A stretch of DNA of 64,000 nt from Desulfuromonadales bacterium (GTDB lineage: Bacteria; Desulfobacterota; Desulfuromonadia; Desulfuromonadales; Geopsychrobacteraceae), in NCBI GenBank assembly GCA_019429255.1, contig JAHYIY010000004.1, positions 62,001 through 126,000 on the forward strand. Direction: 5' to 3'. Position numbers and translations under genes: made by a program. The notes under the pieces were generated by a model. That model did no database searches. It was not told where the DNA came from and saw only the letters and a list, made by a program, of their open reading frames with translations. Shown piece after piece: positions 1 through 64,000 of the stretch. Positions within the stretch are counted from its first letter, which is position 1; each line of letters starts with the position of its first letter.

Positions 1-201
1 AGCGGTGTTGCCCTGGTGGAATGGCCGGAAAAGCTCGAAGACCCCGATATTGCTGGAATCTGGATCAATATCGGTGCCCTGGAAGCGGGCCACCGGCGCC
101 TGATTTTTTCGGCCCGGGATGCGCAGTCGCGCAAGTGGCTCGATCAGGTGGTGGAGCAGCTGCAAACTGCTGGATATGACCCGTGCCAAATGGAAAAATA
201 G
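1..201 (+). CDS. tsaE: tRNA threonylcarbamoyladenosine biosynthesis protein TsaE, C-terminal part (truncated by window start)
   Basis: Frame open from base 1; SGVALVEWPEK motif typical of TsaE; directly upstream of lysC. Confidence 0.72.
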   Translation, partial: SGVALVEWPEKLEDPDIAGIWINIGALEAGHRRLIFSARDAQSRKWLDQVVEQLQTAGYDPCQMEK

Positions 202-253
202 CTTTGACCGGGCATGGGTTTCTTGTTATGAAGGATGCTTGTGAAAAAATTTA

Positions 254-399
254 GTATCTATTCAGCACCGGATCTTCGGTTCCTATGTCAAGGGACGCTT
301 TTCGTCATCCCTGACCGCTTGATGTCGCCGTCCATGGCGACAAAAACACCCTTGCCACAAAAACCCTGACCCTGCGCAAGGACAGGGGTGAATAGTTAC
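254..399. repeat. Interspersed MITE-like palindromic element, copy 1
   Basis: Terminal inverted repeat GTATCTATTCAG...GTGAATAGTTAC plus internal palindrome TGTCGCC(GT)CCATGGCGACA; near-identical copies at 41375-41512 and 63526-63668. Confidence 0.8.
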
Positions 400-458
400 A
401 AAATTTATCTACCGACAATCATTGTCGGTTTTTCCTGATAAGGAGGAAAACAACTGTT

Positions 459-1688
459 ATGGCTCTGATCGTTCAGAAGTACGGTGGAACTTCAGTAGGC
501 ACCGTCGAGCGTATCCAGAATGTCGCTCGCCGGGTTGCCAGAACCTTCGATGAAGGTAATGAAGTGATTGTCATTGTCTCGGCGATGGCTGGAGAAACCA
601 ACCGCCTGGTGGCCCTGGCGAATGAAATCTCTGAGATCCCCGATGAGCGCGAATATGATGTGCTGGTGTCAACCGGTGAGCAGGTGACCATCGCCTTGTT
701 GTCCATGTGTTTGAAGTCGATGGGTTACAAGGCCAAAAGTTACCTTGGTTCGCAGATTCCGATGTTGACCGACAAGGCTTATTCCCGGGCTCGTATCGAG
801 GAAATCGGTGACAAAAATATCCGCGCCGATTTGAAAGCGGGGACCATTGTTGTCGTCGCAGGTTTTCAGGGTATCGATTGTGATGGCAATATAACCACCC
901 TGGGACGTGGTGGATCGGATACCTCAGCCGTTGCTGTAGCTGCGGCCCTGAAAGCCGACGTCTGTGAAATTTACACCGATGTCGACGGTGTTTACACCAC
1001 TGACCCACGTATTGTGCCGGAAGCGCAAAAAATCGATAAGATCTCCTATGAAGAGATGCTGGAAATGGCATCGTTAGGAGCCAAAATTTTGCAGATTCGT
1101 AGTGTTGAGTTTGCTAAGAAATATAACGTTGTCGTACATGTGCGTTCCAGTTTTGATGATTCGCAGGGAACACTTGTCATGAAGGAGGATCAAGAAATGG
1201 AAGCCGTATTGGTTTCAGGAGTTACTTTTAACAAAGACGAAGCAAAAATCAGCATTTTCGGTGTTCCTGATCAACCTGGGGTTGCTTCGCAGATTTTTAG
1301 TCCATTAAGTCAGAATAATATTACCGTGGATATGATCATCCAGAATATTTCCCACCAGGGGGCCACGGATATCACCTTCACCGTACCCAAGACCGACTGC
1401 AAAAAAGCGCTGCAGATTATTGAAGTTGTGGCTAAACAGATCAATGCCCGCGGTGTCAGTCATGACACCAATATTGCCAAGGTGTCCATTGTGGGCGTCG
1501 GAATGCGTTCTCACACCGGGGTCGCTACAACCATGTTTGATACCCTGGCGCGTGAGGGGATCAATATTGAAATGATTTCCACCAGTGAAATCAAGGTGTC
1601 CTGCGTTATCTCCGATAAATATACCGAGCTGGCAGTACGTATCCTGCACGAAGCGTTCGGCCTTGATCGCCAGACTGAAGAGTCATGA
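459..1688 (+). CDS. lysC: Aspartate kinase
   Basis: [14 protein letters not shown] start, [11 protein letters not shown] motif, C-terminal ACT domains. Confidence 0.96.
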
Positions 1689-1721
1689 TCTAGTGTTTTT
1701 TGGATGAAAGGGTCATTGTTC

Positions 1722-3293
1722 ATGAGTAACAGAATTTATCTTTATGATACAACCTTAAGGGATGGAACCCAGGCTGAGGATATCTCGTTTCAGGTTCAGG
1801 ATAAGGTGCGTATTGCCAAGCATCTGGATGCGTTGGGGATCGATTATATTGAAGGTGGTTGGCCCGGTTCCAACCCCAAGGATATTGGTTTTTTTGAGGC
1901 CATCCAGAAGGAAACCCTTTCTCATAGCAAGATTGCCGCATTCGGCTCTACCCGGCGGGCTCGGATTACCCCGGATCAGGACAACAACATCAAGATGCTG
2001 ATCGAAGCGCGCCCTGACGTGGTGACAATTTTTGGGAAAACCTGGGATTTTCACGTGCGCGAGGCGCTGCGTGTTTCCCTCGAAGAAAACCTTGATATGA
2101 TCAATGATTCCCTCGCCTACCTGAAGGAGCGGGTAGGCGAAGTGATATATGATGCCGAACACTTCTTTGATGGGTACAAGGCCAACCCTGAATATGCGTT
2201 GAAAACCCTACAGGCAGCGGCACAGGCCGGCGCTGATTGCCTGGTGTTGTGTGATACCAACGGTGGCACTTTGTCCCACGAAATCCCTCTAATTATAGAG
2301 CATGTACGCCGCGAGATTGATGTGCCTCTGGGGATTCATGCTCATAACGACAGTGAGTGCGCTGTTGCCAATTCCCTCATGGCAGTTGTTGGAGGAGCTG
2401 TCCATATTCAGGGGACGATGAACGGCTTCGGCGAACGCTGCGGTAACGCCAATCTTTGTTCTATTATTCCTTCCTTGATCCTCAAAATGAACAAGGAATG
2501 CCTCGAAAACGGCAAGCTGGAGAACCTGCGCAAAACATCCCGGGCCATCTACGAGCTGGCCAACCTGACTCCCCAGAAGCACCAGGCTTTTGTCGGTAAC
2601 TCGGCATTTGCTCACAAGGGAGGGGTTCATGTTTCGGCCATCCAGCGTCATCCGGAAACCTATGAACATATCCGGCCGGAATTGGTCGGCAATAAAACCA
2701 GGATCCTTGTTTCAGATTTGTCGGGTCGCTCAAATATCCTCGCCAAGGCGATAGAATGGGGCATCAAAATCGATGATAAAGACCCGGTGACTCTGGAGAT
2801 CCTTGAACAGATCAAGGAACTGGAGAACCAGGGCTATCAATTTGAAGGGGCTGAAGCTTCATTTGAACTGTTGATGCTTAAGGCGATGGGGAAGCTCAAG
2901 CAGTATTTCCATATTACTGCATTCCGGGTGATCGATACCTTACGCGAAAGCGACCAATGTCCGGTTTCGGAAGCGACCATCAAGGTTAAGGTTGGTGGGC
3001 GCATTGAACACATGGCTGCTGACGGCAATGGCCCGGTCAATGCCCTTGATCGGGCAATGCGTAAAGCATTGATCAGTTTTTATCCGCAGCTCTCTGAGAT
3101 TAAATTGCTCGACTACAAGGTCAGGGTCCTTCCTTCGAGCCAGGGCACTGACGCGATGATCCGCGTTTTGGTTGAAACGGGCGATAAGGACGGTCGCTGG
3201 GGAACCGTCGGTGTCAGCAGTAATGTCGTTGAGGCGTCCTATCAAGCACTGGCTGATGCCTTCACCTATAAACTGTACAAAGACCAGCAATGA
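1722..3293 (+). CDS. cimA: (R)-citramalate synthase, CimA-type
   Basis: [15 protein letters not shown] motif, HxHND, C-terminal LeuA dimer/regulatory domain; start moved from 1704 to ATG at 1722 (MSNRIYLYD). Confidence 0.9.
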
Positions 3294-3668
3294 TCGCTAC
3301 CGACCCATCGCTGCAGCGGCAAGGGGTCGTTTCACCCTTCTGAATATGTCACTTGTCGTGGCCTTTTGACTGCAACCGTCAAAAAATGAACATCCTGGCC
3401 TGTGATCGTCAAAAAAATGGCGGTCGCCCCCGATGTTTTATCGCAGGCATTCGGGGATGTAGAGCTTTGATCTCCGATATTTGGTCGACACTGGATCAAT
3501 CCAGGTGCTGTCTTCTTTCAGTGTGGCGCCAAATAAATGACGCTTAGCCCTGGAACTTATAGGCATGTATCGTTAAAAAAACACAAAGGATTTAAAAAAA
3601 ACTGTCACAACATGTTGAAAAATAATGACAAAAAAGATACAGCGGGATAAACTGGTGACGGTTGTGGG

Positions 3669-3686
3669 TTGGCACGACTCATGCGA
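3669..3686 (+). promoter_or_regulatory. Putative sigma54 (-24/-12) promoter
   Basis: TTGGCACGACTCATGCGA; GG and GC dinucleotides 12 bp apart, upstream of a small ORF. Confidence 0.62.
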
Positions 3687-3758
3687 GTATTTGTAGCAGG
3701 TTGTTTTTGCTGTTTTTTATGTGATTTTACAGCGTGATTCACAACATGGGAGGGCCTG

Positions 3759-3911
3759 ATGATGAAGTGTCCGAAATGTAAGGGGAGAATGCATGCAGAA
3801 ACTTACTATAATTTTGTAAGGTCCTACGATGCCTGGAAGTGTACTTCCTGCGGGGAAGTTATCGATCAGACGATCCTGGTCAATCGCGAACGAACTCATA
3901 GGGATGTGTAG
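3759..3911 (+). CDS. Small zinc-ribbon protein (50 aa), absent from the ORF track
   Basis: Translation MMKCPKCKGRMHAETYYNFVRSYDAWKCTSCGEVIDQTILVNRERTHRDV*; two CxxC knuckles; GGGAGGG upstream; followed by a terminator. Confidence 0.75.
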   Translation: MMKCPKCKGRMHAETYYNFVRSYDAWKCTSCGEVIDQTILVNRERTHRDV

Positions 3912-3921
3912 ACTGTTGAAA

Positions 3922-3972
3922 TGTCGACCAAAAAAACGCCGTACTCTGTGTTCGGCGTTTTTTTTGGTCGAC
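3922..3972 (+). terminator. Rho-independent terminator with extended stem
   Basis: GTCGACCAAAAAAACGCCG-loop-CGGCGTTTTTTTTGGTCGAC. Confidence 0.85.
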
Positions 3973-4093
3973 GGAAAATTAATAAACCGCAACCGTAATT
4001 ATGTTGAAATCACGCTGTGCCGCCCATAAAATGTCGACAATCTACAGTCGTCTGTACCGACATGGGAAACTCACCTTAACCTGATAAAGGAGT

Positions 4094-4619
4094 ATGCTCA
4101 TGCACATTACAAAGCATGAGGTCCATCTGAATCTCAACGTTCGTGGGCTACCGGTTTCAGCAACCCTGGGCATCAATGAGCAGAGCAACCGTCTGATAGC
4201 AGAGGGAATAACCGTCTACAAGTTAGGGTTGGGGCAATCGCCCGGCAAGGGTACCTGTTGCCAAACCGGATGGCGCTTTTTATCTATTGCCTGATTTTGA
4301 TCTGTTACGTGAGACACTACAAGCAAGAGGTATCAGGGACAGTGCCACCTTATGTCAGCGATTGCTGACGGATACCGGTGTTGCCATTTTGCCGGGTAGC
4401 AGTTTTGGCCGCCCGGCCAATGAATTGACCGCCCGTATCGCCTGTGTAGATTTTGACGGTGCCAAGGCGCTGACCGGCGCAGAGCAGATCAGTACCGAGG
4501 TTGAACTGGATGAAGTTTTTTTACGGCAGCATTGTGAAAAAGTCCTTGTTGCTGTGGAAAAATGTGTGACTGGGCAACAGTTGACTAGTTTTGAAACGCA
4601 ATCATGTCGCTGCGCATAG
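4094..4619 (+). pseudogene. PLP-dependent class I/II aminotransferase remnant with central deletion and frame change
   Basis: N-terminus LNLNVRGLPVSATLGINEQSNRLIAEGITVYKLGLGQSP joins in another frame to VAKPDGAFYLLPDFDLL...GVAILPGSSFGRPANELTARIACVDFDGAKAL; PLP-lysine region missing. Confidence 0.8.
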
Positions 4620-4625
4620 GGATTT

Positions 4626-5237
4626 TTAGGGTTTCTTTTTTGTCCGCAGATCCCGGGCCAGCTTCATCAAACCGACAAGGGCGATCAGGGCAAAAAGGAC
4701 CCCGCGCCAGATCGCCGGTTCTTTTGCTTCACTGATAAATATCGGAGTGTCTGGTGTTTCAATCCCTAACTCATCAAGCAGACTGACGAGTTTTTTTTGA
4801 TTGGAATTGGCTACCAATTCGGCCGCTGTCATTCCAGTCAGGTGACGTTGGCCAAACATCAGATGGGAATTTTCTTCAAGAAAATCCTGCCGCTGTTGCT
4901 CCGTGTCGAGAAGGAAATGATAGGTCGTTAATGCTTCAAGAATCTGAGGGTCTCTGGTTTCAAACCAGATCTTGTAGCTTACGCTGTCCGGGGAGCTGGA
5001 TAGGGGAACCAGAAAGGCTTCAAAATCCATACTGCCGGTCATATTGATGGCCTGAAGAAAATCAGGATAGCCGCCGGTAACCGTCATCCATTCGCGCGGG
5101 GCTTTTTCCAATGATTCCAGTTCGTTGATGGTGATAACCAGGGGTTCCGGGTTGCGCAGCAGCAGGCTGATATCATTGTAGGCCAGCCAGACAAGTACCA
5201 GGCAGATGGCAATAAAGGTTGCGCGAAAACGATTCAT
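4626..5237 (-). CDS. Conserved membrane-anchored hypothetical protein
   Basis: N- and C-terminal hydrophobic segments; start moved from 5267 to MNRFRATF at 5237. Confidence 0.6.
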   Translation of the reverse strand: MNRFRATFIAICLVLVWLAYNDISLLLRNPEPLVITINELESLEKAPREWMTVTGGYPDFLQAINMTGSMDFEAFLVPLSSSPDSVSYKIWFETRDPQILEALTTYHFLLDTEQQRQDFLEENSHLMFGQRHLTGMTAAELVANSNQKKLVSLLDELGIETPDTPIFISEAKEPAIWRGVLFALIALVGLMKLARDLRTKKKP

Positions 5238-5252
5238 AGACAAGCTCCATAG

Positions 5253-5287
5253 CGAACGGGCCGCCACATGGTGGACGGCCCGTTCGA
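5253..5287. terminator. Intergenic hairpin, possible attenuator or terminator
   Basis: CGAACGGGCCG CCACATGGTGGA CGGCCCGTTCG perfect 11-bp stem. Confidence 0.55.
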
Positions 5288-5312
5288 AAGTTTCAGCTGG
5301 TAGTTGCTTGGA

Positions 5313-7241
5313 TCAGTTGCTGGACGGCTCGGTAGCGTGACCAATATTGACATCTTTTTGTGTCAGCAGTGATATCACAACCAGGGCAAGAAAAGCCAGG
5401 GGGATGGAGATCAGCGCCGGACTGTTGAACTGAATCGGCGCATCAGCCGGCAGCTTACCGTAGCGCAACCACATGTCGGGGGACAGCAGGATCAGCCCGA
5501 GGGAGCTGAACAGTCCAACAGTGATCGATGCAGCAACTCCTCTAGCTGTTGTCTTGCTCCAGAACAGCAACATCAGGATGGCCGGCAGGTTAGCTGATGC
5601 TGCTACTGCAAAGGCCCAGCCGACGAGGAAAGAGACGTTCATTCCTTCGAACACAATTCCCAGATAGATAGCGATAGCTCCGACGACAATCGCCGAAATC
5701 TTTCCGGCACGGACCTTGACCCGGTCGTTCATTTTCAGACCAAGGAAGTTATCCAAAAGGTCATGGGCAATGGCACCGGATGAAGCGACAATCAGGCCGG
5801 ATACGGTACCAAGCACTGTGGCAAAAGCCAGGGAAGAAATGATGGCAAAGAGAAAGACACCAAACGACAGCGCCAGCAAGGGCGCCGACATATTATTGTC
5901 CATCAGGTTGATAACACCATTGGTCATGGCACCCATACCCATAAAGAGGGTCAACAGGTAAAAGAAGCCGATGCCGGCGATAGCAACAATGGTGGATTTG
6001 CGTGCTGCCGCCTGGCTCGGAACTGTGTAGTAGCGGATCAAAATATGCGGTAGCGCTGCGGTACCACAGAAGAGGGCCAGCATCAATGAAATGAAGTTAA
6101 ACTTTTCCATTGGCGTCGAGTTGTCAACCTTGAAGCGCAGTCCCGGACGCAGAATCTGCGAGCCTGGTGTCGGTTTCTGATAGTAGATGGTGGTGATGCC
6201 ATAGGCATCAGGAACATATTTGGTGCCCCACAGGACGATGGTTGATTCGGTCAATGTTGACAGGAAGGAAAAAGGACCAAGAGGGCCGGTAGCTGTAACT
6301 TCTTCACCACCTACACGTAGCTCCTTGATGTGGCCAATCGGGAAAAAATGACCTTCTTCTGCAGGGGAGCCATTGTAGAGTCGGGTACCGTCATTCAGGC
6401 GCGTCGTATAGAGGGTCTCTTCGAGGCGGTAACCGTTGTCGCTGGCATGGAGCTGCCAAATAGTTTCGCGGCCGTTTCTTTCCAGTTTGACAAAGCCTTC
6501 TTTGCCAAAATTGGAGTCAAGGCCGGCAATAACCCGGTAGCTGCTATCTTCAAGAACAAGAGCGCTGTCGGCATAAAGGGTTGTGAAGTCGTGGTAGGGT
6601 TTACCATCGTTTTCCGGGCTGGTTGAGAGGCCGCGGAACAGCACCATGACCACCAGGATCGTGGAAACGATGAGCAGCATGGCACCCTTAAAGAACTGCA
6701 CATAGGTTGTCGAAGCCATACCGGCAGTCGCAACAATCAGGGTAACAACAACACCGACGATACAAACACCAACCCAGTGGGGTAGACCCATCAGTGGCTG
6801 AACCAGAACGCCGGCACCAACCATCTGCGGGATCAGGTAGAAAATCGACACCAGCAGGGTAGAAATAGCCGCCATCAGCTGGATCGACTTGGAGTTGAAC
6901 TTTGCGTCGAGGGCGTCGGTGAAGGTGAATTTACCTAAGCGCTTCATCGGTTCGGCGACCAGAAACAGAGCAACAACCCAACCACCGAGGTAGCCGATGG
7001 AATACATCCAGCCGTCGTAACCGGAAGTGGCGATCATGCCGCAGATACCCAGGAAGGAAGCAGCTGAAAGATAGTCGCCGGCAAAGGCGATGCCGTTGGT
7101 CATCCAGTGGATGTTGCCGCCGGCAGCGTAGTAGCCCTCAGCAGAACTGGTACGCCGAGCCAGATAAAAAGATAATCCTAGAACAAAGAGAACAAAAAAG
7201 ATAAACAGGCCAATGGCCAGTGGTGATTGTGTATAAATCAT
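5313..7241 (-). CDS. Sodium:solute symporter family, ActP-like cation/acetate symporter
   Basis: SSS-family TM pattern (AGDYLSAASFLGICGM, ASTTYVQFFKG); followed by DUF485 partner. Confidence 0.88.
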   Translation of the reverse strand: MIYTQSPLAIGLFIFFVLFVLGLSFYLARRTSSAEGYYAAGGNIHWMTNGIAFAGDYLSAASFLGICGMIATSGYDGWMYSIGYLGGWVVALFLVAEPMKRLGKFTFTDALDAKFNSKSIQLMAAISTLLVSIFYLIPQMVGAGVLVQPLMGLPHWVGVCIVGVVVTLIVATAGMASTTYVQFFKGAMLLIVSTILVVMVLFRGLSTSPENDGKPYHDFTTLYADSALVLEDSSYRVIAGLDSNFGKEGFVKLERNGRETIWQLHASDNGYRLEETLYTTRLNDGTRLYNGSPAEEGHFFPIGHIKELRVGGEEVTATGPLGPFSFLSTLTESTIVLWGTKYVPDAYGITTIYYQKPTPGSQILRPGLRFKVDNSTPMEKFNFISLMLALFCGTAALPHILIRYYTVPSQAAARKSTIVAIAGIGFFYLLTLFMGMGAMTNGVINLMDNNMSAPLLALSFGVFLFAIISSLAFATVLGTVSGLIVASSGAIAHDLLDNFLGLKMNDRVKVRAGKISAIVVGAIAIYLGIVFEGMNVSFLVGWAFAVAASANLPAILMLLFWSKTTARGVAASITVGLFSSLGLILLSPDMWLRYGKLPADAPIQFNSPALISIPLAFLALVVISLLTQKDVNIGHATEPSSN

Positions 7242-7255
7242 GGCTTGACTCTCCC

Positions 7256-7522
7256 CTAGCTGTTATAGCGCTTTTCTGCCTGGGTGCAGAAGTGGTTGTA
7301 GATAATGGCCATAATAAATGCGAGAATAATCAGGGAGAAACCCCAGACAACCGCTGCCGTCTGTCCAAAAACAATGGCTTCCATGCTCTTTGGATAGTAG
7401 ACATTGAGCAGGACAAATAAAGCGTAAAAGAAAGTGTAGCCCAAAAACATTTTGACACCGAGGCTGGTTTTAAAGCCCGCTGCATCGTCTTTGCCGAGTT
7501 TGACGGCTGGTCCGTGTCCCAT
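7256..7522 (-). CDS. DUF485 family membrane protein
   Basis: Two TM segments and position directly upstream of the acetate-type symporter. Confidence 0.82.
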   Translation of the reverse strand: MGHGPAVKLGKDDAAGFKTSLGVKMFLGYTFFYALFVLLNVYYPKSMEAIVFGQTAAVVWGFSLIILAFIMAIIYNHFCTQAEKRYNS

Positions 7523-7921
7523 GAAAAATCTCCTCTCATTTAGATAAAAGCGTGGATGGCTTAACCACGGTGCAAAGGATCGTCTCGGGCAAGCAAGTAC
7601 AGTTGTCCAGAAACCCTATTTGATTGAAATTTAACGGTTGTGTTTCAGTGGGTTAAAAAATGCGAAATAATGGGCTAGCAGTGTGGCGACATAATACGTT
7701 GTTATATAATAGTGTCAACAGAAAAAATTGGCAAAACCAGCGTTTTGTCTATCAAAATACCGTTTTGCTTCAACAGTTTTGTGGCGTTGATTGGAACCTC
7801 CTGGGGGAGTGGAAAAATCAGCAGCAGTGCTGGATTGGTTTCCGTGGGAGAGATGTCGGTGGTAACTACGGATAGTAGTTTGATGCAAGGGGTGGAGTCG
7901 GAGACAGGGTCTGTTGTAATT

Positions 7922-8947
7922 TTATAATTGCTCGGGGGAAAAGCAAACGACTTCGTCTATTGTCGGCTGATCGCAGAGCAACATAATCAGACGATCAATG
8001 CCGAAAGCAATTCCTGCAGCGTTTGAGAGGGTTTCCAACTCGTCAAGATATTTTTCTGGTAGCGGGCAAGGCGTTTTGCCGGACTGTCGACGTTGTTTTT
8101 CTTCCATTTCAAAGCGCCGGCGCTGCTCAATCGGGTCAGTTAACTCAGAAAAACCGTTGGCCAGTTCAAGCCCGGCAATATAGAGTTCAACCCGCTCGAC
8201 GCAGCCGGGATCGTTCGTTTTCGGACGTGCCAGGGAGCCTTGCAGTGTCGGGTAGTCGATAAGAAACAGTGGTTTATTCTGTGCAAGTTCCGGCTCGATT
8301 TCAGTGCTGATCAGTTCCGAAAAAAAATTTGCGTCGGGAACTTGTGATAATGAAGTAGAACTGTGTTGCAAAAAGGCCTGCGCGACGGTCAGGCGTGGCC
8401 ACGGCGTAGTGAGATCAATGTCTTGACCCCGCCAGCACAAAGTCTGTTTTCCAACCAGATGTGCGAGCAGCTCTTCGCAATCAACCATCAACTGTTGATA
8501 GTCACAATCGCGCCGGTACCATTCGAGCATGGTGTATTCCGGCAGATGGTGTGGGCCACGTTCTTCGGCGCGCCAGCAACGACAGATCTGAAAGATGTTG
8601 TCGTAGCCGGCAGCCAGCAGGCGCTTCATACAGAGTTCCGGCGATGTTTGCAGGAACCAGCTACCACTCGGGATCGCGTCAATATTAAATTCCGGGGCAT
8701 TGACGGGAATCCGGTGTGGGGTTTCGACCTCGATAAAACCCTGTTCAATAAAGAATGCCCGAATCTTGTGAAGAATTCGGGCTCTTTGTTCGATGGTTTT
8801 ACGTTTGCGGGCCAATTGCCAGTTTGGTTCCACAATTATTCCTTGATGGCGTCGCAAAAACTCACCAACTGCCGCGTTGCTGCGTTTATTTCGCTGTTTC
8901 GACGTACGTAAGTACGCCTCATTGCTCAACAAACGCGCGCCATGCAT
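7922..8947 (-). CDS. epmA: EF-P--(R)-beta-lysine ligase / PoxA-GenX lysyl-tRNA synthetase-like protein
   Basis: Class II aaRS catalytic core (TSPELCMKRLLAAG, FQICRCWRAEE, GIAFGIDRLIML); adjacent to efp; first ~40 codons doubtful. Confidence 0.85.
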   Translation of the reverse strand: MHGARLLSNEAYLRTSKQRNKRSNAAVGEFLRRHQGIIVEPNWQLARKRKTIEQRARILHKIRAFFIEQGFIEVETPHRIPVNAPEFNIDAIPSGSWFLQTSPELCMKRLLAAGYDNIFQICRCWRAEERGPHHLPEYTMLEWYRRDCDYQQLMVDCEELLAHLVGKQTLCWRGQDIDLTTPWPRLTVAQAFLQHSSTSLSQVPDANFFSELISTEIEPELAQNKPLFLIDYPTLQGSLARPKTNDPGCVERVELYIAGLELANGFSELTDPIEQRRRFEMEEKQRRQSGKTPCPLPEKYLDELETLSNAAGIAFGIDRLIMLLCDQPTIDEVVCFSPEQL

Positions 8948-8995
8948 TTGGCGCTTTTTGCTTAGCCGGCTAACCGGATACTTTTTGCGAAAGCA

Positions 8996-9559
8996 TCACT
9001 CCTTGACGCGGGTAGCATAATCTCCGGTGCGGGTATCGATCTGGATCAGGGTGCCTTCTTCAACAAAAGAGGGAACCTGGAGGATGTAGCCGGTTTCCAC
9101 GGTGGCCGGCTTGTTGTTGCCGGCGGCGGTATCTCCCTTGACCCAGGGGTCAGTTTGGATGACGCGCAGGTTGACGAAGTTCGGCAGGCTGATACCGATG
9201 CCGCGGTCGCCATGCATGAGGATTTCCACATCCATGTTATCGACAAGAAAGTACTTATCGTCGCCCAGGGTCTCTTCAATCAGGGTGATCTGTTCGTAGG
9301 ATTTTTTGTCCATGAACACATAGCCGTTGTCATCCTGATAGAGATACTGCATTTCACGTTCTTCCAGGTGAGCAGGTTCAAACGACTCGCCGCTGCGGTA
9401 GGTGCGGTCAAAGAGGCTGCCGGTAATCATGTTGCGCAGCTTGCATTTATATAGGGCCTGTCCTTTGCCCGGCTTGGTGAAGTCATACTGGACGATGACA
9501 TGCGGGTCACCGTCAATCATCAATTTCAACCCTTTTTTCAGATCGGAACAGCTATACAT
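8996..9559 (-). CDS. efp: Elongation factor P
   Basis: KOW/OB EF-P sequence with the modifiable-lysine motif TKPGKGQAL. Confidence 0.95.
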   Translation of the reverse strand: MYSCSDLKKGLKLMIDGDPHVIVQYDFTKPGKGQALYKCKLRNMITGSLFDRTYRSGESFEPAHLEEREMQYLYQDDNGYVFMDKKSYEQITLIEETLGDDKYFLVDNMDVEILMHGDRGIGISLPNFVNLRVIQTDPWVKGDTAAGNNKPATVETGYILQVPSFVEEGTLIQIDTRTGDYATRVKE

Positions 9560-9662
9560 GGTCTGGCTCCTTCAGCTCTTTTTTTGAAGGGCGCATTTAA
9601 GCACAGTCAAACAACTGTTGTCATGAAAAAAGCGCAGGTCGGTTAACACTGTCCTATGATGT

Positions 9663-9854
9663 CTATTCGGAGGAGTTGTCATGCCTTTGTCCGTACCCGC
9701 CGGCGTTATTCAGCCGTTCATAGAGGGCAATTTGTTCAGGTATCGACAAGCGTGGTGGCGTGGTAGGTTTCAGGCACAATTGGCAGCGTTCGTTATTGCA
9801 CCATTGACACTGGCTGCAGTCCTGACAGGGATGTTTTTTTATGGTTTTACTCAT
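9663..9854 (-). CDS. Small cysteine-rich protein
   Basis: MSKTIKKHPCQDCSQCQWCNNERCQLCL; seven Cys within ~20 residues. Confidence 0.55.
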   Translation of the reverse strand: MSKTIKKHPCQDCSQCQWCNNERCQLCLKPTTPPRLSIPEQIALYERLNNAGGYGQRHDNSSE

Positions 9855-9877
9855 GTTGACCATTTTACTGCGAAGCT

Positions 9878-11179
9878 TTAATAGGGGGCAAGGGCGCGAA
9901 TGGCCAATGGTTGCTTATTGCGCTGGCGATAGAGATAACCGGCCTCGAGAACTTCTGCGCCGAGCAGTAGTAGAATGGCAAGCATGATGCCGGGGATGGG
10001 AGGTGGCCAGGTGACCAGCGGCCACCACAACAGCAGCAGAAAGCCACTCTTCAAAAGAGTGGAGCGTCCCAGTTGACGGGTTTGTTCCGCTCCGGAAAAC
10101 CAGCCACGCAGCAGATTACTGGCAGCATACATGAAAGGAAACAGGGCACAGGCCGCGAATGCCAGGCGCAGATAGTTCCGCAGATCGGTTTCAATTCCGA
10201 GCAATTGACCAAGAATCAATTGATGAAGAGGCCCTGCGGCAAGAAGAATAATCCCCCCCATACCGGCAGATAGGCTGCAACTGAAATAGACCAGGGTGCG
10301 GTAATCATTTACCGATTTAACCAGGGTCATGTAGGTCTGTTGCAGGTTGCGCATCGGGCCGGCCAGCAGAAACAGAAATCCGCGGATGATACCAAAGGCG
10401 GCAAGGGCCAGGGCACCATCGTGCAGGCGACCGACAATGGCGCTGATCAGCAGGGGGATGGTCTGTTGCAGGCACGATGAGTAGGCCAGAGGGAAAGCAT
10501 AACGCAGGATATCGGCAGTACTTTTTTCACCACCATCGCGCAACAGGGGTGGCCTGATCTTCCAGGCAATCCACGAGATCACCAGGGTTTCGGTAATAAC
10601 ACAACTGACCAGGGCAAAGGCGCCGAGTTGGGCGCCATCAAACCAGAAGCGACCGATCAGTAGAAAAAGAAACAATCCGCCAACCCGGACCCCCGTTGCC
10701 AACGAGACCAGGCCGGTGCGCCGTGCGCGGATCAACATGCCCTGACTGAAACCACGCATGCCGGTGAAAAAAGGCAGCAGTGTCATGATCATCAAGGCTT
10801 TTTGCGCTTCCACAGCAACGTCGGCAGGAGTGCCGAGCAGGGTGATGAGCACCAGATCTCCCAGAGGAGTGAAAGCGATCAGCCCGAGCATCAGGGTGAC
10901 ATACAGCGCTACCAGCACGATAAATAGCAGTACTCCCTTTAACGAATTACGCCCACGCACCATGGCAATGGTGACGGTATGGTTCTGGTAGGATGGTGAA
11001 GAAATAAACAAATGGACAATCATGGCAACAGAGATGCCGGCCAGGGCTGTTACATAGTTGTCCATGCGCGCCAGAGCGCCGTTGATAATGGTGTGGGAAA
11101 TGCTCATCAACTGCACGTTGAGCAACAGCGGAAAGAAAAACCAGGCAATTTCACGATAACTCAAACCAGGAGCGGTCAA
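9878..11179 (-). CDS. Polytopic membrane protein, MOP/MATE-superfamily-like
   Basis: About 12 hydrophobic segments, LLLNVQLMSISHTIINGALAR start resembling flippase/MATE-type folds. Confidence 0.6.
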   Translation of the reverse strand: MTAPGLSYREIAWFFFPLLLNVQLMSISHTIINGALARMDNYVTALAGISVAMIVHLFISSPSYQNHTVTIAMVRGRNSLKGVLLFIVLVALYVTLMLGLIAFTPLGDLVLITLLGTPADVAVEAQKALMIMTLLPFFTGMRGFSQGMLIRARRTGLVSLATGVRVGGLFLFLLIGRFWFDGAQLGAFALVSCVITETLVISWIAWKIRPPLLRDGGEKSTADILRYAFPLAYSSCLQQTIPLLISAIVGRLHDGALALAAFGIIRGFLFLLAGPMRNLQQTYMTLVKSVNDYRTLVYFSCSLSAGMGGIILLAAGPLHQLILGQLLGIETDLRNYLRLAFAACALFPFMYAASNLLRGWFSGAEQTRQLGRSTLLKSGFLLLLWWPLVTWPPPIPGIMLAILLLLGAEVLEAGYLYRQRNKQPLAIRALAPY

Positions 11180-11835
11180 TGATTTTTCCCCGGCAACAAG
11201 GCCAGCAGTTCCCCGGCATTGGTGACCTGGTAGTCAGGGATGCAATCGCCGCAGTGTCCGAACCCGTAGGCACAGAAACAGGTAGCGATGCCGGCATTCT
11301 GAGCGGCAAGGAGGTCGGTATGGTGATCGCCGATCATCAGCGCCTGTTGCGGTGGGCCACCAAGTTGATCGAGGGCCTGTTGAAGTGGATAGGGGTGAGG
11401 TTTTTTATGGGGAAAAGAGTCACCGCCAATGACTGCGCTAAAAAAGCGTGAGAGATTAAGTCCCTCGAGAATCTTGCGGGTATAAAGAATCGGCTTGTTG
11501 GTAATCAGCGCCATGTGCCGCGGGTCGTGACGCATCAACAGCTCTTCGATGCCGGGGTAGCAGCGGGTGTGATCGAGCAGATGCTCGCCATAAAATTCAA
11601 GAAAGCGTTGTAAATGGCGGTGTTCGTAGAGGTCAGCACCGAGGGCACGTTTGACCAGCAGGGTCGCCCCATCGCCAACCATTTGGGTCACCTGGGCGGC
11701 GGACAAAGGTTCCAGTTCCAGCTCATGGCGCAACAGATTAAGCGCGGTCAGCAGATCGGGAAGAGAGTTAATCAGGGTGCCATCGAGATCAAATAACAAA
11801 AATTGCGGTTGAGAGTCAGGTAGCAAGTTAATCAC
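11176..11835 (-). CDS. gph: HAD-IA phosphatase, phosphoglycolate phosphatase-like
   Basis: FLLFDLDGTLINSLPDL, ITNKP, MIGDHHTDLLAAQNAGI; GTG start assumed. Confidence 0.82.
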   Translation of the reverse strand: MINLLPDSQPQFLLFDLDGTLINSLPDLLTALNLLRHELELEPLSAAQVTQMVGDGATLLVKRALGADLYEHRHLQRFLEFYGEHLLDHTRCYPGIEELLMRHDPRHMALITNKPILYTRKILEGLNLSRFFSAVIGGDSFPHKKPHPYPLQQALDQLGGPPQQALMIGDHHTDLLAAQNAGIATCFCAYGFGHCGDCIPDYQVTNAGELLALLPGKNH

Positions 11836-12517
11836 GCTCTCCAAAAATGGCCGTGCCAACCCGCACCAGGGTTGCTCCCTCTTCGATCGCCACCTCAAAA
11901 TCGCCGCTCATCCCCATGGATAATTCCTTCATGATGACACCGGGGATCTGCTCGACTTCAATATGTGCTGCAAGTTCACGTAGTTGTCGGAAATACGGGC
12001 GCACCTGTTCCGGGTCATCAGCATAAGGGGGAAGGCACATCAGGCCGCGAATCGAAAGGTGCGGCAAGGCTGCAATTTTTCTGGTCAGCTCCGGTAATTC
12101 AGCGCTGGCACAGCCGGCCTTGCTGTTTTCGTCACCGACATTGACCTGCAGGAGGATCGGCGCAACGGCGTTGATTTTTCCCCATTGCCGGTTGATTTCT
12201 TGGGCCAGGGAGAGACGATCCACCGAGTGAATCAGTGTGACCTTGCCGCACAGATATTTCACCTTGTTGCTCTGCAGCGCGCCGATAAAGTGCCATTCAA
12301 CCGGACTTTTAACAGTAGTTTCTTTGTCCCGGAATTCCTGCACGTAGCTTTCGCCAAAGAGCTGCTGACCGGCAGCAAAAGCTTCATCAATCAGTTCTGC
12401 CGGTTTGACCTTGGAAACGGCAACCAGACGGACATGGTTGGGGTTGCGCCCACTGATGGCGCAAGCATCAGCGATGCGGGAGCGAATCTGATCGAGGTTA
12501 TCACGGATAGATGTCAT
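11828..12517 (-). CDS. yggS: YggS/PROSC family pyridoxal-phosphate homeostasis protein
   Basis: VRLVAVSKVKPAELI, HFIGALQSNKVKYL, LSMGMSGDFEVAIEEGATLVRVGTAIFG. Confidence 0.94.
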   Translation of the reverse strand: MTSIRDNLDQIRSRIADACAISGRNPNHVRLVAVSKVKPAELIDEAFAAGQQLFGESYVQEFRDKETTVKSPVEWHFIGALQSNKVKYLCGKVTLIHSVDRLSLAQEINRQWGKINAVAPILLQVNVGDENSKAGCASAELPELTRKIAALPHLSIRGLMCLPPYADDPEQVRPYFRQLRELAAHIEVEQIPGVIMKELSMGMSGDFEVAIEEGATLVRVGTAIFGERD

Positions 12518-12562
12518 GGCTGGTCTCCGGAAAATAAGAGAGTCGTCTTTTTGCCGGCTGCC

Positions 12563-13156
12563 TTAGATTACCAGGGGGACGCCCAGCTCCTTCAATGCCA
12601 GGGTCAGGCGGCAAAGTGGCAGGCCGACAACATTGGTGTAACTGCCTTCGATACCACTGACAAAGCAGGCACCGATTCCCTGAATGGCATAGGCACCGGC
12701 TTTGTCAGCCGGTTCCCCAGTGGCAATGTAACGCGCGATTTCTTCCTCTGTCAATTGCCGAAAGTGGACTCTGGTGGTGACGGCTTCACTGCGTTGGGTT
12801 TGTTGTCGGCGATCGATGATGGCATAGCCGCTGACGACCAGGTGGCTGGTACCGGAGAGCTGACGCAGCATGGTGGTCGCGTCCTGAGCGCTGGAGGGTT
12901 TACCAAGGATCTGCTTGTTAGAGACGACGACGGTATCGCTGCCGATGACCCAGCGGGCACTGATGTCAGAGCGTCGGGCAATGTTGCAGGCCTTGTCCAG
13001 GCTCAAGCGGATCACCAGGTCGTCCGGAGTTTCATCGGGCAGGATGGTCTCTTCGACGCTGCTTGGCATCACGCTGAATTTCAGGCCGATCTGTTCCAGC
13101 AGTTCTTTGCGCCGTGGGGAAGCGGAGGCGAGGATCAGCGTTTCATCCATTGTCAC
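12563..13156 (-). CDS. maf: Maf family nucleotide pyrophosphatase
   Basis: [34 protein letters not shown]. Confidence 0.94.
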
Positions 13157-14483
13157 TCTCTACCACGGCAGATTGTAGCGTCAGGATCTGTTGCCACCAG
13201 GTGGGTAGCACCGCAAGGGCTCGTTCCGCCAAGGCCAGGCGGCGCTCAGTGCGCTTTTTTCGCCCACCCTCCAGCGCTGGGAAAAGACCGTAATTGACAT
13301 TCATTGGCTGGAAATTTTCCGGGTCGGCGTTCACCAGATGGCCCAGCAGAGCGCCGAAGGCGGTTTCAGCCGGGGGCATGGGAGGGCGGTTGCCACGCAG
13401 ATGACAAGCGGCAAACAGACCCGCGAGAAAGCCGCAGGCGGCGGACTCAACGTACCCCTCAACACCGGTAATCTGCCCGGCCGCATAGAGATGTGGGGCG
13501 CGCTGAAACTGCAGGGTCTGGTTCAGGCAGGTCGGGGCATTGATGAAGGTGTTGCGATGCATGCTCCCCAGCCGCGCAAAGCGCGCTTGTTCCAACCCGG
13601 GGATCATGGCAAAAATGCGTTTCTGTTCCGGATAGGTCAAGCGTGTCTGAAAGCCAACCATGTTGTACAGGGTGGCGTGACGGTTGTCCTGGCGCAACTG
13701 AATGACGGCATAGGGCGGGCGCCCAGTGCGTGGGTCGGGCAAGCCAACCGGTTTCATTGGACCAAAACAAAGGGTTTGCTGCCCCCGCGCTGCCATCTCT
13801 TCAATCGGCATGCACCCCTCAAAATGGATCAGCTTTTCGAACTCACGTCCGGCAACCTTGTCGGCAGTGAGCAGTGCAGCAACAAAACTGTCGTAGTCCT
13901 CTTTACTCAAGGGACAGTTAAGGTAGTCGTCACTACCGTGCCCGTAACGCGATGCGCGCCAGGCAACGCTGGTATCGATAGAATCAGCCTCGATGATCGG
14001 TGCGATGGCATCGTAGAAGTAGAGATGCTCGTTGCCGGTCAGTTCAGCCAATGCCTGTGATAAACGCTCTGAGGTCAGGGGGCCGCTGGCCAGGATGGTT
14101 GCCCCTTGCGTTGGTAGTTCGGTTACTTCGGTTCTCGTCAGCTCAATCAGCGGATGGGAACTGATCTTTTCAGTGATATAGCGCGAAAAGGCATCGCGGT
14201 CGACGGCCAGGGCTCCCCCTGCGGGCACGGACGTCGCGTCAGCGGCGGCAAGGATCAGGGAGCCACAGCGGCGCATTTCTTCTTTTAAACAGCCGACGGC
14301 ATTGTTCATGCCACTGCCGCGCAGACTGTTGGAACAGACCAGTTCGGCCAGGTCGGCACTTTCGTGGGCAGCAGAAAAGTTGAGTGGTTTCATTTCGAGC
14401 AGCACAACGCGAATACCCAGCGCAGCGGCTTGCCAGGCGGCTTCACAGCCGGCAAGGCCGGCGCCGATAATGGTAATGTTCAT
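13143..14483 (-). CDS. trmFO: Methylenetetrahydrofolate--tRNA-(uracil-5-)-methyltransferase
   Basis: [43 protein letters not shown]. Confidence 0.95.
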
Positions 14484-14503
14484 CTGTTTTGTCCAGACAG
14501 CCG

Positions 14504-16873
14504 TTATTCTGTGGTTTTTTTGGCGCTGGCAGGCTTTTTAGCAGGCGCTTTTTTCGTCGGTGCCTTTTTCGTTGCAGTCTTTGGCGCTGTCGTCTTTTTT
14601 TCCGCTGGGGTTATCACCTTCTCCCAGCCGCATTCAGGTTGTGGACAACGCTGGACGGTGCCGAAGCGCTTGGTGGTTTTGATCTCGGTAAGGGGCCAGG
14701 CGCATTTGGGGCAGGGTTCGTTTGTTGGCGGATTCCATAAGGCGTATTTGCATTTGGGGTAGCGATTGCAGGAATAAAATATTTTGCCGTAGCGGCTTTT
14801 TTTCTCCATCATTTCGCCGTCAGCGCAAGTTGGGCAAGCGATCCCCAAGGATTTGGGTTTTTCCAGAGGCTGAATATTCTTACATGCAGGATAGCTGCTG
14901 CACGCCAGAAACTTGCCAAAACGCCCTGACTTGATGAGCATCTGACTGCCACACTTGTCACATTTTTCGTCGGAAAAAACCGGTTCATCCATCTCTTCTG
15001 CCTGCCCGGCAAGGGGCTCGGTGTGGCGACAGTCGGGAAAACCCGAACAAGCCAGAAAGCGTCCTGCGCGCCCCAGTTTGATCACCAGTTCCTTGCTACA
15101 CTCGGGGCAGATTTTATCGGTTTTTTCAGTGGTGACATCGGCCTTACTGACCTCTTTTTCCTTGCGCTTGAGAAGCTCAATAAAGGGTTCCCAGAATTGA
15201 CGGATGGCCGGAATCCAGGTTTTTTCACCACGTGATATGGCGTCCAGTTCTTCTTCCAGGGCAGCGGTAAAGTCATAGTCGACATACTGAGTGAAGTGCT
15301 CGGTCAGCAGTCTGGTTACCACCCGACCGGTGTCCTCAGGAAAAAAGGTGCGCTTTTCAAGGCGCACGTATTTGCGCGTCACCAGGGTGTTCATGATACT
15401 GGCGTAGGTGGAGGGGCGGCCGATGCCGTATTCTTCGAGATTTTTGACCAGGCTGGCTTCGGTAAAGCGTGGCGGTGGCTGGGTAAAATGCTGCTGGGCA
15501 AGCAGTTGTTCTTTGTGCAATTCTTCTCCCACGCTCAAGGGTGGCAGCAATCCTTCCTGTTGTTCATCATCCTGGTGATCGGTTCCTTCAATATAGAGGG
15601 TCATAAAGCCGGGAAAACGGATCACCTGACCGGTGGCACGAAAGCTGTAGCTGTCGCCGGCATTGATATCAACGGTGGTAGCATCAAAAATCGCCTGTGC
15701 CATCTGTGAAGCGACGGTACGCTTCCAGATCAGCTCATACAGGCGCAGCTGATCGGAATTAAGAAAAGGCTTGAGGGTTGCCGGTGTGCGCATCAGGCTG
15801 GTGGGGCGGACCGCTTCGTGGGCCTCCTGGGCATTTTTGCTTTTGTTGCGGAAAACCCGGGGTTTTACCAGAGCATATACGGCGCCATATTGTTGCTGAA
15901 TCAGCAAACGCGCTTCGCTGGTCGCTGTCTCGGACAGGGCGACCGAATCGGTTCGCATGTAGGTGATGAGACCGTGGGTGCCGTCATTGACGGTAATCCC
16001 CTCGTAAAGTTTCTGCGCGACACTCATGGTTTTACGTGCAGAAAAGCCGAGCTTGCGACTGGCTTCCTGTTGCAGGGTACTGGTAGTGAAGGGGGGCGCA
16101 GGGTTGCGTTTGCGCTCCTTTTGCTCCAGCGTGTCAACCACAAAGCGCACCTGCTCAAGCGCACTGAGAATGGCGTCGGTCTGCTGTTTGCCGGCGAGGG
16201 AAAATTTGTCGAGTTTCTTGCCGTTGTGGGCGTGGAGTTTGGCGTTAAACGTAGTTTTTTGCGCATTGGCAAGGGTTGCCTCAATGCTCCAGTACTCACG
16301 GGACTCAAAGGCTTCAATTTCATCTTCACGTTCACAGATCAGGCGCAAAGCGACAGACTGCACGCGGCCGGCAGAGAGCCCGTAACGGATCTTTTTCCAC
16401 AAAAAGGGCGACAAATTAAAGCCGACCAGATAGTCGAGAATCGAGCGTGCCTGCTGGGCATCGACCATGTTGCGTGAAATGGTGCGTGGTGCGGCCATTG
16501 CCTCGGTGATGGCGGATTGGGTGATCTCGTTAAATGTTACGCGCCTGACTACTGGGTTTTTGCCGTTTTCATCAATACCGAGGGCTTCGAGTAAATGCCA
16601 GGCGATGGCTTCCCCCTCACGGTCAAGGTCAGTCGCGAGGATCAGTTCAGAGCTTTTGGCCACTTCTCTTTTCAGCGCAGTGATATGTTTATTACTCTCA
16701 GGTAGAATCTGGTACTTGGGTTTGAAATTGTCCTCAGTATCTACCGATCCCTGTTTGCTGGGCAGGGCGCGGACGTGCCCATAGGAGGCAAGAACCTTAT
16801 AGCCTTTGCCGAGAAATTTTTCGATGGTTTTAGCTTTAGCCGGTGATTCGACAATGACCAGTGATTGAGCCAT
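14504..16873 (-). CDS. topA: DNA topoisomerase I
   Basis: [25 protein letters not shown], three C4 zinc fingers, Lys/Ala/Pro-rich C-terminal tail. Confidence 0.97.
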
Positions 16874-16917
16874 TTATGTCCTCTATGGGTTACCGCCAGC
16901 GGCAGAGTCAGGGATGA

Positions 16918-16952
16918 AAGAAAAAAGGGTTGCAGCTATAGCGCAACCCTTT
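16918..16952 (-). terminator. Rho-independent terminator downstream of smg
   Basis: AAGGGTTGC/GCAACCCTT stem with T-tract on the minus strand. Confidence 0.7.
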
Positions 16953-16957
16953 GAAAC

Positions 16958-17437
16958 CTAGTGGTAGCTACGCTCCCAGTTCCTCTCGAGCAGACCACCG
17001 ATTTCTCGTGACCAGATGTCGTCGGCGCGTAGCAGTAGGGTGATGCCGGTGATCAGTTTGATTTCCTGCTCCGTAACAGGATTCACAGCGGTGCGGATCG
17101 CCCGTTCAATAATTTCTTCCTGCACCGGGTCGGGGAGCAGACCCATTGCCCTGACACGGATCAGAAATCCCCGGGCAGCCAGGGAGAGCAACTGTTGTTC
17201 GCGGTCGCTGAAAATCCGGTAACTCGGGGCATTTAGTACTTTGAAGGCGGGTTCCGGAGAATCCGTAGAATTGAACGCGGCCGATTCCATCCATTGAAAA
17301 GCAGCGTTGATTTCGTCCGCACCATAGCCGGCAGATATCAGTTCGGTGACCAGTTCTTTTTCGCAGACGGGGGTGTCTTCTGTTCCCATGACATAGTGGG
17401 CGATCAGATTGACAATCGCCAGGACGCGCTCACTCAA
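16958..17437 (-). CDS. smg: DUF494/Smg family protein
   Basis: MSERVLAIVNLIAHYVM start; position between dprA and topA. Confidence 0.8.
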   Translation of the reverse strand: MSERVLAIVNLIAHYVMGTEDTPVCEKELVTELISAGYGADEINAAFQWMESAAFNSTDSPEPAFKVLNAPSYRIFSDREQQLLSLAARGFLIRVRAMGLLPDPVQEEIIERAIRTAVNPVTEQEIKLITGITLLLRADDIWSREIGGLLERNWERSYH

Positions 17438-17467
17438 AAGACCTCCAAGTGGTTAAGCACGGAACGG

Positions 17468-18586
17468 TTAAAACGCAGACAGGGAGCCACGGATGTAGTG
17501 GCCTCCGGGAAGCTGTTTTGCCACGCCCCGGAGCTCCAAGTCGAGTAAAATAGCGGAAAGGTGCATGGGAGTCAAGGCGCATTTCCGCGCGATTTCGTCG
17601 TGATGAAGAGGATTCTCACCGAGCAACTGATAGACTGCCAGGTTTGGCGGATCCAGATTGAGCGGCGGTTGAGCCGCTGAAGGTGGCGGCAACGACGGAC
17701 GGTTAGGTTTGCGCGCAGTAAGCCGCTCCGGCCAGAGGGCCTGAAGAATATCGTTACTGTCGGTAACCAGGTGGGCACCGTCCTTGAGCAGCTGATGGGG
17801 GCCCTGACTGTTGGGGTGATGGATCGCACCGGGGGTGGCAAAGAGTTCGCGCCCCTGTTCCAGCGCAAAGTCAGCGGTGATCAGCGAACCACTGCCGGCG
17901 GCGGCTTCCACAATCAGCACCCCGCGCGCCAAACCGCTGATAATGCGGTTGCGGCCGGGGAAATGTCTGGCGATCGGGCCGGTACCGGGCGGGTGCTCAC
18001 TGATGACCGCACCCTGCTCGATGATCTGATGATAGAGGCGGGTATTTTCTTGCGGGTAGATGCGGTCGACACCGCAACCGAGAACCGCAATGGTTGTGCC
18101 CTGAACGTCCACGGCACCTTGATGGGCGGCACTGTCGACGCCCCGGGCCATGCCGCTGGCAATGCAGATACCTTGGGTGGCCAGTTTGCCGGCCAGGTCC
18201 CGTGCCAATTTGAGACCGCCAGCTGTGGCTTTGCGCGAGCCGACAATAGCAAAAGTGTCCCTTGTGGGCAGGGTGCCACGGAGATAGAGTAGCGCCGGAG
18301 GGTCGTAGATGGTTTTCAGCAAGGGCGGATAATCGTCGTCCCAATAGCTGATCATCCGAATGCCCTGAGAGGCGATTTTTCGTTGCATGGCGCGAAAGGC
18401 TGCTGCTGTTGGGCTGAGCAGTGTGGTGTGCAGATCAGTAGAAATGCCTGCTTGCTGCCAGGCGCGGCTAGAGGCGTTTGCTGCTGTGCTGAAACAGCCA
18501 AAATGGCGATAGAGCTTGAACAGGGTGGCGCGCCCAATGCCCGGATTCATGTGTAGTCGCAGTAAGTCCAACTGAGTCTGTCTCAT
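17468..18586 (-). CDS. dprA: DNA-processing protein DprA
   Basis: AIVGSRKAT, SGMARGVDSAAHQGA, FPGRNRIISGLARGVLIVEA; start placed at MRQTQLDLLRL. Confidence 0.93.
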   Translation of the reverse strand: MRQTQLDLLRLHMNPGIGRATLFKLYRHFGCFSTAANASSRAWQQAGISTDLHTTLLSPTAAAFRAMQRKIASQGIRMISYWDDDYPPLLKTIYDPPALLYLRGTLPTRDTFAIVGSRKATAGGLKLARDLAGKLATQGICIASGMARGVDSAAHQGAVDVQGTTIAVLGCGVDRIYPQENTRLYHQIIEQGAVISEHPPGTGPIARHFPGRNRIISGLARGVLIVEAAAGSGSLITADFALEQGRELFATPGAIHHPNSQGPHQLLKDGAHLVTDSNDILQALWPERLTARKPNRPSLPPPSAAQPPLNLDPPNLAVYQLLGENPLHHDEIARKCALTPMHLSAILLDLELRGVAKQLPGGHYIRGSLSAF

Positions 18587-18644
18587 CTGTCCCCCTCCAG
18601 CGCTGATGAGAATGTTGATCTCTGGTGTACGTAAGATGAAAAAA

Positions 18645-18674
18645 AGAGGATTGAAAAAATTCAATCCTCTTTGA
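18645..18674 (-). terminator. Rho-independent terminator between the LysM gene and dprA
   Basis: AGAGGATTGAA/TTCAATCCTCT stem followed on the minus strand by a T-run. Confidence 0.75.
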
Positions 18675-18700
18675 TGATGGTTTTCTGGTTGCCAGGGCGA

Positions 18701-19717
18701 TTAGTCGGTCACGACCGTGATGCTGTTGCCGATCGCGGCTGAGTCCACACTCTTGATGACCAGCGCCGTTGACGTGGCATCGCGGGTCTCCGTTACAATG
18801 GCGGCACCAACAACCTCCTCGGGCAGATCCAGATTGCCGGCATTTTTAAGGGCTTCATCGGTGAGTTGACGCGGGCGGGAGATATACAGCAGGTTACCGA
18901 CCGCCAGATCGTTATTGCGCCCAAGATCGACAAAGATGATGTCACCGGTTGAGATAGTTCCCTTTTCTTCGTGGGTGGCAACAATGTAGCCGGTGTCCAG
19001 AGTTGTGCCACGCTGCAGCGCGATGTCGCGCCGGGGTGGATCGTAGTAAAACAGCTCTGCCCCGCGGGTGATTTCACGAAACGCCCGGTCAATCCGGCCG
19101 ACAACGGTGTTACCTCTGACTTCATCAACTGTCACTGAACCAAGATTGTACATCATGGTACCAAGACGTTGTTTTTTGTTCTTGGGGTGAACCACGGCGT
19201 TACCGCGCTGGTAGAGTCCGAACGAATCTCCCACGCGGGCGACGCTGCCGGCATCCATAGCAACAAAAATCATGTCGGCTTCGGTCAGCAGAACCCGATT
19301 GTCGGTTGCATCAACGAGGCGCCCCTGGGACTGCTCATCAGTCAGGATGAAGCCATTGCCGCGGGTTGCAACAATCATTGAAAAGGCTTCATCTGTCGGT
19401 TTTGCTGTCGGGACTTCGGCAGTAGTTCGAGTATCTGCCTGGGCGTACGCGGGGATGATTTCGAGTCGCCCATCAAGAATGCGAATCTGCTGTCCCGGAA
19501 AAATCAGATGTGGGTTGGTGATAAGTTCCGGGTTGTCAGCCCAGATGTTGGGCCAGTAGAAAGGGTCCTCAATGAAGCGCTGGGACAGATCCCAGAGGGT
19601 GTCCCCTTTTTTGATGGTGTAGATTTCGCCGCGCTGGGCAAATGCCGAGGTGGCGACCACAGAAAAAGTCAGTAACAGAATCAGGGTGAATAATCTGCAG
19701 GTGATTGTCCGTGTCAT
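18701..19717 (-). CDS. LysM domain-containing exported protein
   Basis: Signal peptide then IYTIKKGDTLWDLSQRFIEDPFYWPNIWADNP. Confidence 0.87.
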   Translation of the reverse strand: MTRTITCRLFTLILLLTFSVVATSAFAQRGEIYTIKKGDTLWDLSQRFIEDPFYWPNIWADNPELITNPHLIFPGQQIRILDGRLEIIPAYAQADTRTTAEVPTAKPTDEAFSMIVATRGNGFILTDEQSQGRLVDATDNRVLLTEADMIFVAMDAGSVARVGDSFGLYQRGNAVVHPKNKKQRLGTMMYNLGSVTVDEVRGNTVVGRIDRAFREITRGAELFYYDPPRRDIALQRGTTLDTGYIVATHEEKGTISTGDIIFVDLGRNNDLAVGNLLYISRPRQLTDEALKNAGNLDLPEEVVGAAIVTETRDATSTALVIKSVDSAAIGNSITVVTD

Positions 19718-20472
19718 CGGTTCCCTCGCTGCCGGGAGGTCAGGTCGCTGTCGGTTTGCGACGCATCATTCCGGATCAGTAGTTGCGCTTCAGGGCTATT
19801 GGGATAGTTGATGCGCAACTGGTCAACAATATCGTCGGCCTGGTGGTTGAGCCCCTGCTGGCGGTAGATAGCTGCCAGTTGCATCAGTGCTGCCGGAGCT
19901 TTGAATTGAGCCCTGGGGTCGGTAATAATCTGCCGCAGCGTTGTTGTCGCCAGATCATTTTTGCCCTGGGTTGACTGCGCTTGTGCCAGCCAGTAGAGGG
20001 CGTTGGCTGAATGCTGATGGTCGGGAAATTCCCGCAAGAAAAGTTCAAACCCACGTTCAGCGCTGTCGGGACGTCCGCTGGCAAGGTGCGAAAAAGCATC
20101 AAGATAGGCATTGACTGCCGGGTTGATTTCGATCTGTGTCGTTGTGCGCGGCAGAGGAGTGGAGTCGTCCGCGGGTGGTGTTGCCGCAAAAATGAGCGCT
20201 TTGACGGGGTCTGGTTCGCTCAACGTTATTTCCTCAATGCCTATCACCTGCTGCAAAAGAACCATCTGACGGGTCAGCAGTTGCAGTTGTTCTGATTGTT
20301 GTTGCTGCTGTTGGCGAATCTGCTGGAGCTGTTCGCTTAAGGCGACAGAAGGCGCCCCGGTGGGTGTCGGGGCACAGGAGCTCAGTAGCGCTACCGGCAG
20401 GATCAGGGCGGTTGAGCGCAACAGATGACGGACCAGCGAAAAACTCATGAAACCAGACTTCTCCATAAACAC
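19714..20472 (-). CDS. YbgF/CpoB-like tetratricopeptide lipoprotein
   Basis: Lipobox LLSSCAP, Gln-rich coiled coil, TPR region ANALYWLAQAQSTQGK. Confidence 0.75.
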   Translation of the reverse strand: MFMEKSGFMSFSLVRHLLRSTALILPVALLSSCAPTPTGAPSVALSEQLQQIRQQQQQQSEQLQLLTRQMVLLQQVIGIEEITLSEPDPVKALIFAATPPADDSTPLPRTTTQIEINPAVNAYLDAFSHLASGRPDSAERGFELFLREFPDHQHSANALYWLAQAQSTQGKNDLATTTLRQIITDPRAQFKAPAALMQLAAIYRQQGLNHQADDIVDQLRINYPNSPEAQLLIRNDASQTDSDLTSRQRGNR

Positions 20473-20684
20473 ATAATGTTAATAGGGAATGAATACTAAT
20501 TTGTAAAAATTATAGGCTTAAGGGCAGGTTGTCAAGCTGGAAAAATGAGAGGCTTCCAAAAATTCAGCTGCGACCGGGGTTCGGGACCGTTGCGATTGAC
20601 CGGGAAAGTGGCTGCATCACAGGTGATTTTTGGTGATGGTTGAGGGTTGTGGACTGAAATACTGGTGCCAGCGGACGGATGTTG

Positions 20685-21173
20685 TCAGAGAATATCCTGT
20701 TTCAGGCGCATAAACTCCTCCTTGGTGATCAGCCCCTGTTCGAACATCCGGTTGAGTTCGGTCAGTTCAGCAATCTGGTGAGATGAAGGGGAGGGGAGTT
20801 GCTTGATATCACCGTTGGGGCTGACATCGATCATACGTGGTTGCTGATGGTGATTGTCCTGGTGGCCGACGCGCAGGGTCGCCATCCCCCCCAGCAGGCT
20901 GATTTCGACACTGCGGTTTTGAAAGTTCGGGTCGTTCAGGATGTCGCGCAAGCGGCGTTTGCCGGCCTTGGCGCGGCGGTAAAAAAAATAACAGGATGCA
21001 CCGATCAGCAGCAGTCCGACCGCCAGAAGCCACCAGCGCAGATCGTAGATTCCTTTAAATAAAATAACGGAACTGATCAGGCCAACGATCAGTACAACAT
21101 GAAATAGTAGAATCAGGGCGATGACCACCACACTACTGAACATCGACCGGTTCGGTTCCTCTTTGCTCTGCAT
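20685..21173 (-). CDS. SHOCT-domain membrane protein
   Basis: Two TM segments; C-terminal IAELTELNRMFEQGLITKEEFMRLKQDIL. Confidence 0.75.
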   Translation of the reverse strand: MQSKEEPNRSMFSSVVVIALILLFHVVLIVGLISSVILFKGIYDLRWWLLAVGLLLIGASCYFFYRRAKAGKRRLRDILNDPNFQNRSVEISLLGGMATLRVGHQDNHHQQPRMIDVSPNGDIKQLPSPSSHQIAELTELNRMFEQGLITKEEFMRLKQDIL

Positions 21174-21333
21174 GTTGAAAGCCTAACAATAATCCCTGAC
21201 GAGCTAGATGATCAATCTAACGCTGCGTAAGAAGTGGATTGTGTGCTATGATCAGGTTTCACCGTGGCGCTGCTTGTCGGTGTGCCGACGCTGAATTTTC
21301 ATCCTAACCTTTCCTTGATGATGGGGGCAAGAT

Positions 21334-21771
21334 ATGGCAATTGCCTTTCCGCTGCAAATTTTTTTTGACGGCTCCTGCCGCGTCTGTAGTGCTGAAATGG
21401 AAAGCTACCGGCGCAAAAACCCCAACAATCGTCTTGAATTTATCGATATCAGTGACGATCTTTTCCGCTCAGACACCTATGGTAAGTCGCTGGGTGACTT
21501 TATGGCTGAACTGCATGTGCGCGATGCCAACGGCAACTTTACCACCGGCATCGACGCTTTTATTGCCATCTGGCAGTCTTTCCCCAGTGGTTCTGTCTGG
21601 CGACTGGCCGCGGCGACTTTCGGTTTGCCCGGAATTCATACCTTAAGTCGTGGTGGTTATCGGGTTTTTGCGCGCTATCGGCACCTGTTGCCGCGGCGCC
21701 GGCAGGACTGTGAAACCGACACCTGTTTGCTCAACCATGAGAAAACTAAACGCGCCAAAGAGGCGGATTAA
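21334..21771 (+). CDS. DUF393/DCC family thiol-disulfide oxidoreductase-like protein
   Basis: IFFDGSCRVCSAEM motif. Confidence 0.85.
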   Translation: MAIAFPLQIFFDGSCRVCSAEMESYRRKNPNNRLEFIDISDDLFRSDTYGKSLGDFMAELHVRDANGNFTTGIDAFIAIWQSFPSGSVWRLAAATFGLPGIHTLSRGGYRVFARYRHLLPRRRQDCETDTCLLNHEKTKRAKEAD

Positions 21772-22520
21772 TGCCGGTGCTGCCGGTGCTGGGTATCGAC
21801 ATTGGTGGCAGTGGCATCAGGGCGGCACTTGTTGATGCCGATGAAGGCGCTGTTCTGACTGCACCCCTGGAGGTCGCAACGCCATACCCGGCAAGTCCAC
21901 AGGCGGTCGCTGACGAAGTGGCAAAAATCGTGTCAACGCTGGAATGGCAGGGGCCTGTCGGCATCGGTTTTCCAGCGGTGATCCGTGCCGGGGTGGTCGC
22001 TACCGCCGCCAATATTGATACCAGCTGGATCGGTGTTGATGCGACGGAACTATTTGGCCGCGCCATCGCCGGCACGTGTGTGGTGCTGAACGATGCTGAC
22101 GCCGCCGGCCTGGCGGAAATGCGTTTCGGCGCCGGAGCGGGTCATGATGAAACGGTACTGGTTTTGACTCTGGGTACGGGTATTGGTTCGGCCCTTTTTT
22201 ATCGTCAGCAGTTGTTTCCTAATCTTGAGTTGGGGTCTTTGCCGTTAAGAGGCGGTTCAGCCGAGGAGTACGCAGCGGCATCGGTACGGACGCAGGAAAA
22301 TCTCAGCTGGCAGGAGTGGGGCGGTCGCCTGAATCAGTTTTTCGGCCAGATTGAACGTTTGTTGTCACCGGATCTGATCATCATCGGTGGCGGCGTCAGT
22401 CAGCGCAGTGATCAGTTTTTTCCCTACCTGCGGACCCGGGCCCAGCTGGCGCCAGCGCGGTTGCTGAATCAGGCCGGGATTGTCGGTGCAGCCTGTCAAG
22501 CGGGAAAACTTGACCTTTGA
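21771..22520 (+). CDS. ppgK: ROK family kinase, polyphosphate glucokinase-like
   Basis: LGIDIGGSGIRAALVD, LNDADAAGLAEMRFGAG, LTLGTGIGSALF. Confidence 0.78.
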   Translation: MPVLPVLGIDIGGSGIRAALVDADEGAVLTAPLEVATPYPASPQAVADEVAKIVSTLEWQGPVGIGFPAVIRAGVVATAANIDTSWIGVDATELFGRAIAGTCVVLNDADAAGLAEMRFGAGAGHDETVLVLTLGTGIGSALFYRQQLFPNLELGSLPLRGGSAEEYAAASVRTQENLSWQEWGGRLNQFFGQIERLLSPDLIIIGGGVSQRSDQFFPYLRTRAQLAPARLLNQAGIVGAACQAGKLDL

Positions 22521-22632
22521 GGTTTTCAATCGCTTTTAGCTATCGGTTCAACTAATATAAAACCCAATTCTGGTTTTTTCTTCTATTGATCGTGCTGGTC
22601 GGTTAGCGACTTGCAGATGTAAGGACCTATTT

Positions 22633-25600
22633 ATGCCGATTCGTATCGCCTGCCACCATGTGACCCGTTATCTCTTTGATCAGCCGACCCAGATTTACCC
22701 TCACGTTTTGCGTTTGCGGCCGGCTCCTCACTGTCGCACACCGATCCGTGCCTATTCTCTCAAGGTTCTGCCGGAAGGGCATTTTATTAACTGGCAACAG
22801 GATGCCTTCGGCAATTATCTCGCCCGCCTGGTATTTCCTGAACCGAGTAAGGAACTGTCGATTGAGGTTGAGGTGGTCGCTGATATGATCGCCTATAATC
22901 CCTTCGATTTCTTTATCGAAGAGTATGCGGAAAAATATCCGTTCGAGTACACCCGTCAGGAGCGGACGGAGTTGATTCCTTACCTGCAGAAGATCAGTGC
23001 CGGGCCGCGGTTGTCGCGCTGGCTGGAAACAATCGATCGAAAACCGACAATCACCGTCGATTTCCTGGTTGAAGTTAACCGTCGCCTCAATCAGGACATT
23101 GCCTACTCGGTACGCATGGAGCCGGGAGTCCAGACCTGTGAAACCACCCTGCGCCTGGCCCTTGGGTCCTGTCGTGACACCGCCTGGCTACTGGTGCAGA
23201 TTTTACGTCATCTGGGGCTGGCAGCGCGTTTTGTCAGTGGTTACCTGGTGCAATTAAGCGCTGATGAAAAATCTCTTGATGGACCTTCAGGACCGGAAGC
23301 TGATTTTACCGATCTTCATGCCTGGACCGAGGTTTATATCCCTGGTGCCGGTTGGGTCGGTCTTGATCCCACCTCCGGGTTGCTGGCCGGCGAGGGACAT
23401 ATCCCCCTGGCCTGCACCCCCCATCCGGCAAGTGCGGCGCCCCTGAGCGGCGCCACTGGCCCTTGTGAAGTCACTTTTGAATACAGCAATACCGTCCAGC
23501 GCCTGCATGAAGATCCGCGCGTGACCAAACCCTACAGTGACGATCAATGGCAATTGATTAACGCCCTGGGAGCAAAAGTAGAAGAAGATCTGGCGGCCGG
23601 CGATGTGCGTTTGACCATGGGCGGTGAGCCGACCTTTGTCTCCATCGATGATATGGAAAGCGACCAATGGAACACCCATGCCGATGGCGAACACAAGCGC
23701 AAGCTCGCCCACGACCTGGTGCTGCGCCTGCGTGACGCTTTTACCAGCGGTGGTCTGTTGCATTATGGCCAGGGCAAATGGTACCCCGGCGAGCCGTTGC
23801 CGCGCTGGGCGTATAACTGCTTCTGGCGCAAGGACAAACAGCCGATCTGGAACAACCCTGATTTGCTTGCCGATATCCGCAAACCGGGGACAGCGCCCCA
23901 TGATGCGGTTCAGCGCTTCGCCGTGCGGGTTGCCGAGCGTATGGGTATCAAGGACCATTATCTTGTCCCCGGTTACGAAGATCCCCTCTACTGGCTCTGG
24001 AAAGAAGGCACAACGCCGATTAATCTCGACCCGGAAGTGGCCAATTTAAAAGACAGCATGGAGCGTCGCGCCCTGGCAAAGGTGTTGACCCACGGGCTTG
24101 ATCAGCCGGTCGGCTACGCCTTGCCGCTACGTTGGGAACCCCTTGAGGAACGCTGGATCAGTGCTGACTGGGATTTTCGCCGCGAGCAGATGTACCTGAT
24201 TCCCGGCGATTCGGCGATGGGTATGCGTCTGCCGCTGGATTCCCTGCCCTGGGTCGCGCCGGAAAAACGCCAGCCGTTCATGGAGCAAAGCCAGTTTGCG
24301 TCATTGCCGCCATTGGGACATTTCCCTCAGTCGTCCTGGCCGCAGGAGGCTCCCGGACAGGTTGTGGAAAGCGAAGAGCAGCTCAAGCTCGAAGAAATTC
24401 CCCATACCGCCATCTGTTTTGAAGTACGCGATGGTCGCCTGTATCTGTTTATGCCACCCCTGTCGGCTCTTGAGCAGTATCTTGATCTGATTGCCGTTAT
24501 TGAAGCGACGGCGGCAGAACAGGAATTGCCGGTGGTGATCGAAGGCTACGAACCGCCGCGTGACTGGCGCATTGAACGGTTGAGTGTCACCCCCGACCCC
24601 GGCGTCATTGAGGTCAACATCCACCCCGCCAACAGCTGGCAGGAAATTGTTGAAAATACCACGCGCCTTTACGAAGAGGCACGTCAGTGTCGACTGGGGA
24701 CGGAAAAGTTCATGCTTGACGGTCGTCATACCGGCACCGGCGGCGGCAACCATATTACCCTGGGTGGGTCTACCCCGGCAGACAGTCCCATGTTGCGGCG
24801 GCCGGATCTGCTGCGCAGTCTGATCACCTACTGGCAGCATCATCCGGGACTGTCCTATCTATTCTCCGGTATGTTTATGGGGCCGACCAGTCAGGCCCCG
24901 CGTATTGATGAAGCCAGGGACGATTCCCTCTACGAGTTGGAAATCGCTTTCGCCCAGATGCCGGAAGGCGAGGTAGCTGCGCCCTGGTTGGTTGACCGCT
25001 TGCTGCGTAACCTGCTGATCGATGTTACCGGGAATACCCACCGCGCCGAATTCTGTATTGACAAACTCTATTCGCCCGATGGGCCGGCCGGTCGCCTCGG
25101 CCTCCTCGAATTGCGCGCCTTTGAGATGCCGCCCCACGCGCGCATGAGCCTGGTGCAGAATCTCTTGCTGCGCACCCTGGTCGCCTGGTTCTGGCGCGAA
25201 CCCTATGCCCATAAACTGGTGCGCTGGGGCACCTCGTTGCACGATCGCTTTTTACTGCCCTGGTTTGTTGCCCAGGACATCAAAGAGGTGATGGCCGATT
25301 TGAAGCGCGCCGGTTATCCGTTCCAGTTTGACTGGTTCGACCCTTTCTTTGAGTTCAGATTCCCCCGTTACGGCACGGTGCAGATCGATCATATCGAGAT
25401 GGAACTGCGCTTCGCCATCGAACCCTGGCATGTGCTGGGTGAAGAAGTTACCAGTCAGGGAACATCGCGCTATGTTGATTCATCGGTCGAGCGACTTCAG
25501 TTGCACGTCACCGGGCTGACCGAAGAGCGCTATGTCGTGGTCTGTAACGGCAAGCGTTTGCCGTTGCGCAGCACCGGGCGCCGCGATGAATTTGTTGCCG

Positions 25601-25974
25601 GGGTAAGGTATCGCGCCTGGCAGCCACCTTCGGCGCTGCATCCGACGATCAAGCCCCATGCGCCGCTGGTATTTGATATTATCGATACCTGGAACGGCTG
25701 CTCCATCGGCGGTTGCTCCTATCATGTTTCCCACCCTGGTGGGCGCAGCTATGATGTCTTCCCCTTGAATCCCCTGATTGCCGAATCACGGCGTCGTTCC
25801 ATGTTTACTGTCACCGAGCATACACCGGGACGACTGGCGCCCCACGCCGATTTCGGCAGCCTCGGACGCTTCTTCCCGAGCGGTTCGGTGCCGGGGCCAA
25901 TGGCACCGCCGCCGATTAACATTGATGATGAATTTCCCTTGACTCTTGATCTGCGCCGTCACACTCAAGGTTGA
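22633..25974 (+). CDS. Transglutaminase-like + DUF2126 large protein
   Basis: GSCRDTAWL...DLHAWTEVYIPGAGWVGLDPTSG triad; DUF2126-type motif GTGGGNHITLGG. Confidence 0.9.
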   Translation: MPIRIACHHVTRYLFDQPTQIYPHVLRLRPAPHCRTPIRAYSLKVLPEGHFINWQQDAFGNYLARLVFPEPSKELSIEVEVVADMIAYNPFDFFIEEYAEKYPFEYTRQERTELIPYLQKISAGPRLSRWLETIDRKPTITVDFLVEVNRRLNQDIAYSVRMEPGVQTCETTLRLALGSCRDTAWLLVQILRHLGLAARFVSGYLVQLSADEKSLDGPSGPEADFTDLHAWTEVYIPGAGWVGLDPTSGLLAGEGHIPLACTPHPASAAPLSGATGPCEVTFEYSNTVQRLHEDPRVTKPYSDDQWQLINALGAKVEEDLAAGDVRLTMGGEPTFVSIDDMESDQWNTHADGEHKRKLAHDLVLRLRDAFTSGGLLHYGQGKWYPGEPLPRWAYNCFWRKDKQPIWNNPDLLADIRKPGTAPHDAVQRFAVRVAERMGIKDHYLVPGYEDPLYWLWKEGTTPINLDPEVANLKDSMERRALAKVLTHGLDQPVGYALPLRWEPLEERWISADWDFRREQMYLIPGDSAMGMRLPLDSLPWVAPEKRQPFMEQSQFASLPPLGHFPQSSWPQEAPGQVVESEEQLKLEEIPHTAICFEVRDGRLYLFMPPLSALEQYLDLIAVIEATAAEQELPVVIEGYEPPRDWRIERLSVTPDPGVIEVNIHPANSWQEIVENTTRLYEEARQCRLGTEKFMLDGRHTGTGGGNHITLGGSTPADSPMLRRPDLLRSLITYWQHHPGLSYLFSGMFMGPTSQAPRIDEARDDSLYELEIAFAQMPEGEVAAPWLVDRLLRNLLIDVTGNTHRAEFCIDKLYSPDGPAGRLGLLELRAFEMPPHARMSLVQNLLLRTLVAWFWREPYAHKLVRWGTSLHDRFLLPWFVAQDIKEVMADLKRAGYPFQFDWFDPFFEFRFPRYGTVQIDHIEMELRFAIEPWHVLGEEVTSQGTSRYVDSSVERLQLHVTGLTEERYVVVCNGKRLPLRSTGRRDEFVAGVRYRAWQPPSALHPTIKPHAPLVFDIIDTWNGCSIGGCSYHVSHPGGRSYDVFPLNPLIAESRRRSMFTVTEHTPGRLAPHADFGSLGRFFPSGSVPGPMAPPPINIDDEFPLTLDLRRHTQG

Positions 25975-25987
25975 TGATAAACACGAT

Positions 25988-26045
25988 GTAGTTATTCAGT
26001 TATAGCCCTCGGCGCAGGATCCCCGATTCGGAGCTGAATAGCTAC
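25988..26045. repeat. MITE-like palindromic element, internally deleted copy
   Basis: GTAGTTATTCAG...GGATCCCCGA...CTGAATAGCTAC; 11/12 bp terminal inverted repeat. Confidence 0.7.
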
Positions 26046-26096
26046 AAGAATAGATACAACACAATAAAACAATACATATGTGGTGAGAATTAAATC

Positions 26097-28652
26097 TTGA
26101 TAAGCGAACCGGAAACATCCATTTCAACAGCAACAGATGCCGATATCTATCGTGCTATTGTCAAAGCAGCGGGGACAGGGGGGTACCCCGAACATTGGCA
26201 GCGTTTACAGCAGAACCTCGAGAAAATGGGGCCACGTGTGCACACTCGTTTTCGCGAAGCCCAACGGCTGTTACGGGAAAACGGCGCTATTCACAATGTT
26301 TTTGAGCAGGGCAACAATACGCGCGCCTGGCAGTTTGACCCGCTGCCGTTGATTTTCAGTGTCGCCGAGTGGGCCCATCTCGATCAGGCGCTGATCCAGC
26401 GTGCCCAGCTGTTTAACCTGATTCTTCAGGATATTTACGGGCCGCGCAAGCTGATCGAAAACCGCCTGCTGCCACCGGAGCTGGTATTCCCCCACAGTGG
26501 TTTTCTCTACCCCTGTGCGGACCGCAGTTTTGTGCAACCACAGCAACTTAATCTGTATTCCGCAACCGTTGCTAAAGGTACCGACGGCAATTTCTGGGTC
26601 GTCGATGATCATGTCAGGCCACCCTTCGGTGCCGGTTACGCCATGGAAACCAGAGTGATCATGACGCGGAGTTTTCCGCAGTTGTTTGAGGGCTTAAGGG
26701 TGCATAGTCTGGCGCAGTTTTTTCGTGCTGTACGCCAGTGTTTTAATCAGTTGGCACGACACAATCAGGAGGACCCGCGGATTGTCGTGTTGACCACAGG
26801 ACCAGTCGACCCCGATTATTTTGAGCATGCCTACCTTGCTTCTTATCTCGGCTATCCGCTGGTGCAGGGTGGTGATCTGGTGGTTCGCGACAGCTGTGTC
26901 TGGCTGAAATCGGTCGATGGTCTGCGTCAGGTTGATGTGATTTTTTCGCGTCTGGCTGATGACGACTGCGACCCCCTGGAGCTGCGCAGTCATACCGGCG
27001 GTGGCGTCCCTGGCTTGCTGCAGGCAGTGCGGCGCGGAAATGTGGCGATGATTAATCCGATTGGTAGCAGTGTGCTGGCCAATCCGGCCCTGATGGCTTT
27101 TCTGCCGGGGATCTGCCGTTATTTTCTTGGCACCGACCTGAATATGCCGTCGATTGCCACCTGGTGGTGCGGTCAACCGCGCGAGTGCAAATATGTGCTG
27201 GAGAATCTGGATCGTTTGATTATCAAGCCGATTCAGCCCTTGTCTAATCTGCCGCAGACAACTCCGGGACAGATGACGAGTGCAGAGCGGCAGCGCTGGG
27301 GTGAACTGATTAGCGCTAACCCGCGCCTCTTTGTTGGTCAGGAGCAGGTAGATTACGTTGCTTTCCCGGCTTATGAGAAAAAGACATTGACGACCCGACA
27401 GAGTCTGGTCAGCTTATATCTTACAGCGCACAACGATAGTTACCTGGTGATGCAGGGAGGGTTGAGTCGGGTTGCCGCTGCCGGCGATAATCTGCTCGTT
27501 TCCGGACAGCGGGCCGGCAGTATCAAGGATACCTGGGTGTTGACGCTGGAGCCTCATCAGCAGGTCAATCTGTGGCTGCGGTCAGCCGCTGATGTAGCTC
27601 TTGCGCCGCGTTTTGTTTCACTACCGAGCCGTGCTGCAGAGAATCTGTTCTGGGCCGGGCGCTACGCTGAGCGCACCGAGCAGACGGCGCGCCTGCTGCG
27701 CTCTGTTCTGGTCAAGCTGCGCGAGGTCAAGGAATTCAATGACCCGGATGACCACCTCAGCCTCAACCACTTGCTCCAGGCGTTGACCCATGTCACCCTG
27801 ACCTATCCCGGCTTTGTCGGCAAAGACGCGCAGCAGAAACTGGACGATCCGCGCGCGGAGTTGCTGTCGCTGATTCGCGATATTGATCGCCCTGGAAGTT
27901 TGCGCTCGTCGTTGCGCAGCCTCGGGCGTTCGGCTGCAGCTGTGCGCGATCTGCTTCCCGAAGATGCGTGGCGCATGGTGGATCAGATGCAATCATGGAA
28001 TCCACGCGTCGGCAGGGCGTTGATCGGCAGCGGCCGCATGTACGATAGCGTTCAGCAGCTGGTGTTACAGCTGTCTGCCTTCAGTGGGCTGGCTTATGAA
28101 AACATGGCGCGGGAAACGGCCTGGCTGCTCCTTAATATCGGTCGCCGTCTCGAGCGGGCCCTCAATCTGATTGATCTGCTCAATGAGACCCTGGTGCCCT
28201 GTTACGATAGTGCGACTGAGGCACGGATTATGGAAACGGTGCTGGCAAGTTGCAACAGTCTGGTGGTCTTCCGCCGGCGTTATCGTTCTTTTATGCAGTT
28301 ATCACCAATTCTCGAACTCTTGTTGCTGGATGAAAACTACCCGAGAGCCCTGGCCTGTCAGATGCGCCAGTTGAAAAAACATATCAGTGAATTACCCCAA
28401 GAAGCTAATGTGCCGACAGTGGGTCAGGACGAAGCGATTATCTCCACTGCCATGGAACAATTGCTGGCGACGGATCATAAAGCCCTGATCCGACAGATTT
28501 CTGATACTGGAACCTATCCGCTGCTGGAAGCGCTGCTGGCGGATCAGAAGCTGCGTCTGCAGCAGCTTTCGGACAGTCTGACCCAGCTTTATTTCAGTCC
28601 GACCCTGGCATTACAGCAGTTCGGTTCGCCGCTGCGGGAAATGGCCCTATGA
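26097..28652 (+). CDS. Circularly permuted ATP-grasp domain fused to alpha-E domain
   Basis: GGDLVVRDSCVWLKSVDGLRQVDVIFSR...[15 protein letters not shown] followed by LPSRAAENLFWAGRYAERTEQTARLLR; TTG start. Confidence 0.88.
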   Translation: MISEPETSISTATDADIYRAIVKAAGTGGYPEHWQRLQQNLEKMGPRVHTRFREAQRLLRENGAIHNVFEQGNNTRAWQFDPLPLIFSVAEWAHLDQALIQRAQLFNLILQDIYGPRKLIENRLLPPELVFPHSGFLYPCADRSFVQPQQLNLYSATVAKGTDGNFWVVDDHVRPPFGAGYAMETRVIMTRSFPQLFEGLRVHSLAQFFRAVRQCFNQLARHNQEDPRIVVLTTGPVDPDYFEHAYLASYLGYPLVQGGDLVVRDSCVWLKSVDGLRQVDVIFSRLADDDCDPLELRSHTGGGVPGLLQAVRRGNVAMINPIGSSVLANPALMAFLPGICRYFLGTDLNMPSIATWWCGQPRECKYVLENLDRLIIKPIQPLSNLPQTTPGQMTSAERQRWGELISANPRLFVGQEQVDYVAFPAYEKKTLTTRQSLVSLYLTAHNDSYLVMQGGLSRVAAAGDNLLVSGQRAGSIKDTWVLTLEPHQQVNLWLRSAADVALAPRFVSLPSRAAENLFWAGRYAERTEQTARLLRSVLVKLREVKEFNDPDDHLSLNHLLQALTHVTLTYPGFVGKDAQQKLDDPRAELLSLIRDIDRPGSLRSSLRSLGRSAAAVRDLLPEDAWRMVDQMQSWNPRVGRALIGSGRMYDSVQQLVLQLSAFSGLAYENMARETAWLLLNIGRRLERALNLIDLLNETLVPCYDSATEARIMETVLASCNSLVVFRRRYRSFMQLSPILELLLLDENYPRALACQMRQLKKHISELPQEANVPTVGQDEAIISTAMEQLLATDHKALIRQISDTGTYPLLEALLADQKLRLQQLSDSLTQLYFSPTLALQQFGSPLREMAL

Positions 28653-29566
28653 AATACCGCATTCGCCATGTGACGCGTTATAACTACAGCGAAGCGGTGA
28701 ATCTGTGCCGCAACGAAACCTGCTTGCTGGTGCGCGAGACCGAGCATCAACGCTGTCATAACAGCGTGCTGCAAATCAGCCCCGAGGCGACAGACATTCA
28801 TGAGCGTAGCGACTTTTTCGGCAATCGCAGGACCCATTTTGCCATACAACAGCCTCATGACACTCTGACGGTGACGGCAGTTAGTGATGTGGAGGTTTTC
28901 CCGCGGGCGTACCTGCAGAAGCCGGAACAGTCGCACCCCTGGGAGGAGGTGGTCGAGATGTTACGTACCCAGCGCACCCCGGACATTGTCGCGGTGATGC
29001 CGTATCGTTATGCCTCACCGCTGGTGCCACTGTTGCCACCGCTGGCTGACTATGCCCGGCTGTCAATGACTCCCGGCCGTCCATTGCTGGCCGCCGCCAT
29101 CGATCTGATGCAGCGGATTTATCGTGACTTTTCCTATGATCCGGCATCCACGACGATTGCGACGCCGCTGGCGGAAGTTCTCGAAAAACGGCGCGGCGTG
29201 TGCCAGGATTTTGCCCATGTTGCCATCGGTTGCTTGCGCTCCCTGGGGTTGGCGGGGCGTTATGTCAGTGGCTATATCGAAACCTTGCCGCCGCCTGGCC
29301 GGGAGCGGCTTATCGGTGCGGATGCGTCCCATGCCTGGTTTGCTGTTTATCTGCCCGGCAATGGCTGGTTTGATTTTGATCCGACCAATAATCACCAACC
29401 CCTGGAACAGCACATTACGGTTGCCTGGGGGCGGGATTTTTCCGACGTGTCACCGTTAAAGGGGATCGCTCTGGGGGGCGGCAAGCATCAGGTGGTGGTT
29501 TCCGTCGATGTTGCCCGTCAGCCCACCCCCCCCCTGTTGTTACAGCAACAGCAGCAACAGAGCTAA
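28649..29566 (+). CDS. Transglutaminase-like cysteine protease family protein
   Basis: MKYRIRHVTRYNYSEAV; RGVCQDFAHVAIGCLRSLGLAGRYVSGY; DASHAWFAVYLPGNGWFDFDPTNN. Confidence 0.93.
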   Translation: MKYRIRHVTRYNYSEAVNLCRNETCLLVRETEHQRCHNSVLQISPEATDIHERSDFFGNRRTHFAIQQPHDTLTVTAVSDVEVFPRAYLQKPEQSHPWEEVVEMLRTQRTPDIVAVMPYRYASPLVPLLPPLADYARLSMTPGRPLLAAAIDLMQRIYRDFSYDPASTTIATPLAEVLEKRRGVCQDFAHVAIGCLRSLGLAGRYVSGYIETLPPPGRERLIGADASHAWFAVYLPGNGWFDFDPTNNHQPLEQHITVAWGRDFSDVSPLKGIALGGGKHQVVVSVDVARQPTPPLLLQQQQQQS

Positions 29567-29644
29567 GCGGCATTGCCGCGCTATCTGCAACAACTGATTG
29601 AGGTGTACCATGTGCTTCTTGTCCCGTAAGCAAAGGAGGGCTCA

Positions 29645-31165
29645 ATGAATTTTACTGGGTATGACACTGAAGGTTTTTATGATGAGCTGTTTGATGCTCA
29701 AGGAAAGCCGCGTCCGGGGGCCGATCTGTTGGTAGAGCGGATCAATTCGTTACCTGATTCTGAGTTGCAGCGCCGCCAGCAGGCTGCGGAAAAGGCGCTG
29801 CTGAATCTGGGAATCACCTTTAATGTTTACAGTGATGAAGATCAGACGGAAAAAATCTTTCCCTTTGATATTGTTCCGCGGATCATCCAGGCACAGGAAT
29901 GGCAACAGCTTGAAATCGGTCTGAAACAGCGGATTCGTGCCCTGAATCTGTTTATTGACGATGTTTACCACGACCAGAAGATTCTCAAGGATGGTGTCGT
30001 GCCAATGGATCTGGTGCTTTCGGCTGAGGGTTTTCGCAAACCCTGTGTTGGTCTGAATCCCCCCTGCGGCGTCTGGTGCCATGTCACCGGAACCGACCTG
30101 GTGCGCGGCGGCGACGGCGAATATTATGTCCTGGAAGACAACCTTCGCTGTCCCTCCGGCGTTTCTTATGTGCTGGAAAATCGTCAGATCATGAAGCGCA
30201 CCTTCCCGCTGGTGTTCGATGCCTGCAGTATCCAGCCGGTGACTGATTATCCGATTCGCCTGCTCGATATGCTGCAGGAAATGGCACCGTCCGGGGTGCG
30301 TTCACCGGTGTGTGTGGTCTGGACTCCGGGCATTTATAACTCTGCCTATTTCGAGCACAGTTTTCTGGCCCAGCAGATGGGCGTGCAACTGGTGGAAGGA
30401 AGCGATCTGGTTGTCCACCGCGGCGAAGTGATGATGCGTACCACCAAAGGACTGGAGCGGGTTGATGTGATCTACCGCCGCATCGACGATGACTTTATCG
30501 ACCCCAAGGTCTTCCGTGCCGATTCCATGCTCGGCGTACCGGGTCTGATGGAAGCCTACAGTAAGGGGCGGGTCGCTCTCGCCAATGCCCCGGGATCCGG
30601 GGTGGCCGATGATAAAGCGGTCTACGCCTATGTTCCCGAGATTATCAACTACTATCTGCAGGAAGATCCGCTGATTAACAACGTGCCAACCTACGCCTGC
30701 TGGCGCGAAGATGAGCGCAAATACGTTCTGGAAAATCTCGATAAGCTGGTGGTCAAGGCGGTCAACGAATCGGGCGGTTACGGTATGTTGATCGGACCCC
30801 ACGCCAGCGCCGCCGAGCGCGAAGAATTCCGTCGCCGCATTATCGCCAAACCGCGCATCTATATTGCCCAGCCAACCCTGGCGTTGTCGCGGGTGCCGGT
30901 GTTGATGGGAAATCACTTTGAGGGGCGGCATGTCGATCTGCGCCCTTATATCCTTTGTGGCAGGGATAATATTTACGTTATGCCGGGCGGGTTAACGCGG
31001 GTGGCATTGAAGAAAGGATCGCTGGTGGTCAATTCGTCGCAAGGTGGGGGAAGTAAGGATACCTGGGTTATCAATTCGACGGACGGGCCGTCACCCGAGT
31101 CCCCGTTACAGGAGCAGAGACAGGACCAGGAACAAAATCAGGATCAGGAGGATGCGCCATGCTGA
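29645..31165 (+). CDS. Circularly permuted ATP-grasp type 2 protein
   Basis: [36 protein letters not shown]...[12 protein letters not shown]. Confidence 0.93.
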
Positions 31166-32109
31166 GTCGGGTTGCGAATTCCATCTACTGGCTGAACCGC
31201 TATATTGAGCGGGCTGAAAATGTCGCCCGGTTTATTTCCGCCAATTACAATATGACCCTCGATCTGCCCGAAGATGCCAGCGATCAATGGCAGCCGCTGA
31301 TCAATACCACCGGTGATCACGAATTGTTCAAAGAACTTTACGGCGAAACAACGCGTGATAACGCCATCCGTTTTTTGATTTTTGACCGGCGTAACACCAA
31401 TTCAATTTATTCCTGTGTGCGCGCCGCTCGGGAAAATGCCCGATCGATCCGCGAGTACATCAGTTCTGAAATGTGGGAGCAACTCAATACCTTCTACCTG
31501 ATGATCAATGCCGCCTCGGAAGAGACGGTGATGGATCTGCCCCATCAGTTTTCCACCGAGGTGATGAATGCCAGTCATGCTTTTATCGGTATTACCGATG
31601 CGACGATGAATCATGGCGAGGGCTGGCATTTCGGGCGCTTGGGGCGGATGCTGGAGCGTGCCGACAAAACTACCCGCCTGCTCGATGTGAAGTATTTCAT
31701 TCTGTTGCCGTCGGTTGATTATGTCGGCAGTCCGTACGACAATATCCTCTGGGGAGCCTTGTTGCGTTCCGCCAGTGCCTTTGAAATGTACCGCAAGCAA
31801 TATGGCCGTATCGCCCCGCGCAATATCGCACACTTTTTACTGCTTGACCGCAACTTCCCGCGCGCTGTCCATTATTCCCTGGCGACGGCAATGAAGTCCC
31901 TCAACGAAATCAGTGGCGGTCAGAGCGATTCCTATTCCAACAAAGCACAACAGGCTTTAGGACGGCTGTTGGCTGAATTTCAGTATACGTCGTTGGAAGA
32001 GATTTTTGATTTCGGTCTGCATGAATATCTCGACGTCACCCAGACCCGGATCAATCAGGTTGGCGAGGAGATCTACCAGGTGTTTTTCCGCGTAAAACTT
32101 GAAAATTAA
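31159..32109 (+). CDS. Alpha-E domain-containing protein
   Basis: [26 protein letters not shown]. Confidence 0.93.
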
Positions 32110-32186
32110 CCGCTTGTTGTCTTCAGGTTCTGTCAGTCGTTTGCCGCTGGCTGAAATCAGAGGTTGGTGAGCATTAAGGGACCGGC

Positions 32187-32969
32187 ATGTGGTTAACAGT
32201 CAGTTGTGATCTTGAGTTTGACATTGAGGTGGCGACACCCTTTGTGCTGATGTTGCGGCCACGCAGCGGTGCTCAGCAATGGATAGCCAAGGAAGAGTAT
32301 CGGCTTGTTCCTGAGGTGCCCGTGTTCGAGTTCACTGATGGCTATGGGAATCTCTGCCAGCGCCTGATTGCGCCGCCCGGACACTTTGCCATTCATACCG
32401 TTGCCCAGGTGAAGACCGCAGATTTTACCGATCAGGCGGCGGGGGCTCCCTTTGTTGAGGTTCAGAATCTACCCAATGGTGTGCTTGAATACCTGTTGCC
32501 GAGTCGTTACTGCGAGTCGGACCGCTTTGGTCAGATGGCAACGGAGATTACCGCCACTGCCCAGCCCGGCTATGATCAGGTGGCGGCTATTGAGAACTGG
32601 GTGCGCAACTTCATTCGCTATCTGCCCGGTAGCAGTGATATTCCGATATCTGCAGTTGAAGTCAACCAGCGCCAGTCCGGCGTCTGTCGTGATCTGGCCC
32701 ACCTTGGGGTAGCCCTGTGCCGCAGCATCAGTATCCCGGCGCGCTTTGTCGTCGGCTATCTGCATCGGCTCGAGCCGATGGATTTACATGCCTGGTTTGA
32801 AGCTTATGTGGGGGGGCGCTGGTACACCTTTGATGCTACTCAAGCGGCGCACAAGGGTGGTTATGTGACCATTGGCTATGGGCGTGACGCTGCCGATGTT
32901 GCTATCTACAATCAGTTTGGTCCAGCGGTGTATCAGGTAGTTCAGCATGTAGCGGTCTGGCGCAACTGA
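32187..32969 (+). CDS. Transglutaminase-like family protein
   Basis: [50 protein letters not shown]. Confidence 0.92.
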
Positions 32970-32970
32970 T

Positions 32971-33020
32971 ACATGCAGCGGGCAAGCTCCTGTGGTACCA
33001 CGGAGCATGCTCGCTGCATG
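32971..33020. repeat. Long imperfect palindrome between convergent genes
   Basis: CATGCAGCGGGCAAGCTCCTGTGGT / ACCACGGAGCATGCTCGCTGCATG. Confidence 0.75.
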
Positions 33021-33024
33021 TGCG

Positions 33025-33204
33025 TCAGATTTCTTTGGGCCGGCAGACATTGGCCGCATTATGTACCTTGGCGCCACAGTTGGTGCAGGCGTAGCGGGGA
33101 TTTTCAAACATTTTGTCGATTTCCGGGTTGCGTATACTGGCTGTCAGTTGACAGGCGTGCAGATCACAATGCTCCTCGGGGTTTTCACAGCTCCATTCAG
33201 TCAT
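33025..33204 (-). CDS. Small Cys-rich (zinc-ribbon-like) protein
   Basis: MTEWSCENPEEHCDLHACQLTASIRNPEIDKMFENPRYACTNCGAKVHNAANVCRPKEI. Confidence 0.65.
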   Translation of the reverse strand: MTEWSCENPEEHCDLHACQLTASIRNPEIDKMFENPRYACTNCGAKVHNAANVCRPKEI

Positions 33205-33342
33205 GAGTTCTCTCCTTCCATCAGCTATCATGTGGGGGGGGGTGTTTCGACTATCTTAGCAAATTTTTGTGCAATAGTGGTAAATCCTTGTGTTCCACCG
33301 TTCTTCACGTCGGTTTGTGGCGTAAAATTTGAGGTCTGTCTA

Positions 33343-33409
33343 CATGGCGACAAACACCCTTGCCATAGGATCCCCGACCCTGCGCGAAGGATAGCAGCTG
33401 AATAGGTGC
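33343..33409. repeat. MITE-like palindromic element, half copy
   Basis: ATGGCGACAAACACCCTTGCCATAGGATCCCCGACCCTGCGCGAAGGATAGCAGCTGAATAGG matches the right half of the full copies. Confidence 0.7.
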
Positions 33410-33566
33410 TATGCCGTTAGGATGGCGGGGGTTGATCCGGTTACCATCATCCACGAAGTGGATCAGGTGGATAATGGTTTTGTGGCGATCATCGGTTATC
33501 AGCTGCAGGGTTATGACGTGGTGCGCATTCCCCAGGTCACTATCTTGAATATTCAGGGCAAATAGC

Positions 33567-34028
33567 GTGAAAGTGCTGGAGCTTAAAATTCCCCCCGTTG
33601 CGTTGGTAATTCTTCTTGCTGCCTGCATGTGGGCCGTCGCGCGCATCTCACCCAATAGGTATTTTGCGGTTCCCTGGGCCGGATGGCTTGCTGTCGTTAG
33701 CGCAATGGTCGGTGTTTGCATTGTCATTCTTGCAGTCAAGGAATTCAAATTAGCCGGAACGACGGTGGATCCGCGGCTGCCGGCCCGATCTGTAAGCCTC
33801 GTGGTTGGTGGTGTCTATCGACGTAGTCGAAATCCGATGTATTTGGGATTGTTGCTGGTGTTGTGTGCGTGGGGCTTGTTCCTGGGCAGTACCCCTGCTT
33901 TGCTGTTCGTTCCCGCATTCGTCATTTACATGAACCGCTTTCAAATCGCTCCAGAGGAACGCTTTATGCGAGAAAAGTTCGGTGAGTCATACAACAAGTA
34001 CAGGACTGAGGTGCGCCGGTGGGTTTGA
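33567..34028 (+). CDS. Isoprenylcysteine carboxyl methyltransferase/phospholipid methyltransferase-like membrane protein
   Basis: VGGVYRRSRNPMYLGLLLV...EERFMREKFGESYNKYRTEVRRWV. Confidence 0.88.
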   Translation: MKVLELKIPPVALVILLAACMWAVARISPNRYFAVPWAGWLAVVSAMVGVCIVILAVKEFKLAGTTVDPRLPARSVSLVVGGVYRRSRNPMYLGLLLVLCAWGLFLGSTPALLFVPAFVIYMNRFQIAPEERFMREKFGESYNKYRTEVRRWV

Positions 34029-34223
34029 GGTTAAAGCTTGCAGGCCCTGAAATGCGAGGTCGCGGCTCCGCCCGTTGCCTGTCCTCATCCGCACACCGGA
34101 AAATCGGGCGAGTCATGCCTCGCCCCTACGACTGCAGCGCATAGGGCCGTGCAGTTTCCGCCGGCAGATGACGTCGATCGGTCGCTGCCTTTTTTCACGC
34201 AAGGCAAAGGGTACCCCCTCTCG

Positions 34224-34643
34224 CTACCCCTCCCCCGACTTCTTCCGCAAAATTCCCGCAAACTTCTCCGCATTGATGGTGAACCGCTCGTGAGTCCCGG
34301 TTCCGATCAGGTCTTTTTCATCTCTGGCGGTCACCTGCCAGGTGGTTTTTGCACCATCTACCTTGGTACAGACAACCTCAACCTGAACCTCCATTCCCAC
34401 CGGCGTAGCAGCCTGATGGTTGACACAGATATTGGTGCCGAGACTGATTTCCCCTTCCTCCATGTGCGGCCGTAAGGCTTCCATACAGGCCCATTCCATC
34501 AGACCGACCATGAATGCCGTCGCAAAAACCGGCGGCATGGCAGTAAATAGATCGGATTCTTTAAAAACGTAGGGGACGGTTTTGTCGGTGGGAACCTGAT
34601 AGCTGTGTAGATGACTGATTCCTGCACTAAGGGTGTTTTTCAT
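34224..34643 (-). CDS. FlK-like hotdog thioesterase family protein
   Basis: MVGLMEWACMEALRPHMEEGEISLGTNICVNHQAATPVGMEVQVEV. Confidence 0.82.
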   Translation of the reverse strand: MKNTLSAGISHLHSYQVPTDKTVPYVFKESDLFTAMPPVFATAFMVGLMEWACMEALRPHMEEGEISLGTNICVNHQAATPVGMEVQVEVVCTKVDGAKTTWQVTARDEKDLIGTGTHERFTINAEKFAGILRKKSGEG

Positions 34644-34680
34644 GGCAATGACCTCCGCTTGGGTTTTTTAATAAATCTTT

Positions 34681-34780
34681 TTCACCACCCGTTCTCTGCG
34701 TTCACTTGAGACACAGAGGAAACTTAGAACACAGGGTTTTTATGAATTTCTCAGTGCCTCTGTGACTGGTAAATGTTTAG
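34681..34780. repeat. Interspersed repeat (family C), copy 1
   Basis: Aligns over ~100 bp with the reverse complement of 40128-40232. Confidence 0.7.
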
Positions 34781-34907
34781 ACAGTGTAACATAACGAAAG
34801 CCGATGATTCTTCAAGGCACCCATCGCAATAAACGCCGTTGATTTTTTGCCCGAAATGGCTAGACTCCACAAATCCATATTCATCACTTTTTTCAAGGAC
34901 TCAACTC

Positions 34908-35555
34908 ATGATTATCGGATTTGCCGGAAAAGCCGCCTCGGGGAAAACCACTGCGGCCAAACATGTGCAACAGCTTCTGGGTGACAAGGTGCAGGTTCTG
35001 CCCATGGCGAGCATGTTGCGCCGCGAAGTTGAGACTTTTCTGCGCGAGGTGGGGGCGGCGGAGAGGGTGCCGTTGCTGTACGGCGACCAGCAGGACAAAC
35101 TGGCCCATTTCGAGATTGATGAGAACAGCGCCAGGCTGCAGTGTCCGGCCTGGGACGGCTTTGTTGCGGAAAATCGCGATATTCAGCAGCATCCGGGGAT
35201 GACGACCCTGAGTGTCAGGCGCATCCTGCAATGGTGGGGAACCGAATATCGCCGCGCCCAGGACCCTGATTACTGGACCAAGGCGTGGGAGGCTGCGCTG
35301 GTAGGATTAGCGGATTGCAACGTGCATATTCTGGTTGATGATGTGCGTTTTCACAACGAGGTCGAGGCTGTTCAGCATAATGGCGGGGTCTTGATCCGGG
35401 TGGTACGTCCGGGATTCAATGGCGCCAATGACCACAGCAGTGAAAACTCCCTCGATGACTTCAACGGCTGGAACATGATCCTGCTCAATGACGGCAGTCT
35501 GGAGCAGTTTCTGGGTCAGGTTGAAGACAAGGTCTTGGCGCTGTTGGCAGGCTGA
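34908..35555 (+). CDS. Deoxynucleoside monophosphate kinase-like P-loop protein
   Basis: MIIGFAGKAASGKTTAA (P-loop) and LQWWGTEYRRAQDPDYWTKAW signature; start moved to 34908. Confidence 0.75.
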   Translation: MIIGFAGKAASGKTTAAKHVQQLLGDKVQVLPMASMLRREVETFLREVGAAERVPLLYGDQQDKLAHFEIDENSARLQCPAWDGFVAENRDIQQHPGMTTLSVRRILQWWGTEYRRAQDPDYWTKAWEAALVGLADCNVHILVDDVRFHNEVEAVQHNGGVLIRVVRPGFNGANDHSSENSLDDFNGWNMILLNDGSLEQFLGQVEDKVLALLAG

Positions 35556-35614
35556 TCAGATTTTCCCCACCAGCCCATCCATCAAATCCTGATGGATGGA
35601 CCCGGCTCTAACTT

Positions 35615-38600
35615 TTACACGCGTTTTTCTGCCCTGAAAAATCCGATGATATCTTCGAGAATCAGATAGGTGGCCGGTACCAGCAGCAGACTGAGAAAAG
35701 TACTGAACAGGATACCGAAGCCCAACGATACCGCCATCGGGATCAGAAACTGCGCCTGGGTGCTGGTGTCAAACAGCAGCGGCGTCAGTCCGAGAAAGGT
35801 GGTCAGGGAGGTCAGCAGGATCGGCCGGAAGCGGTTGACCCCGGAGAGCATCACCGCGTCTAACATCGGCATCCCTTCACGGCGGCGGCGATTGATGAAA
35901 TCGACCAGCACCAGGCTGTTGTTCACCACCACCCCGCACAACGCCAGAATACCGAGCAGACTCATGAAGCTTAAGTTGTACCCCATGATCATGTGGCCGA
36001 CAATCGCGCCACCGATACTAAAAGGGATGACCAGCATCACCGGTATGGGTTGCAGGTAGGAGCGAAACGGGATGGCGAGCAAGGCATAGATGGCAAACAG
36101 GACAAAAACAACCCCGTAGATCAAGCTCCCCATTGATTCGCGCTGCTCCTCGAGCTCCCCTTTGAAGCTATAGCGGATACCGGGATACTCAAGCAGCAGT
36201 TCGTCGAGGTAAATCTTCAAATCGGCAGCAATCGCGTTGGTATCAACCTCCCCTTTTTCGGCATCCGCTGAGACATTCACCGCACGGTTACGGTCGACCC
36301 GGCGGATACTCGAATAACCGGCCTGCATATCGATGGCGGCAACCTGATAAAAGGGGACTTCAACGCCGCTTAGGGTACGGATTTTCATGCTTTCCAGGCT
36401 GGCCAGGTTCTGCCGTTGCTCTTGCGGATAGCGGACCATCACCCGGACATCATCGCGCCCGCGTTGAATGCGCTGGGCTTCGTTACCAAAGAAAGCGGCT
36501 CTGACCTGGCGTCCCAGGTCATTGGTAGTCAATCCGAGGAGTTTGGCTTCCGGTAGTAGCCGCAACTGGATCTCCTGCTTGCCCTGATCAAAGCTGTCCT
36601 GGATGTCGAACAGTCCGGGATATTCGGCGTAGCGTTTTTTCAAAAGCTCGGCAACTTCGGTCAATGTTTTAAAGTCAGCCCCGGTCAACTGGACATCAAC
36701 CGGGTTGCCGCCCCGTCCGATTTCCGCGCGGTAGGCCAGTTCCTTGGCGCCGGGGATGGTGCCGATGAGTTGCCGCCACTCCTGCACCACTTCGCTGGTG
36801 CTGATCTGATTGTGGCGCTCCTCCGGCGGTACCATTTCCATGGTGACCTGCCCCAGTTCCGGTTTTCCTCTTGCGCCGGGGCTGCCGGTTCCGGTCCAGC
36901 CGGTGCTGACCAGGATGTTGCGGATGACCGAACTTTTGCCATCCGGCTCCAGATGTTTGGCCTGCAGGGCATAGGCATGCTGTGCCATTCGTTCAATGTG
37001 GGTTCGGGTCTGGTCGACTGATGTCCCGGCGGGCATGATCAGTGTTGCGCGCGCGATCTCACTCTGAATGCGCGGGAAAAAGGTGTAGCCGTAACGGCCG
37101 CTGGCCACAAAACTGACAATGATGATGATCGCCGCAGTGAAAATTGACAGGGTCAAATGGCGCCGTCTGACCGCGACCCCGAGCACTGGCTGGTAGATCC
37201 GCAGGGTAAACAGCTCCAGTCCTCCGGCAACTTTCTGCTGCAGCTTCTGCAGCATCAGCAAAACTCCGCGTGGCGGTTTGGTGATCTGGACGCTGCTTAA
37301 GTGGGCGGGGAGAATCAGTTTCGATTCAATCCAGGAAAAGGTCAGGGCGGGAATAACAATCAGCGGGATCTGGGCAAAGATCGGCCCCCGCACCCCTTCC
37401 ATGAAGAGTAGCGGGGTGAAGGCGACAATGGTCGTCAGCAGGCCGAAGGTGACCGGCACTGCAACCTCCTGGGTTCCGGCAATGATTACTTCGATAGATT
37501 CTCCGTCTTCTTTGAGTCGTCGGTAGACGTTCTCGCCGGTAATAATGGCATCATCAACGACAATTCCCAGCACCAGAATAAAAGCAAAGAGACTCATGGA
37601 ATTCAGGGTCACACCGAGGATCGGCATCAGAGCCAATGCGCCTAGAAAACTGATCGGAATGCCGATGCAGACCCAGATGGCGACAGAGAATCGCAGAAAT
37701 AGCGCCAGGGCCAGAAAAATCAGAATGCCGCCCTGCAGCGCACTGCTGGTCAGGGTGTTTAAACGCAACTGCACAATGCGTGAACGATCGCGCCAGTAGT
37801 CGATGGAAACCCCCGGCGGCAGAATTTCGCGTTTTTCCGCCACATAGTCGCGTACTGCGCGGCCGACGTCCAGGGCGTTCTGATCGCCGGTGCGGTAAAC
37901 CTCAATCATCACCGCAGATTTTCCATTGAGCACGGCCTCCAGCGGTTCTTCGTCAAAACCGTCGCGGATGGTCGCGATATCACCGAGCAGCAGCTGAGTA
38001 CCGGCCGGTGTGGTGCGCAGGGGGATGCGGGCGTAATCTGCTGCGCTGCGCGCTTGTCCCATGGTGCGCAGCAGGATTTCGCCACCAAGGGTATTGATGG
38101 AACCGGCAGGCAGGTCAAGGGAGTGGCTGCGGATCGCCTGGGACAGGTCTTCAAGGCTTAACTGGTATTGTTCGAGGGTTGCCTGATTGACCTCTACCGA
38201 CACTTCATAGGGTCTGACCGCGACCAGATCGGCGAGACTGATGTCAGGCAGTGCGGTCAGGTCGTCGCGGACCATTTCACCGATTTTGCGCAGATCTCTT
38301 TCCGGCAGATTGGCGCCGATAACAACGGAAATAACCTCCCGACGAAATTCCAGGATTTCGTAGGTTGGTCGTTCGACCTCTTCCGGAAAGGTGCTGATGG
38401 CATCCACCTTGTTACGGATGTCATCCATGATCTCGCGTGGTTTGTATCCTTTTAAGACATCGACCCGCACTTGGCCGCTGCCTTCGTTAGCGGTGGAAAT
38501 AATTGTATCAATACCACTGATAGCGGCGATCGCTTCTTCGATGCGGACAATAACCGCTTCTTCAACCTCGGCCGGGGTTGCGCCGCGATAGGTGGTTTTG

Positions 38601-38746
38601 ATGATGACCGTATCCCGCTCAAATTCGGGAAAGACCTCCATCGGAATCCGGTCTGTGACCGCCCACAGGCCGAGGCCGACAATCAAAGCCATCATCAGGT
38701 TGGCTGCGACGTGATTGCGGGCAAACCAGGAAATAGCTCCGTTCAT
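35615..38746 (-). CDS. RND family efflux transporter, inner-membrane permease
   Basis: HAE/AcrB-type TM and porter pattern; GIVVDDAIITGENVYRR. Confidence 0.94.
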   Translation of the reverse strand: MNGAISWFARNHVAANLMMALIVGLGLWAVTDRIPMEVFPEFERDTVIIKTTYRGATPAEVEEAVIVRIEEAIAAISGIDTIISTANEGSGQVRVDVLKGYKPREIMDDIRNKVDAISTFPEEVERPTYEILEFRREVISVVIGANLPERDLRKIGEMVRDDLTALPDISLADLVAVRPYEVSVEVNQATLEQYQLSLEDLSQAIRSHSLDLPAGSINTLGGEILLRTMGQARSAADYARIPLRTTPAGTQLLLGDIATIRDGFDEEPLEAVLNGKSAVMIEVYRTGDQNALDVGRAVRDYVAEKREILPPGVSIDYWRDRSRIVQLRLNTLTSSALQGGILIFLALALFLRFSVAIWVCIGIPISFLGALALMPILGVTLNSMSLFAFILVLGIVVDDAIITGENVYRRLKEDGESIEVIIAGTQEVAVPVTFGLLTTIVAFTPLLFMEGVRGPIFAQIPLIVIPALTFSWIESKLILPAHLSSVQITKPPRGVLLMLQKLQQKVAGGLELFTLRIYQPVLGVAVRRRHLTLSIFTAAIIIIVSFVASGRYGYTFFPRIQSEIARATLIMPAGTSVDQTRTHIERMAQHAYALQAKHLEPDGKSSVIRNILVSTGWTGTGSPGARGKPELGQVTMEMVPPEERHNQISTSEVVQEWRQLIGTIPGAKELAYRAEIGRGGNPVDVQLTGADFKTLTEVAELLKKRYAEYPGLFDIQDSFDQGKQEIQLRLLPEAKLLGLTTNDLGRQVRAAFFGNEAQRIQRGRDDVRVMVRYPQEQRQNLASLESMKIRTLSGVEVPFYQVAAIDMQAGYSSIRRVDRNRAVNVSADAEKGEVDTNAIAADLKIYLDELLLEYPGIRYSFKGELEEQRESMGSLIYGVVFVLFAIYALLAIPFRSYLQPIPVMLVIPFSIGGAIVGHMIMGYNLSFMSLLGILALCGVVVNNSLVLVDFINRRRREGMPMLDAVMLSGVNRFRPILLTSLTTFLGLTPLLFDTSTQAQFLIPMAVSLGFGILFSTFLSLLLVPATYLILEDIIGFFRAEKRV

Positions 38747-39942
38747 TGTGCCTGTCCCTTGCGCCCATCCTGATGATTGTTGTTGCTGATCCGCACACTA
38801 ATACCATCTGCGGCAAAGGGGAGGCGCGTCAGCGCGATCTGTTCGCCGGGGCGCAGGGGCCCGCTGGTCACCAGATAGTCGGTGTCGCGCCAGAGGATAT
38901 CCAGCTCGCGTCGCTCCAGCCGGTTTTCCGCAGTGATGATATGGACTGTGCGTTCACCGTGAATGGCCTGGCGCGGAATGCTGTAAACGTCCTTGAGCCG
39001 GCTGCCCAAGATACGTGCTTCGACGAACTGGCCGATTTTCAGTTGTGGACGGTTTTCCAGCTGCTGATAGGGATCATCTATGCGGGCGATGACAAAGAGC
39101 TGACGACTGTTGATATCAATACTTCCTTCGGTGCGCACCAGGCGTCCCGACCAGGTGAAGGTTTCGCTACCGATGCGGGCACTGAAGGTGACGGCTGCCT
39201 GTCGGGTCGCGGGAACTTCAGGACGATCACGAAATTCTTCGGGAAGGGTGAGATAGCGCAGTTGCTCATCGGAGAGGGGCAAGCGCACCTCCAGCGCATC
39301 GCTGGCATAGATCCGTGCCAGACGGGTGCCGGTGGTGATGTACTGCCCGAGGTCTACTTCTTTGGTGAGGATGCGTCCGGCATAGGGAGCGCGGATGTCG
39401 GTGCGCTCGAGATTCAACTCGGCCTGGCGTAAGCGTGCTTGGGACGCAGCCAGAGCCGCCACGGCATTTTCGAGCTGAGGGGTGCGGACAACCAGGGGCG
39501 GCGGCGGGGCCTGGTGCTGAAACTGTTGCCAGTCGCGCCGCGCCTGATCGCTGCGCGCCTGCTCTTCGGTCAGGGCCAGTTGACGCTGTGCCACCTCGGC
39601 ACGGGCAATGATGATGGCATTCTGGTAATCGCGGTCATCCACTTGCAGCAACAGATCGCCTTTTTCAAAAAAACCGCCATTGTAGAAATTGTCTGAAATA
39701 TTAACGATGCGCCCTGTCGTCTCAGCGACCAGAGTGCTTTCAGTGCGTGGTGAGATGGTGCCACGGCTGGCAACCTGAACCTGATAGGATTGCGGTTCAA
39801 GGGTGATGACTTCAACCGTTGGCGGCGGGGTCTGCGGGCGCTGACGGGTCGCTTCCGGGCGACTGACAATCAGCACCGCGCTGATGGCGATGCCACCTGA
39901 GAGGATCAACAGGGGCAAGAAAAAACGGATGATGCGTTTCAT
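38743..39942 (-). CDS. RND efflux periplasmic adaptor subunit
   Basis: VQVASRGTISPRTESTLVAETTGRI; overlaps the RND gene by 4 bp. Confidence 0.93.
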   Translation of the reverse strand: MKRIIRFFLPLLILSGGIAISAVLIVSRPEATRQRPQTPPPTVEVITLEPQSYQVQVASRGTISPRTESTLVAETTGRIVNISDNFYNGGFFEKGDLLLQVDDRDYQNAIIIARAEVAQRQLALTEEQARSDQARRDWQQFQHQAPPPPLVVRTPQLENAVAALAASQARLRQAELNLERTDIRAPYAGRILTKEVDLGQYITTGTRLARIYASDALEVRLPLSDEQLRYLTLPEEFRDRPEVPATRQAAVTFSARIGSETFTWSGRLVRTEGSIDINSRQLFVIARIDDPYQQLENRPQLKIGQFVEARILGSRLKDVYSIPRQAIHGERTVHIITAENRLERRELDILWRDTDYLVTSGPLRPGEQIALTRLPFAADGISVRISNNNHQDGRKGQAQ

Positions 39943-40127
39943 CGGTAGTCCTGTAACAAAGAGATTGAAAACTAAAGCAGTATATTAACCGATGAATTTA
40001 GCAGAAAAGCCTATGGAAGTAATCAGTGTTACGCACAGTTCATCTGAATTTATGGTGACAGAATCATCGGGAATTTTTTTCTTTACCTGGATATTCACTT
40101 CACTCAAACTATTGATTCGGGTCCATA

Positions 40128-40232
40128 CAAGCACTTACCACTGAGACCCTGAGTCACTGCGGAATTCTTTAAAAACCAGGTGTTCTCTGTGCCCCTGTGG
40201 TTCACGTGAGCGAAGCGAACAGGTGGTGACAT
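40128..40232. repeat. Interspersed repeat (family C), copy 2, inverted
   Basis: Reverse complement TCACCACCTGTTCGCTTCGCTCACGTGAACCACAGGGGCACAGAGAACACCTGGTTTTTAAAGAATT... matches 34681-34780. Confidence 0.7.
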
Positions 40233-40256
40233 TAACACTGAACGGGCGAGGAAACG

Positions 40257-41375
40257 ATGATCATTGGCATATTAAAAGAAATCAAGGCGGAAGAAAATCG
40301 TGTCAGCATGACCCCGGCAGGTGTCGAGGTCATGACCGCTGCCGGGCACCAGGTGCTGGTAGAGCAATCTGCCGGACTCGGCAGTGGTTTTGCCGATGAA
40401 GATTATCAGCGCGCCGGCGCTGAGGTGGTGACTGAGGCCGAGCAGATCTATGCCCGCGTTGCCATGGTGATGCATGTCAAGGAACCGCAGCCGCAGGAAT
40501 ATCTGCATATCCGTGAAGGGCAGATCATCTTCACCTATTTCCATTTTGCTGCCAGCGAAGACCTGACCCGGGCCATGTTGGAGCGTAAAGCCGTATGTAT
40601 TGCCTACGAGACCATCACCGCTGCCGGCGGTGGTTTGCCCCTGCTGACACCCATGAGTGAGGTCGCCGGGCGCATGGCGGCCCAGCAGGCGGCAAAGTAT
40701 CTGGAACGCGCCCAGGGCGGCCGCGGCATTCTCATGGGTGGTGTGCCCGGGGTTGAACCGGCAACGGTTGTTGTGATTGGTGGTGGTATAGTCGGCAGTC
40801 AGGCAGCCCGCATGGCCTGTGGGCTTGGCGCCAAGGTTTATCTTCTCGACAAGGATCTGACCCGTTTGCGTTATCTGGATGAAACCATGCCGGCCAACTG
40901 TTTTGTGATGATGTCTTCGCCGGCGACCATCCGCGAGCTGGTGACCAAAGCCGACGCCGTTATCGGTGCCGTGCTGGTCCATGGCGCCAAGGCCCCGCGC
41001 CTGGTGACGCGCGAGATGATCACGACGATGAAGCGGGGTGCGGTGCTGGTGGATGTTGCCATCGACCAGGGGGGGTGTTTTGAAACTTCGCGCCCGACCA
41101 CCCACGGCAACCCCACTTATGAGGTTGACGGTATTCTTCATTACTGCGTTGCCAATATGCCCGGCGCTGTTCCTCTAACCTCAACCATGGCGTTGACCAA
41201 CGCCACCTTGCCCTATGCCCTTAAAATTGCCAATCAGGGGTGGAAGTCTGTAGCACGCCAGGATACCGGTATTGCTGAAGGTTTCAACGTGGTCAATGGG
41301 CTGGTCTGCTGCAAAGGGGTGGCGGAAGCTTTTGGTCTCGACTATGTGCCGGTGGATGAAGTATTGAAGATTTAG
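40257..41375 (+). CDS. ald: Alanine dehydrogenase
   Basis: [65 protein letters not shown]. Confidence 0.96.
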
Positions 41376-41512
41376 TACCTGTTCAGGACCCCCGACCCTA
41401 TGGTAAGGGACGCTTTTCGTCATCCATGACCGCTTGTTGTTGCCATCCATGGCGACAAACACCCCTGCCACAGGGGCCCCGGCCCTGCGCAAGGATAGTG
41501 GTGAATAGTTAC
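41375..41512. repeat. Interspersed MITE-like palindromic element, copy 3
   Basis: GTACCTGTTCAG...TTGTTGCCATCCATGGCGACAA...GTGAATAGTTAC. Confidence 0.8.
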
Positions 41513-41526
41513 CAAAATATGATGGA

Positions 41527-41558
41527 GGCCTCCGCGGGTTTCTGATCACCCGCGAAGG
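41527..41558. terminator. Hairpin, possible terminator
   Basis: GCCTCCGCGGGT TTCTGATC ACCCGCGAAGGC. Confidence 0.45.
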
Positions 41559-41570
41559 CGGTCGGTGACT

Positions 41571-43211
41571 TCATTGCTGTTGATACTTCTCCCGCAGCAG
41601 TTTTTTGTTGGTTTTGCCGACACTGGTTTTTTCAATGCTGTCGACAAACGCGATTTTCAGCAGCACGATCTGTTTCGAGATCATCCCTTTGTCGACAAAT
41701 CCGCGGATATAATTCAGCAATTCCTTTTCAGAGATCTCGGCTGACCCTTTTCTGACCACCAGAGCCAGCGGCTTTTCCCCCCATTTAGGATCAGGCAAGC
41801 CGATAACCGCTGCTTCAGTTACTTCTGGATGGGCAGCAAGAAAATCCTCCACCTCCAGCGATGAAATCCACTCACCACCAATCTTGATGACATCCTTGAT
41901 GCGGTCGGTGATCTTGATGTAATTGTGGGGATCGCGGTTGGCGACGTCACCGCTATGCAGGTAACCACCACGCCACAGGGTTTCTGAGTTTCGTTGATCC
42001 TTCAGATAGCCCTGGGTCAGCCAGGGCGCCCGTACGACAATTTCACCGACGCTGTGACCATCGGCGGGAACCTCCTGCATCTGCTCATCGACAATGCGCA
42101 GGTCAACCAGGGGGATGGGGCGACCGGTTTTGCAGCGGAACTCTTCATCCTCATCGGCGCTTAACGCCTCCTCGGTAATATTGGCCAGGGTCAGTACCGG
42201 GCAGGTTTCCGACATGCCGTAACCGGAGTAAATATCGATTCCTCGCGCCCGTGCCGCGCGGCACATGGCCTTGGGTAGAGCCGCGCCGCCGATCAATACC
42301 TTCCAGTTGCTCAGGTCGATTTCCTTGAACAGTGGGTGACTCATGAGCAGGTGGAGGATGGTCGGCACACAGTGGGAGAAAGTGACCTTCTCGCTGTCGA
42401 TCAGCTTGAGCAGCATCTCCGGCAGGTATTTGCCGGGGTAGACCTGTTTGATTCCTAAAGCCGTGGCAATATAAGGAACGCCCCAGGCGTGGACATGGAA
42501 CATGGGGGTAATCGGCATATAGACATCTTCCTGGTGCAGACGCCCCTGGCGGGCGACGCTGCCCAGCGCTGCCATACCGGCAATGGTGTGCAGTACCAGT
42601 TGGCGGTGGCTGAAATACACCCCCTTGGGCATGCCGGTGGTGCCGGTGGTATAAAATGTGGTTGCTCTGGTGTTTTCGTTGAAATCGGCAAACTCGAAGG
42701 TGGTAGCAGCCTGACTTAACAAGGCTTCGTATTCCCCGGCGATGGGGAGGCTGGTTTCCAGCTGCTGCTGCTCGTCCTGCAGCAGGATATAAGCCTTGAC
42801 TGTGTCGATCCGCCCTTTGATCTGTTCAAGCAGGGGGAGAAATTCCTCGTTGACGAGGATGTAATCGTCCTCGGCATGGTCGATGGTGTAGAGAATCTGT
42901 TCCGGCGACAGGCGGATGTTGACCGTATGCAGCACTGCACCGAGCATGGGAATGGCATAGAAACATTCGAGGTAGCGATGACTGTCCCAATCCATCACTG
43001 CTACCGTGTCGCCCGGTTTGACGCCGATGGCGGTCAGGGCATTAGCCAGACGGCACACCCGCTGTTTGAATTCAGCATAGGTGAAACGCTGCAGATCGCG
43101 GTAGACGATGGTCTGCCGGGGGTTGCTGACGGCGGGGGCAGCAAACAGGTTTTTAATCAGTAGCGGATAGTCATAGGCGGATTCGGTACGTGGTATCAGG
43201 TTGTCTGTCAT
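41571..43211 (-). CDS. Acyl-CoA synthetase (AMP-forming), medium/long-chain fatty acid type
   Basis: FYTTGTTGMPKGVYFSHRQL; GYGMSETCPVLTL; SSLEVEDFLAAHPEVTEAAVIGLPDPKWGEKPLAL. Confidence 0.93.
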   Translation of the reverse strand: MTDNLIPRTESAYDYPLLIKNLFAAPAVSNPRQTIVYRDLQRFTYAEFKQRVCRLANALTAIGVKPGDTVAVMDWDSHRYLECFYAIPMLGAVLHTVNIRLSPEQILYTIDHAEDDYILVNEEFLPLLEQIKGRIDTVKAYILLQDEQQQLETSLPIAGEYEALLSQAATTFEFADFNENTRATTFYTTGTTGMPKGVYFSHRQLVLHTIAGMAALGSVARQGRLHQEDVYMPITPMFHVHAWGVPYIATALGIKQVYPGKYLPEMLLKLIDSEKVTFSHCVPTILHLLMSHPLFKEIDLSNWKVLIGGAALPKAMCRAARARGIDIYSGYGMSETCPVLTLANITEEALSADEDEEFRCKTGRPIPLVDLRIVDEQMQEVPADGHSVGEIVVRAPWLTQGYLKDQRNSETLWRGGYLHSGDVANRDPHNYIKITDRIKDVIKIGGEWISSLEVEDFLAAHPEVTEAAVIGLPDPKWGEKPLALVVRKGSAEISEKELLNYIRGFVDKGMISKQIVLLKIAFVDSIEKTSVGKTNKKLLREKYQQQ

Positions 43212-43302
43212 GGGTTACCTCGCCGGCAGCAAGATTGAGTACGGCATAGTAATCCCGTACAAGGTTGACAAAAAAACATATTGGATCCGTGAATTAACAG
43301 TC

Positions 43303-43385
43303 CGTCATCCCCAAGTGTTTTTGTCGGGGATCCATACTGTTCCAGCTTGAAAACAATCTGGGTTTCCGCCTGCGCGGGAATGACG
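43303..43385. repeat. Interspersed palindromic repeat (CGTCATCCCC...GGGAATGACG type)
   Basis: CGTCATCCCC ... CCGCCTGCGCGGGAATGACG inverted ends. Confidence 0.6.
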
Positions 43386-43531
43386 ATTTTAAACTATTTT
43401 TCCAGCGAAGCAATATCAAGCTGATCGAAGGCGCTAATATACGATGATCAATTCCCCGTCGCAACATCTGTCCCTTGTGAAATAAAGAGCTTGCCCGCTA
43501 AGATGACAGGAAATTCAACCTCGGAGTCACC

Positions 43532-44224
43532 ATGAAACTACCTTCCCCCCTGTTTGCCGGCACCCTGCTGCGACGCTACAAGCGCTTTCTGACCGAAATC
43601 GAGCGCCCCGACGGTACCATGATCACCGCCCATACCCCCAACACCGGCAGCATGAAACAGTGCGCGGTTCCCGGTTATCCGGTACTGTTTTCCGCAGCGC
43701 ATAATCCCAAGCGTAAACTCCCCTGGACGCTGGAGTTGATCCAGGTTGGTAACGACTGGGTCGATACCCATACCCAGCGTAGTAACCAGTTGGTGGCCGA
43801 AGCGCTGGTGCAGGGATGGATCCCGGAGTTTCGTGATTATCAGGTGCGTGCTGAAGTTCCTTATGGCGGCAGCCGCATCGACTTTATGTTAACCAAAGGG
43901 GCAGAAAAGGTGCTGCTCGAGGTGAAAAATGTCACCCTCTGCTGCGAAGCTGAAACCGCCTGCTTTCCCGATGCGGTAACGGTACGTGGGCAGAAGCATC
44001 TGCTCGAATTGGAGGATGCGTTGCGCCAGGGGTATCGCAGTGTCATTTTCTTTCTCGTGCAGCGCAGCGAGGCTCGATATTTTTCCCCGGCAGACAAGGT
44101 TGACCCCGAATACGGACGCCTGTTGCGTCAGGCGGCAGCGGCGGGGGTTGAGGTGCTGGCCTACAACACCCGCACCACCCTGGAGGAGAATCGGGTGGCG
44201 GAGCGGATTGCGGTAAAACTTTAA
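43532..44224 (+). CDS. sfsA: DNA/RNA nuclease SfsA family protein
   Basis: TAHTPNTGSMKQC, GGSRIDFML, EVKNVTLC, FPDAVTVRGQKHLLEL. Confidence 0.95.
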   Translation: MKLPSPLFAGTLLRRYKRFLTEIERPDGTMITAHTPNTGSMKQCAVPGYPVLFSAAHNPKRKLPWTLELIQVGNDWVDTHTQRSNQLVAEALVQGWIPEFRDYQVRAEVPYGGSRIDFMLTKGAEKVLLEVKNVTLCCEAETACFPDAVTVRGQKHLLELEDALRQGYRSVIFFLVQRSEARYFSPADKVDPEYGRLLRQAAAAGVEVLAYNTRTTLEENRVAERIAVKL

Positions 44225-44254
44225 CCATAGAGACGGAGGGGCTTTTCGCCTCTC

Positions 44255-44469
44255 TTGGTGCTCTTGGAGTCTTGGTGGCTTGTTGATATTGAACTGTCAA
44301 CGCCGACCAAAAACAGAACCCTTCTAGCCACCAATGCACCAAGTTCTCCAAGATAAACAGGAAACAGGAAATGGATTCTGCGACTGCGCTTCGCTCCGCG
44401 CAGAATGACAGTTTAGTACTTTTCCTGAGACTTGCGTCTGTGTCATCCTGCGCGAAGTTGCAGGATCCA
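44255..44469. repeat. Cluster of two nested inverted repeats in intergenic DNA
   Basis: CTTGGAGTCTTGGTGGC vs GCCACCAATGCACCAAGTTCTCCAAG; TGGATTCTGCGACTGCGC...GAATGACA vs TGTCATCCTGCGCGAAGTTGCAGGATCCA. Confidence 0.6.
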
Positions 44470-44573
44470 GATTGGTTGCACGATCTCGATCGCTCTGCTT
44501 GGCAAAGCTGGAGTGAAGCAGATACTTAGATAAAGATTTTTTTGTGCACTCCGTGCCTGTGAGAGCAAGATTT

Positions 44574-45842
44574 ATGCGTGCTGTTGGTCTGATCACCGAA
44601 TATAACCCGTTCCACAACGGCCACCTGTACCACCTGCGCCGCAGTCTTGAACTGGCGGATGCTGAAGTGGCGGTGGCGGTGATGAGCGGTCATTTTCTCC
44701 AGCGTGGGGAACCGGCGCTGGTGGACAAGTGGGTGCGGGCAGAGATGGCCCTGGCTGCCGGGGTCGATGTCGTGGTTGAATTGCCGCTGCCCTGGGCTTG
44801 CAGCAGCGCTCCGGATTTTGCCCGGGGCGCAATCCAGGCTCTCACCGACCTGGGGGTTAATGCTGTCTGTTTCGGTAGTGAAAGCGGCGACCTGAATGCC
44901 TTGCAGCATTGTGCTGATTTACTTGCAGGAGCACATGAAAGCGTTGAGCAACACACCTCAGCTGCCTTGCGTCGTGGGGTCACATTTCCCCAGGCGCGGG
45001 CCCAAGCGCTGGCGGATCTTTTCCCGGATGCTGACACCAAAGAGATGCTTGCCAACCCGAATAATATCCTCGGCCTTGCCTATCTGCGCGCCTTGGGTGA
45101 AGTTGGCAGTCCTGTCGTGCCACTGACCCTGACCCGGCTTGGTGCCGGTTACCACGATCTCGACGCAAAAGAGGGGATTGCCAGCGCTACCGGCATCCGA
45201 CAGCGTTTGCGTGAGGGCCTCGACATTGACCGCCTGGTTCCTGATCCGGTCGCTAATCTTCTGCGAGAGACATTTTCCAGGGGCATGGGGCTGGACGAAG
45301 ATATCTATTATCGGCTGATGTCCGCGCAGATATTGCGGCAGGCAAATGATCTGACCCGTTACTGGTGGATTGAAGCGGGACTCGAACATCGCCTGATTGC
45401 TGCCGCCGACCAGTCAGCTCAGCTGGAAGAGCTGATCAGCAATATCAAGGCTCGACACCTCACCCGGACCCGGGTGCAACGGGCTTTAGTGGCGGTTCTT
45501 CTCGCTATTGTGAAGGAGACGGCGCAATCGTTATTGGCCTCTCCACCATCCTACCTGCATCTACTCGCGGTCAGTGAGCGCGGTGAGGCATTTCTGGCCT
45601 CTCGGCGCAAACGGCGAACCATTCCCCTGATCCAGAACTTTTCCAGAATTCAGGCCATCCTCAAGCGCCGCTATGGTGCTGAACCTGAGGTGTTGCAGCG
45701 CGCCCAAAACCAGCTTGATCTGCAGGTACGGGCCAGTAGGATCTACTCCCTTTTACAGAAAAATTTTTGCGGCCATCGCCAACGCGATTATTTTGAATCG
45801 CTGCGCAGAGGGTTGCGGTGTTCACAGGGGATGCAAACCTGA
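44574..45842 (+). CDS. Nucleotidyltransferase family protein, TmcAL/YlbM-like
   Basis: MRAVGLITEYNPFHNGHLYHL; VAVMSGHFLQRGEPALVDKW; start placed at 44574. Confidence 0.85.
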   Translation: MRAVGLITEYNPFHNGHLYHLRRSLELADAEVAVAVMSGHFLQRGEPALVDKWVRAEMALAAGVDVVVELPLPWACSSAPDFARGAIQALTDLGVNAVCFGSESGDLNALQHCADLLAGAHESVEQHTSAALRRGVTFPQARAQALADLFPDADTKEMLANPNNILGLAYLRALGEVGSPVVPLTLTRLGAGYHDLDAKEGIASATGIRQRLREGLDIDRLVPDPVANLLRETFSRGMGLDEDIYYRLMSAQILRQANDLTRYWWIEAGLEHRLIAAADQSAQLEELISNIKARHLTRTRVQRALVAVLLAIVKETAQSLLASPPSYLHLLAVSERGEAFLASRRKRRTIPLIQNFSRIQAILKRRYGAEPEVLQRAQNQLDLQVRASRIYSLLQKNFCGHRQRDYFESLRRGLRCSQGMQT

Positions 45843-46651
45843 CACAGCCCACAAGGTGTCACCTCCTGACCGCTGAGTTGTTTGGCGTAGGGGGCAGTGA
45901 CCTGGCGGATGTAGTTATGACAGGCGATTTTGTCGTGTCCGGCTTTGGAAATGGCGGCCACGGGGCAGCGTTTGCTGCAGGCACCACAGGTGCCGCGGGC
46001 ATAAAACAGGCAGTTGGCGGTATGGGTTGCAGCGGTGCGTGGAGTGACTTCAATGTCTGCAGCGACAATCACCGAACCGATGCGGATGGCTTTTCCGGCT
46101 TCACTGATAAAGCCATCTGACAGTCCAAAGGTTCCAAGTCCGGCGGCATAGGCGGCGTGGCGTTCCGACCAGTTCGAGCACAGCCCCGCCTGGGGAGTCT
46201 GACGATAGGCCCAGTCGGATAGCAGGGTCGGCGCCGTCGCCTTGAGCCCCATGTCGATAAATTCATCACGAACCTTACGTCGCAACCATTCATTAAATAG
46301 CTCACCATAATGACGCGAGTAGATCCAGCGCGGAGCCGGCAGTTGCGTTTCCCGTCGCTGATCTGCCAGGGTGCTTTCTGTTTGCGGTAAAATCCAGCTC
46401 ACTACCCGTAAATCTTCCGCTGTTACTGGCTGTTCAGGATAGGCCAGGGCAAATGCTTCTGCCGGTGTCCAGTGCACTGAACCGATGATCTGTTTGTACT
46501 GGGTAAACAGGGGATCATTGCCTGCCGCCACGCCGATCAGCGGACTGCCCCAGGCTTGTTCATCAAACCCATGGAGGTGGTTCTGCGGCGCTTCATTAAC
46601 CAGGGAGATGATCAGTTTTGTGCAGAAGGTGAGATGTTCGGAAGGGGTCAT
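45788..46651 (-). CDS. QueG-like 4Fe-4S double-cluster protein
   Basis: CLFYARGTCGACSKRCPVAAIS...CGLCQVCIPC; 55-bp tail-to-tail overlap with the preceding gene. Confidence 0.8.
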   Translation of the reverse strand: MTPSEHLTFCTKLIISLVNEAPQNHLHGFDEQAWGSPLIGVAAGNDPLFTQYKQIIGSVHWTPAEAFALAYPEQPVTAEDLRVVSWILPQTESTLADQRRETQLPAPRWIYSRHYGELFNEWLRRKVRDEFIDMGLKATAPTLLSDWAYRQTPQAGLCSNWSERHAAYAAGLGTFGLSDGFISEAGKAIRIGSVIVAADIEVTPRTAATHTANCLFYARGTCGACSKRCPVAAISKAGHDKIACHNYIRQVTAPYAKQLSGQEVTPCGLCQVCIPCEHRNPLRSDSK

Positions 46652-46865
46652 CCTTGCTTCCTAATTTTTTTATATGGTGATGTGGCTTCTCAACGGGGTG
46701 ATGTCCTTGACTACCAAAAAGTGATGTTCAGGTCAATTAAACGCAATCGCTACGGACAATATCTGGTTAATTTTAATCAGAACTTTTACCCTGTATGGTA
46801 TTTCGCGATAATTTTGTCGAGAATTGATTTTTCCGGATTGTTTGCTACACTTCTGGTACATATTG

Positions 46866-46985
46866 TTGCACTCAAATGTGAACAATAAATAAATAGTCAT
46901 TAAGAGGTAGGCATGAAATCATTTTCGTGACCTGTTTAATGGGAAGCCGCTGCGGACTCTGGTTCGGCAGCGGCTTTTTGCTTTG
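46866..46985 (+). ncRNA. Leader RNA element, copy 1 (terminator-ending)
   Basis: TTGCACTCAAATGTGAACAATAAATAAATAGTCATTAAGAGGTAGGCATGAAATCA...; near-identical to 52250-52368. Confidence 0.65.
46944..46979 (+). terminator. Terminator of leader RNA copy 1
   Basis: AGCCGCTGC ... GCAGCGGCTTTTTG. Confidence 0.8.
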
Positions 46986-46990
46986 TTTTT

Positions 46991-47119
46991 GGATTGATTT
47001 GCTTTGGGGTCTCAGGAGTTGTAACACTAGTTTTTTCTACACCCCCGGAAGTCATCACGTTTTCGCGTACAATGCCTACTGATGTCTTGGTTGGCAAAGC
47101 CGACGGCGCGTGGAACTGA
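46991..47119 (+). pseudogene. Fossil of the N-terminus of the 232-aa secreted repeat protein
   Basis: GLICFGVSGVVTLVFSTPPEVITFSRTMPTDVLVGKADGAWN* aligns gap-free with GLIWVFIGGSALPALSAPPEVIKFSRTMPIDALAGRADTDL of the 52392 gene. Confidence 0.8.
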
Positions 47120-47211
47120 TACCCCGCTAGAAGGTTAGCGTTGCGCTGGAGCCCAAAAGGTGGCGGGACTATCCCGGTTGCTCTCGCTTACAATCAAAAA
47201 ACCGTGAGGAG

Positions 47212-48774
47212 TTGTCGATGGAATCATTAGCAAAGTTAAGAACTGTCGCTGTCGTTGGCATTCTCGGGTTGGTGGTATTTTGTTTCTTGTTCCTCGGCGC
47301 CAGTCATGCGGAGACGCCGCTGAAACCATCTGCGAACCAAATGCAAATCCAGAAAAAAGAACCGGTTTCCATCCCTGCGACGATCAAACCGCTCAGCACA
47401 CTGCCGGACCTGACTGTCAAAACACCGTCATGGTCATCTGCTCCAAAGGCAGGCGATACGGTCGGTATGTCTTCCTCACTGCATATCACTATGCTGAACC
47501 AGGGCAGCGCTCCTACCCCGGTTATGGACAGCAAGCTGAAAATCACCTGCCAGTCATTGAGCGGAGCCGCTTGTCCAGGGGCTTTAACAGGTATCATCAG
47601 TGTCCAGCCCCTGGCACCCGGGATGTCCGTGACCTATGCATGGCCGCCCGCCAGCCCTTCTGAAAAGTGGGCTCCCGGTAAATATCAAATGACATTTACC
47701 GCCGATGCTTCCATGCAGGTCCAGGAATCCAATGAGACCAACAACACCAGTCAGTTGATTTTTACCATTCTTCCCGGACTCAATATCCAGCAGGGCACCC
47801 TGGACAGCACAAAGGTTCAGCGGGCCCCGTCAGTTGCTGCGGCTATAATTGCGGCCATACCGGTTCAGCATCCTCTGCAGGGATCAACCCATGATGCTGG
47901 AAAACCGCTGCAAATCCGGTGGAGCAAGACCCTTCTCAGTAACTACGCCACCGTTGATATCCATCTTCTGGGCGGAAATGACGGAAAGCTCTTCGAAACC
48001 ATAAAAAAGGGGGCGGTCAACAGTGGGGAATATATTGCCTGGACAGCACCACAGAAATACGCCGGGCCTGGCAGCGTATACAAAGTTCAAATCGTCACCC
48101 CGGATCAAAAGATTTCAGGTCATTCAGGGATTTTTTCCATCCATATCCCGTCGAAGAAAAAAGTGCCGTTCATGGTGGATGCCACTATCAGCAACAGCTG
48201 GGCATATGCGAGGGGGGGCGATCTGAGCCCGGCGGACTGCATGTCCGCGCCGCAGATCCAGGCCGGGCGGCCACCCGGCAGCCAAGAGGTGAAAATTGGT
48301 CATTTTGTCAAAAGTGGCAAACATGGTGACTGCGGCTACTACGACAAATATTATTTCCGTTCCCGGGTATATTTTGACATGAGTTTTTACAAGGACAAAG
48401 AAATCGTCGAAGCCGCTTTAATGATCAGGATGGGGGATACCATTGATCTGATACCGGGTAGTAATGAGGCCAAGCACGCGACCAACGTGGAAATATCCAG
48501 CCATTGCGACATTTATCTGCTCAATGGTTCCTGGCCGAATTCCCCGCAGCCGCTTTACAATTTTTACCCGGGTACCTTTCTCAAGAATTTTTCCATGTCC
48601 GCGCAAGGTGAAACGGTAAACGTCGAGCTGCTCAGCGTGGTTAAAGACTGGACCGCGGGAAAAGCCAACCATGGACTGATGCTTCGTGGTCCGCTCAACC
48701 AGTCAAAATACAGCAACAGTGCCAGTGTTAAATATTATCATTCGGTCAAACTGGTGGGCTGGTACCTGGAATAG
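47212..48774 (+). CDS. Exported CARDB-domain protein
   Basis: Signal peptide; LPDLTVKTPSW...NQGSAP...VQESNETNNTSQL. Confidence 0.8.
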   Translation: MSMESLAKLRTVAVVGILGLVVFCFLFLGASHAETPLKPSANQMQIQKKEPVSIPATIKPLSTLPDLTVKTPSWSSAPKAGDTVGMSSSLHITMLNQGSAPTPVMDSKLKITCQSLSGAACPGALTGIISVQPLAPGMSVTYAWPPASPSEKWAPGKYQMTFTADASMQVQESNETNNTSQLIFTILPGLNIQQGTLDSTKVQRAPSVAAAIIAAIPVQHPLQGSTHDAGKPLQIRWSKTLLSNYATVDIHLLGGNDGKLFETIKKGAVNSGEYIAWTAPQKYAGPGSVYKVQIVTPDQKISGHSGIFSIHIPSKKKVPFMVDATISNSWAYARGGDLSPADCMSAPQIQAGRPPGSQEVKIGHFVKSGKHGDCGYYDKYYFRSRVYFDMSFYKDKEIVEAALMIRMGDTIDLIPGSNEAKHATNVEISSHCDIYLLNGSWPNSPQPLYNFYPGTFLKNFSMSAQGETVNVELLSVVKDWTAGKANHGLMLRGPLNQSKYSNSASVKYYHSVKLVGWYLE

Positions 48775-48856
48775 GTATTGGAGAAAAGAGAGAGACGGCA
48801 AAATGAGGGAAAAAGGAGGAATGTCCATGAAATTATGTGTTGCTAGCTTTTTTGCT

Positions 48857-49219
48857 TTAGAGAATACATGAGGGGTCAGTCTTTGAAACGACGGATTTTT
48901 TCCCCGGCAGTTTATCCTGTTGGCGCTGTTCCAGCACAGTTTCTATGGTCTGTGGCAGTATCCAGCAGATAACACGCAAGTTTCGCGGGTCAAAAGCCAC
49001 ATCAGGATAAGCGATGGACATAGCTTCTGCCGGTGTCCAGTGAACGTCTCCGATGACCTGTTTGTAGGTCATGAATAGCAGATCGTCCCCAGCCGCGATG
49101 CCGATCAACGGTTCTCCCCAAGCGCGCCCATCAAGATCATGCAGATGGTTTTCAGCAGATTCATTAACCAGCTGTGTGATGCGATTAGTCCAAAACCCTC
49201 GTCTTTCCATTGGTGTCAT
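48857..49219 (-). pseudogene. Truncated paralogue of the QueG-like gene (N-terminal third only)
   Basis: MTPMERRGFWTNRITQLVNESAENHLHDLDGRAWGEPLIGIAAGDDLLFMTYKQVIGDVHWTPAEA aligns with the 45788-46651 product; Fe-S region missing. Confidence 0.85.
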
Positions 49220-49407
49220 GGTCGCGTCTCCGCTCAAGGTGTTTATCGTGGGATGCTTTCTGTCAGTTGTAACAGATTCCGTTTTTAGTGCAAATGCATG
49301 CACTACCGTCAACCGGTATTTTTCAACTCTGCAGAGTTGCTTTTCAGGGGGCGGATTGTGATGTTAGGATAAAGAAAAAAAGATGCCTGCCATCTGGAGT
49401 GCTGCTT

Positions 49408-51900
49408 ATGTCCGCTAGGCGCAGAATATTCGTTTTTATCTTTTTCTTCCTGTGCCTGTTGTGGTTATTTCCGGTTTCAGCTGCACCTTTTTCTCCGTCT
49501 GTACCGTCGGTACTTGAGGGTGCCGACGATGAACAATCCATTCCTGTCATTGTCAAACTGCGCACCGTGGAAAGCCCCCCGGTTCTGGCGCGGCTGTATG
49601 GTCGTGCCCGGCGGCAGCAATTTATCTGGGCAATGAGGAGCCGAACCGCGCAGGGCTCTGAGGAAATTCGTCATTTGTTGCAGGGGTACGGGATTGTTCC
49701 GCGTCAGTTGTGGTTGGTTGACGCCATTGCTTTCAGTGCTACTCCTGCAATGATCACCCAGATAGCCCAGATGGCTGAGGTAGAAGCGGTGACAACCGAT
49801 GACCTCATCCAGATGCCCACGGTTTTTGTTGATGGTGTGGCGACCCCCGAATGGAATATCGCTCGAACCGGTGCGCCGCAACTCTGGGCGGAAGGGATCG
49901 ATGGTGCTGGTGTAACCATCGCCATTCTCGATAGTGGCATCAATATTGCGCATCCTGATCTTGCTCCGCGCTGGCGCGATCTTCCAGGGGATTGGTTTGA
50001 TCCCTACGGCAACAGTACAACTCCCTATGATTTCGGCAATTACCATGGAACGGCGGTGGCTAGTGTTGCCGTCGGTGGCAGTGCGGGAGGCACTGCCACC
50101 GGCATGGCTCCCGGCAGTTCAATCATTGCCGCTAAAATATTCCGCGATGACGGTACGGCAAACAATTCCTACATTATCGAAGCTTTGCAGTGGAGCCTTA
50201 ATCCCGGTGGCAACGCCGACTCAGCTCCACATATCATCAATAATTCCTGGGGGTATGCAGACAACCCTGATCAGTGTCAGGAGGGACTGGGATTCGGTTC
50301 TAACCTCCTGCTTTTGCGTAGCGCCATCCAGACCTTGAGGAATGCCGGGATTGCAGTGGTTGCTGCCGCAGGCAATACCGGTCCTTCAGCATCAACCAGC
50401 GTCAGCCCCGCCAATTTTGCCGAAAGTTTCTCTGTCGGTGCTACCGCGCCGAATAACGCCATTGCTCATTTCAGTGCCCGGGGCCCGTCCGCATGTCTGG
50501 ATGATATCACCTTTCCCGATCTGGTCGCCCCGGGGGTTGCCATCAGGGTTGCGGGGGGATCGGCAGGATACCGGGAGTTGTCGGGAACCTCCTTTGCTGC
50601 CCCTCATATAGCCGGTGCCATGGCTTTACTGCTTCAGGCGGCGGGACCGATGCCCGTGGATGAACTGGAAGATCTTCTGGCATTGTCGGCGACGGATCTG
50701 GGAGACGCCGGGGTGGATGATGTCTACGGCTACGGCCTGGTAAATGTGTCTGCAGCCTTGGGTCTGATCGCTGACGCTCCGGCTATTTCCCTGACGGGGA
50801 CGGTGGCGACAGCCGACCCTTCCGTGGAGACCCTTGATTTTGGTGCGCACCTGACCGGCAGCGAACCTGTTACACGGATGGTTACTGTCCGTAACGCGGG
50901 TGGTGGGACGCTGTCTGTTACTGGAGTGAATACACCGACCGCGCCTTTTTCAATAACTGCTGATAGTTGCAACAATGCCTCCCTTGTCGAGGGGGAGGGG
51001 TGCTCATTCAATATCGTTTTTTTGCCGGGGACTTCAGGTTCCTATTCTTCAGCTGTAAACATCACGTCTAATGACCCCCTGCGCCCGCTCATAACCCTTG
51101 AGATATCGGCAGCGCTAGTTGAATCACTGGAACCCCGCTTGAGCATTCATCCGGCTCAGATCCACTACGGGCATGTGCCGCCGGAGAGCGCGGCGGTTGA
51201 AATCCTTTCCCTCACCAATGACGGTGAGGTTACGATCTCAGGCATCACTCCAATGTTAAGCGACCTGTCTGCGCCTTTTTCCCTGAAAACCGATAACTGT
51301 GGTTCATCCCTGGGGGGCGGCGCTACCTGTCATTTGACCTTCAGTTTTTCGCCTGTTGCTGTGGGCGCCTATGAAGGCAGTGTCCTGATCGCATCGTCCG
51401 ATCCGCACAGCGACGATGTGCCGGTGCTGTTTTCCGGCATTGGCAACACTCCACCGAGCAAGCCGCAGCTGGTTTCACCCGCTGATGGTGCGCTGTCAAG
51501 TGGTAACGTGGTTCTCAGCTGGACTGCGGCGACGGATGCAGACGGTGACCCGGTAACCCATACCTTATTGCTGGCAGACAATCAGCAGTTCAATAATCCC
51601 CTGACTTTTCCAGTTCAGCCAGTGGCAACCCTGTTATTGGGTGGAGGTTTATTGGCGCTGACGCTTTTACGGCGCCGGCGGCTGGTGCTCTCGGTTTCTG
51701 TGGTGCTACTGGTAGGCTGGCTTGTCTCCTGTGGAGGTGGAGGGGGTGGAGGCGGCAGCAGTAGTGAAGTCAGTGTCAGTATCAGCAGTATTTCCGTAGA
51801 CGGGCTAAAATCCGGTACAACTTATTACTGGAAAGTGATCGCAGAGGACGATCGGGGTGCAACAACGCAAAGTGATACGCGCTTTTTTTCCGTTGAGTAG
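49408..51900 (+). CDS. S8 family subtilisin-like serine peptidase with ASH-like and Fn3-like domains
   Basis: AILDSGINIAHPDL (D), YHGTAVASVAVG (H), GTSFAAPHIAGAMALL (S); two repeats ending IAFLPG/FSFSPVAVGAY; start placed at MSARRRIFVF. Confidence 0.9.
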   Translation: MSARRRIFVFIFFFLCLLWLFPVSAAPFSPSVPSVLEGADDEQSIPVIVKLRTVESPPVLARLYGRARRQQFIWAMRSRTAQGSEEIRHLLQGYGIVPRQLWLVDAIAFSATPAMITQIAQMAEVEAVTTDDLIQMPTVFVDGVATPEWNIARTGAPQLWAEGIDGAGVTIAILDSGINIAHPDLAPRWRDLPGDWFDPYGNSTTPYDFGNYHGTAVASVAVGGSAGGTATGMAPGSSIIAAKIFRDDGTANNSYIIEALQWSLNPGGNADSAPHIINNSWGYADNPDQCQEGLGFGSNLLLLRSAIQTLRNAGIAVVAAAGNTGPSASTSVSPANFAESFSVGATAPNNAIAHFSARGPSACLDDITFPDLVAPGVAIRVAGGSAGYRELSGTSFAAPHIAGAMALLLQAAGPMPVDELEDLLALSATDLGDAGVDDVYGYGLVNVSAALGLIADAPAISLTGTVATADPSVETLDFGAHLTGSEPVTRMVTVRNAGGGTLSVTGVNTPTAPFSITADSCNNASLVEGEGCSFNIVFLPGTSGSYSSAVNITSNDPLRPLITLEISAALVESLEPRLSIHPAQIHYGHVPPESAAVEILSLTNDGEVTISGITPMLSDLSAPFSLKTDNCGSSLGGGATCHLTFSFSPVAVGAYEGSVLIASSDPHSDDVPVLFSGIGNTPPSKPQLVSPADGALSSGNVVLSWTAATDADGDPVTHTLLLADNQQFNNPLTFPVQPVATLLLGGGLLALTLLRRRRLVLSVSVVLLVGWLVSCGGGGGGGGSSSEVSVSISSISVDGLKSGTTYYWKVIAEDDRGATTQSDTRFFSVE

Positions 51901-52249
51901 TTTCCGCGAAAAAGCTGTCAGGGCCCAGATGGTCATTCCCAGTTGCGCGCTTTCCGGTCTGATGGCTTCTGTTTTTCTGAGCTGAAGCTGATGCTGCTGC
52001 TGCCGCACATCAGTTCTATTTCGTTGCGTTGATCGGCAAGGTTCTTTCTGCCTACGACAACTTACAAATAGTTGCAGCCATCACATAGATTTCGGTTTCC
52101 TGTTGTGCGCTGGTTGTCTCAATGGAAAGTATTTGGTTCCAGCAGCAATGATTTTTTTATTAGGTTTTGCCTATACATTGTCGGTTTTTACAATTTTTTT
52201 ACTGAACCTTAATTTTTAGGTTTTTTTTGTACACTCTCATAAGCTATTA

Positions 52250-52368
52250 TTGCACTCAAATGTGAACAACAAATAAATAGTCATTGAGAGGTAGGCATGA
52301 AATCAGTTTCATCGCCTGTTTAATGTGAAGCCGCTACGGACTCTGGTTCGTCAGCGGCTTTTTGCTTT
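52250..52368 (+). ncRNA. Leader RNA element, copy 2 (terminator-ending)
   Basis: TTGCACTCAAATGTGAACAACAAATAAATAGTCATTGAGAGGTAGGCATGAAATCA...; near-identical to 46866-46985. Confidence 0.65.
52328..52363 (+). terminator. Terminator of leader RNA copy 2
   Basis: AGCCGCTACGGACTCTGGTTCGTCAGCGGCTTTTTG; stem retained with A-U replacing a G-C pair and one bulge. Confidence 0.75.
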
Positions 52369-52391
52369 CTTAAGTGGGAAAGGAAAAAGGT

Positions 52392-53072
52392 ATGAGGAGG
52401 ACAGCTGGAGTGAGAGGCTTAAGGTGGGTACGGCGCTGTTATCTGCGCAACATGATACTGATGGTTGCTGGATTGATCTGGGTTTTTATCGGTGGGAGCG
52501 CATTACCGGCCTTGTCGGCGCCACCGGAAGTCATTAAGTTTTCGCGGACCATGCCGATTGATGCCCTTGCCGGTCGGGCAGATACGGATCTGGTAGAACT
52601 CTCTGATGGGCGCCGCCTTAAGGTCGCCGATGTTCGGCGCCTCACCCAAACTGCCCAACAAATCAGGGCAGCGGTGCCCGGCAGTCGTATGCCCCAGGCG
52701 CTGAAAATCAAACCGGCCGCAAAAGGCACCCCGGTGCGCAATGCCAATGATCTGGCGGCTGCGCTCAAACGTCCTGACAGCGAGACCCTCGAATTGCCGA
52801 ATGGCCGTACCCTTACCGTCGGTCAGCTCAAGCTGGTGCGTGAGGAGGTCGAACTCCGCCTGGGGCACAGCTTGGCGAACCTGCCCCAGCGCCCCGATCT
52901 TAGAGGCGCGGCTATCAAGGTGGATGCCAATTCCGACTGGGCAGCTTTATTGCAGCGTCCTGATAATACGGTTCTTGAATCTCCTAACGGCACCCGCATC
53001 ACCGTAGGCGAGTTGAAAAAATCCCTGGCGGGGGCAGGCACATCGCGGCCGCTGCCAACCGGCAGACGTTAA
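52392..53072 (+). CDS. Exported protein with three ~28-residue repeats
   Basis: N-terminal hydrophobic signal; repeats LVELSDGRRLKVADVRRL / ETLELPNGRTLTVGQLKLV / TVLESPNGTRITVGELKKS. Confidence 0.75.
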   Translation: MRRTAGVRGLRWVRRCYLRNMILMVAGLIWVFIGGSALPALSAPPEVIKFSRTMPIDALAGRADTDLVELSDGRRLKVADVRRLTQTAQQIRAAVPGSRMPQALKIKPAAKGTPVRNANDLAAALKRPDSETLELPNGRTLTVGQLKLVREEVELRLGHSLANLPQRPDLRGAAIKVDANSDWAALLQRPDNTVLESPNGTRITVGELKKSLAGAGTSRPLPTGRR

Positions 53073-53082
53073 GGAGGCGACC

Positions 53083-55701
53083 ATGTTAATGCCATTTCCC
53101 TTACGTCGGTTTTTATTTGTCGGATGTATGCTTCTTGTTCTGCTCGGTGTTCAGGCTCCAGCCGTTAAGGCAGATGTTATCGATGATTTGGCCAACCTTC
53201 TGGAAGCAGTTGAAGAATTCAGTGGCCCCATCAGTTGGTTGCCGGTTAGCGGAAAAGACATCAGAGACTCAAGGGATTTAATCAATTGTATTGAGAACGC
53301 TGGTAATGATGTAGCAGTTCTAACGTGTATGGAGAATTATCGTAATACTCCAGTGGGGCAAAGTATTGGACAAGAATCGGGTATTCCCTCCTGGTTCTGG
53401 GATCTGATGGATACTTATATTGCTTTTCGTGTTGGTGATTATTGGGAACTGGTGCTCAGACTCGGCAAGGCTGCCGTATGTATTATTGCCCAGTTTGTCA
53501 GCGGTGGTGTGGATATCTGCGCACTCGTTGAGGCCCTGATTGAAATCGGCAAGCAGATGCTTGACGCCGCTACGGCGGTCGCTGAATTTTTTATGGATTT
53601 AGGGTCGGCGGTATGGGGCGCGGTCAAGGATGTGGGTTGCGCACTGGGTCTTGGCGGCTGCAGTGACGACAAGACGCCGGCAGAAGTGATCATCTATTAC
53701 TGGGTGTTTGCCCCCAAAGTCAGCCCGGAAGGACTGCAGGCGATTAAGGCTGTCGATGGCACGGCTTTCACCGCATTCAAGTCCCAATTGGAAGCCAATG
53801 CCCTCTCAAAACCACCGAAGGTCAGCGATCCCCTCGTGCAGAATTTTGTCAATGATTCGGGGATCAGTTTTTCCAAAGTGGAAGTTGATATGGCAGCAAA
53901 AATTTATGATAAAGCCGTTGTTGCTCAGTGGTCGGCGGATATCGTTGAGAATGTTCTGATCGATCTGGTCCAGGCCCGTAACAGCTACGGCACCCCCGCG
54001 CAGATTGCTGCCCTGGCCGGGCCGGCCATCGCCGACAACGCACCGAGTGGTGCCAACATCAAAAATCAGGCCGGGTACTTATGTACGGCTGATTTCAATC
54101 AGAACATGGGTTTTGCCCATGTCGACCGTTGGGTGTATCGCTTTTCCGCGGAAGCGCAGACACTCAGTCTCGTCTCCAATTTCGGCTGGTGTCAGACCTC
54201 GTTCTGGAGTCCCCAGGTGCGCAGCGAGTTTGCCAAGCATCTGCGCAAATATGTCGGCGATCACTATTGTTCTTTGTCAGGTTCGCAATTGCGCTGCGCG
54301 TCCCTGGAAAAATATGAAGCCTGTGCGAGCATGATGGGGGTCGTCGACTATGAGGGGGACTGTGCTGTTGACAGGACCAAAGTCGGCAAGGAAGTCGCCG
54401 AAAAGATCGCGGCCGAACTCAAGGCCAGAGGTTCGACCCATACCTATGCCATCCGGGCGCCATTACTTCAGATTGCCGCAAAACCGGTGGATCTGGTCTG
54501 CGTTCGCCCCACCCAGGTGCATGCCTGCAATAATATTTACCAGTCCATGTTTGCTCACCTGCCCGAGCAGGTGGTCAACTGTAAATTGGAGATGTCCCCG
54601 GCCTACGTTGCACTGACGCAGGCGACAGCGGCAGAAGCCGACCGTTTGGCGAAGAAGTATCAGCAACCAATCGTTGTCGATGGCCTTGATCCGCTGATCG
54701 TTGTGGCGCCGTCCACTCAGCTTATTGACAGTGTTCAAAACGATCCGCAGCAACAGTTTGTGTTCCAGTTCAATCCCCTGAAAATTCCGCGCAGTATCGA
54801 TGGGGTTAACCAACCGACCATGGCCTACGACATGGAATTGCCCACACCGCAGGGAAGTTTCAGCCGTGATCAGCTCAAAGACGAGATTCTTGGTTTTCGT
54901 GAAGGCGGCGGCGTCGATCCCTATGAGAAAAACATCCGTGATCGGATTACGTCACCGGTGGATCGGGTGACCTTGCCCACTGAGCGTCTCACCACCGACC
55001 AGTTCCAGCAGGTGCGTCCCCAGGCCTTGGAGCAGACTCGCCTGTCAGAGCAGATGACGACAGGTGCTCCCGGTCAATTGCGTTCGACCTTGCCGGGACA
55101 GGCGACCCTCACCCCGGAGGGGATGGCAGGTGAAGCAATGCGGCCGATGAGTGGCGGTGTGGCGCCTACAGGAGTCCAGGGGGGCGGCGCTCCACTGGCC
55201 AGTGGACAGCTCCAGTTGCCTCCGCAGCAGGTTCAGCCATTGCAGGCTACGGCGCTCCCTGATCTGACGGCAGATGTGCAGGTCCTCATCGGCGGGAGCA
55301 GAACGGCCTGGGGGCAGCAAGTGACTCTGGCGGCGGATCAGGCGCAAAAAAAAGAGCAGGGCACTTGTTTTTTTCCGGTTCAATACGGGGTTAACAATAT
55401 GAGCACGGTAGCAGCGGGTCCCTTCTACAGTGCATGGGACAATGTCTTGGTGCCGACGCCTGTCGGGAGAAACTGGACAGGTTTGGCGGCTGGGGCAAAG
55501 GCAACACATACCGATCTGTTACCCCTCAAACCCGGCAACAATGCCATTACCCTGACCCTGGATCAGCGTCGGCAGGTTCAGGAAAGCGATGAAAACAATA
55601 ATCTGTTCAGGCTCAATGTGCTCCTCAATGGCAGTTGCGAGGTTCTGCAGCGGCAACCCTCCGCTCCGGCGCCTCCGCGCTTGCCGACACCCGGTCGCTG
55701 A
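53083..55701 (+). CDS. Large secreted protein of unknown function with C-terminal CARDB-like domain
   Basis: Signal peptide; Cys-containing N-terminal part; C-terminus ALPDLTADVQVLIGG...VQESDENNNLFRL. Confidence 0.75.
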   Translation: MLMPFPLRRFLFVGCMLLVLLGVQAPAVKADVIDDLANLLEAVEEFSGPISWLPVSGKDIRDSRDLINCIENAGNDVAVLTCMENYRNTPVGQSIGQESGIPSWFWDLMDTYIAFRVGDYWELVLRLGKAAVCIIAQFVSGGVDICALVEALIEIGKQMLDAATAVAEFFMDLGSAVWGAVKDVGCALGLGGCSDDKTPAEVIIYYWVFAPKVSPEGLQAIKAVDGTAFTAFKSQLEANALSKPPKVSDPLVQNFVNDSGISFSKVEVDMAAKIYDKAVVAQWSADIVENVLIDLVQARNSYGTPAQIAALAGPAIADNAPSGANIKNQAGYLCTADFNQNMGFAHVDRWVYRFSAEAQTLSLVSNFGWCQTSFWSPQVRSEFAKHLRKYVGDHYCSLSGSQLRCASLEKYEACASMMGVVDYEGDCAVDRTKVGKEVAEKIAAELKARGSTHTYAIRAPLLQIAAKPVDLVCVRPTQVHACNNIYQSMFAHLPEQVVNCKLEMSPAYVALTQATAAEADRLAKKYQQPIVVDGLDPLIVVAPSTQLIDSVQNDPQQQFVFQFNPLKIPRSIDGVNQPTMAYDMELPTPQGSFSRDQLKDEILGFREGGGVDPYEKNIRDRITSPVDRVTLPTERLTTDQFQQVRPQALEQTRLSEQMTTGAPGQLRSTLPGQATLTPEGMAGEAMRPMSGGVAPTGVQGGGAPLASGQLQLPPQQVQPLQATALPDLTADVQVLIGGSRTAWGQQVTLAADQAQKKEQGTCFFPVQYGVNNMSTVAAGPFYSAWDNVLVPTPVGRNWTGLAAGAKATHTDLLPLKPGNNAITLTLDQRRQVQESDENNNLFRLNVLLNGSCEVLQRQPSAPAPPRLPTPGR

Positions 55702-55756
55702 TGGTTTGGTAGAAGATGTCACATTGTGAACATTTGCACTGATGCAGGAGTAGAGT

Positions 55757-57475
55757 ATGAATCATCGAACTGGCGTACTGAATCTGGTGGTGTCGGTGAT
55801 CTGTTGGTTGCTGTGGGGGCCGGGGGTGCTGACCCCGGTCCAGGCTGCGGAGAGGATTCTCCTGGCCAGCAACGATCAGGTTCTGGTGGCCTGGCAGGAG
55901 GGGCAACAGGGTGGGCCGACCCCGCAGTTGGTTGCGCAGGAGGATGGCGGCACCGTCATTCAATGGCAGGGAAATGTCAGCTACGATTTTTACCGGCGTG
56001 AGAGCAGGGGAGGGCATCTGGTTACCCCTTATGGTACCGGTAATTTTTATCAGGGGCGTCTGGCCAGTGATGTGCGTGCCCTGCACCCACGGGGGTCCGT
56101 CTCCTATCTGCAGTTTTCCGGACGCTACACGGATGATCCTTCGGTATTGTCCAAAGCCGTCGGCGGGCAACTCGATACCCTCCAGTTCGGCCATGTCGGC
56201 ACCGGTTATCAGGTGGCCTTTGGTGACGTTGCCGCCAATTTTTCAACCCTCGGCACCAGCCTGGGCTTGCGCGGGGTTCTTGCGCAAACCCTCCTTGGCA
56301 AGACCACGGTATCTGCTACGGCGGGTTATCTGTCCCAGGACTGGGAAACCCTGGTCGATTCGAGCAAGCGCACTCAGTATCTGCGCCAGGCCTATGCTCT
56401 CAAAATTGAAACCCCGGTGCACGACAACCTGCGGGTTTTTATCAGCGGGCAGGGCTATCGGGATGATTCCGACAGTATTGACGCCGGACTAACCCTGTTG
56501 CCGACGGCTTCCACCCAGGCCGGAACCGTCGGTTTTGCCTTTGATCTTGGTCGCTTTGCCGTCCAGGCCGAAGGGGGGGCGAGCCGTTTTCGGGAAAAGG
56601 GGGGCGAGTCGGAGACTGATCATGCGCTGATTGTTGACGTCGGTTGGTTGTTTGATGCCCTGGCCTTGCGCGCCGGTTACCGCGATATCGGCCTCTACTA
56701 TAACTCGTTATCGACGCAGGGCGGCAACGGTATCGAGGAAATCTATCTTAACGGCAACTGGAGAGCGGCAAGTTGGCTCAGTGTGAATGCCGACCTGCGC
56801 CGTGCTGAAAACGAAATAGCCGGTTTTGGCGGTTCCAGCAGTTTCAGCGAAACCAACGCCCTGGCAACCAGCGCGGTGATTACTTTCGGCCCGGATTTTT
56901 CCGCCTGGAGCCTGATGCTGAACCAGTCGCTCTCCGATGGAGAAAACAGCAACGGCAGTACCAACCGTAACCAGACCTATGGGGCGGTTGTCAGTTATGC
57001 GGATAGCAATTGGAACAGTGGTCTTGGCTATCAGTTGCTGGATGTGAAAAATCGTGGCAGTTACAGCAGCGACAGCCAGATTGATTCCTGGCAGTTTCAT
57101 CTCAGCAGAACCTGGCAGGGATACCGGGAAACTGTGCCTTCCTGGCATCTGACGCCGACCCTGACTGTCAATTATCAGGACCAGAAACTGGATATTGGCA
57201 ATGGTTCCAGTACCTTGAACTGGCAGCTTGGTTTAAGCGGCGAACGTGCCCGTTGGGGATCTTTCGCCGCCGGCTATGGTGAGGGAAGGACTACCCAAAC
57301 CGGCAGGAGTGACCTGCGCCAGCAAAACTGGCAAATTGAAGTCGGCTATCCCTTGTGGAAAGAGGCGCTGCTGAAAGCTTATTACAGCGGCAATCGGGTC
57401 TCAGGCAGTGAGCCGGGGCAGGGGGCCAATTATCGTGAGCAGACATTCGGGCTGCATTTCGCCTGTAATTTATGA
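55757..57475 (+). CDS. Putative outer-membrane beta-barrel protein
   Basis: Signal peptide, alternating amphipathic strands with aromatic-rich ends throughout. Confidence 0.65.
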   Translation: MNHRTGVLNLVVSVICWLLWGPGVLTPVQAAERILLASNDQVLVAWQEGQQGGPTPQLVAQEDGGTVIQWQGNVSYDFYRRESRGGHLVTPYGTGNFYQGRLASDVRALHPRGSVSYLQFSGRYTDDPSVLSKAVGGQLDTLQFGHVGTGYQVAFGDVAANFSTLGTSLGLRGVLAQTLLGKTTVSATAGYLSQDWETLVDSSKRTQYLRQAYALKIETPVHDNLRVFISGQGYRDDSDSIDAGLTLLPTASTQAGTVGFAFDLGRFAVQAEGGASRFREKGGESETDHALIVDVGWLFDALALRAGYRDIGLYYNSLSTQGGNGIEEIYLNGNWRAASWLSVNADLRRAENEIAGFGGSSSFSETNALATSAVITFGPDFSAWSLMLNQSLSDGENSNGSTNRNQTYGAVVSYADSNWNSGLGYQLLDVKNRGSYSSDSQIDSWQFHLSRTWQGYRETVPSWHLTPTLTVNYQDQKLDIGNGSSTLNWQLGLSGERARWGSFAAGYGEGRTTQTGRSDLRQQNWQIEVGYPLWKEALLKAYYSGNRVSGSEPGQGANYREQTFGLHFACNL

Positions 57476-57486
57476 GGATAAATCCG

Positions 57487-58266
57487 ATGAAAAAACTTTC
57501 CATGACCCTTCTGATACTGATTCTATGCTCCTTGTTCTGCTCTCTGGCGGTTGCCCAGGCGGTTGAAGACAAAGCACCCCCCAGCGGCTTTTCCGTGCCC
57601 GACTTCAGTGAAGCACGCAAGGCGCGCGCCGTCCTTGATAGCTTCATTCGCGCCTACGAAGCCGGTCAGGTGCATCAGTTGCGGGCCATGCTGGATCCCG
57701 GCATGATCGGCTATCAGCGCTTTATTGACGGGGTGATAGAGGATCAAAGTCGCCTCAAGCAGATTCGCCTGCATTTGTTGGATACCCAGATCATGGCCGC
57801 TGCGGATGTCACCCTGATTGAAACACGCTGGGAAAAACGCTTTCTGGCAACGGATCTGCGGCCGGGGTTGTTTGCCGGTAGCAGTCGTTTTCTCATGCAC
57901 CGCACGGACCAGGGGTGGAATCTGGCCGCCATCGGTGGTGACAACCCCTTTTCCAGTCAGAGCGGGGTGCTGGCACAACTTAATCTGACCAACGCCAGCC
58001 TGGTGGATGAGGCGCGCGTCAATGTCGAAGTCATCGATCCGGATATGGCCGGTTCGGGTACGTTGGAGGTCCAGTTGACTTACGTAGATTCTCTTGTCCC
58101 TCAAGTGACTACCGCACTTGCGCTGACGGAAACCACGCCGGGTCGCTTCATCACCCTGACCCCCTTTGTCGTCCGCCCTGGTGAAGTGACGTTGCGTTAC
58201 CTCGATGCCAATCCTGGGGATGGCCGTCCTCCAACCACCCTGACGCGCACTGTTCGGGTGCCATGA
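57487..58266 (+). CDS. Exported protein of unknown function
   Basis: MKKLSMTLLILILCSLFCSLAVAQA signal peptide; SnoaL/NTF2-like start (LDSFIRAYEAGQVHQLRAML) and Ig-like tail. Confidence 0.65.
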   Translation: MKKLSMTLLILILCSLFCSLAVAQAVEDKAPPSGFSVPDFSEARKARAVLDSFIRAYEAGQVHQLRAMLDPGMIGYQRFIDGVIEDQSRLKQIRLHLLDTQIMAAADVTLIETRWEKRFLATDLRPGLFAGSSRFLMHRTDQGWNLAAIGGDNPFSSQSGVLAQLNLTNASLVDEARVNVEVIDPDMAGSGTLEVQLTYVDSLVPQVTTALALTETTPGRFITLTPFVVRPGEVTLRYLDANPGDGRPPTTLTRTVRVP

Positions 58267-58340
58267 GGGCGCACAGCCATCGCGGTATAGTTAGGGGAAA
58301 GGGGATGAGGTGTTGCAGGTGAGACAAGGGTCGCGCAACC

Positions 58341-59885
58341 TCACCCCTGTTTCTCTGAGCCGAAACGGATGCCGCAGCGTGGCAAAATGATGCGGTGGAG
58401 GATCAGGACGATAGCGATGATCACGGCAGCCGCACCAAACAGACCGAGGACGCCGCCGAGGCTGCCGAGGGTATCGTAGGCAAACACAATGCCGTAGGCC
58501 AGGACCAGCATGATGACGCCGCTGATCAGTTTGAGAATGCGCCCGTGTTTTTCTTCAAAAACACTTTTTTTCAGGGTGATGACCGCCGTCGCCAGAATGG
58601 CAATTTCGACCCCCAGATAGATGGTCAGATAAATCACAAAAAGCAGCGCAAATTCGATACCGTTGACCCCTTGTTGGGCGGCGATGTTGGACCAGATAAC
58701 CGGAAAGCCGGCGGTACAGGGCAGTTCCACCAGGGTGATGCCGAGGGCCATGATGATGGTGGCGCCGACCATGCCGGCAGTTGACATATCCTGATGGATG
58801 ATGTTGCGCATACGTTTGAAAATTCCCGGCTTGTGCTTGTCGGAGATGGTGAAGCTCACTCCCTGTTGAAACCAGAAATAGTCCTTGATGTTGACCACGG
58901 CAAAGGTCAGAGCCAACAGCCCGACGACAATCTTGATCCAATCTACATACCCCACATACAAAAAGACATTGAGCAGCCCCAGCATGAAGGCCCCATAACC
59001 GGCGGCGGTGGTCAACAGGAACGCCAAGCCGACAATGATAATTTTGCGGCGCGAGCGGGTATGCAGCAGAATGCCCAAAAGGATGGTAAGCAGCCAGATT
59101 GAACAGGGATTAAAACCATCGACAACGGCGATCAGCACGGTTGTCAGCAGCAGGGGCATGGTGCCGATATTGATATCACCGAACAGGGGAACGCTGATGG
59201 TGTCGGTTGCGGTTGTTGGGGGTGTTTCGCCGCCGTGCTGCAGGCCAAGAAGTTTTTCCAGCTCGCCGCGCATCTCGTCGGGAAAATGTTCACGGTAGCC
59301 GATCCAGTGACGCTCACCGATAAAGGTTAAGGGAACACTGTGAGAATCAATGCCGTATTTGTTGGTGGCTTCGAGAAAGCGCTGCTGATTGGCACGGTCG
59401 TAGTACACTTCATAATCACGCAGTTCAACCTCGGGAAAGTCCGCTGCCAGCTGTTCGAGTTGGGGTTTCAGACGTTCGCAGAAAGGGCAACCGATGCCCC
59501 AGAAATAGAGAATTTCGTGGGCTGCATGTGAGCGGCTTGTCAGAGCCGGGCTATCTATGCTGCTCCAACCGAAGCTGTCGGTTGTCAGGGAAGGAACCAG
59601 TGGACTGCCGGCAACCCCCTGGCAGGCCGTATCACTGCCGGCGTCGATATTGTCAGGGCAATCGGGGACTGCTTCGCAACGCATATTCAAAGGATTGTAT
59701 TTTTGACCGGGAGCACAATCGATGAAGGCGTTTGCCTGAAGGGCGCCGCCAAATAAAAGAGCAAACGCAACAATCAATCCTGTCGCGACAATCACTCTTT
59801 GGTAGATAAAATGAGTCAAGGCTCTGGCCATCGTTGTTCCATTATCTGCGTTGAGAAGGTGAGTGCTTTGCGAATCGGTTGGCAA
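58341..59885 (-). CDS. Periplasmic thioredoxin/glutaredoxin-like domain fused to DsbD/CcdA-like membrane domain
   Basis: YFWGIGCPFCERLKPQLEQL; TM segments with FNPCSIWLL and ELPCTAGFPVIW. Confidence 0.82.
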   Translation of the reverse strand: MPTDSQSTHLLNADNGTTMARALTHFIYQRVIVATGLIVAFALLFGGALQANAFIDCAPGQKYNPLNMRCEAVPDCPDNIDAGSDTACQGVAGSPLVPSLTTDSFGWSSIDSPALTSRSHAAHEILYFWGIGCPFCERLKPQLEQLAADFPEVELRDYEVYYDRANQQRFLEATNKYGIDSHSVPLTFIGERHWIGYREHFPDEMRGELEKLLGLQHGGETPPTTATDTISVPLFGDINIGTMPLLLTTVLIAVVDGFNPCSIWLLTILLGILLHTRSRRKIIIVGLAFLLTTAAGYGAFMLGLLNVFLYVGYVDWIKIVVGLLALTFAVVNIKDYFWFQQGVSFTISDKHKPGIFKRMRNIIHQDMSTAGMVGATIIMALGITLVELPCTAGFPVIWSNIAAQQGVNGIEFALLFVIYLTIYLGVEIAILATAVITLKKSVFEEKHGRILKLISGVIMLVLAYGIVFAYDTLGSLGGVLGLFGAAAVIIAIVLILHRIILPRCGIRFGSEKQG

Positions 59886-59933
59886 TCTTAGCGGAAAACA
59901 GTTTGTCTGGTAAGGTGCTTTTGGCGGTTTTTG

Positions 59934-60506
59934 TCAGGAGATTGATGGTTGCCTGGTGGTTTCAGAAAGTAATCCGCGCTGCAGTACATGATAGCGTACT
60001 CCATCGGAATGCAAGATGCTGCCAAAGAGACTGACGGCGTTGACAGTAAAGGCTTGCCGAAGGGGTATGTCATCCATCAGTTGTCGGAGCCTTTCGAGGT
60101 TATTATTGCTCTTGATGCGGGCGAGGGTGATGTGAGGGTGGAAGTGCTGTTCCGGGGCAAAACCCAAAGGCTCAAATAGCCGGTCGATCTGCTGCACCAG
60201 TTGCTTGAAGGGCAGTGGCTCATTGATGGCGGCATAGAGGATGCGTGGTTGTTTGGATGAGGGGAAAAAGCCGAAGCCGTTCAGATTGGCAGTGAAAGCC
60301 CCCTGGTCTCGAGCAAGCTGGCTAATCTTTTCAGCAAGTTGGGGCAACCGGGTGTCATCAACCTCGCCAAGGAACTTCAAGGTCAGATGCAGATTGTCCG
60401 GTTTGACCCAGCCGGCAGTGACATCGCACCGGCGTAGTTGCCGGGCGATGTCACCGAGGTATTGCTTGAGTGCGGAAGATAATTCAACGGCGATAAAGGT
60501 ACGCAT
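59934..60506 (-). CDS. thpR: RNA 2',3'-cyclic phosphodiesterase
   Basis: MRTFIAVELSSALKQYL; HLTLKFLGEV; HPHITLARIK. Confidence 0.94.
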   Translation of the reverse strand: MRTFIAVELSSALKQYLGDIARQLRRCDVTAGWVKPDNLHLTLKFLGEVDDTRLPQLAEKISQLARDQGAFTANLNGFGFFPSSKQPRILYAAINEPLPFKQLVQQIDRLFEPLGFAPEQHFHPHITLARIKSNNNLERLRQLMDDIPLRQAFTVNAVSLFGSILHSDGVRYHVLQRGLLSETTRQPSIS

Positions 60507-60536
60507 CCCCTCATCTTACGTTTTTCGCCGGTCGGG

Positions 60537-61061
60537 TTACAGTCCCTTCTTTTCAAATATTCTGAATGCCGACAGACCAACGATGATGAAAACCACGATG
60601 ACCAGCCAGGGTGAGATGCCGAGCACCTGCGGCAGGGTTACCTTGCCGTAGGCTCCCCAGGTCAGCACGGTACGTTGTAATAGCGGATAGGCTTCGGCGA
60701 AGATAGCAGCACCAACGACCATGCCGGCGATGGCCCAGATGACATGAATACGCCCTTCCGCCAGGGCGCCGACGGAGGTGCCGGGGCAGAAGCCGGCGAT
60801 GGCCCAGCCGATACCGAACAGCAGACCGCCAATAATAAGAGCGCCGACATTGGCGGACTTGATGCTTAATGAGATCACGCCGAAACCGTTGAGAGCATAG
60901 ATGCCGACCATTCCGACCAACACTGCGGTCAGCATGAACTTGATGATGGTCATGTCCTTAAGCAGCATAAACCCAACCTGCTTTTCGAAGCGCAGAACTT
61001 CACCTTTTTGCAGGAAGAATCCGAATAAGATGCCGGTTACCAGTCCTAAAAAGAGATCCAT
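60537..61061 (-). CDS. YeeE/YedE family membrane protein (sulfur transport-like)
   Basis: AIAGFCPGTSVGALAEGR. Confidence 0.88.
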   Translation of the reverse strand: MDLFLGLVTGILFGFFLQKGEVLRFEKQVGFMLLKDMTIIKFMLTAVLVGMVGIYALNGFGVISLSIKSANVGALIIGGLLFGIGWAIAGFCPGTSVGALAEGRIHVIWAIAGMVVGAAIFAEAYPLLQRTVLTWGAYGKVTLPQVLGISPWLVIVVFIIVGLSAFRIFEKKGL

Positions 61062-61072
61062 GATCCTCCTCC

Positions 61073-61606
61073 TTATTTCTTATAGAGCAGGTGAGCGGTG
61101 ATGATGCCGCCAACCATGAAGAATACCAGGGCCAACAGACCACTGACCGCCAATTGCATGTTGCCTGACAACCCATGGCCGCTCGGACAGCCATCGGCCA
61201 GGCGCGCGCCGAACATCAGGATCATGCCGCCGATAAAAGCGCCAACCCCCCGGAGTGTCGCGCTGGTGCCGAAGCGTTCTTTCCAGATCGGTGGCACAGT
61301 TTCCAGCTTGGCTGAGCGTCCGAGTCGGGCGGAGATCAGGGCACCAACAAAGATGCCGATGACAACCATCATCTGCCAGTCAACCCGGGGGCGGTTCTTT
61401 TTCAGATACTCATTGGTCTCAACATTTGCGGGGATGACAACCTGCTCAACGTAGCCGGCCGCCCGGACAAATGTGGTTGAGGCACCCAGATACATACTCT
61501 TATCGATCACCAGAGTGGTGACCGCGACCGAGAGAATGGCAAGGATGCCGGTAAGGGCACCGGCGACGTAAGGATTCCAGCGTGCAGCGAAAATTGAGAT
61601 ATTCAT
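61073..61606 (-). CDS. YeeE/YedE family membrane protein (sulfur transport-like)
   Basis: GARLADGCPSGHGLSGNMQLAVSGLLAL; start placed at MNISIFAARW. Confidence 0.88.
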   Translation of the reverse strand: MNISIFAARWNPYVAGALTGILAILSVAVTTLVIDKSMYLGASTTFVRAAGYVEQVVIPANVETNEYLKKNRPRVDWQMMVVIGIFVGALISARLGRSAKLETVPPIWKERFGTSATLRGVGAFIGGMILMFGARLADGCPSGHGLSGNMQLAVSGLLALVFFMVGGIITAHLLYKK

Positions 61607-61795
61607 AGGATCTCCTTTGCTATTGTTGTATATGAATATGTATATATAATAAATAAAAAAATGTTTCAAGGGGTGACATGATTTTTTAAAATACAAAGAT
61701 CTTTATGCAAAAATTCACCCTTAACAGTTTTACATATCAGGTAAGTTTTGCAACTAATGGGATGAGGAATGTGGTTAAAAATCAGCGGGGGACGA

Positions 61796-61897
61796 TCAGG
61801 GTGTTGCTCTGATGACGTAAATGTTGACTTCGACACCGTACATCTGTTGAACCGTTTCGGGTGTTAAATTGGTGTGATGGGCGCAGCTTTGAAACAT
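61796..61897 (-). pseudogene. Probable C-terminal fossil of a FecE/BtuD-like ABC ATPase
   Basis: MFQSCAHHTNLTPETVQQMYGVEVNIYVIRATP*; resembles the LTxExLxxxYGVEV tail of these ATPases. Confidence 0.45.
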
Positions 61898-61960
61898 TCT
61901 GGATTCCGGCCTCCGAGAGTGATGAACGTATCTATGAATCCACCGCAGTAATAAGCAAAT

Positions 61961-62839
61961 TTATTCATCTAGTGGCATGATCAAAGGATTGAACGCTTTG
62001 GACGCAATCAGAACCCGTTTGCCGACCTTCAGGGTTGTCATCTCCCGCTCGCTGGCGATGACCTGAACAATATCCTGCCCGACCAGCACGTGGACGATAT
62101 AGACGACGCCGCTGGGTTTGATGTGTACCACCTCACCATTAAAACGGAACTTATTGCTGATCTTTGATTGTGAAAACACCTCCGTCGGGCTGCCGCTGCG
62201 GGTGACTTTTCCTTTGTCCAGCACAAAGACGCGGCGACTGAGGCGGAAGACCTCGCTCAGATCGTGGCTCACCAGCAGGGTGGTTGGTTGATAGCGCTGA
62301 TGCAGACGCTGCAGTTCATCCTGGAGTTTGAGACGCATCTGCAGGTCCAGCGCCGACAGGGGTTCGTCAAGGAGCAGGATGGTTGGTTTCAGGGCCAGGG
62401 CGCGCGCCAGGGCGACACGTTGACGCTGGCCGCCGGAGAGCTTGTCCGGCTTGCGCCCGGCCAGTTCCTGTAACCCTGCAACCTCCAGTAGTTCGCTGAC
62501 GATGGCGCTGCGCTGCTGTTTGGGTAGAGCCAGACCGATGTTCTCGGCGACGGTGAGATTGGGAAACAGGGCGTAATCCTGAAACACCATGCCGATGGAG
62601 CGCCGGCGCGGCGACAGATTGATGCGGCGGGCAGAGTCGAACCAGGGTTGGCCATCGACAACGATGGTTCCGCTATCGGGGGTGGTCAACCCCGCCACCA
62701 TGCGCAACAGGGTGGTTTTGCCCGCACCGGAGGGGCCGAACAGGGTGGTGAATTCCCCCTCTTCAATGGTGCCGCTGAACACCAGGTCCATCGGCCCTTC
62801 GGCGGTATGCAGGCGTTTGCTGACATTGACTTCAATCAT
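61961..62839 (-). CDS. modC: Molybdate ABC transporter ATP-binding protein
   Basis: GPSGAGKTTLLRMVAGL, LSGGQRQRVALARALALKPTILLLDEPLSALD, C-terminal TOBE region. Confidence 0.9.
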   Translation of the reverse strand: MIEVNVSKRLHTAEGPMDLVFSGTIEEGEFTTLFGPSGAGKTTLLRMVAGLTTPDSGTIVVDGQPWFDSARRINLSPRRRSIGMVFQDYALFPNLTVAENIGLALPKQQRSAIVSELLEVAGLQELAGRKPDKLSGGQRQRVALARALALKPTILLLDEPLSALDLQMRLKLQDELQRLHQRYQPTTLLVSHDLSEVFRLSRRVFVLDKGKVTRSGSPTEVFSQSKISNKFRFNGEVVHIKPSGVVYIVHVLVGQDIVQVIASEREMTTLKVGKRVLIASKAFNPLIMPLDE

Positions 62840-63522
62840 GTCAGCTCCATGCGGGCAAAGCGCCGGTTGACGATGTAGACCAGTAGCAGAATGGCGAAGG
62901 TGATGGCGAACAGGACAAGGGCGTACCGGTGGGCGGTGGCATAGTCGAGGGCTTCGACCCGATCATAGATGGCGATGGAAGCCATGCGGGTTTGACCGGG
63001 GATATTGCCGCCGACCATCAGTACCACGCCGAATTCTCCGACGGTGTGGGCGAAACTTAACACGCACCCGGCGAGGATGCCCGGTTTCATGTTGGGCAGC
63101 AGGATGGTGAACAGGGTCTTCACCCGGGAGATCCCCAAGGTCGCCGCCGCCTCGCGCAGGTTGGCGGGAATTGCGCCAAAGCCGCTTTGCAGGGGATGGA
63201 TCATGAAGGGGAGGCTGAACAGCACCGAACCGACGATGATCCCTTCAAAGCTGAACACCAGCCTTAAATTCAGCCAGCTTTCAAGAAAACCACCGACCGG
63301 ATTGACCGGACTGAAGAACACCAACAGATAAAATCCCAGTACCGTTGGTGGCAGTACCAGGGGCATGCTCACCAGGGTTTCAACGATGGCTTTGCTGCGA
63401 TTGCTGGTATAGGCCAGCCAGTAGCTCAAGGGAATCCCCAGCACCAGCAGAATGATGGTGGTGATGCCGGCGACTTGGAAGGTGAGGATCATGGTTTGGG
63501 TGAAATCGGGATTCATAGACAT
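62836..63522 (-). CDS. modB: Molybdate ABC transporter permease
   Basis: LSYWLAYTSNRSKAIVETLVSMPLVLPPTVLGFYLL; HTVGEFGVVLMVGGNIPGQT; start at MSMNPDFTQT because the ORF extension is repeat DNA. Confidence 0.92.
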   Translation of the reverse strand: MSMNPDFTQTMILTFQVAGITTIILLVLGIPLSYWLAYTSNRSKAIVETLVSMPLVLPPTVLGFYLLVFFSPVNPVGGFLESWLNLRLVFSFEGIIVGSVLFSLPFMIHPLQSGFGAIPANLREAAATLGISRVKTLFTILLPNMKPGILAGCVLSFAHTVGEFGVVLMVGGNIPGQTRMASIAIYDRVEALDYATAHRYALVLFAITFAILLLVYIVNRRFARMELT

Positions 63523-63525
63523 TCC

Positions 63526-63668
63526 GTATCTGTTGAGCACCGGCTCGGGGAGCCTATGCCAAGGGACGCTTTTCGTCGTCCATGGCCGCTTGTTGTCGCC
63601 ATCCGTGGCGACAAACACCCTTGTCACAGGATCCCCAACCCTGTGCAATGGCGGAGCTGAATAACAGG
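63526..63668. repeat. Interspersed MITE-like palindromic element, copy 4
   Basis: GTATCTGTTGAG...TTGTCGCCATCCGTGGCGACAA...GCTGAATAACAGG. Confidence 0.8.
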
Positions 63669-63676
63669 ACCTTTTT

Positions 63677-64000
63677 TCAACTTCCAGTCAATGATACCTC
63701 GTTGGCCTTGACCAGCCATTCCACCTGTTCGCCGGTTTTCAGCTCCATTTTTTGCGCTGAGCGGTTGGTGATAATGGAAATAACCTGGTGTCCTGCGCTA
63801 TCGAGGGTGATTTCCGCCAGCATGCCGCTGCTGCGGATGGCGGCGATGGTCGCGGTAAAGCGGTTGCGTAAACTGATCTGCCCGCTTAAATTGCGGGCGA
63901 TGGAAACCTCCGTCTCCTTGAACAGTATTTTTGTCTTATGACCGGTTTTCAGCCAGGGGCAGTGTTCCGGGGTTTCGACGATCAGCGCCGACATCCTGAA
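63677..64000 (-). CDS. TOBE/Mop-domain molybdate-binding protein, possibly C-terminus of ModE (may extend past window)
   Basis: LSGQISLRNRFTATIAAIRSSGMLAEITLDSAGHQVISIITNRSAQKMELKTGEQVEWLVKANEVSL; frame remains open to 64000. Confidence 0.75.
   Translation of the reverse strand, partial: FRMSALIVETPEHCPWLKTGHKTKILFKETEVSIARNLSGQISLRNRFTATIAAIRSSGMLAEITLDSAGHQVISIITNRSAQKMELKTGEQVEWLVKANEVSLTGS

Follow-up and report, generated by a model that had tools for sequence, protein, structure and literature searches.

A two-copy candidate premature-termination leader in an exported-protein island of a Desulfuromonadales bacterium

Premature termination of transcription is widespread in the 5' UTRs of E. 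coli, with or without uORFs (PMC7815308). The 5'-UTR transcription attenuators described there (PMC7815308) and the locus analyzed here have the same order of promoter, structured leader, intrinsic terminator, RBS and gene. The present leader differs in that its termination, and any ligand or regulator, are hypothetical, and no antiterminator pairing is visible. A literature search found nothing specific on attenuators in this bacterial group. Leader-peptide attenuators of the trpL, ermC and mef types are similar in having a short ORF with an SD before a terminator, but in the present case the peptide is not conserved between copies and no mutually exclusive hairpins occur. Riboswitches of the c-di-GMP-I class (GEMM-I, RF01051) are represented elsewhere in this genome by three copies (L079, L080 and L081), each with a hairpin and T-run after the aptamer. 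The leader lacks the GACGCAAAGCC-type conserved aptamer core of these copies, and yields no match of usable score. With the ops/JUMPstart element, which is read by RfaH-type NusG paralogues, it shares only GGTAG in GAGGTAGGCATG. Processive antitermination of the RfaH/ops type was considered and rejected: the genome assembly has one NusG-domain gene and no specialised paralogue.

We class the element as a candidate premature-termination leader, an orphan with no credible relative in the other genomes searched. It is a direct repeat at 46861-46987 and 52245-52371, with 91% identity across 127 nt and 5.4 kb between copies, and the two neighbourhoods match each other by blastn with an E value of 5.6e-48. 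No third copy is present in the whole genome; the near-identical pair reported in the preliminary description is real and is the only one. The leaders themselves differ by 10 substitutions and no indels in 123 alignment columns. The parts of the two copies are as follows.

46824-46851, plus strand: candidate promoter of copy 1, TTGATT-N16-TACACT with extended -10 TGC; weak, 8/12 consensus matches
46861-46984, plus strand: leader RNA, copy 1; 91% identical to copy 2, MFE z -4.06 versus shuffles
46861-46887, plus strand: 5' dyad of copy 1, TATTGTT-G-CAC-TCAAAT-GTG-AACAATA, predicted from folds
46898-46941, plus strand: central hairpin of copy 1, predicted from folds; the micro-ORF's SD and AUG are paired within it
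46913-46930, plus strand: micro-ORF of copy 1, MKSFS-stop
46943-46984, plus strand: intrinsic terminator of copy 1, T-run 46975-46984, -20.7 kcal/mol and TTTTTGCTTT
52209-52235, plus strand: candidate promoter of copy 2, TTAATT-N15-TACACT; weak by consensus
52245-52368, plus strand: leader RNA, copy 2; 91% identical to copy 1, MFE z -3.19 versus shuffles
52282-52325, plus strand: central hairpin of copy 2, predicted from folds; contains the micro-ORF's SD and AUG
52297-52323, plus strand: micro-ORF of copy 2, MKSVSSPV-stop
52327-52368, plus strand: intrinsic terminator of copy 2, T-run 52359-52368, -18.7 kcal/mol and TTTTTGCTTT

The TACACT hexamers previously noted 5' of both copies are found at 46846-46851 and 52230-52235. 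They belong to the upstream segments TTGATTTTTCCGGATTGTTTGCTACACT and TTAATTTTTAGGTTTTTTTTGTACACT, which align with a score of 13, versus 6 for the best of 300 shuffles, and are the sole resemblance 5' of the conserved block. Each reads as a weak -35/-10 pair that ends 9 nt before the block. Because a promoter scan reveals further weak promoter-like sites upstream, in numbers not above chance, the start site can be placed only provisionally. The block begins at approximately the predicted transcript start and ends with the T-run, and thus coincides with the predicted transcript.

Terminators had been claimed for both copies, and they are as described; in a scan of the window (the whole 64,000-nt stretch of DNA analyzed), they are the most stable of the matches to a hairpin followed by a T-run. 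The predicted fold of each copy consists of the central hairpin and the terminator hairpin, and is more stable than those of shuffled sequences. The equivalent of the 5' dyad in copy 2 (52245-52271) is weakened by two substitutions, which turn two outer pairs into A.C mismatches. The terminator stem of copy 2 was thought to have an A-U pair in place of G-C, but the change is instead a register shift in which the bulge moves, from G at alignment column 107 in copy 1 to C at column 108 in copy 2. Columns 92 and 107 both differ, and the partner of column 92 shifts from 108 to 107. There is no compensatory pair between the copies, and RNAalifold shows 0 pairs changed on both sides. When the same substitutions were placed at random, none of 3000 placements was as stable as that observed in one direction, and 8.7% were in the other. 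This low-power comparison, clear in one direction and weak in the other, is suggestive of substitutions that keep the modeled structure better than random ones do. Folds of truncated transcripts, as predicted by the energy model, show no stable upstream pairing with the 5' arm of the terminator that might constitute an antiterminator.

No Rfam family matches the window at the gathering score, and relaxed thresholds give only unrelated families far below the cut-off, which agrees with the earlier inability to assign the element to c-di-GMP-I or another class. Because the c-di-GMP-I riboswitches of this genome score well above the cut-off, this type of search works on the genome. In family genomes, plasmids and phages, blastn with the leader recovers only its own two copies, and a covariance model of the leader finds no credible relative in 44 genomes of the family, 136 of the order, 277 of the class and a 395-genome sample of the phylum. 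Three weak covariance matches were rejected: that in G082 is only the terminator of a cytochrome-like gene, and those in G012 and G183 align poorly and were judged to be chance. Patterns of 17 to 20 nt gave four exact 17-mer matches in viral contigs, none of which scores with the covariance model, and no 20-mer matches. Because no homologue was found in these samples, covariation is unavailable as evidence, and on this point the preliminary description was too generous.

Both copies lie in an island of about 11.7 kb (46663-58346) whose G+C content is that of its flanks. The island is bordered by a queG-like gene on one side and a gene for a glutaredoxin-domain membrane protein on the other, and is absent from two genomes of the same genus (G042 and G040), where the 58341 gene adjoins the queG-like gene. 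It encodes exported proteins: one with a CARDB domain (47218), a subtilase at 49288-51900 and those of an operon (52392-58266). The subtilase has a choice-of-anchor D domain and, approximately 100 residues from the C-terminus, a hydrophobic stretch that has an Arg cluster and precedes a Cys-Gly run; it also weakly matches the lipo-invert anchoring domain of NCBIfam. Its gene is flanked by a truncated queG-like copy (48857-49312, 71% DNA identity over 170 nt) and by a 38-nt piece (51963-52000) that is similar to the end of the 58341 gene on its 3' side (84% to G042), which looks as if this intergenic spot had taken up cargo repeatedly. The sequences downstream of the leaders are as follows.

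46982-47107, plus strand: degenerate fragment of a 52392-gene paralogue; 52% to residues 30-71 in a translated search, E 4.7e-6
47218-48774, plus strand: exported protein in which Pfam recognizes CARDB and Kre9/KNH-like domains; first intact gene 3' of copy 1
52392-53072, plus strand: orphan exported protein; first gene 3' of copy 2, RBS AAAGGAAAAAGGT
53083-58266, plus strand: rest of the operon, closely spaced genes for 872-aa, 572-aa outer-membrane-like and 264-aa proteins

The 52392-53072 protein belongs to no Pfam or NCBIfam family, and the 872-aa protein matches CARDB below threshold. A search of the genome contig collection found no relatives of the downstream genes. Diverged orthologues of the first two operon genes occur in a single genome from a different family (G051); the second gene was matched at 34%, the first on the basis of its position and sequence similarity. 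The region 5' of that orthologous operon contains neither the leader nor any Rfam family.

Each copy had been said to precede exported-protein genes. This is true of copy 2, which lies directly before the ATG at 52392, but copy 1 precedes the dead paralogue fragment, and the next intact gene begins only at 47218. The remnant starts at the end of the signal peptide, its RBS and start codon having been deleted. Beyond the leader repeat, similarity resumes after a 76-nt gap as a DNA repeat (47033-47084 and 52512-52563, 79%). The duplication, as read from sequence, took in the leader and the start of its downstream gene, not the RNA alone. The preliminary description omitted this remnant, which explains the two copies. 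Judged by identity, no part of the duplicated block is better preserved than the leader (113/123, versus 66/100 in the adjacent gene start, Fisher p 1.4e-6). Identity in the leader is also higher than in the truncated queG-like copy (48857-49312; 190/295, p 1.7e-9), a weaker comparison in that this fragment may stem from a different duplication event. The likeness of the two leaders has been kept by either selection or gene conversion.

We consider it probable, with some reserve, that both elements are 5' leaders of transcription units with a terminator, acting by transcription attenuation in cis. The last T of the copy-2 T-run is at 52368, only 23 nt, including the RBS, before the ATG, so there is no room for another promoter; because the RBS lies between T-run and ATG, transcription that enters the operon from upstream has to traverse the terminator. 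The gene 5' of copy 1 (45788-46651) is divergent, on the minus strand, and thus the terminator cannot serve it. These two arrangements favor a leader with a cis terminator, and in copy 2 an intrinsic terminator does lie between the predicted promoter and the first gene. The structured, terminated leader RNA first proposed is thus supported by fold stability (z -4.1 and -3.2), the terminators, the bounded block and the 23-nt gap. RNA polymerase would start near 46858-46861 and 52242-52245 and produce an RNA of about 125 nt with the central hairpin, mostly stopping at the terminator. Expression of the exported-protein genes would then depend entirely on read-through, and the leader would set, or conditionally control, the output of the operon. 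Read-through might be controlled by a protein bound to the hairpin or to the 5' dyad, by a ribosome on the micro-ORF, or by nothing; in the last case, a reasonable interpretation, the leader would be a fixed brake. The second copy would have arisen by duplication of the leader and the start of its gene, after which the copy-1 gene decayed and the leader was kept, perhaps by recent gene conversion rather than selection. Copy 1 probably now serves the 47218 gene; no promoter-like site is found between 46985 and 47218 at the scan threshold.

The element might instead be a trans-acting small RNA in two copies, ended by the terminator, with the downstream genes as bystanders or recipients of leaky read-through. 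This is unlikely but has some support: the promoter, RNA and terminator form a compact unit, the AU-rich 5' part includes a 20-nt invariant run, and copy 1 survives despite the decay of its own gene. However, the next gene after copy 2 has no space for an independent promoter, and because the duplication also carried gene sequence, the RNA was not copied by itself. Moreover, the 5' run has no near-complementary site in the genome (at most 3 mismatches in 20 nt), a test to be read in light of the much shorter pairing that real targets need. We regard as still less probable that the pair is a by-product of duplication, in which a promoter and constitutive terminator were recently copied or homogenised by gene conversion and have no regulatory role. 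The copies do share one island at close range, linked to a duplicated gene start, and are not conserved in relatives, but the leader has diverged much less than the adjacent duplicated sequence, and its terminator is directly ahead of an operon that it would otherwise silence.

A role for the ribosome is suggested by the micro-ORFs: as described earlier, GAGGTAGGC-ATG is followed by MKSFS-stop in one copy and MKSVSSPV-stop in the other, and the GAGG-N5-ATG-type start region is conserved. Translation to the stop codon might cover the 5' arm of the terminator and cause read-through, or stalling might alter it, and in copy 2 the end of the stop codon is 3 nt from the terminator stem. Such control is nevertheless improbable. 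The copy-1 ORF stops 12 nt before the stem, the SD and AUG are within a hairpin in both folds, and comparison of the two copies reveals no conserved short coding sequence, as peptide and stop differ after MKS. Because conservation of the micro-ORF stops at codon 3 and the folds predict no antiterminator, neither a leader-peptide switch nor a riboswitch is supported. The label "riboswitch-like" therefore does not hold: the truncated folds provide no two mutually exclusive structures under the energy model, and no aptamer with covariation was found across species in the genomes searched. It is likewise improbable that the element represents an orphan, lineage-specific class of regulatory RNA whose hairpin and 5' dyad bind a ligand or protein, co-ordinating two surface-protein units of the 11.7-kb island.

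As it stands, the attenuator candidate is local and ordinary-looking. If active, it would show a transcriptional brake on a lineage-specific cluster of exported proteins, and a leader that outlived the gene with which it was copied and was then taken over by another gene.
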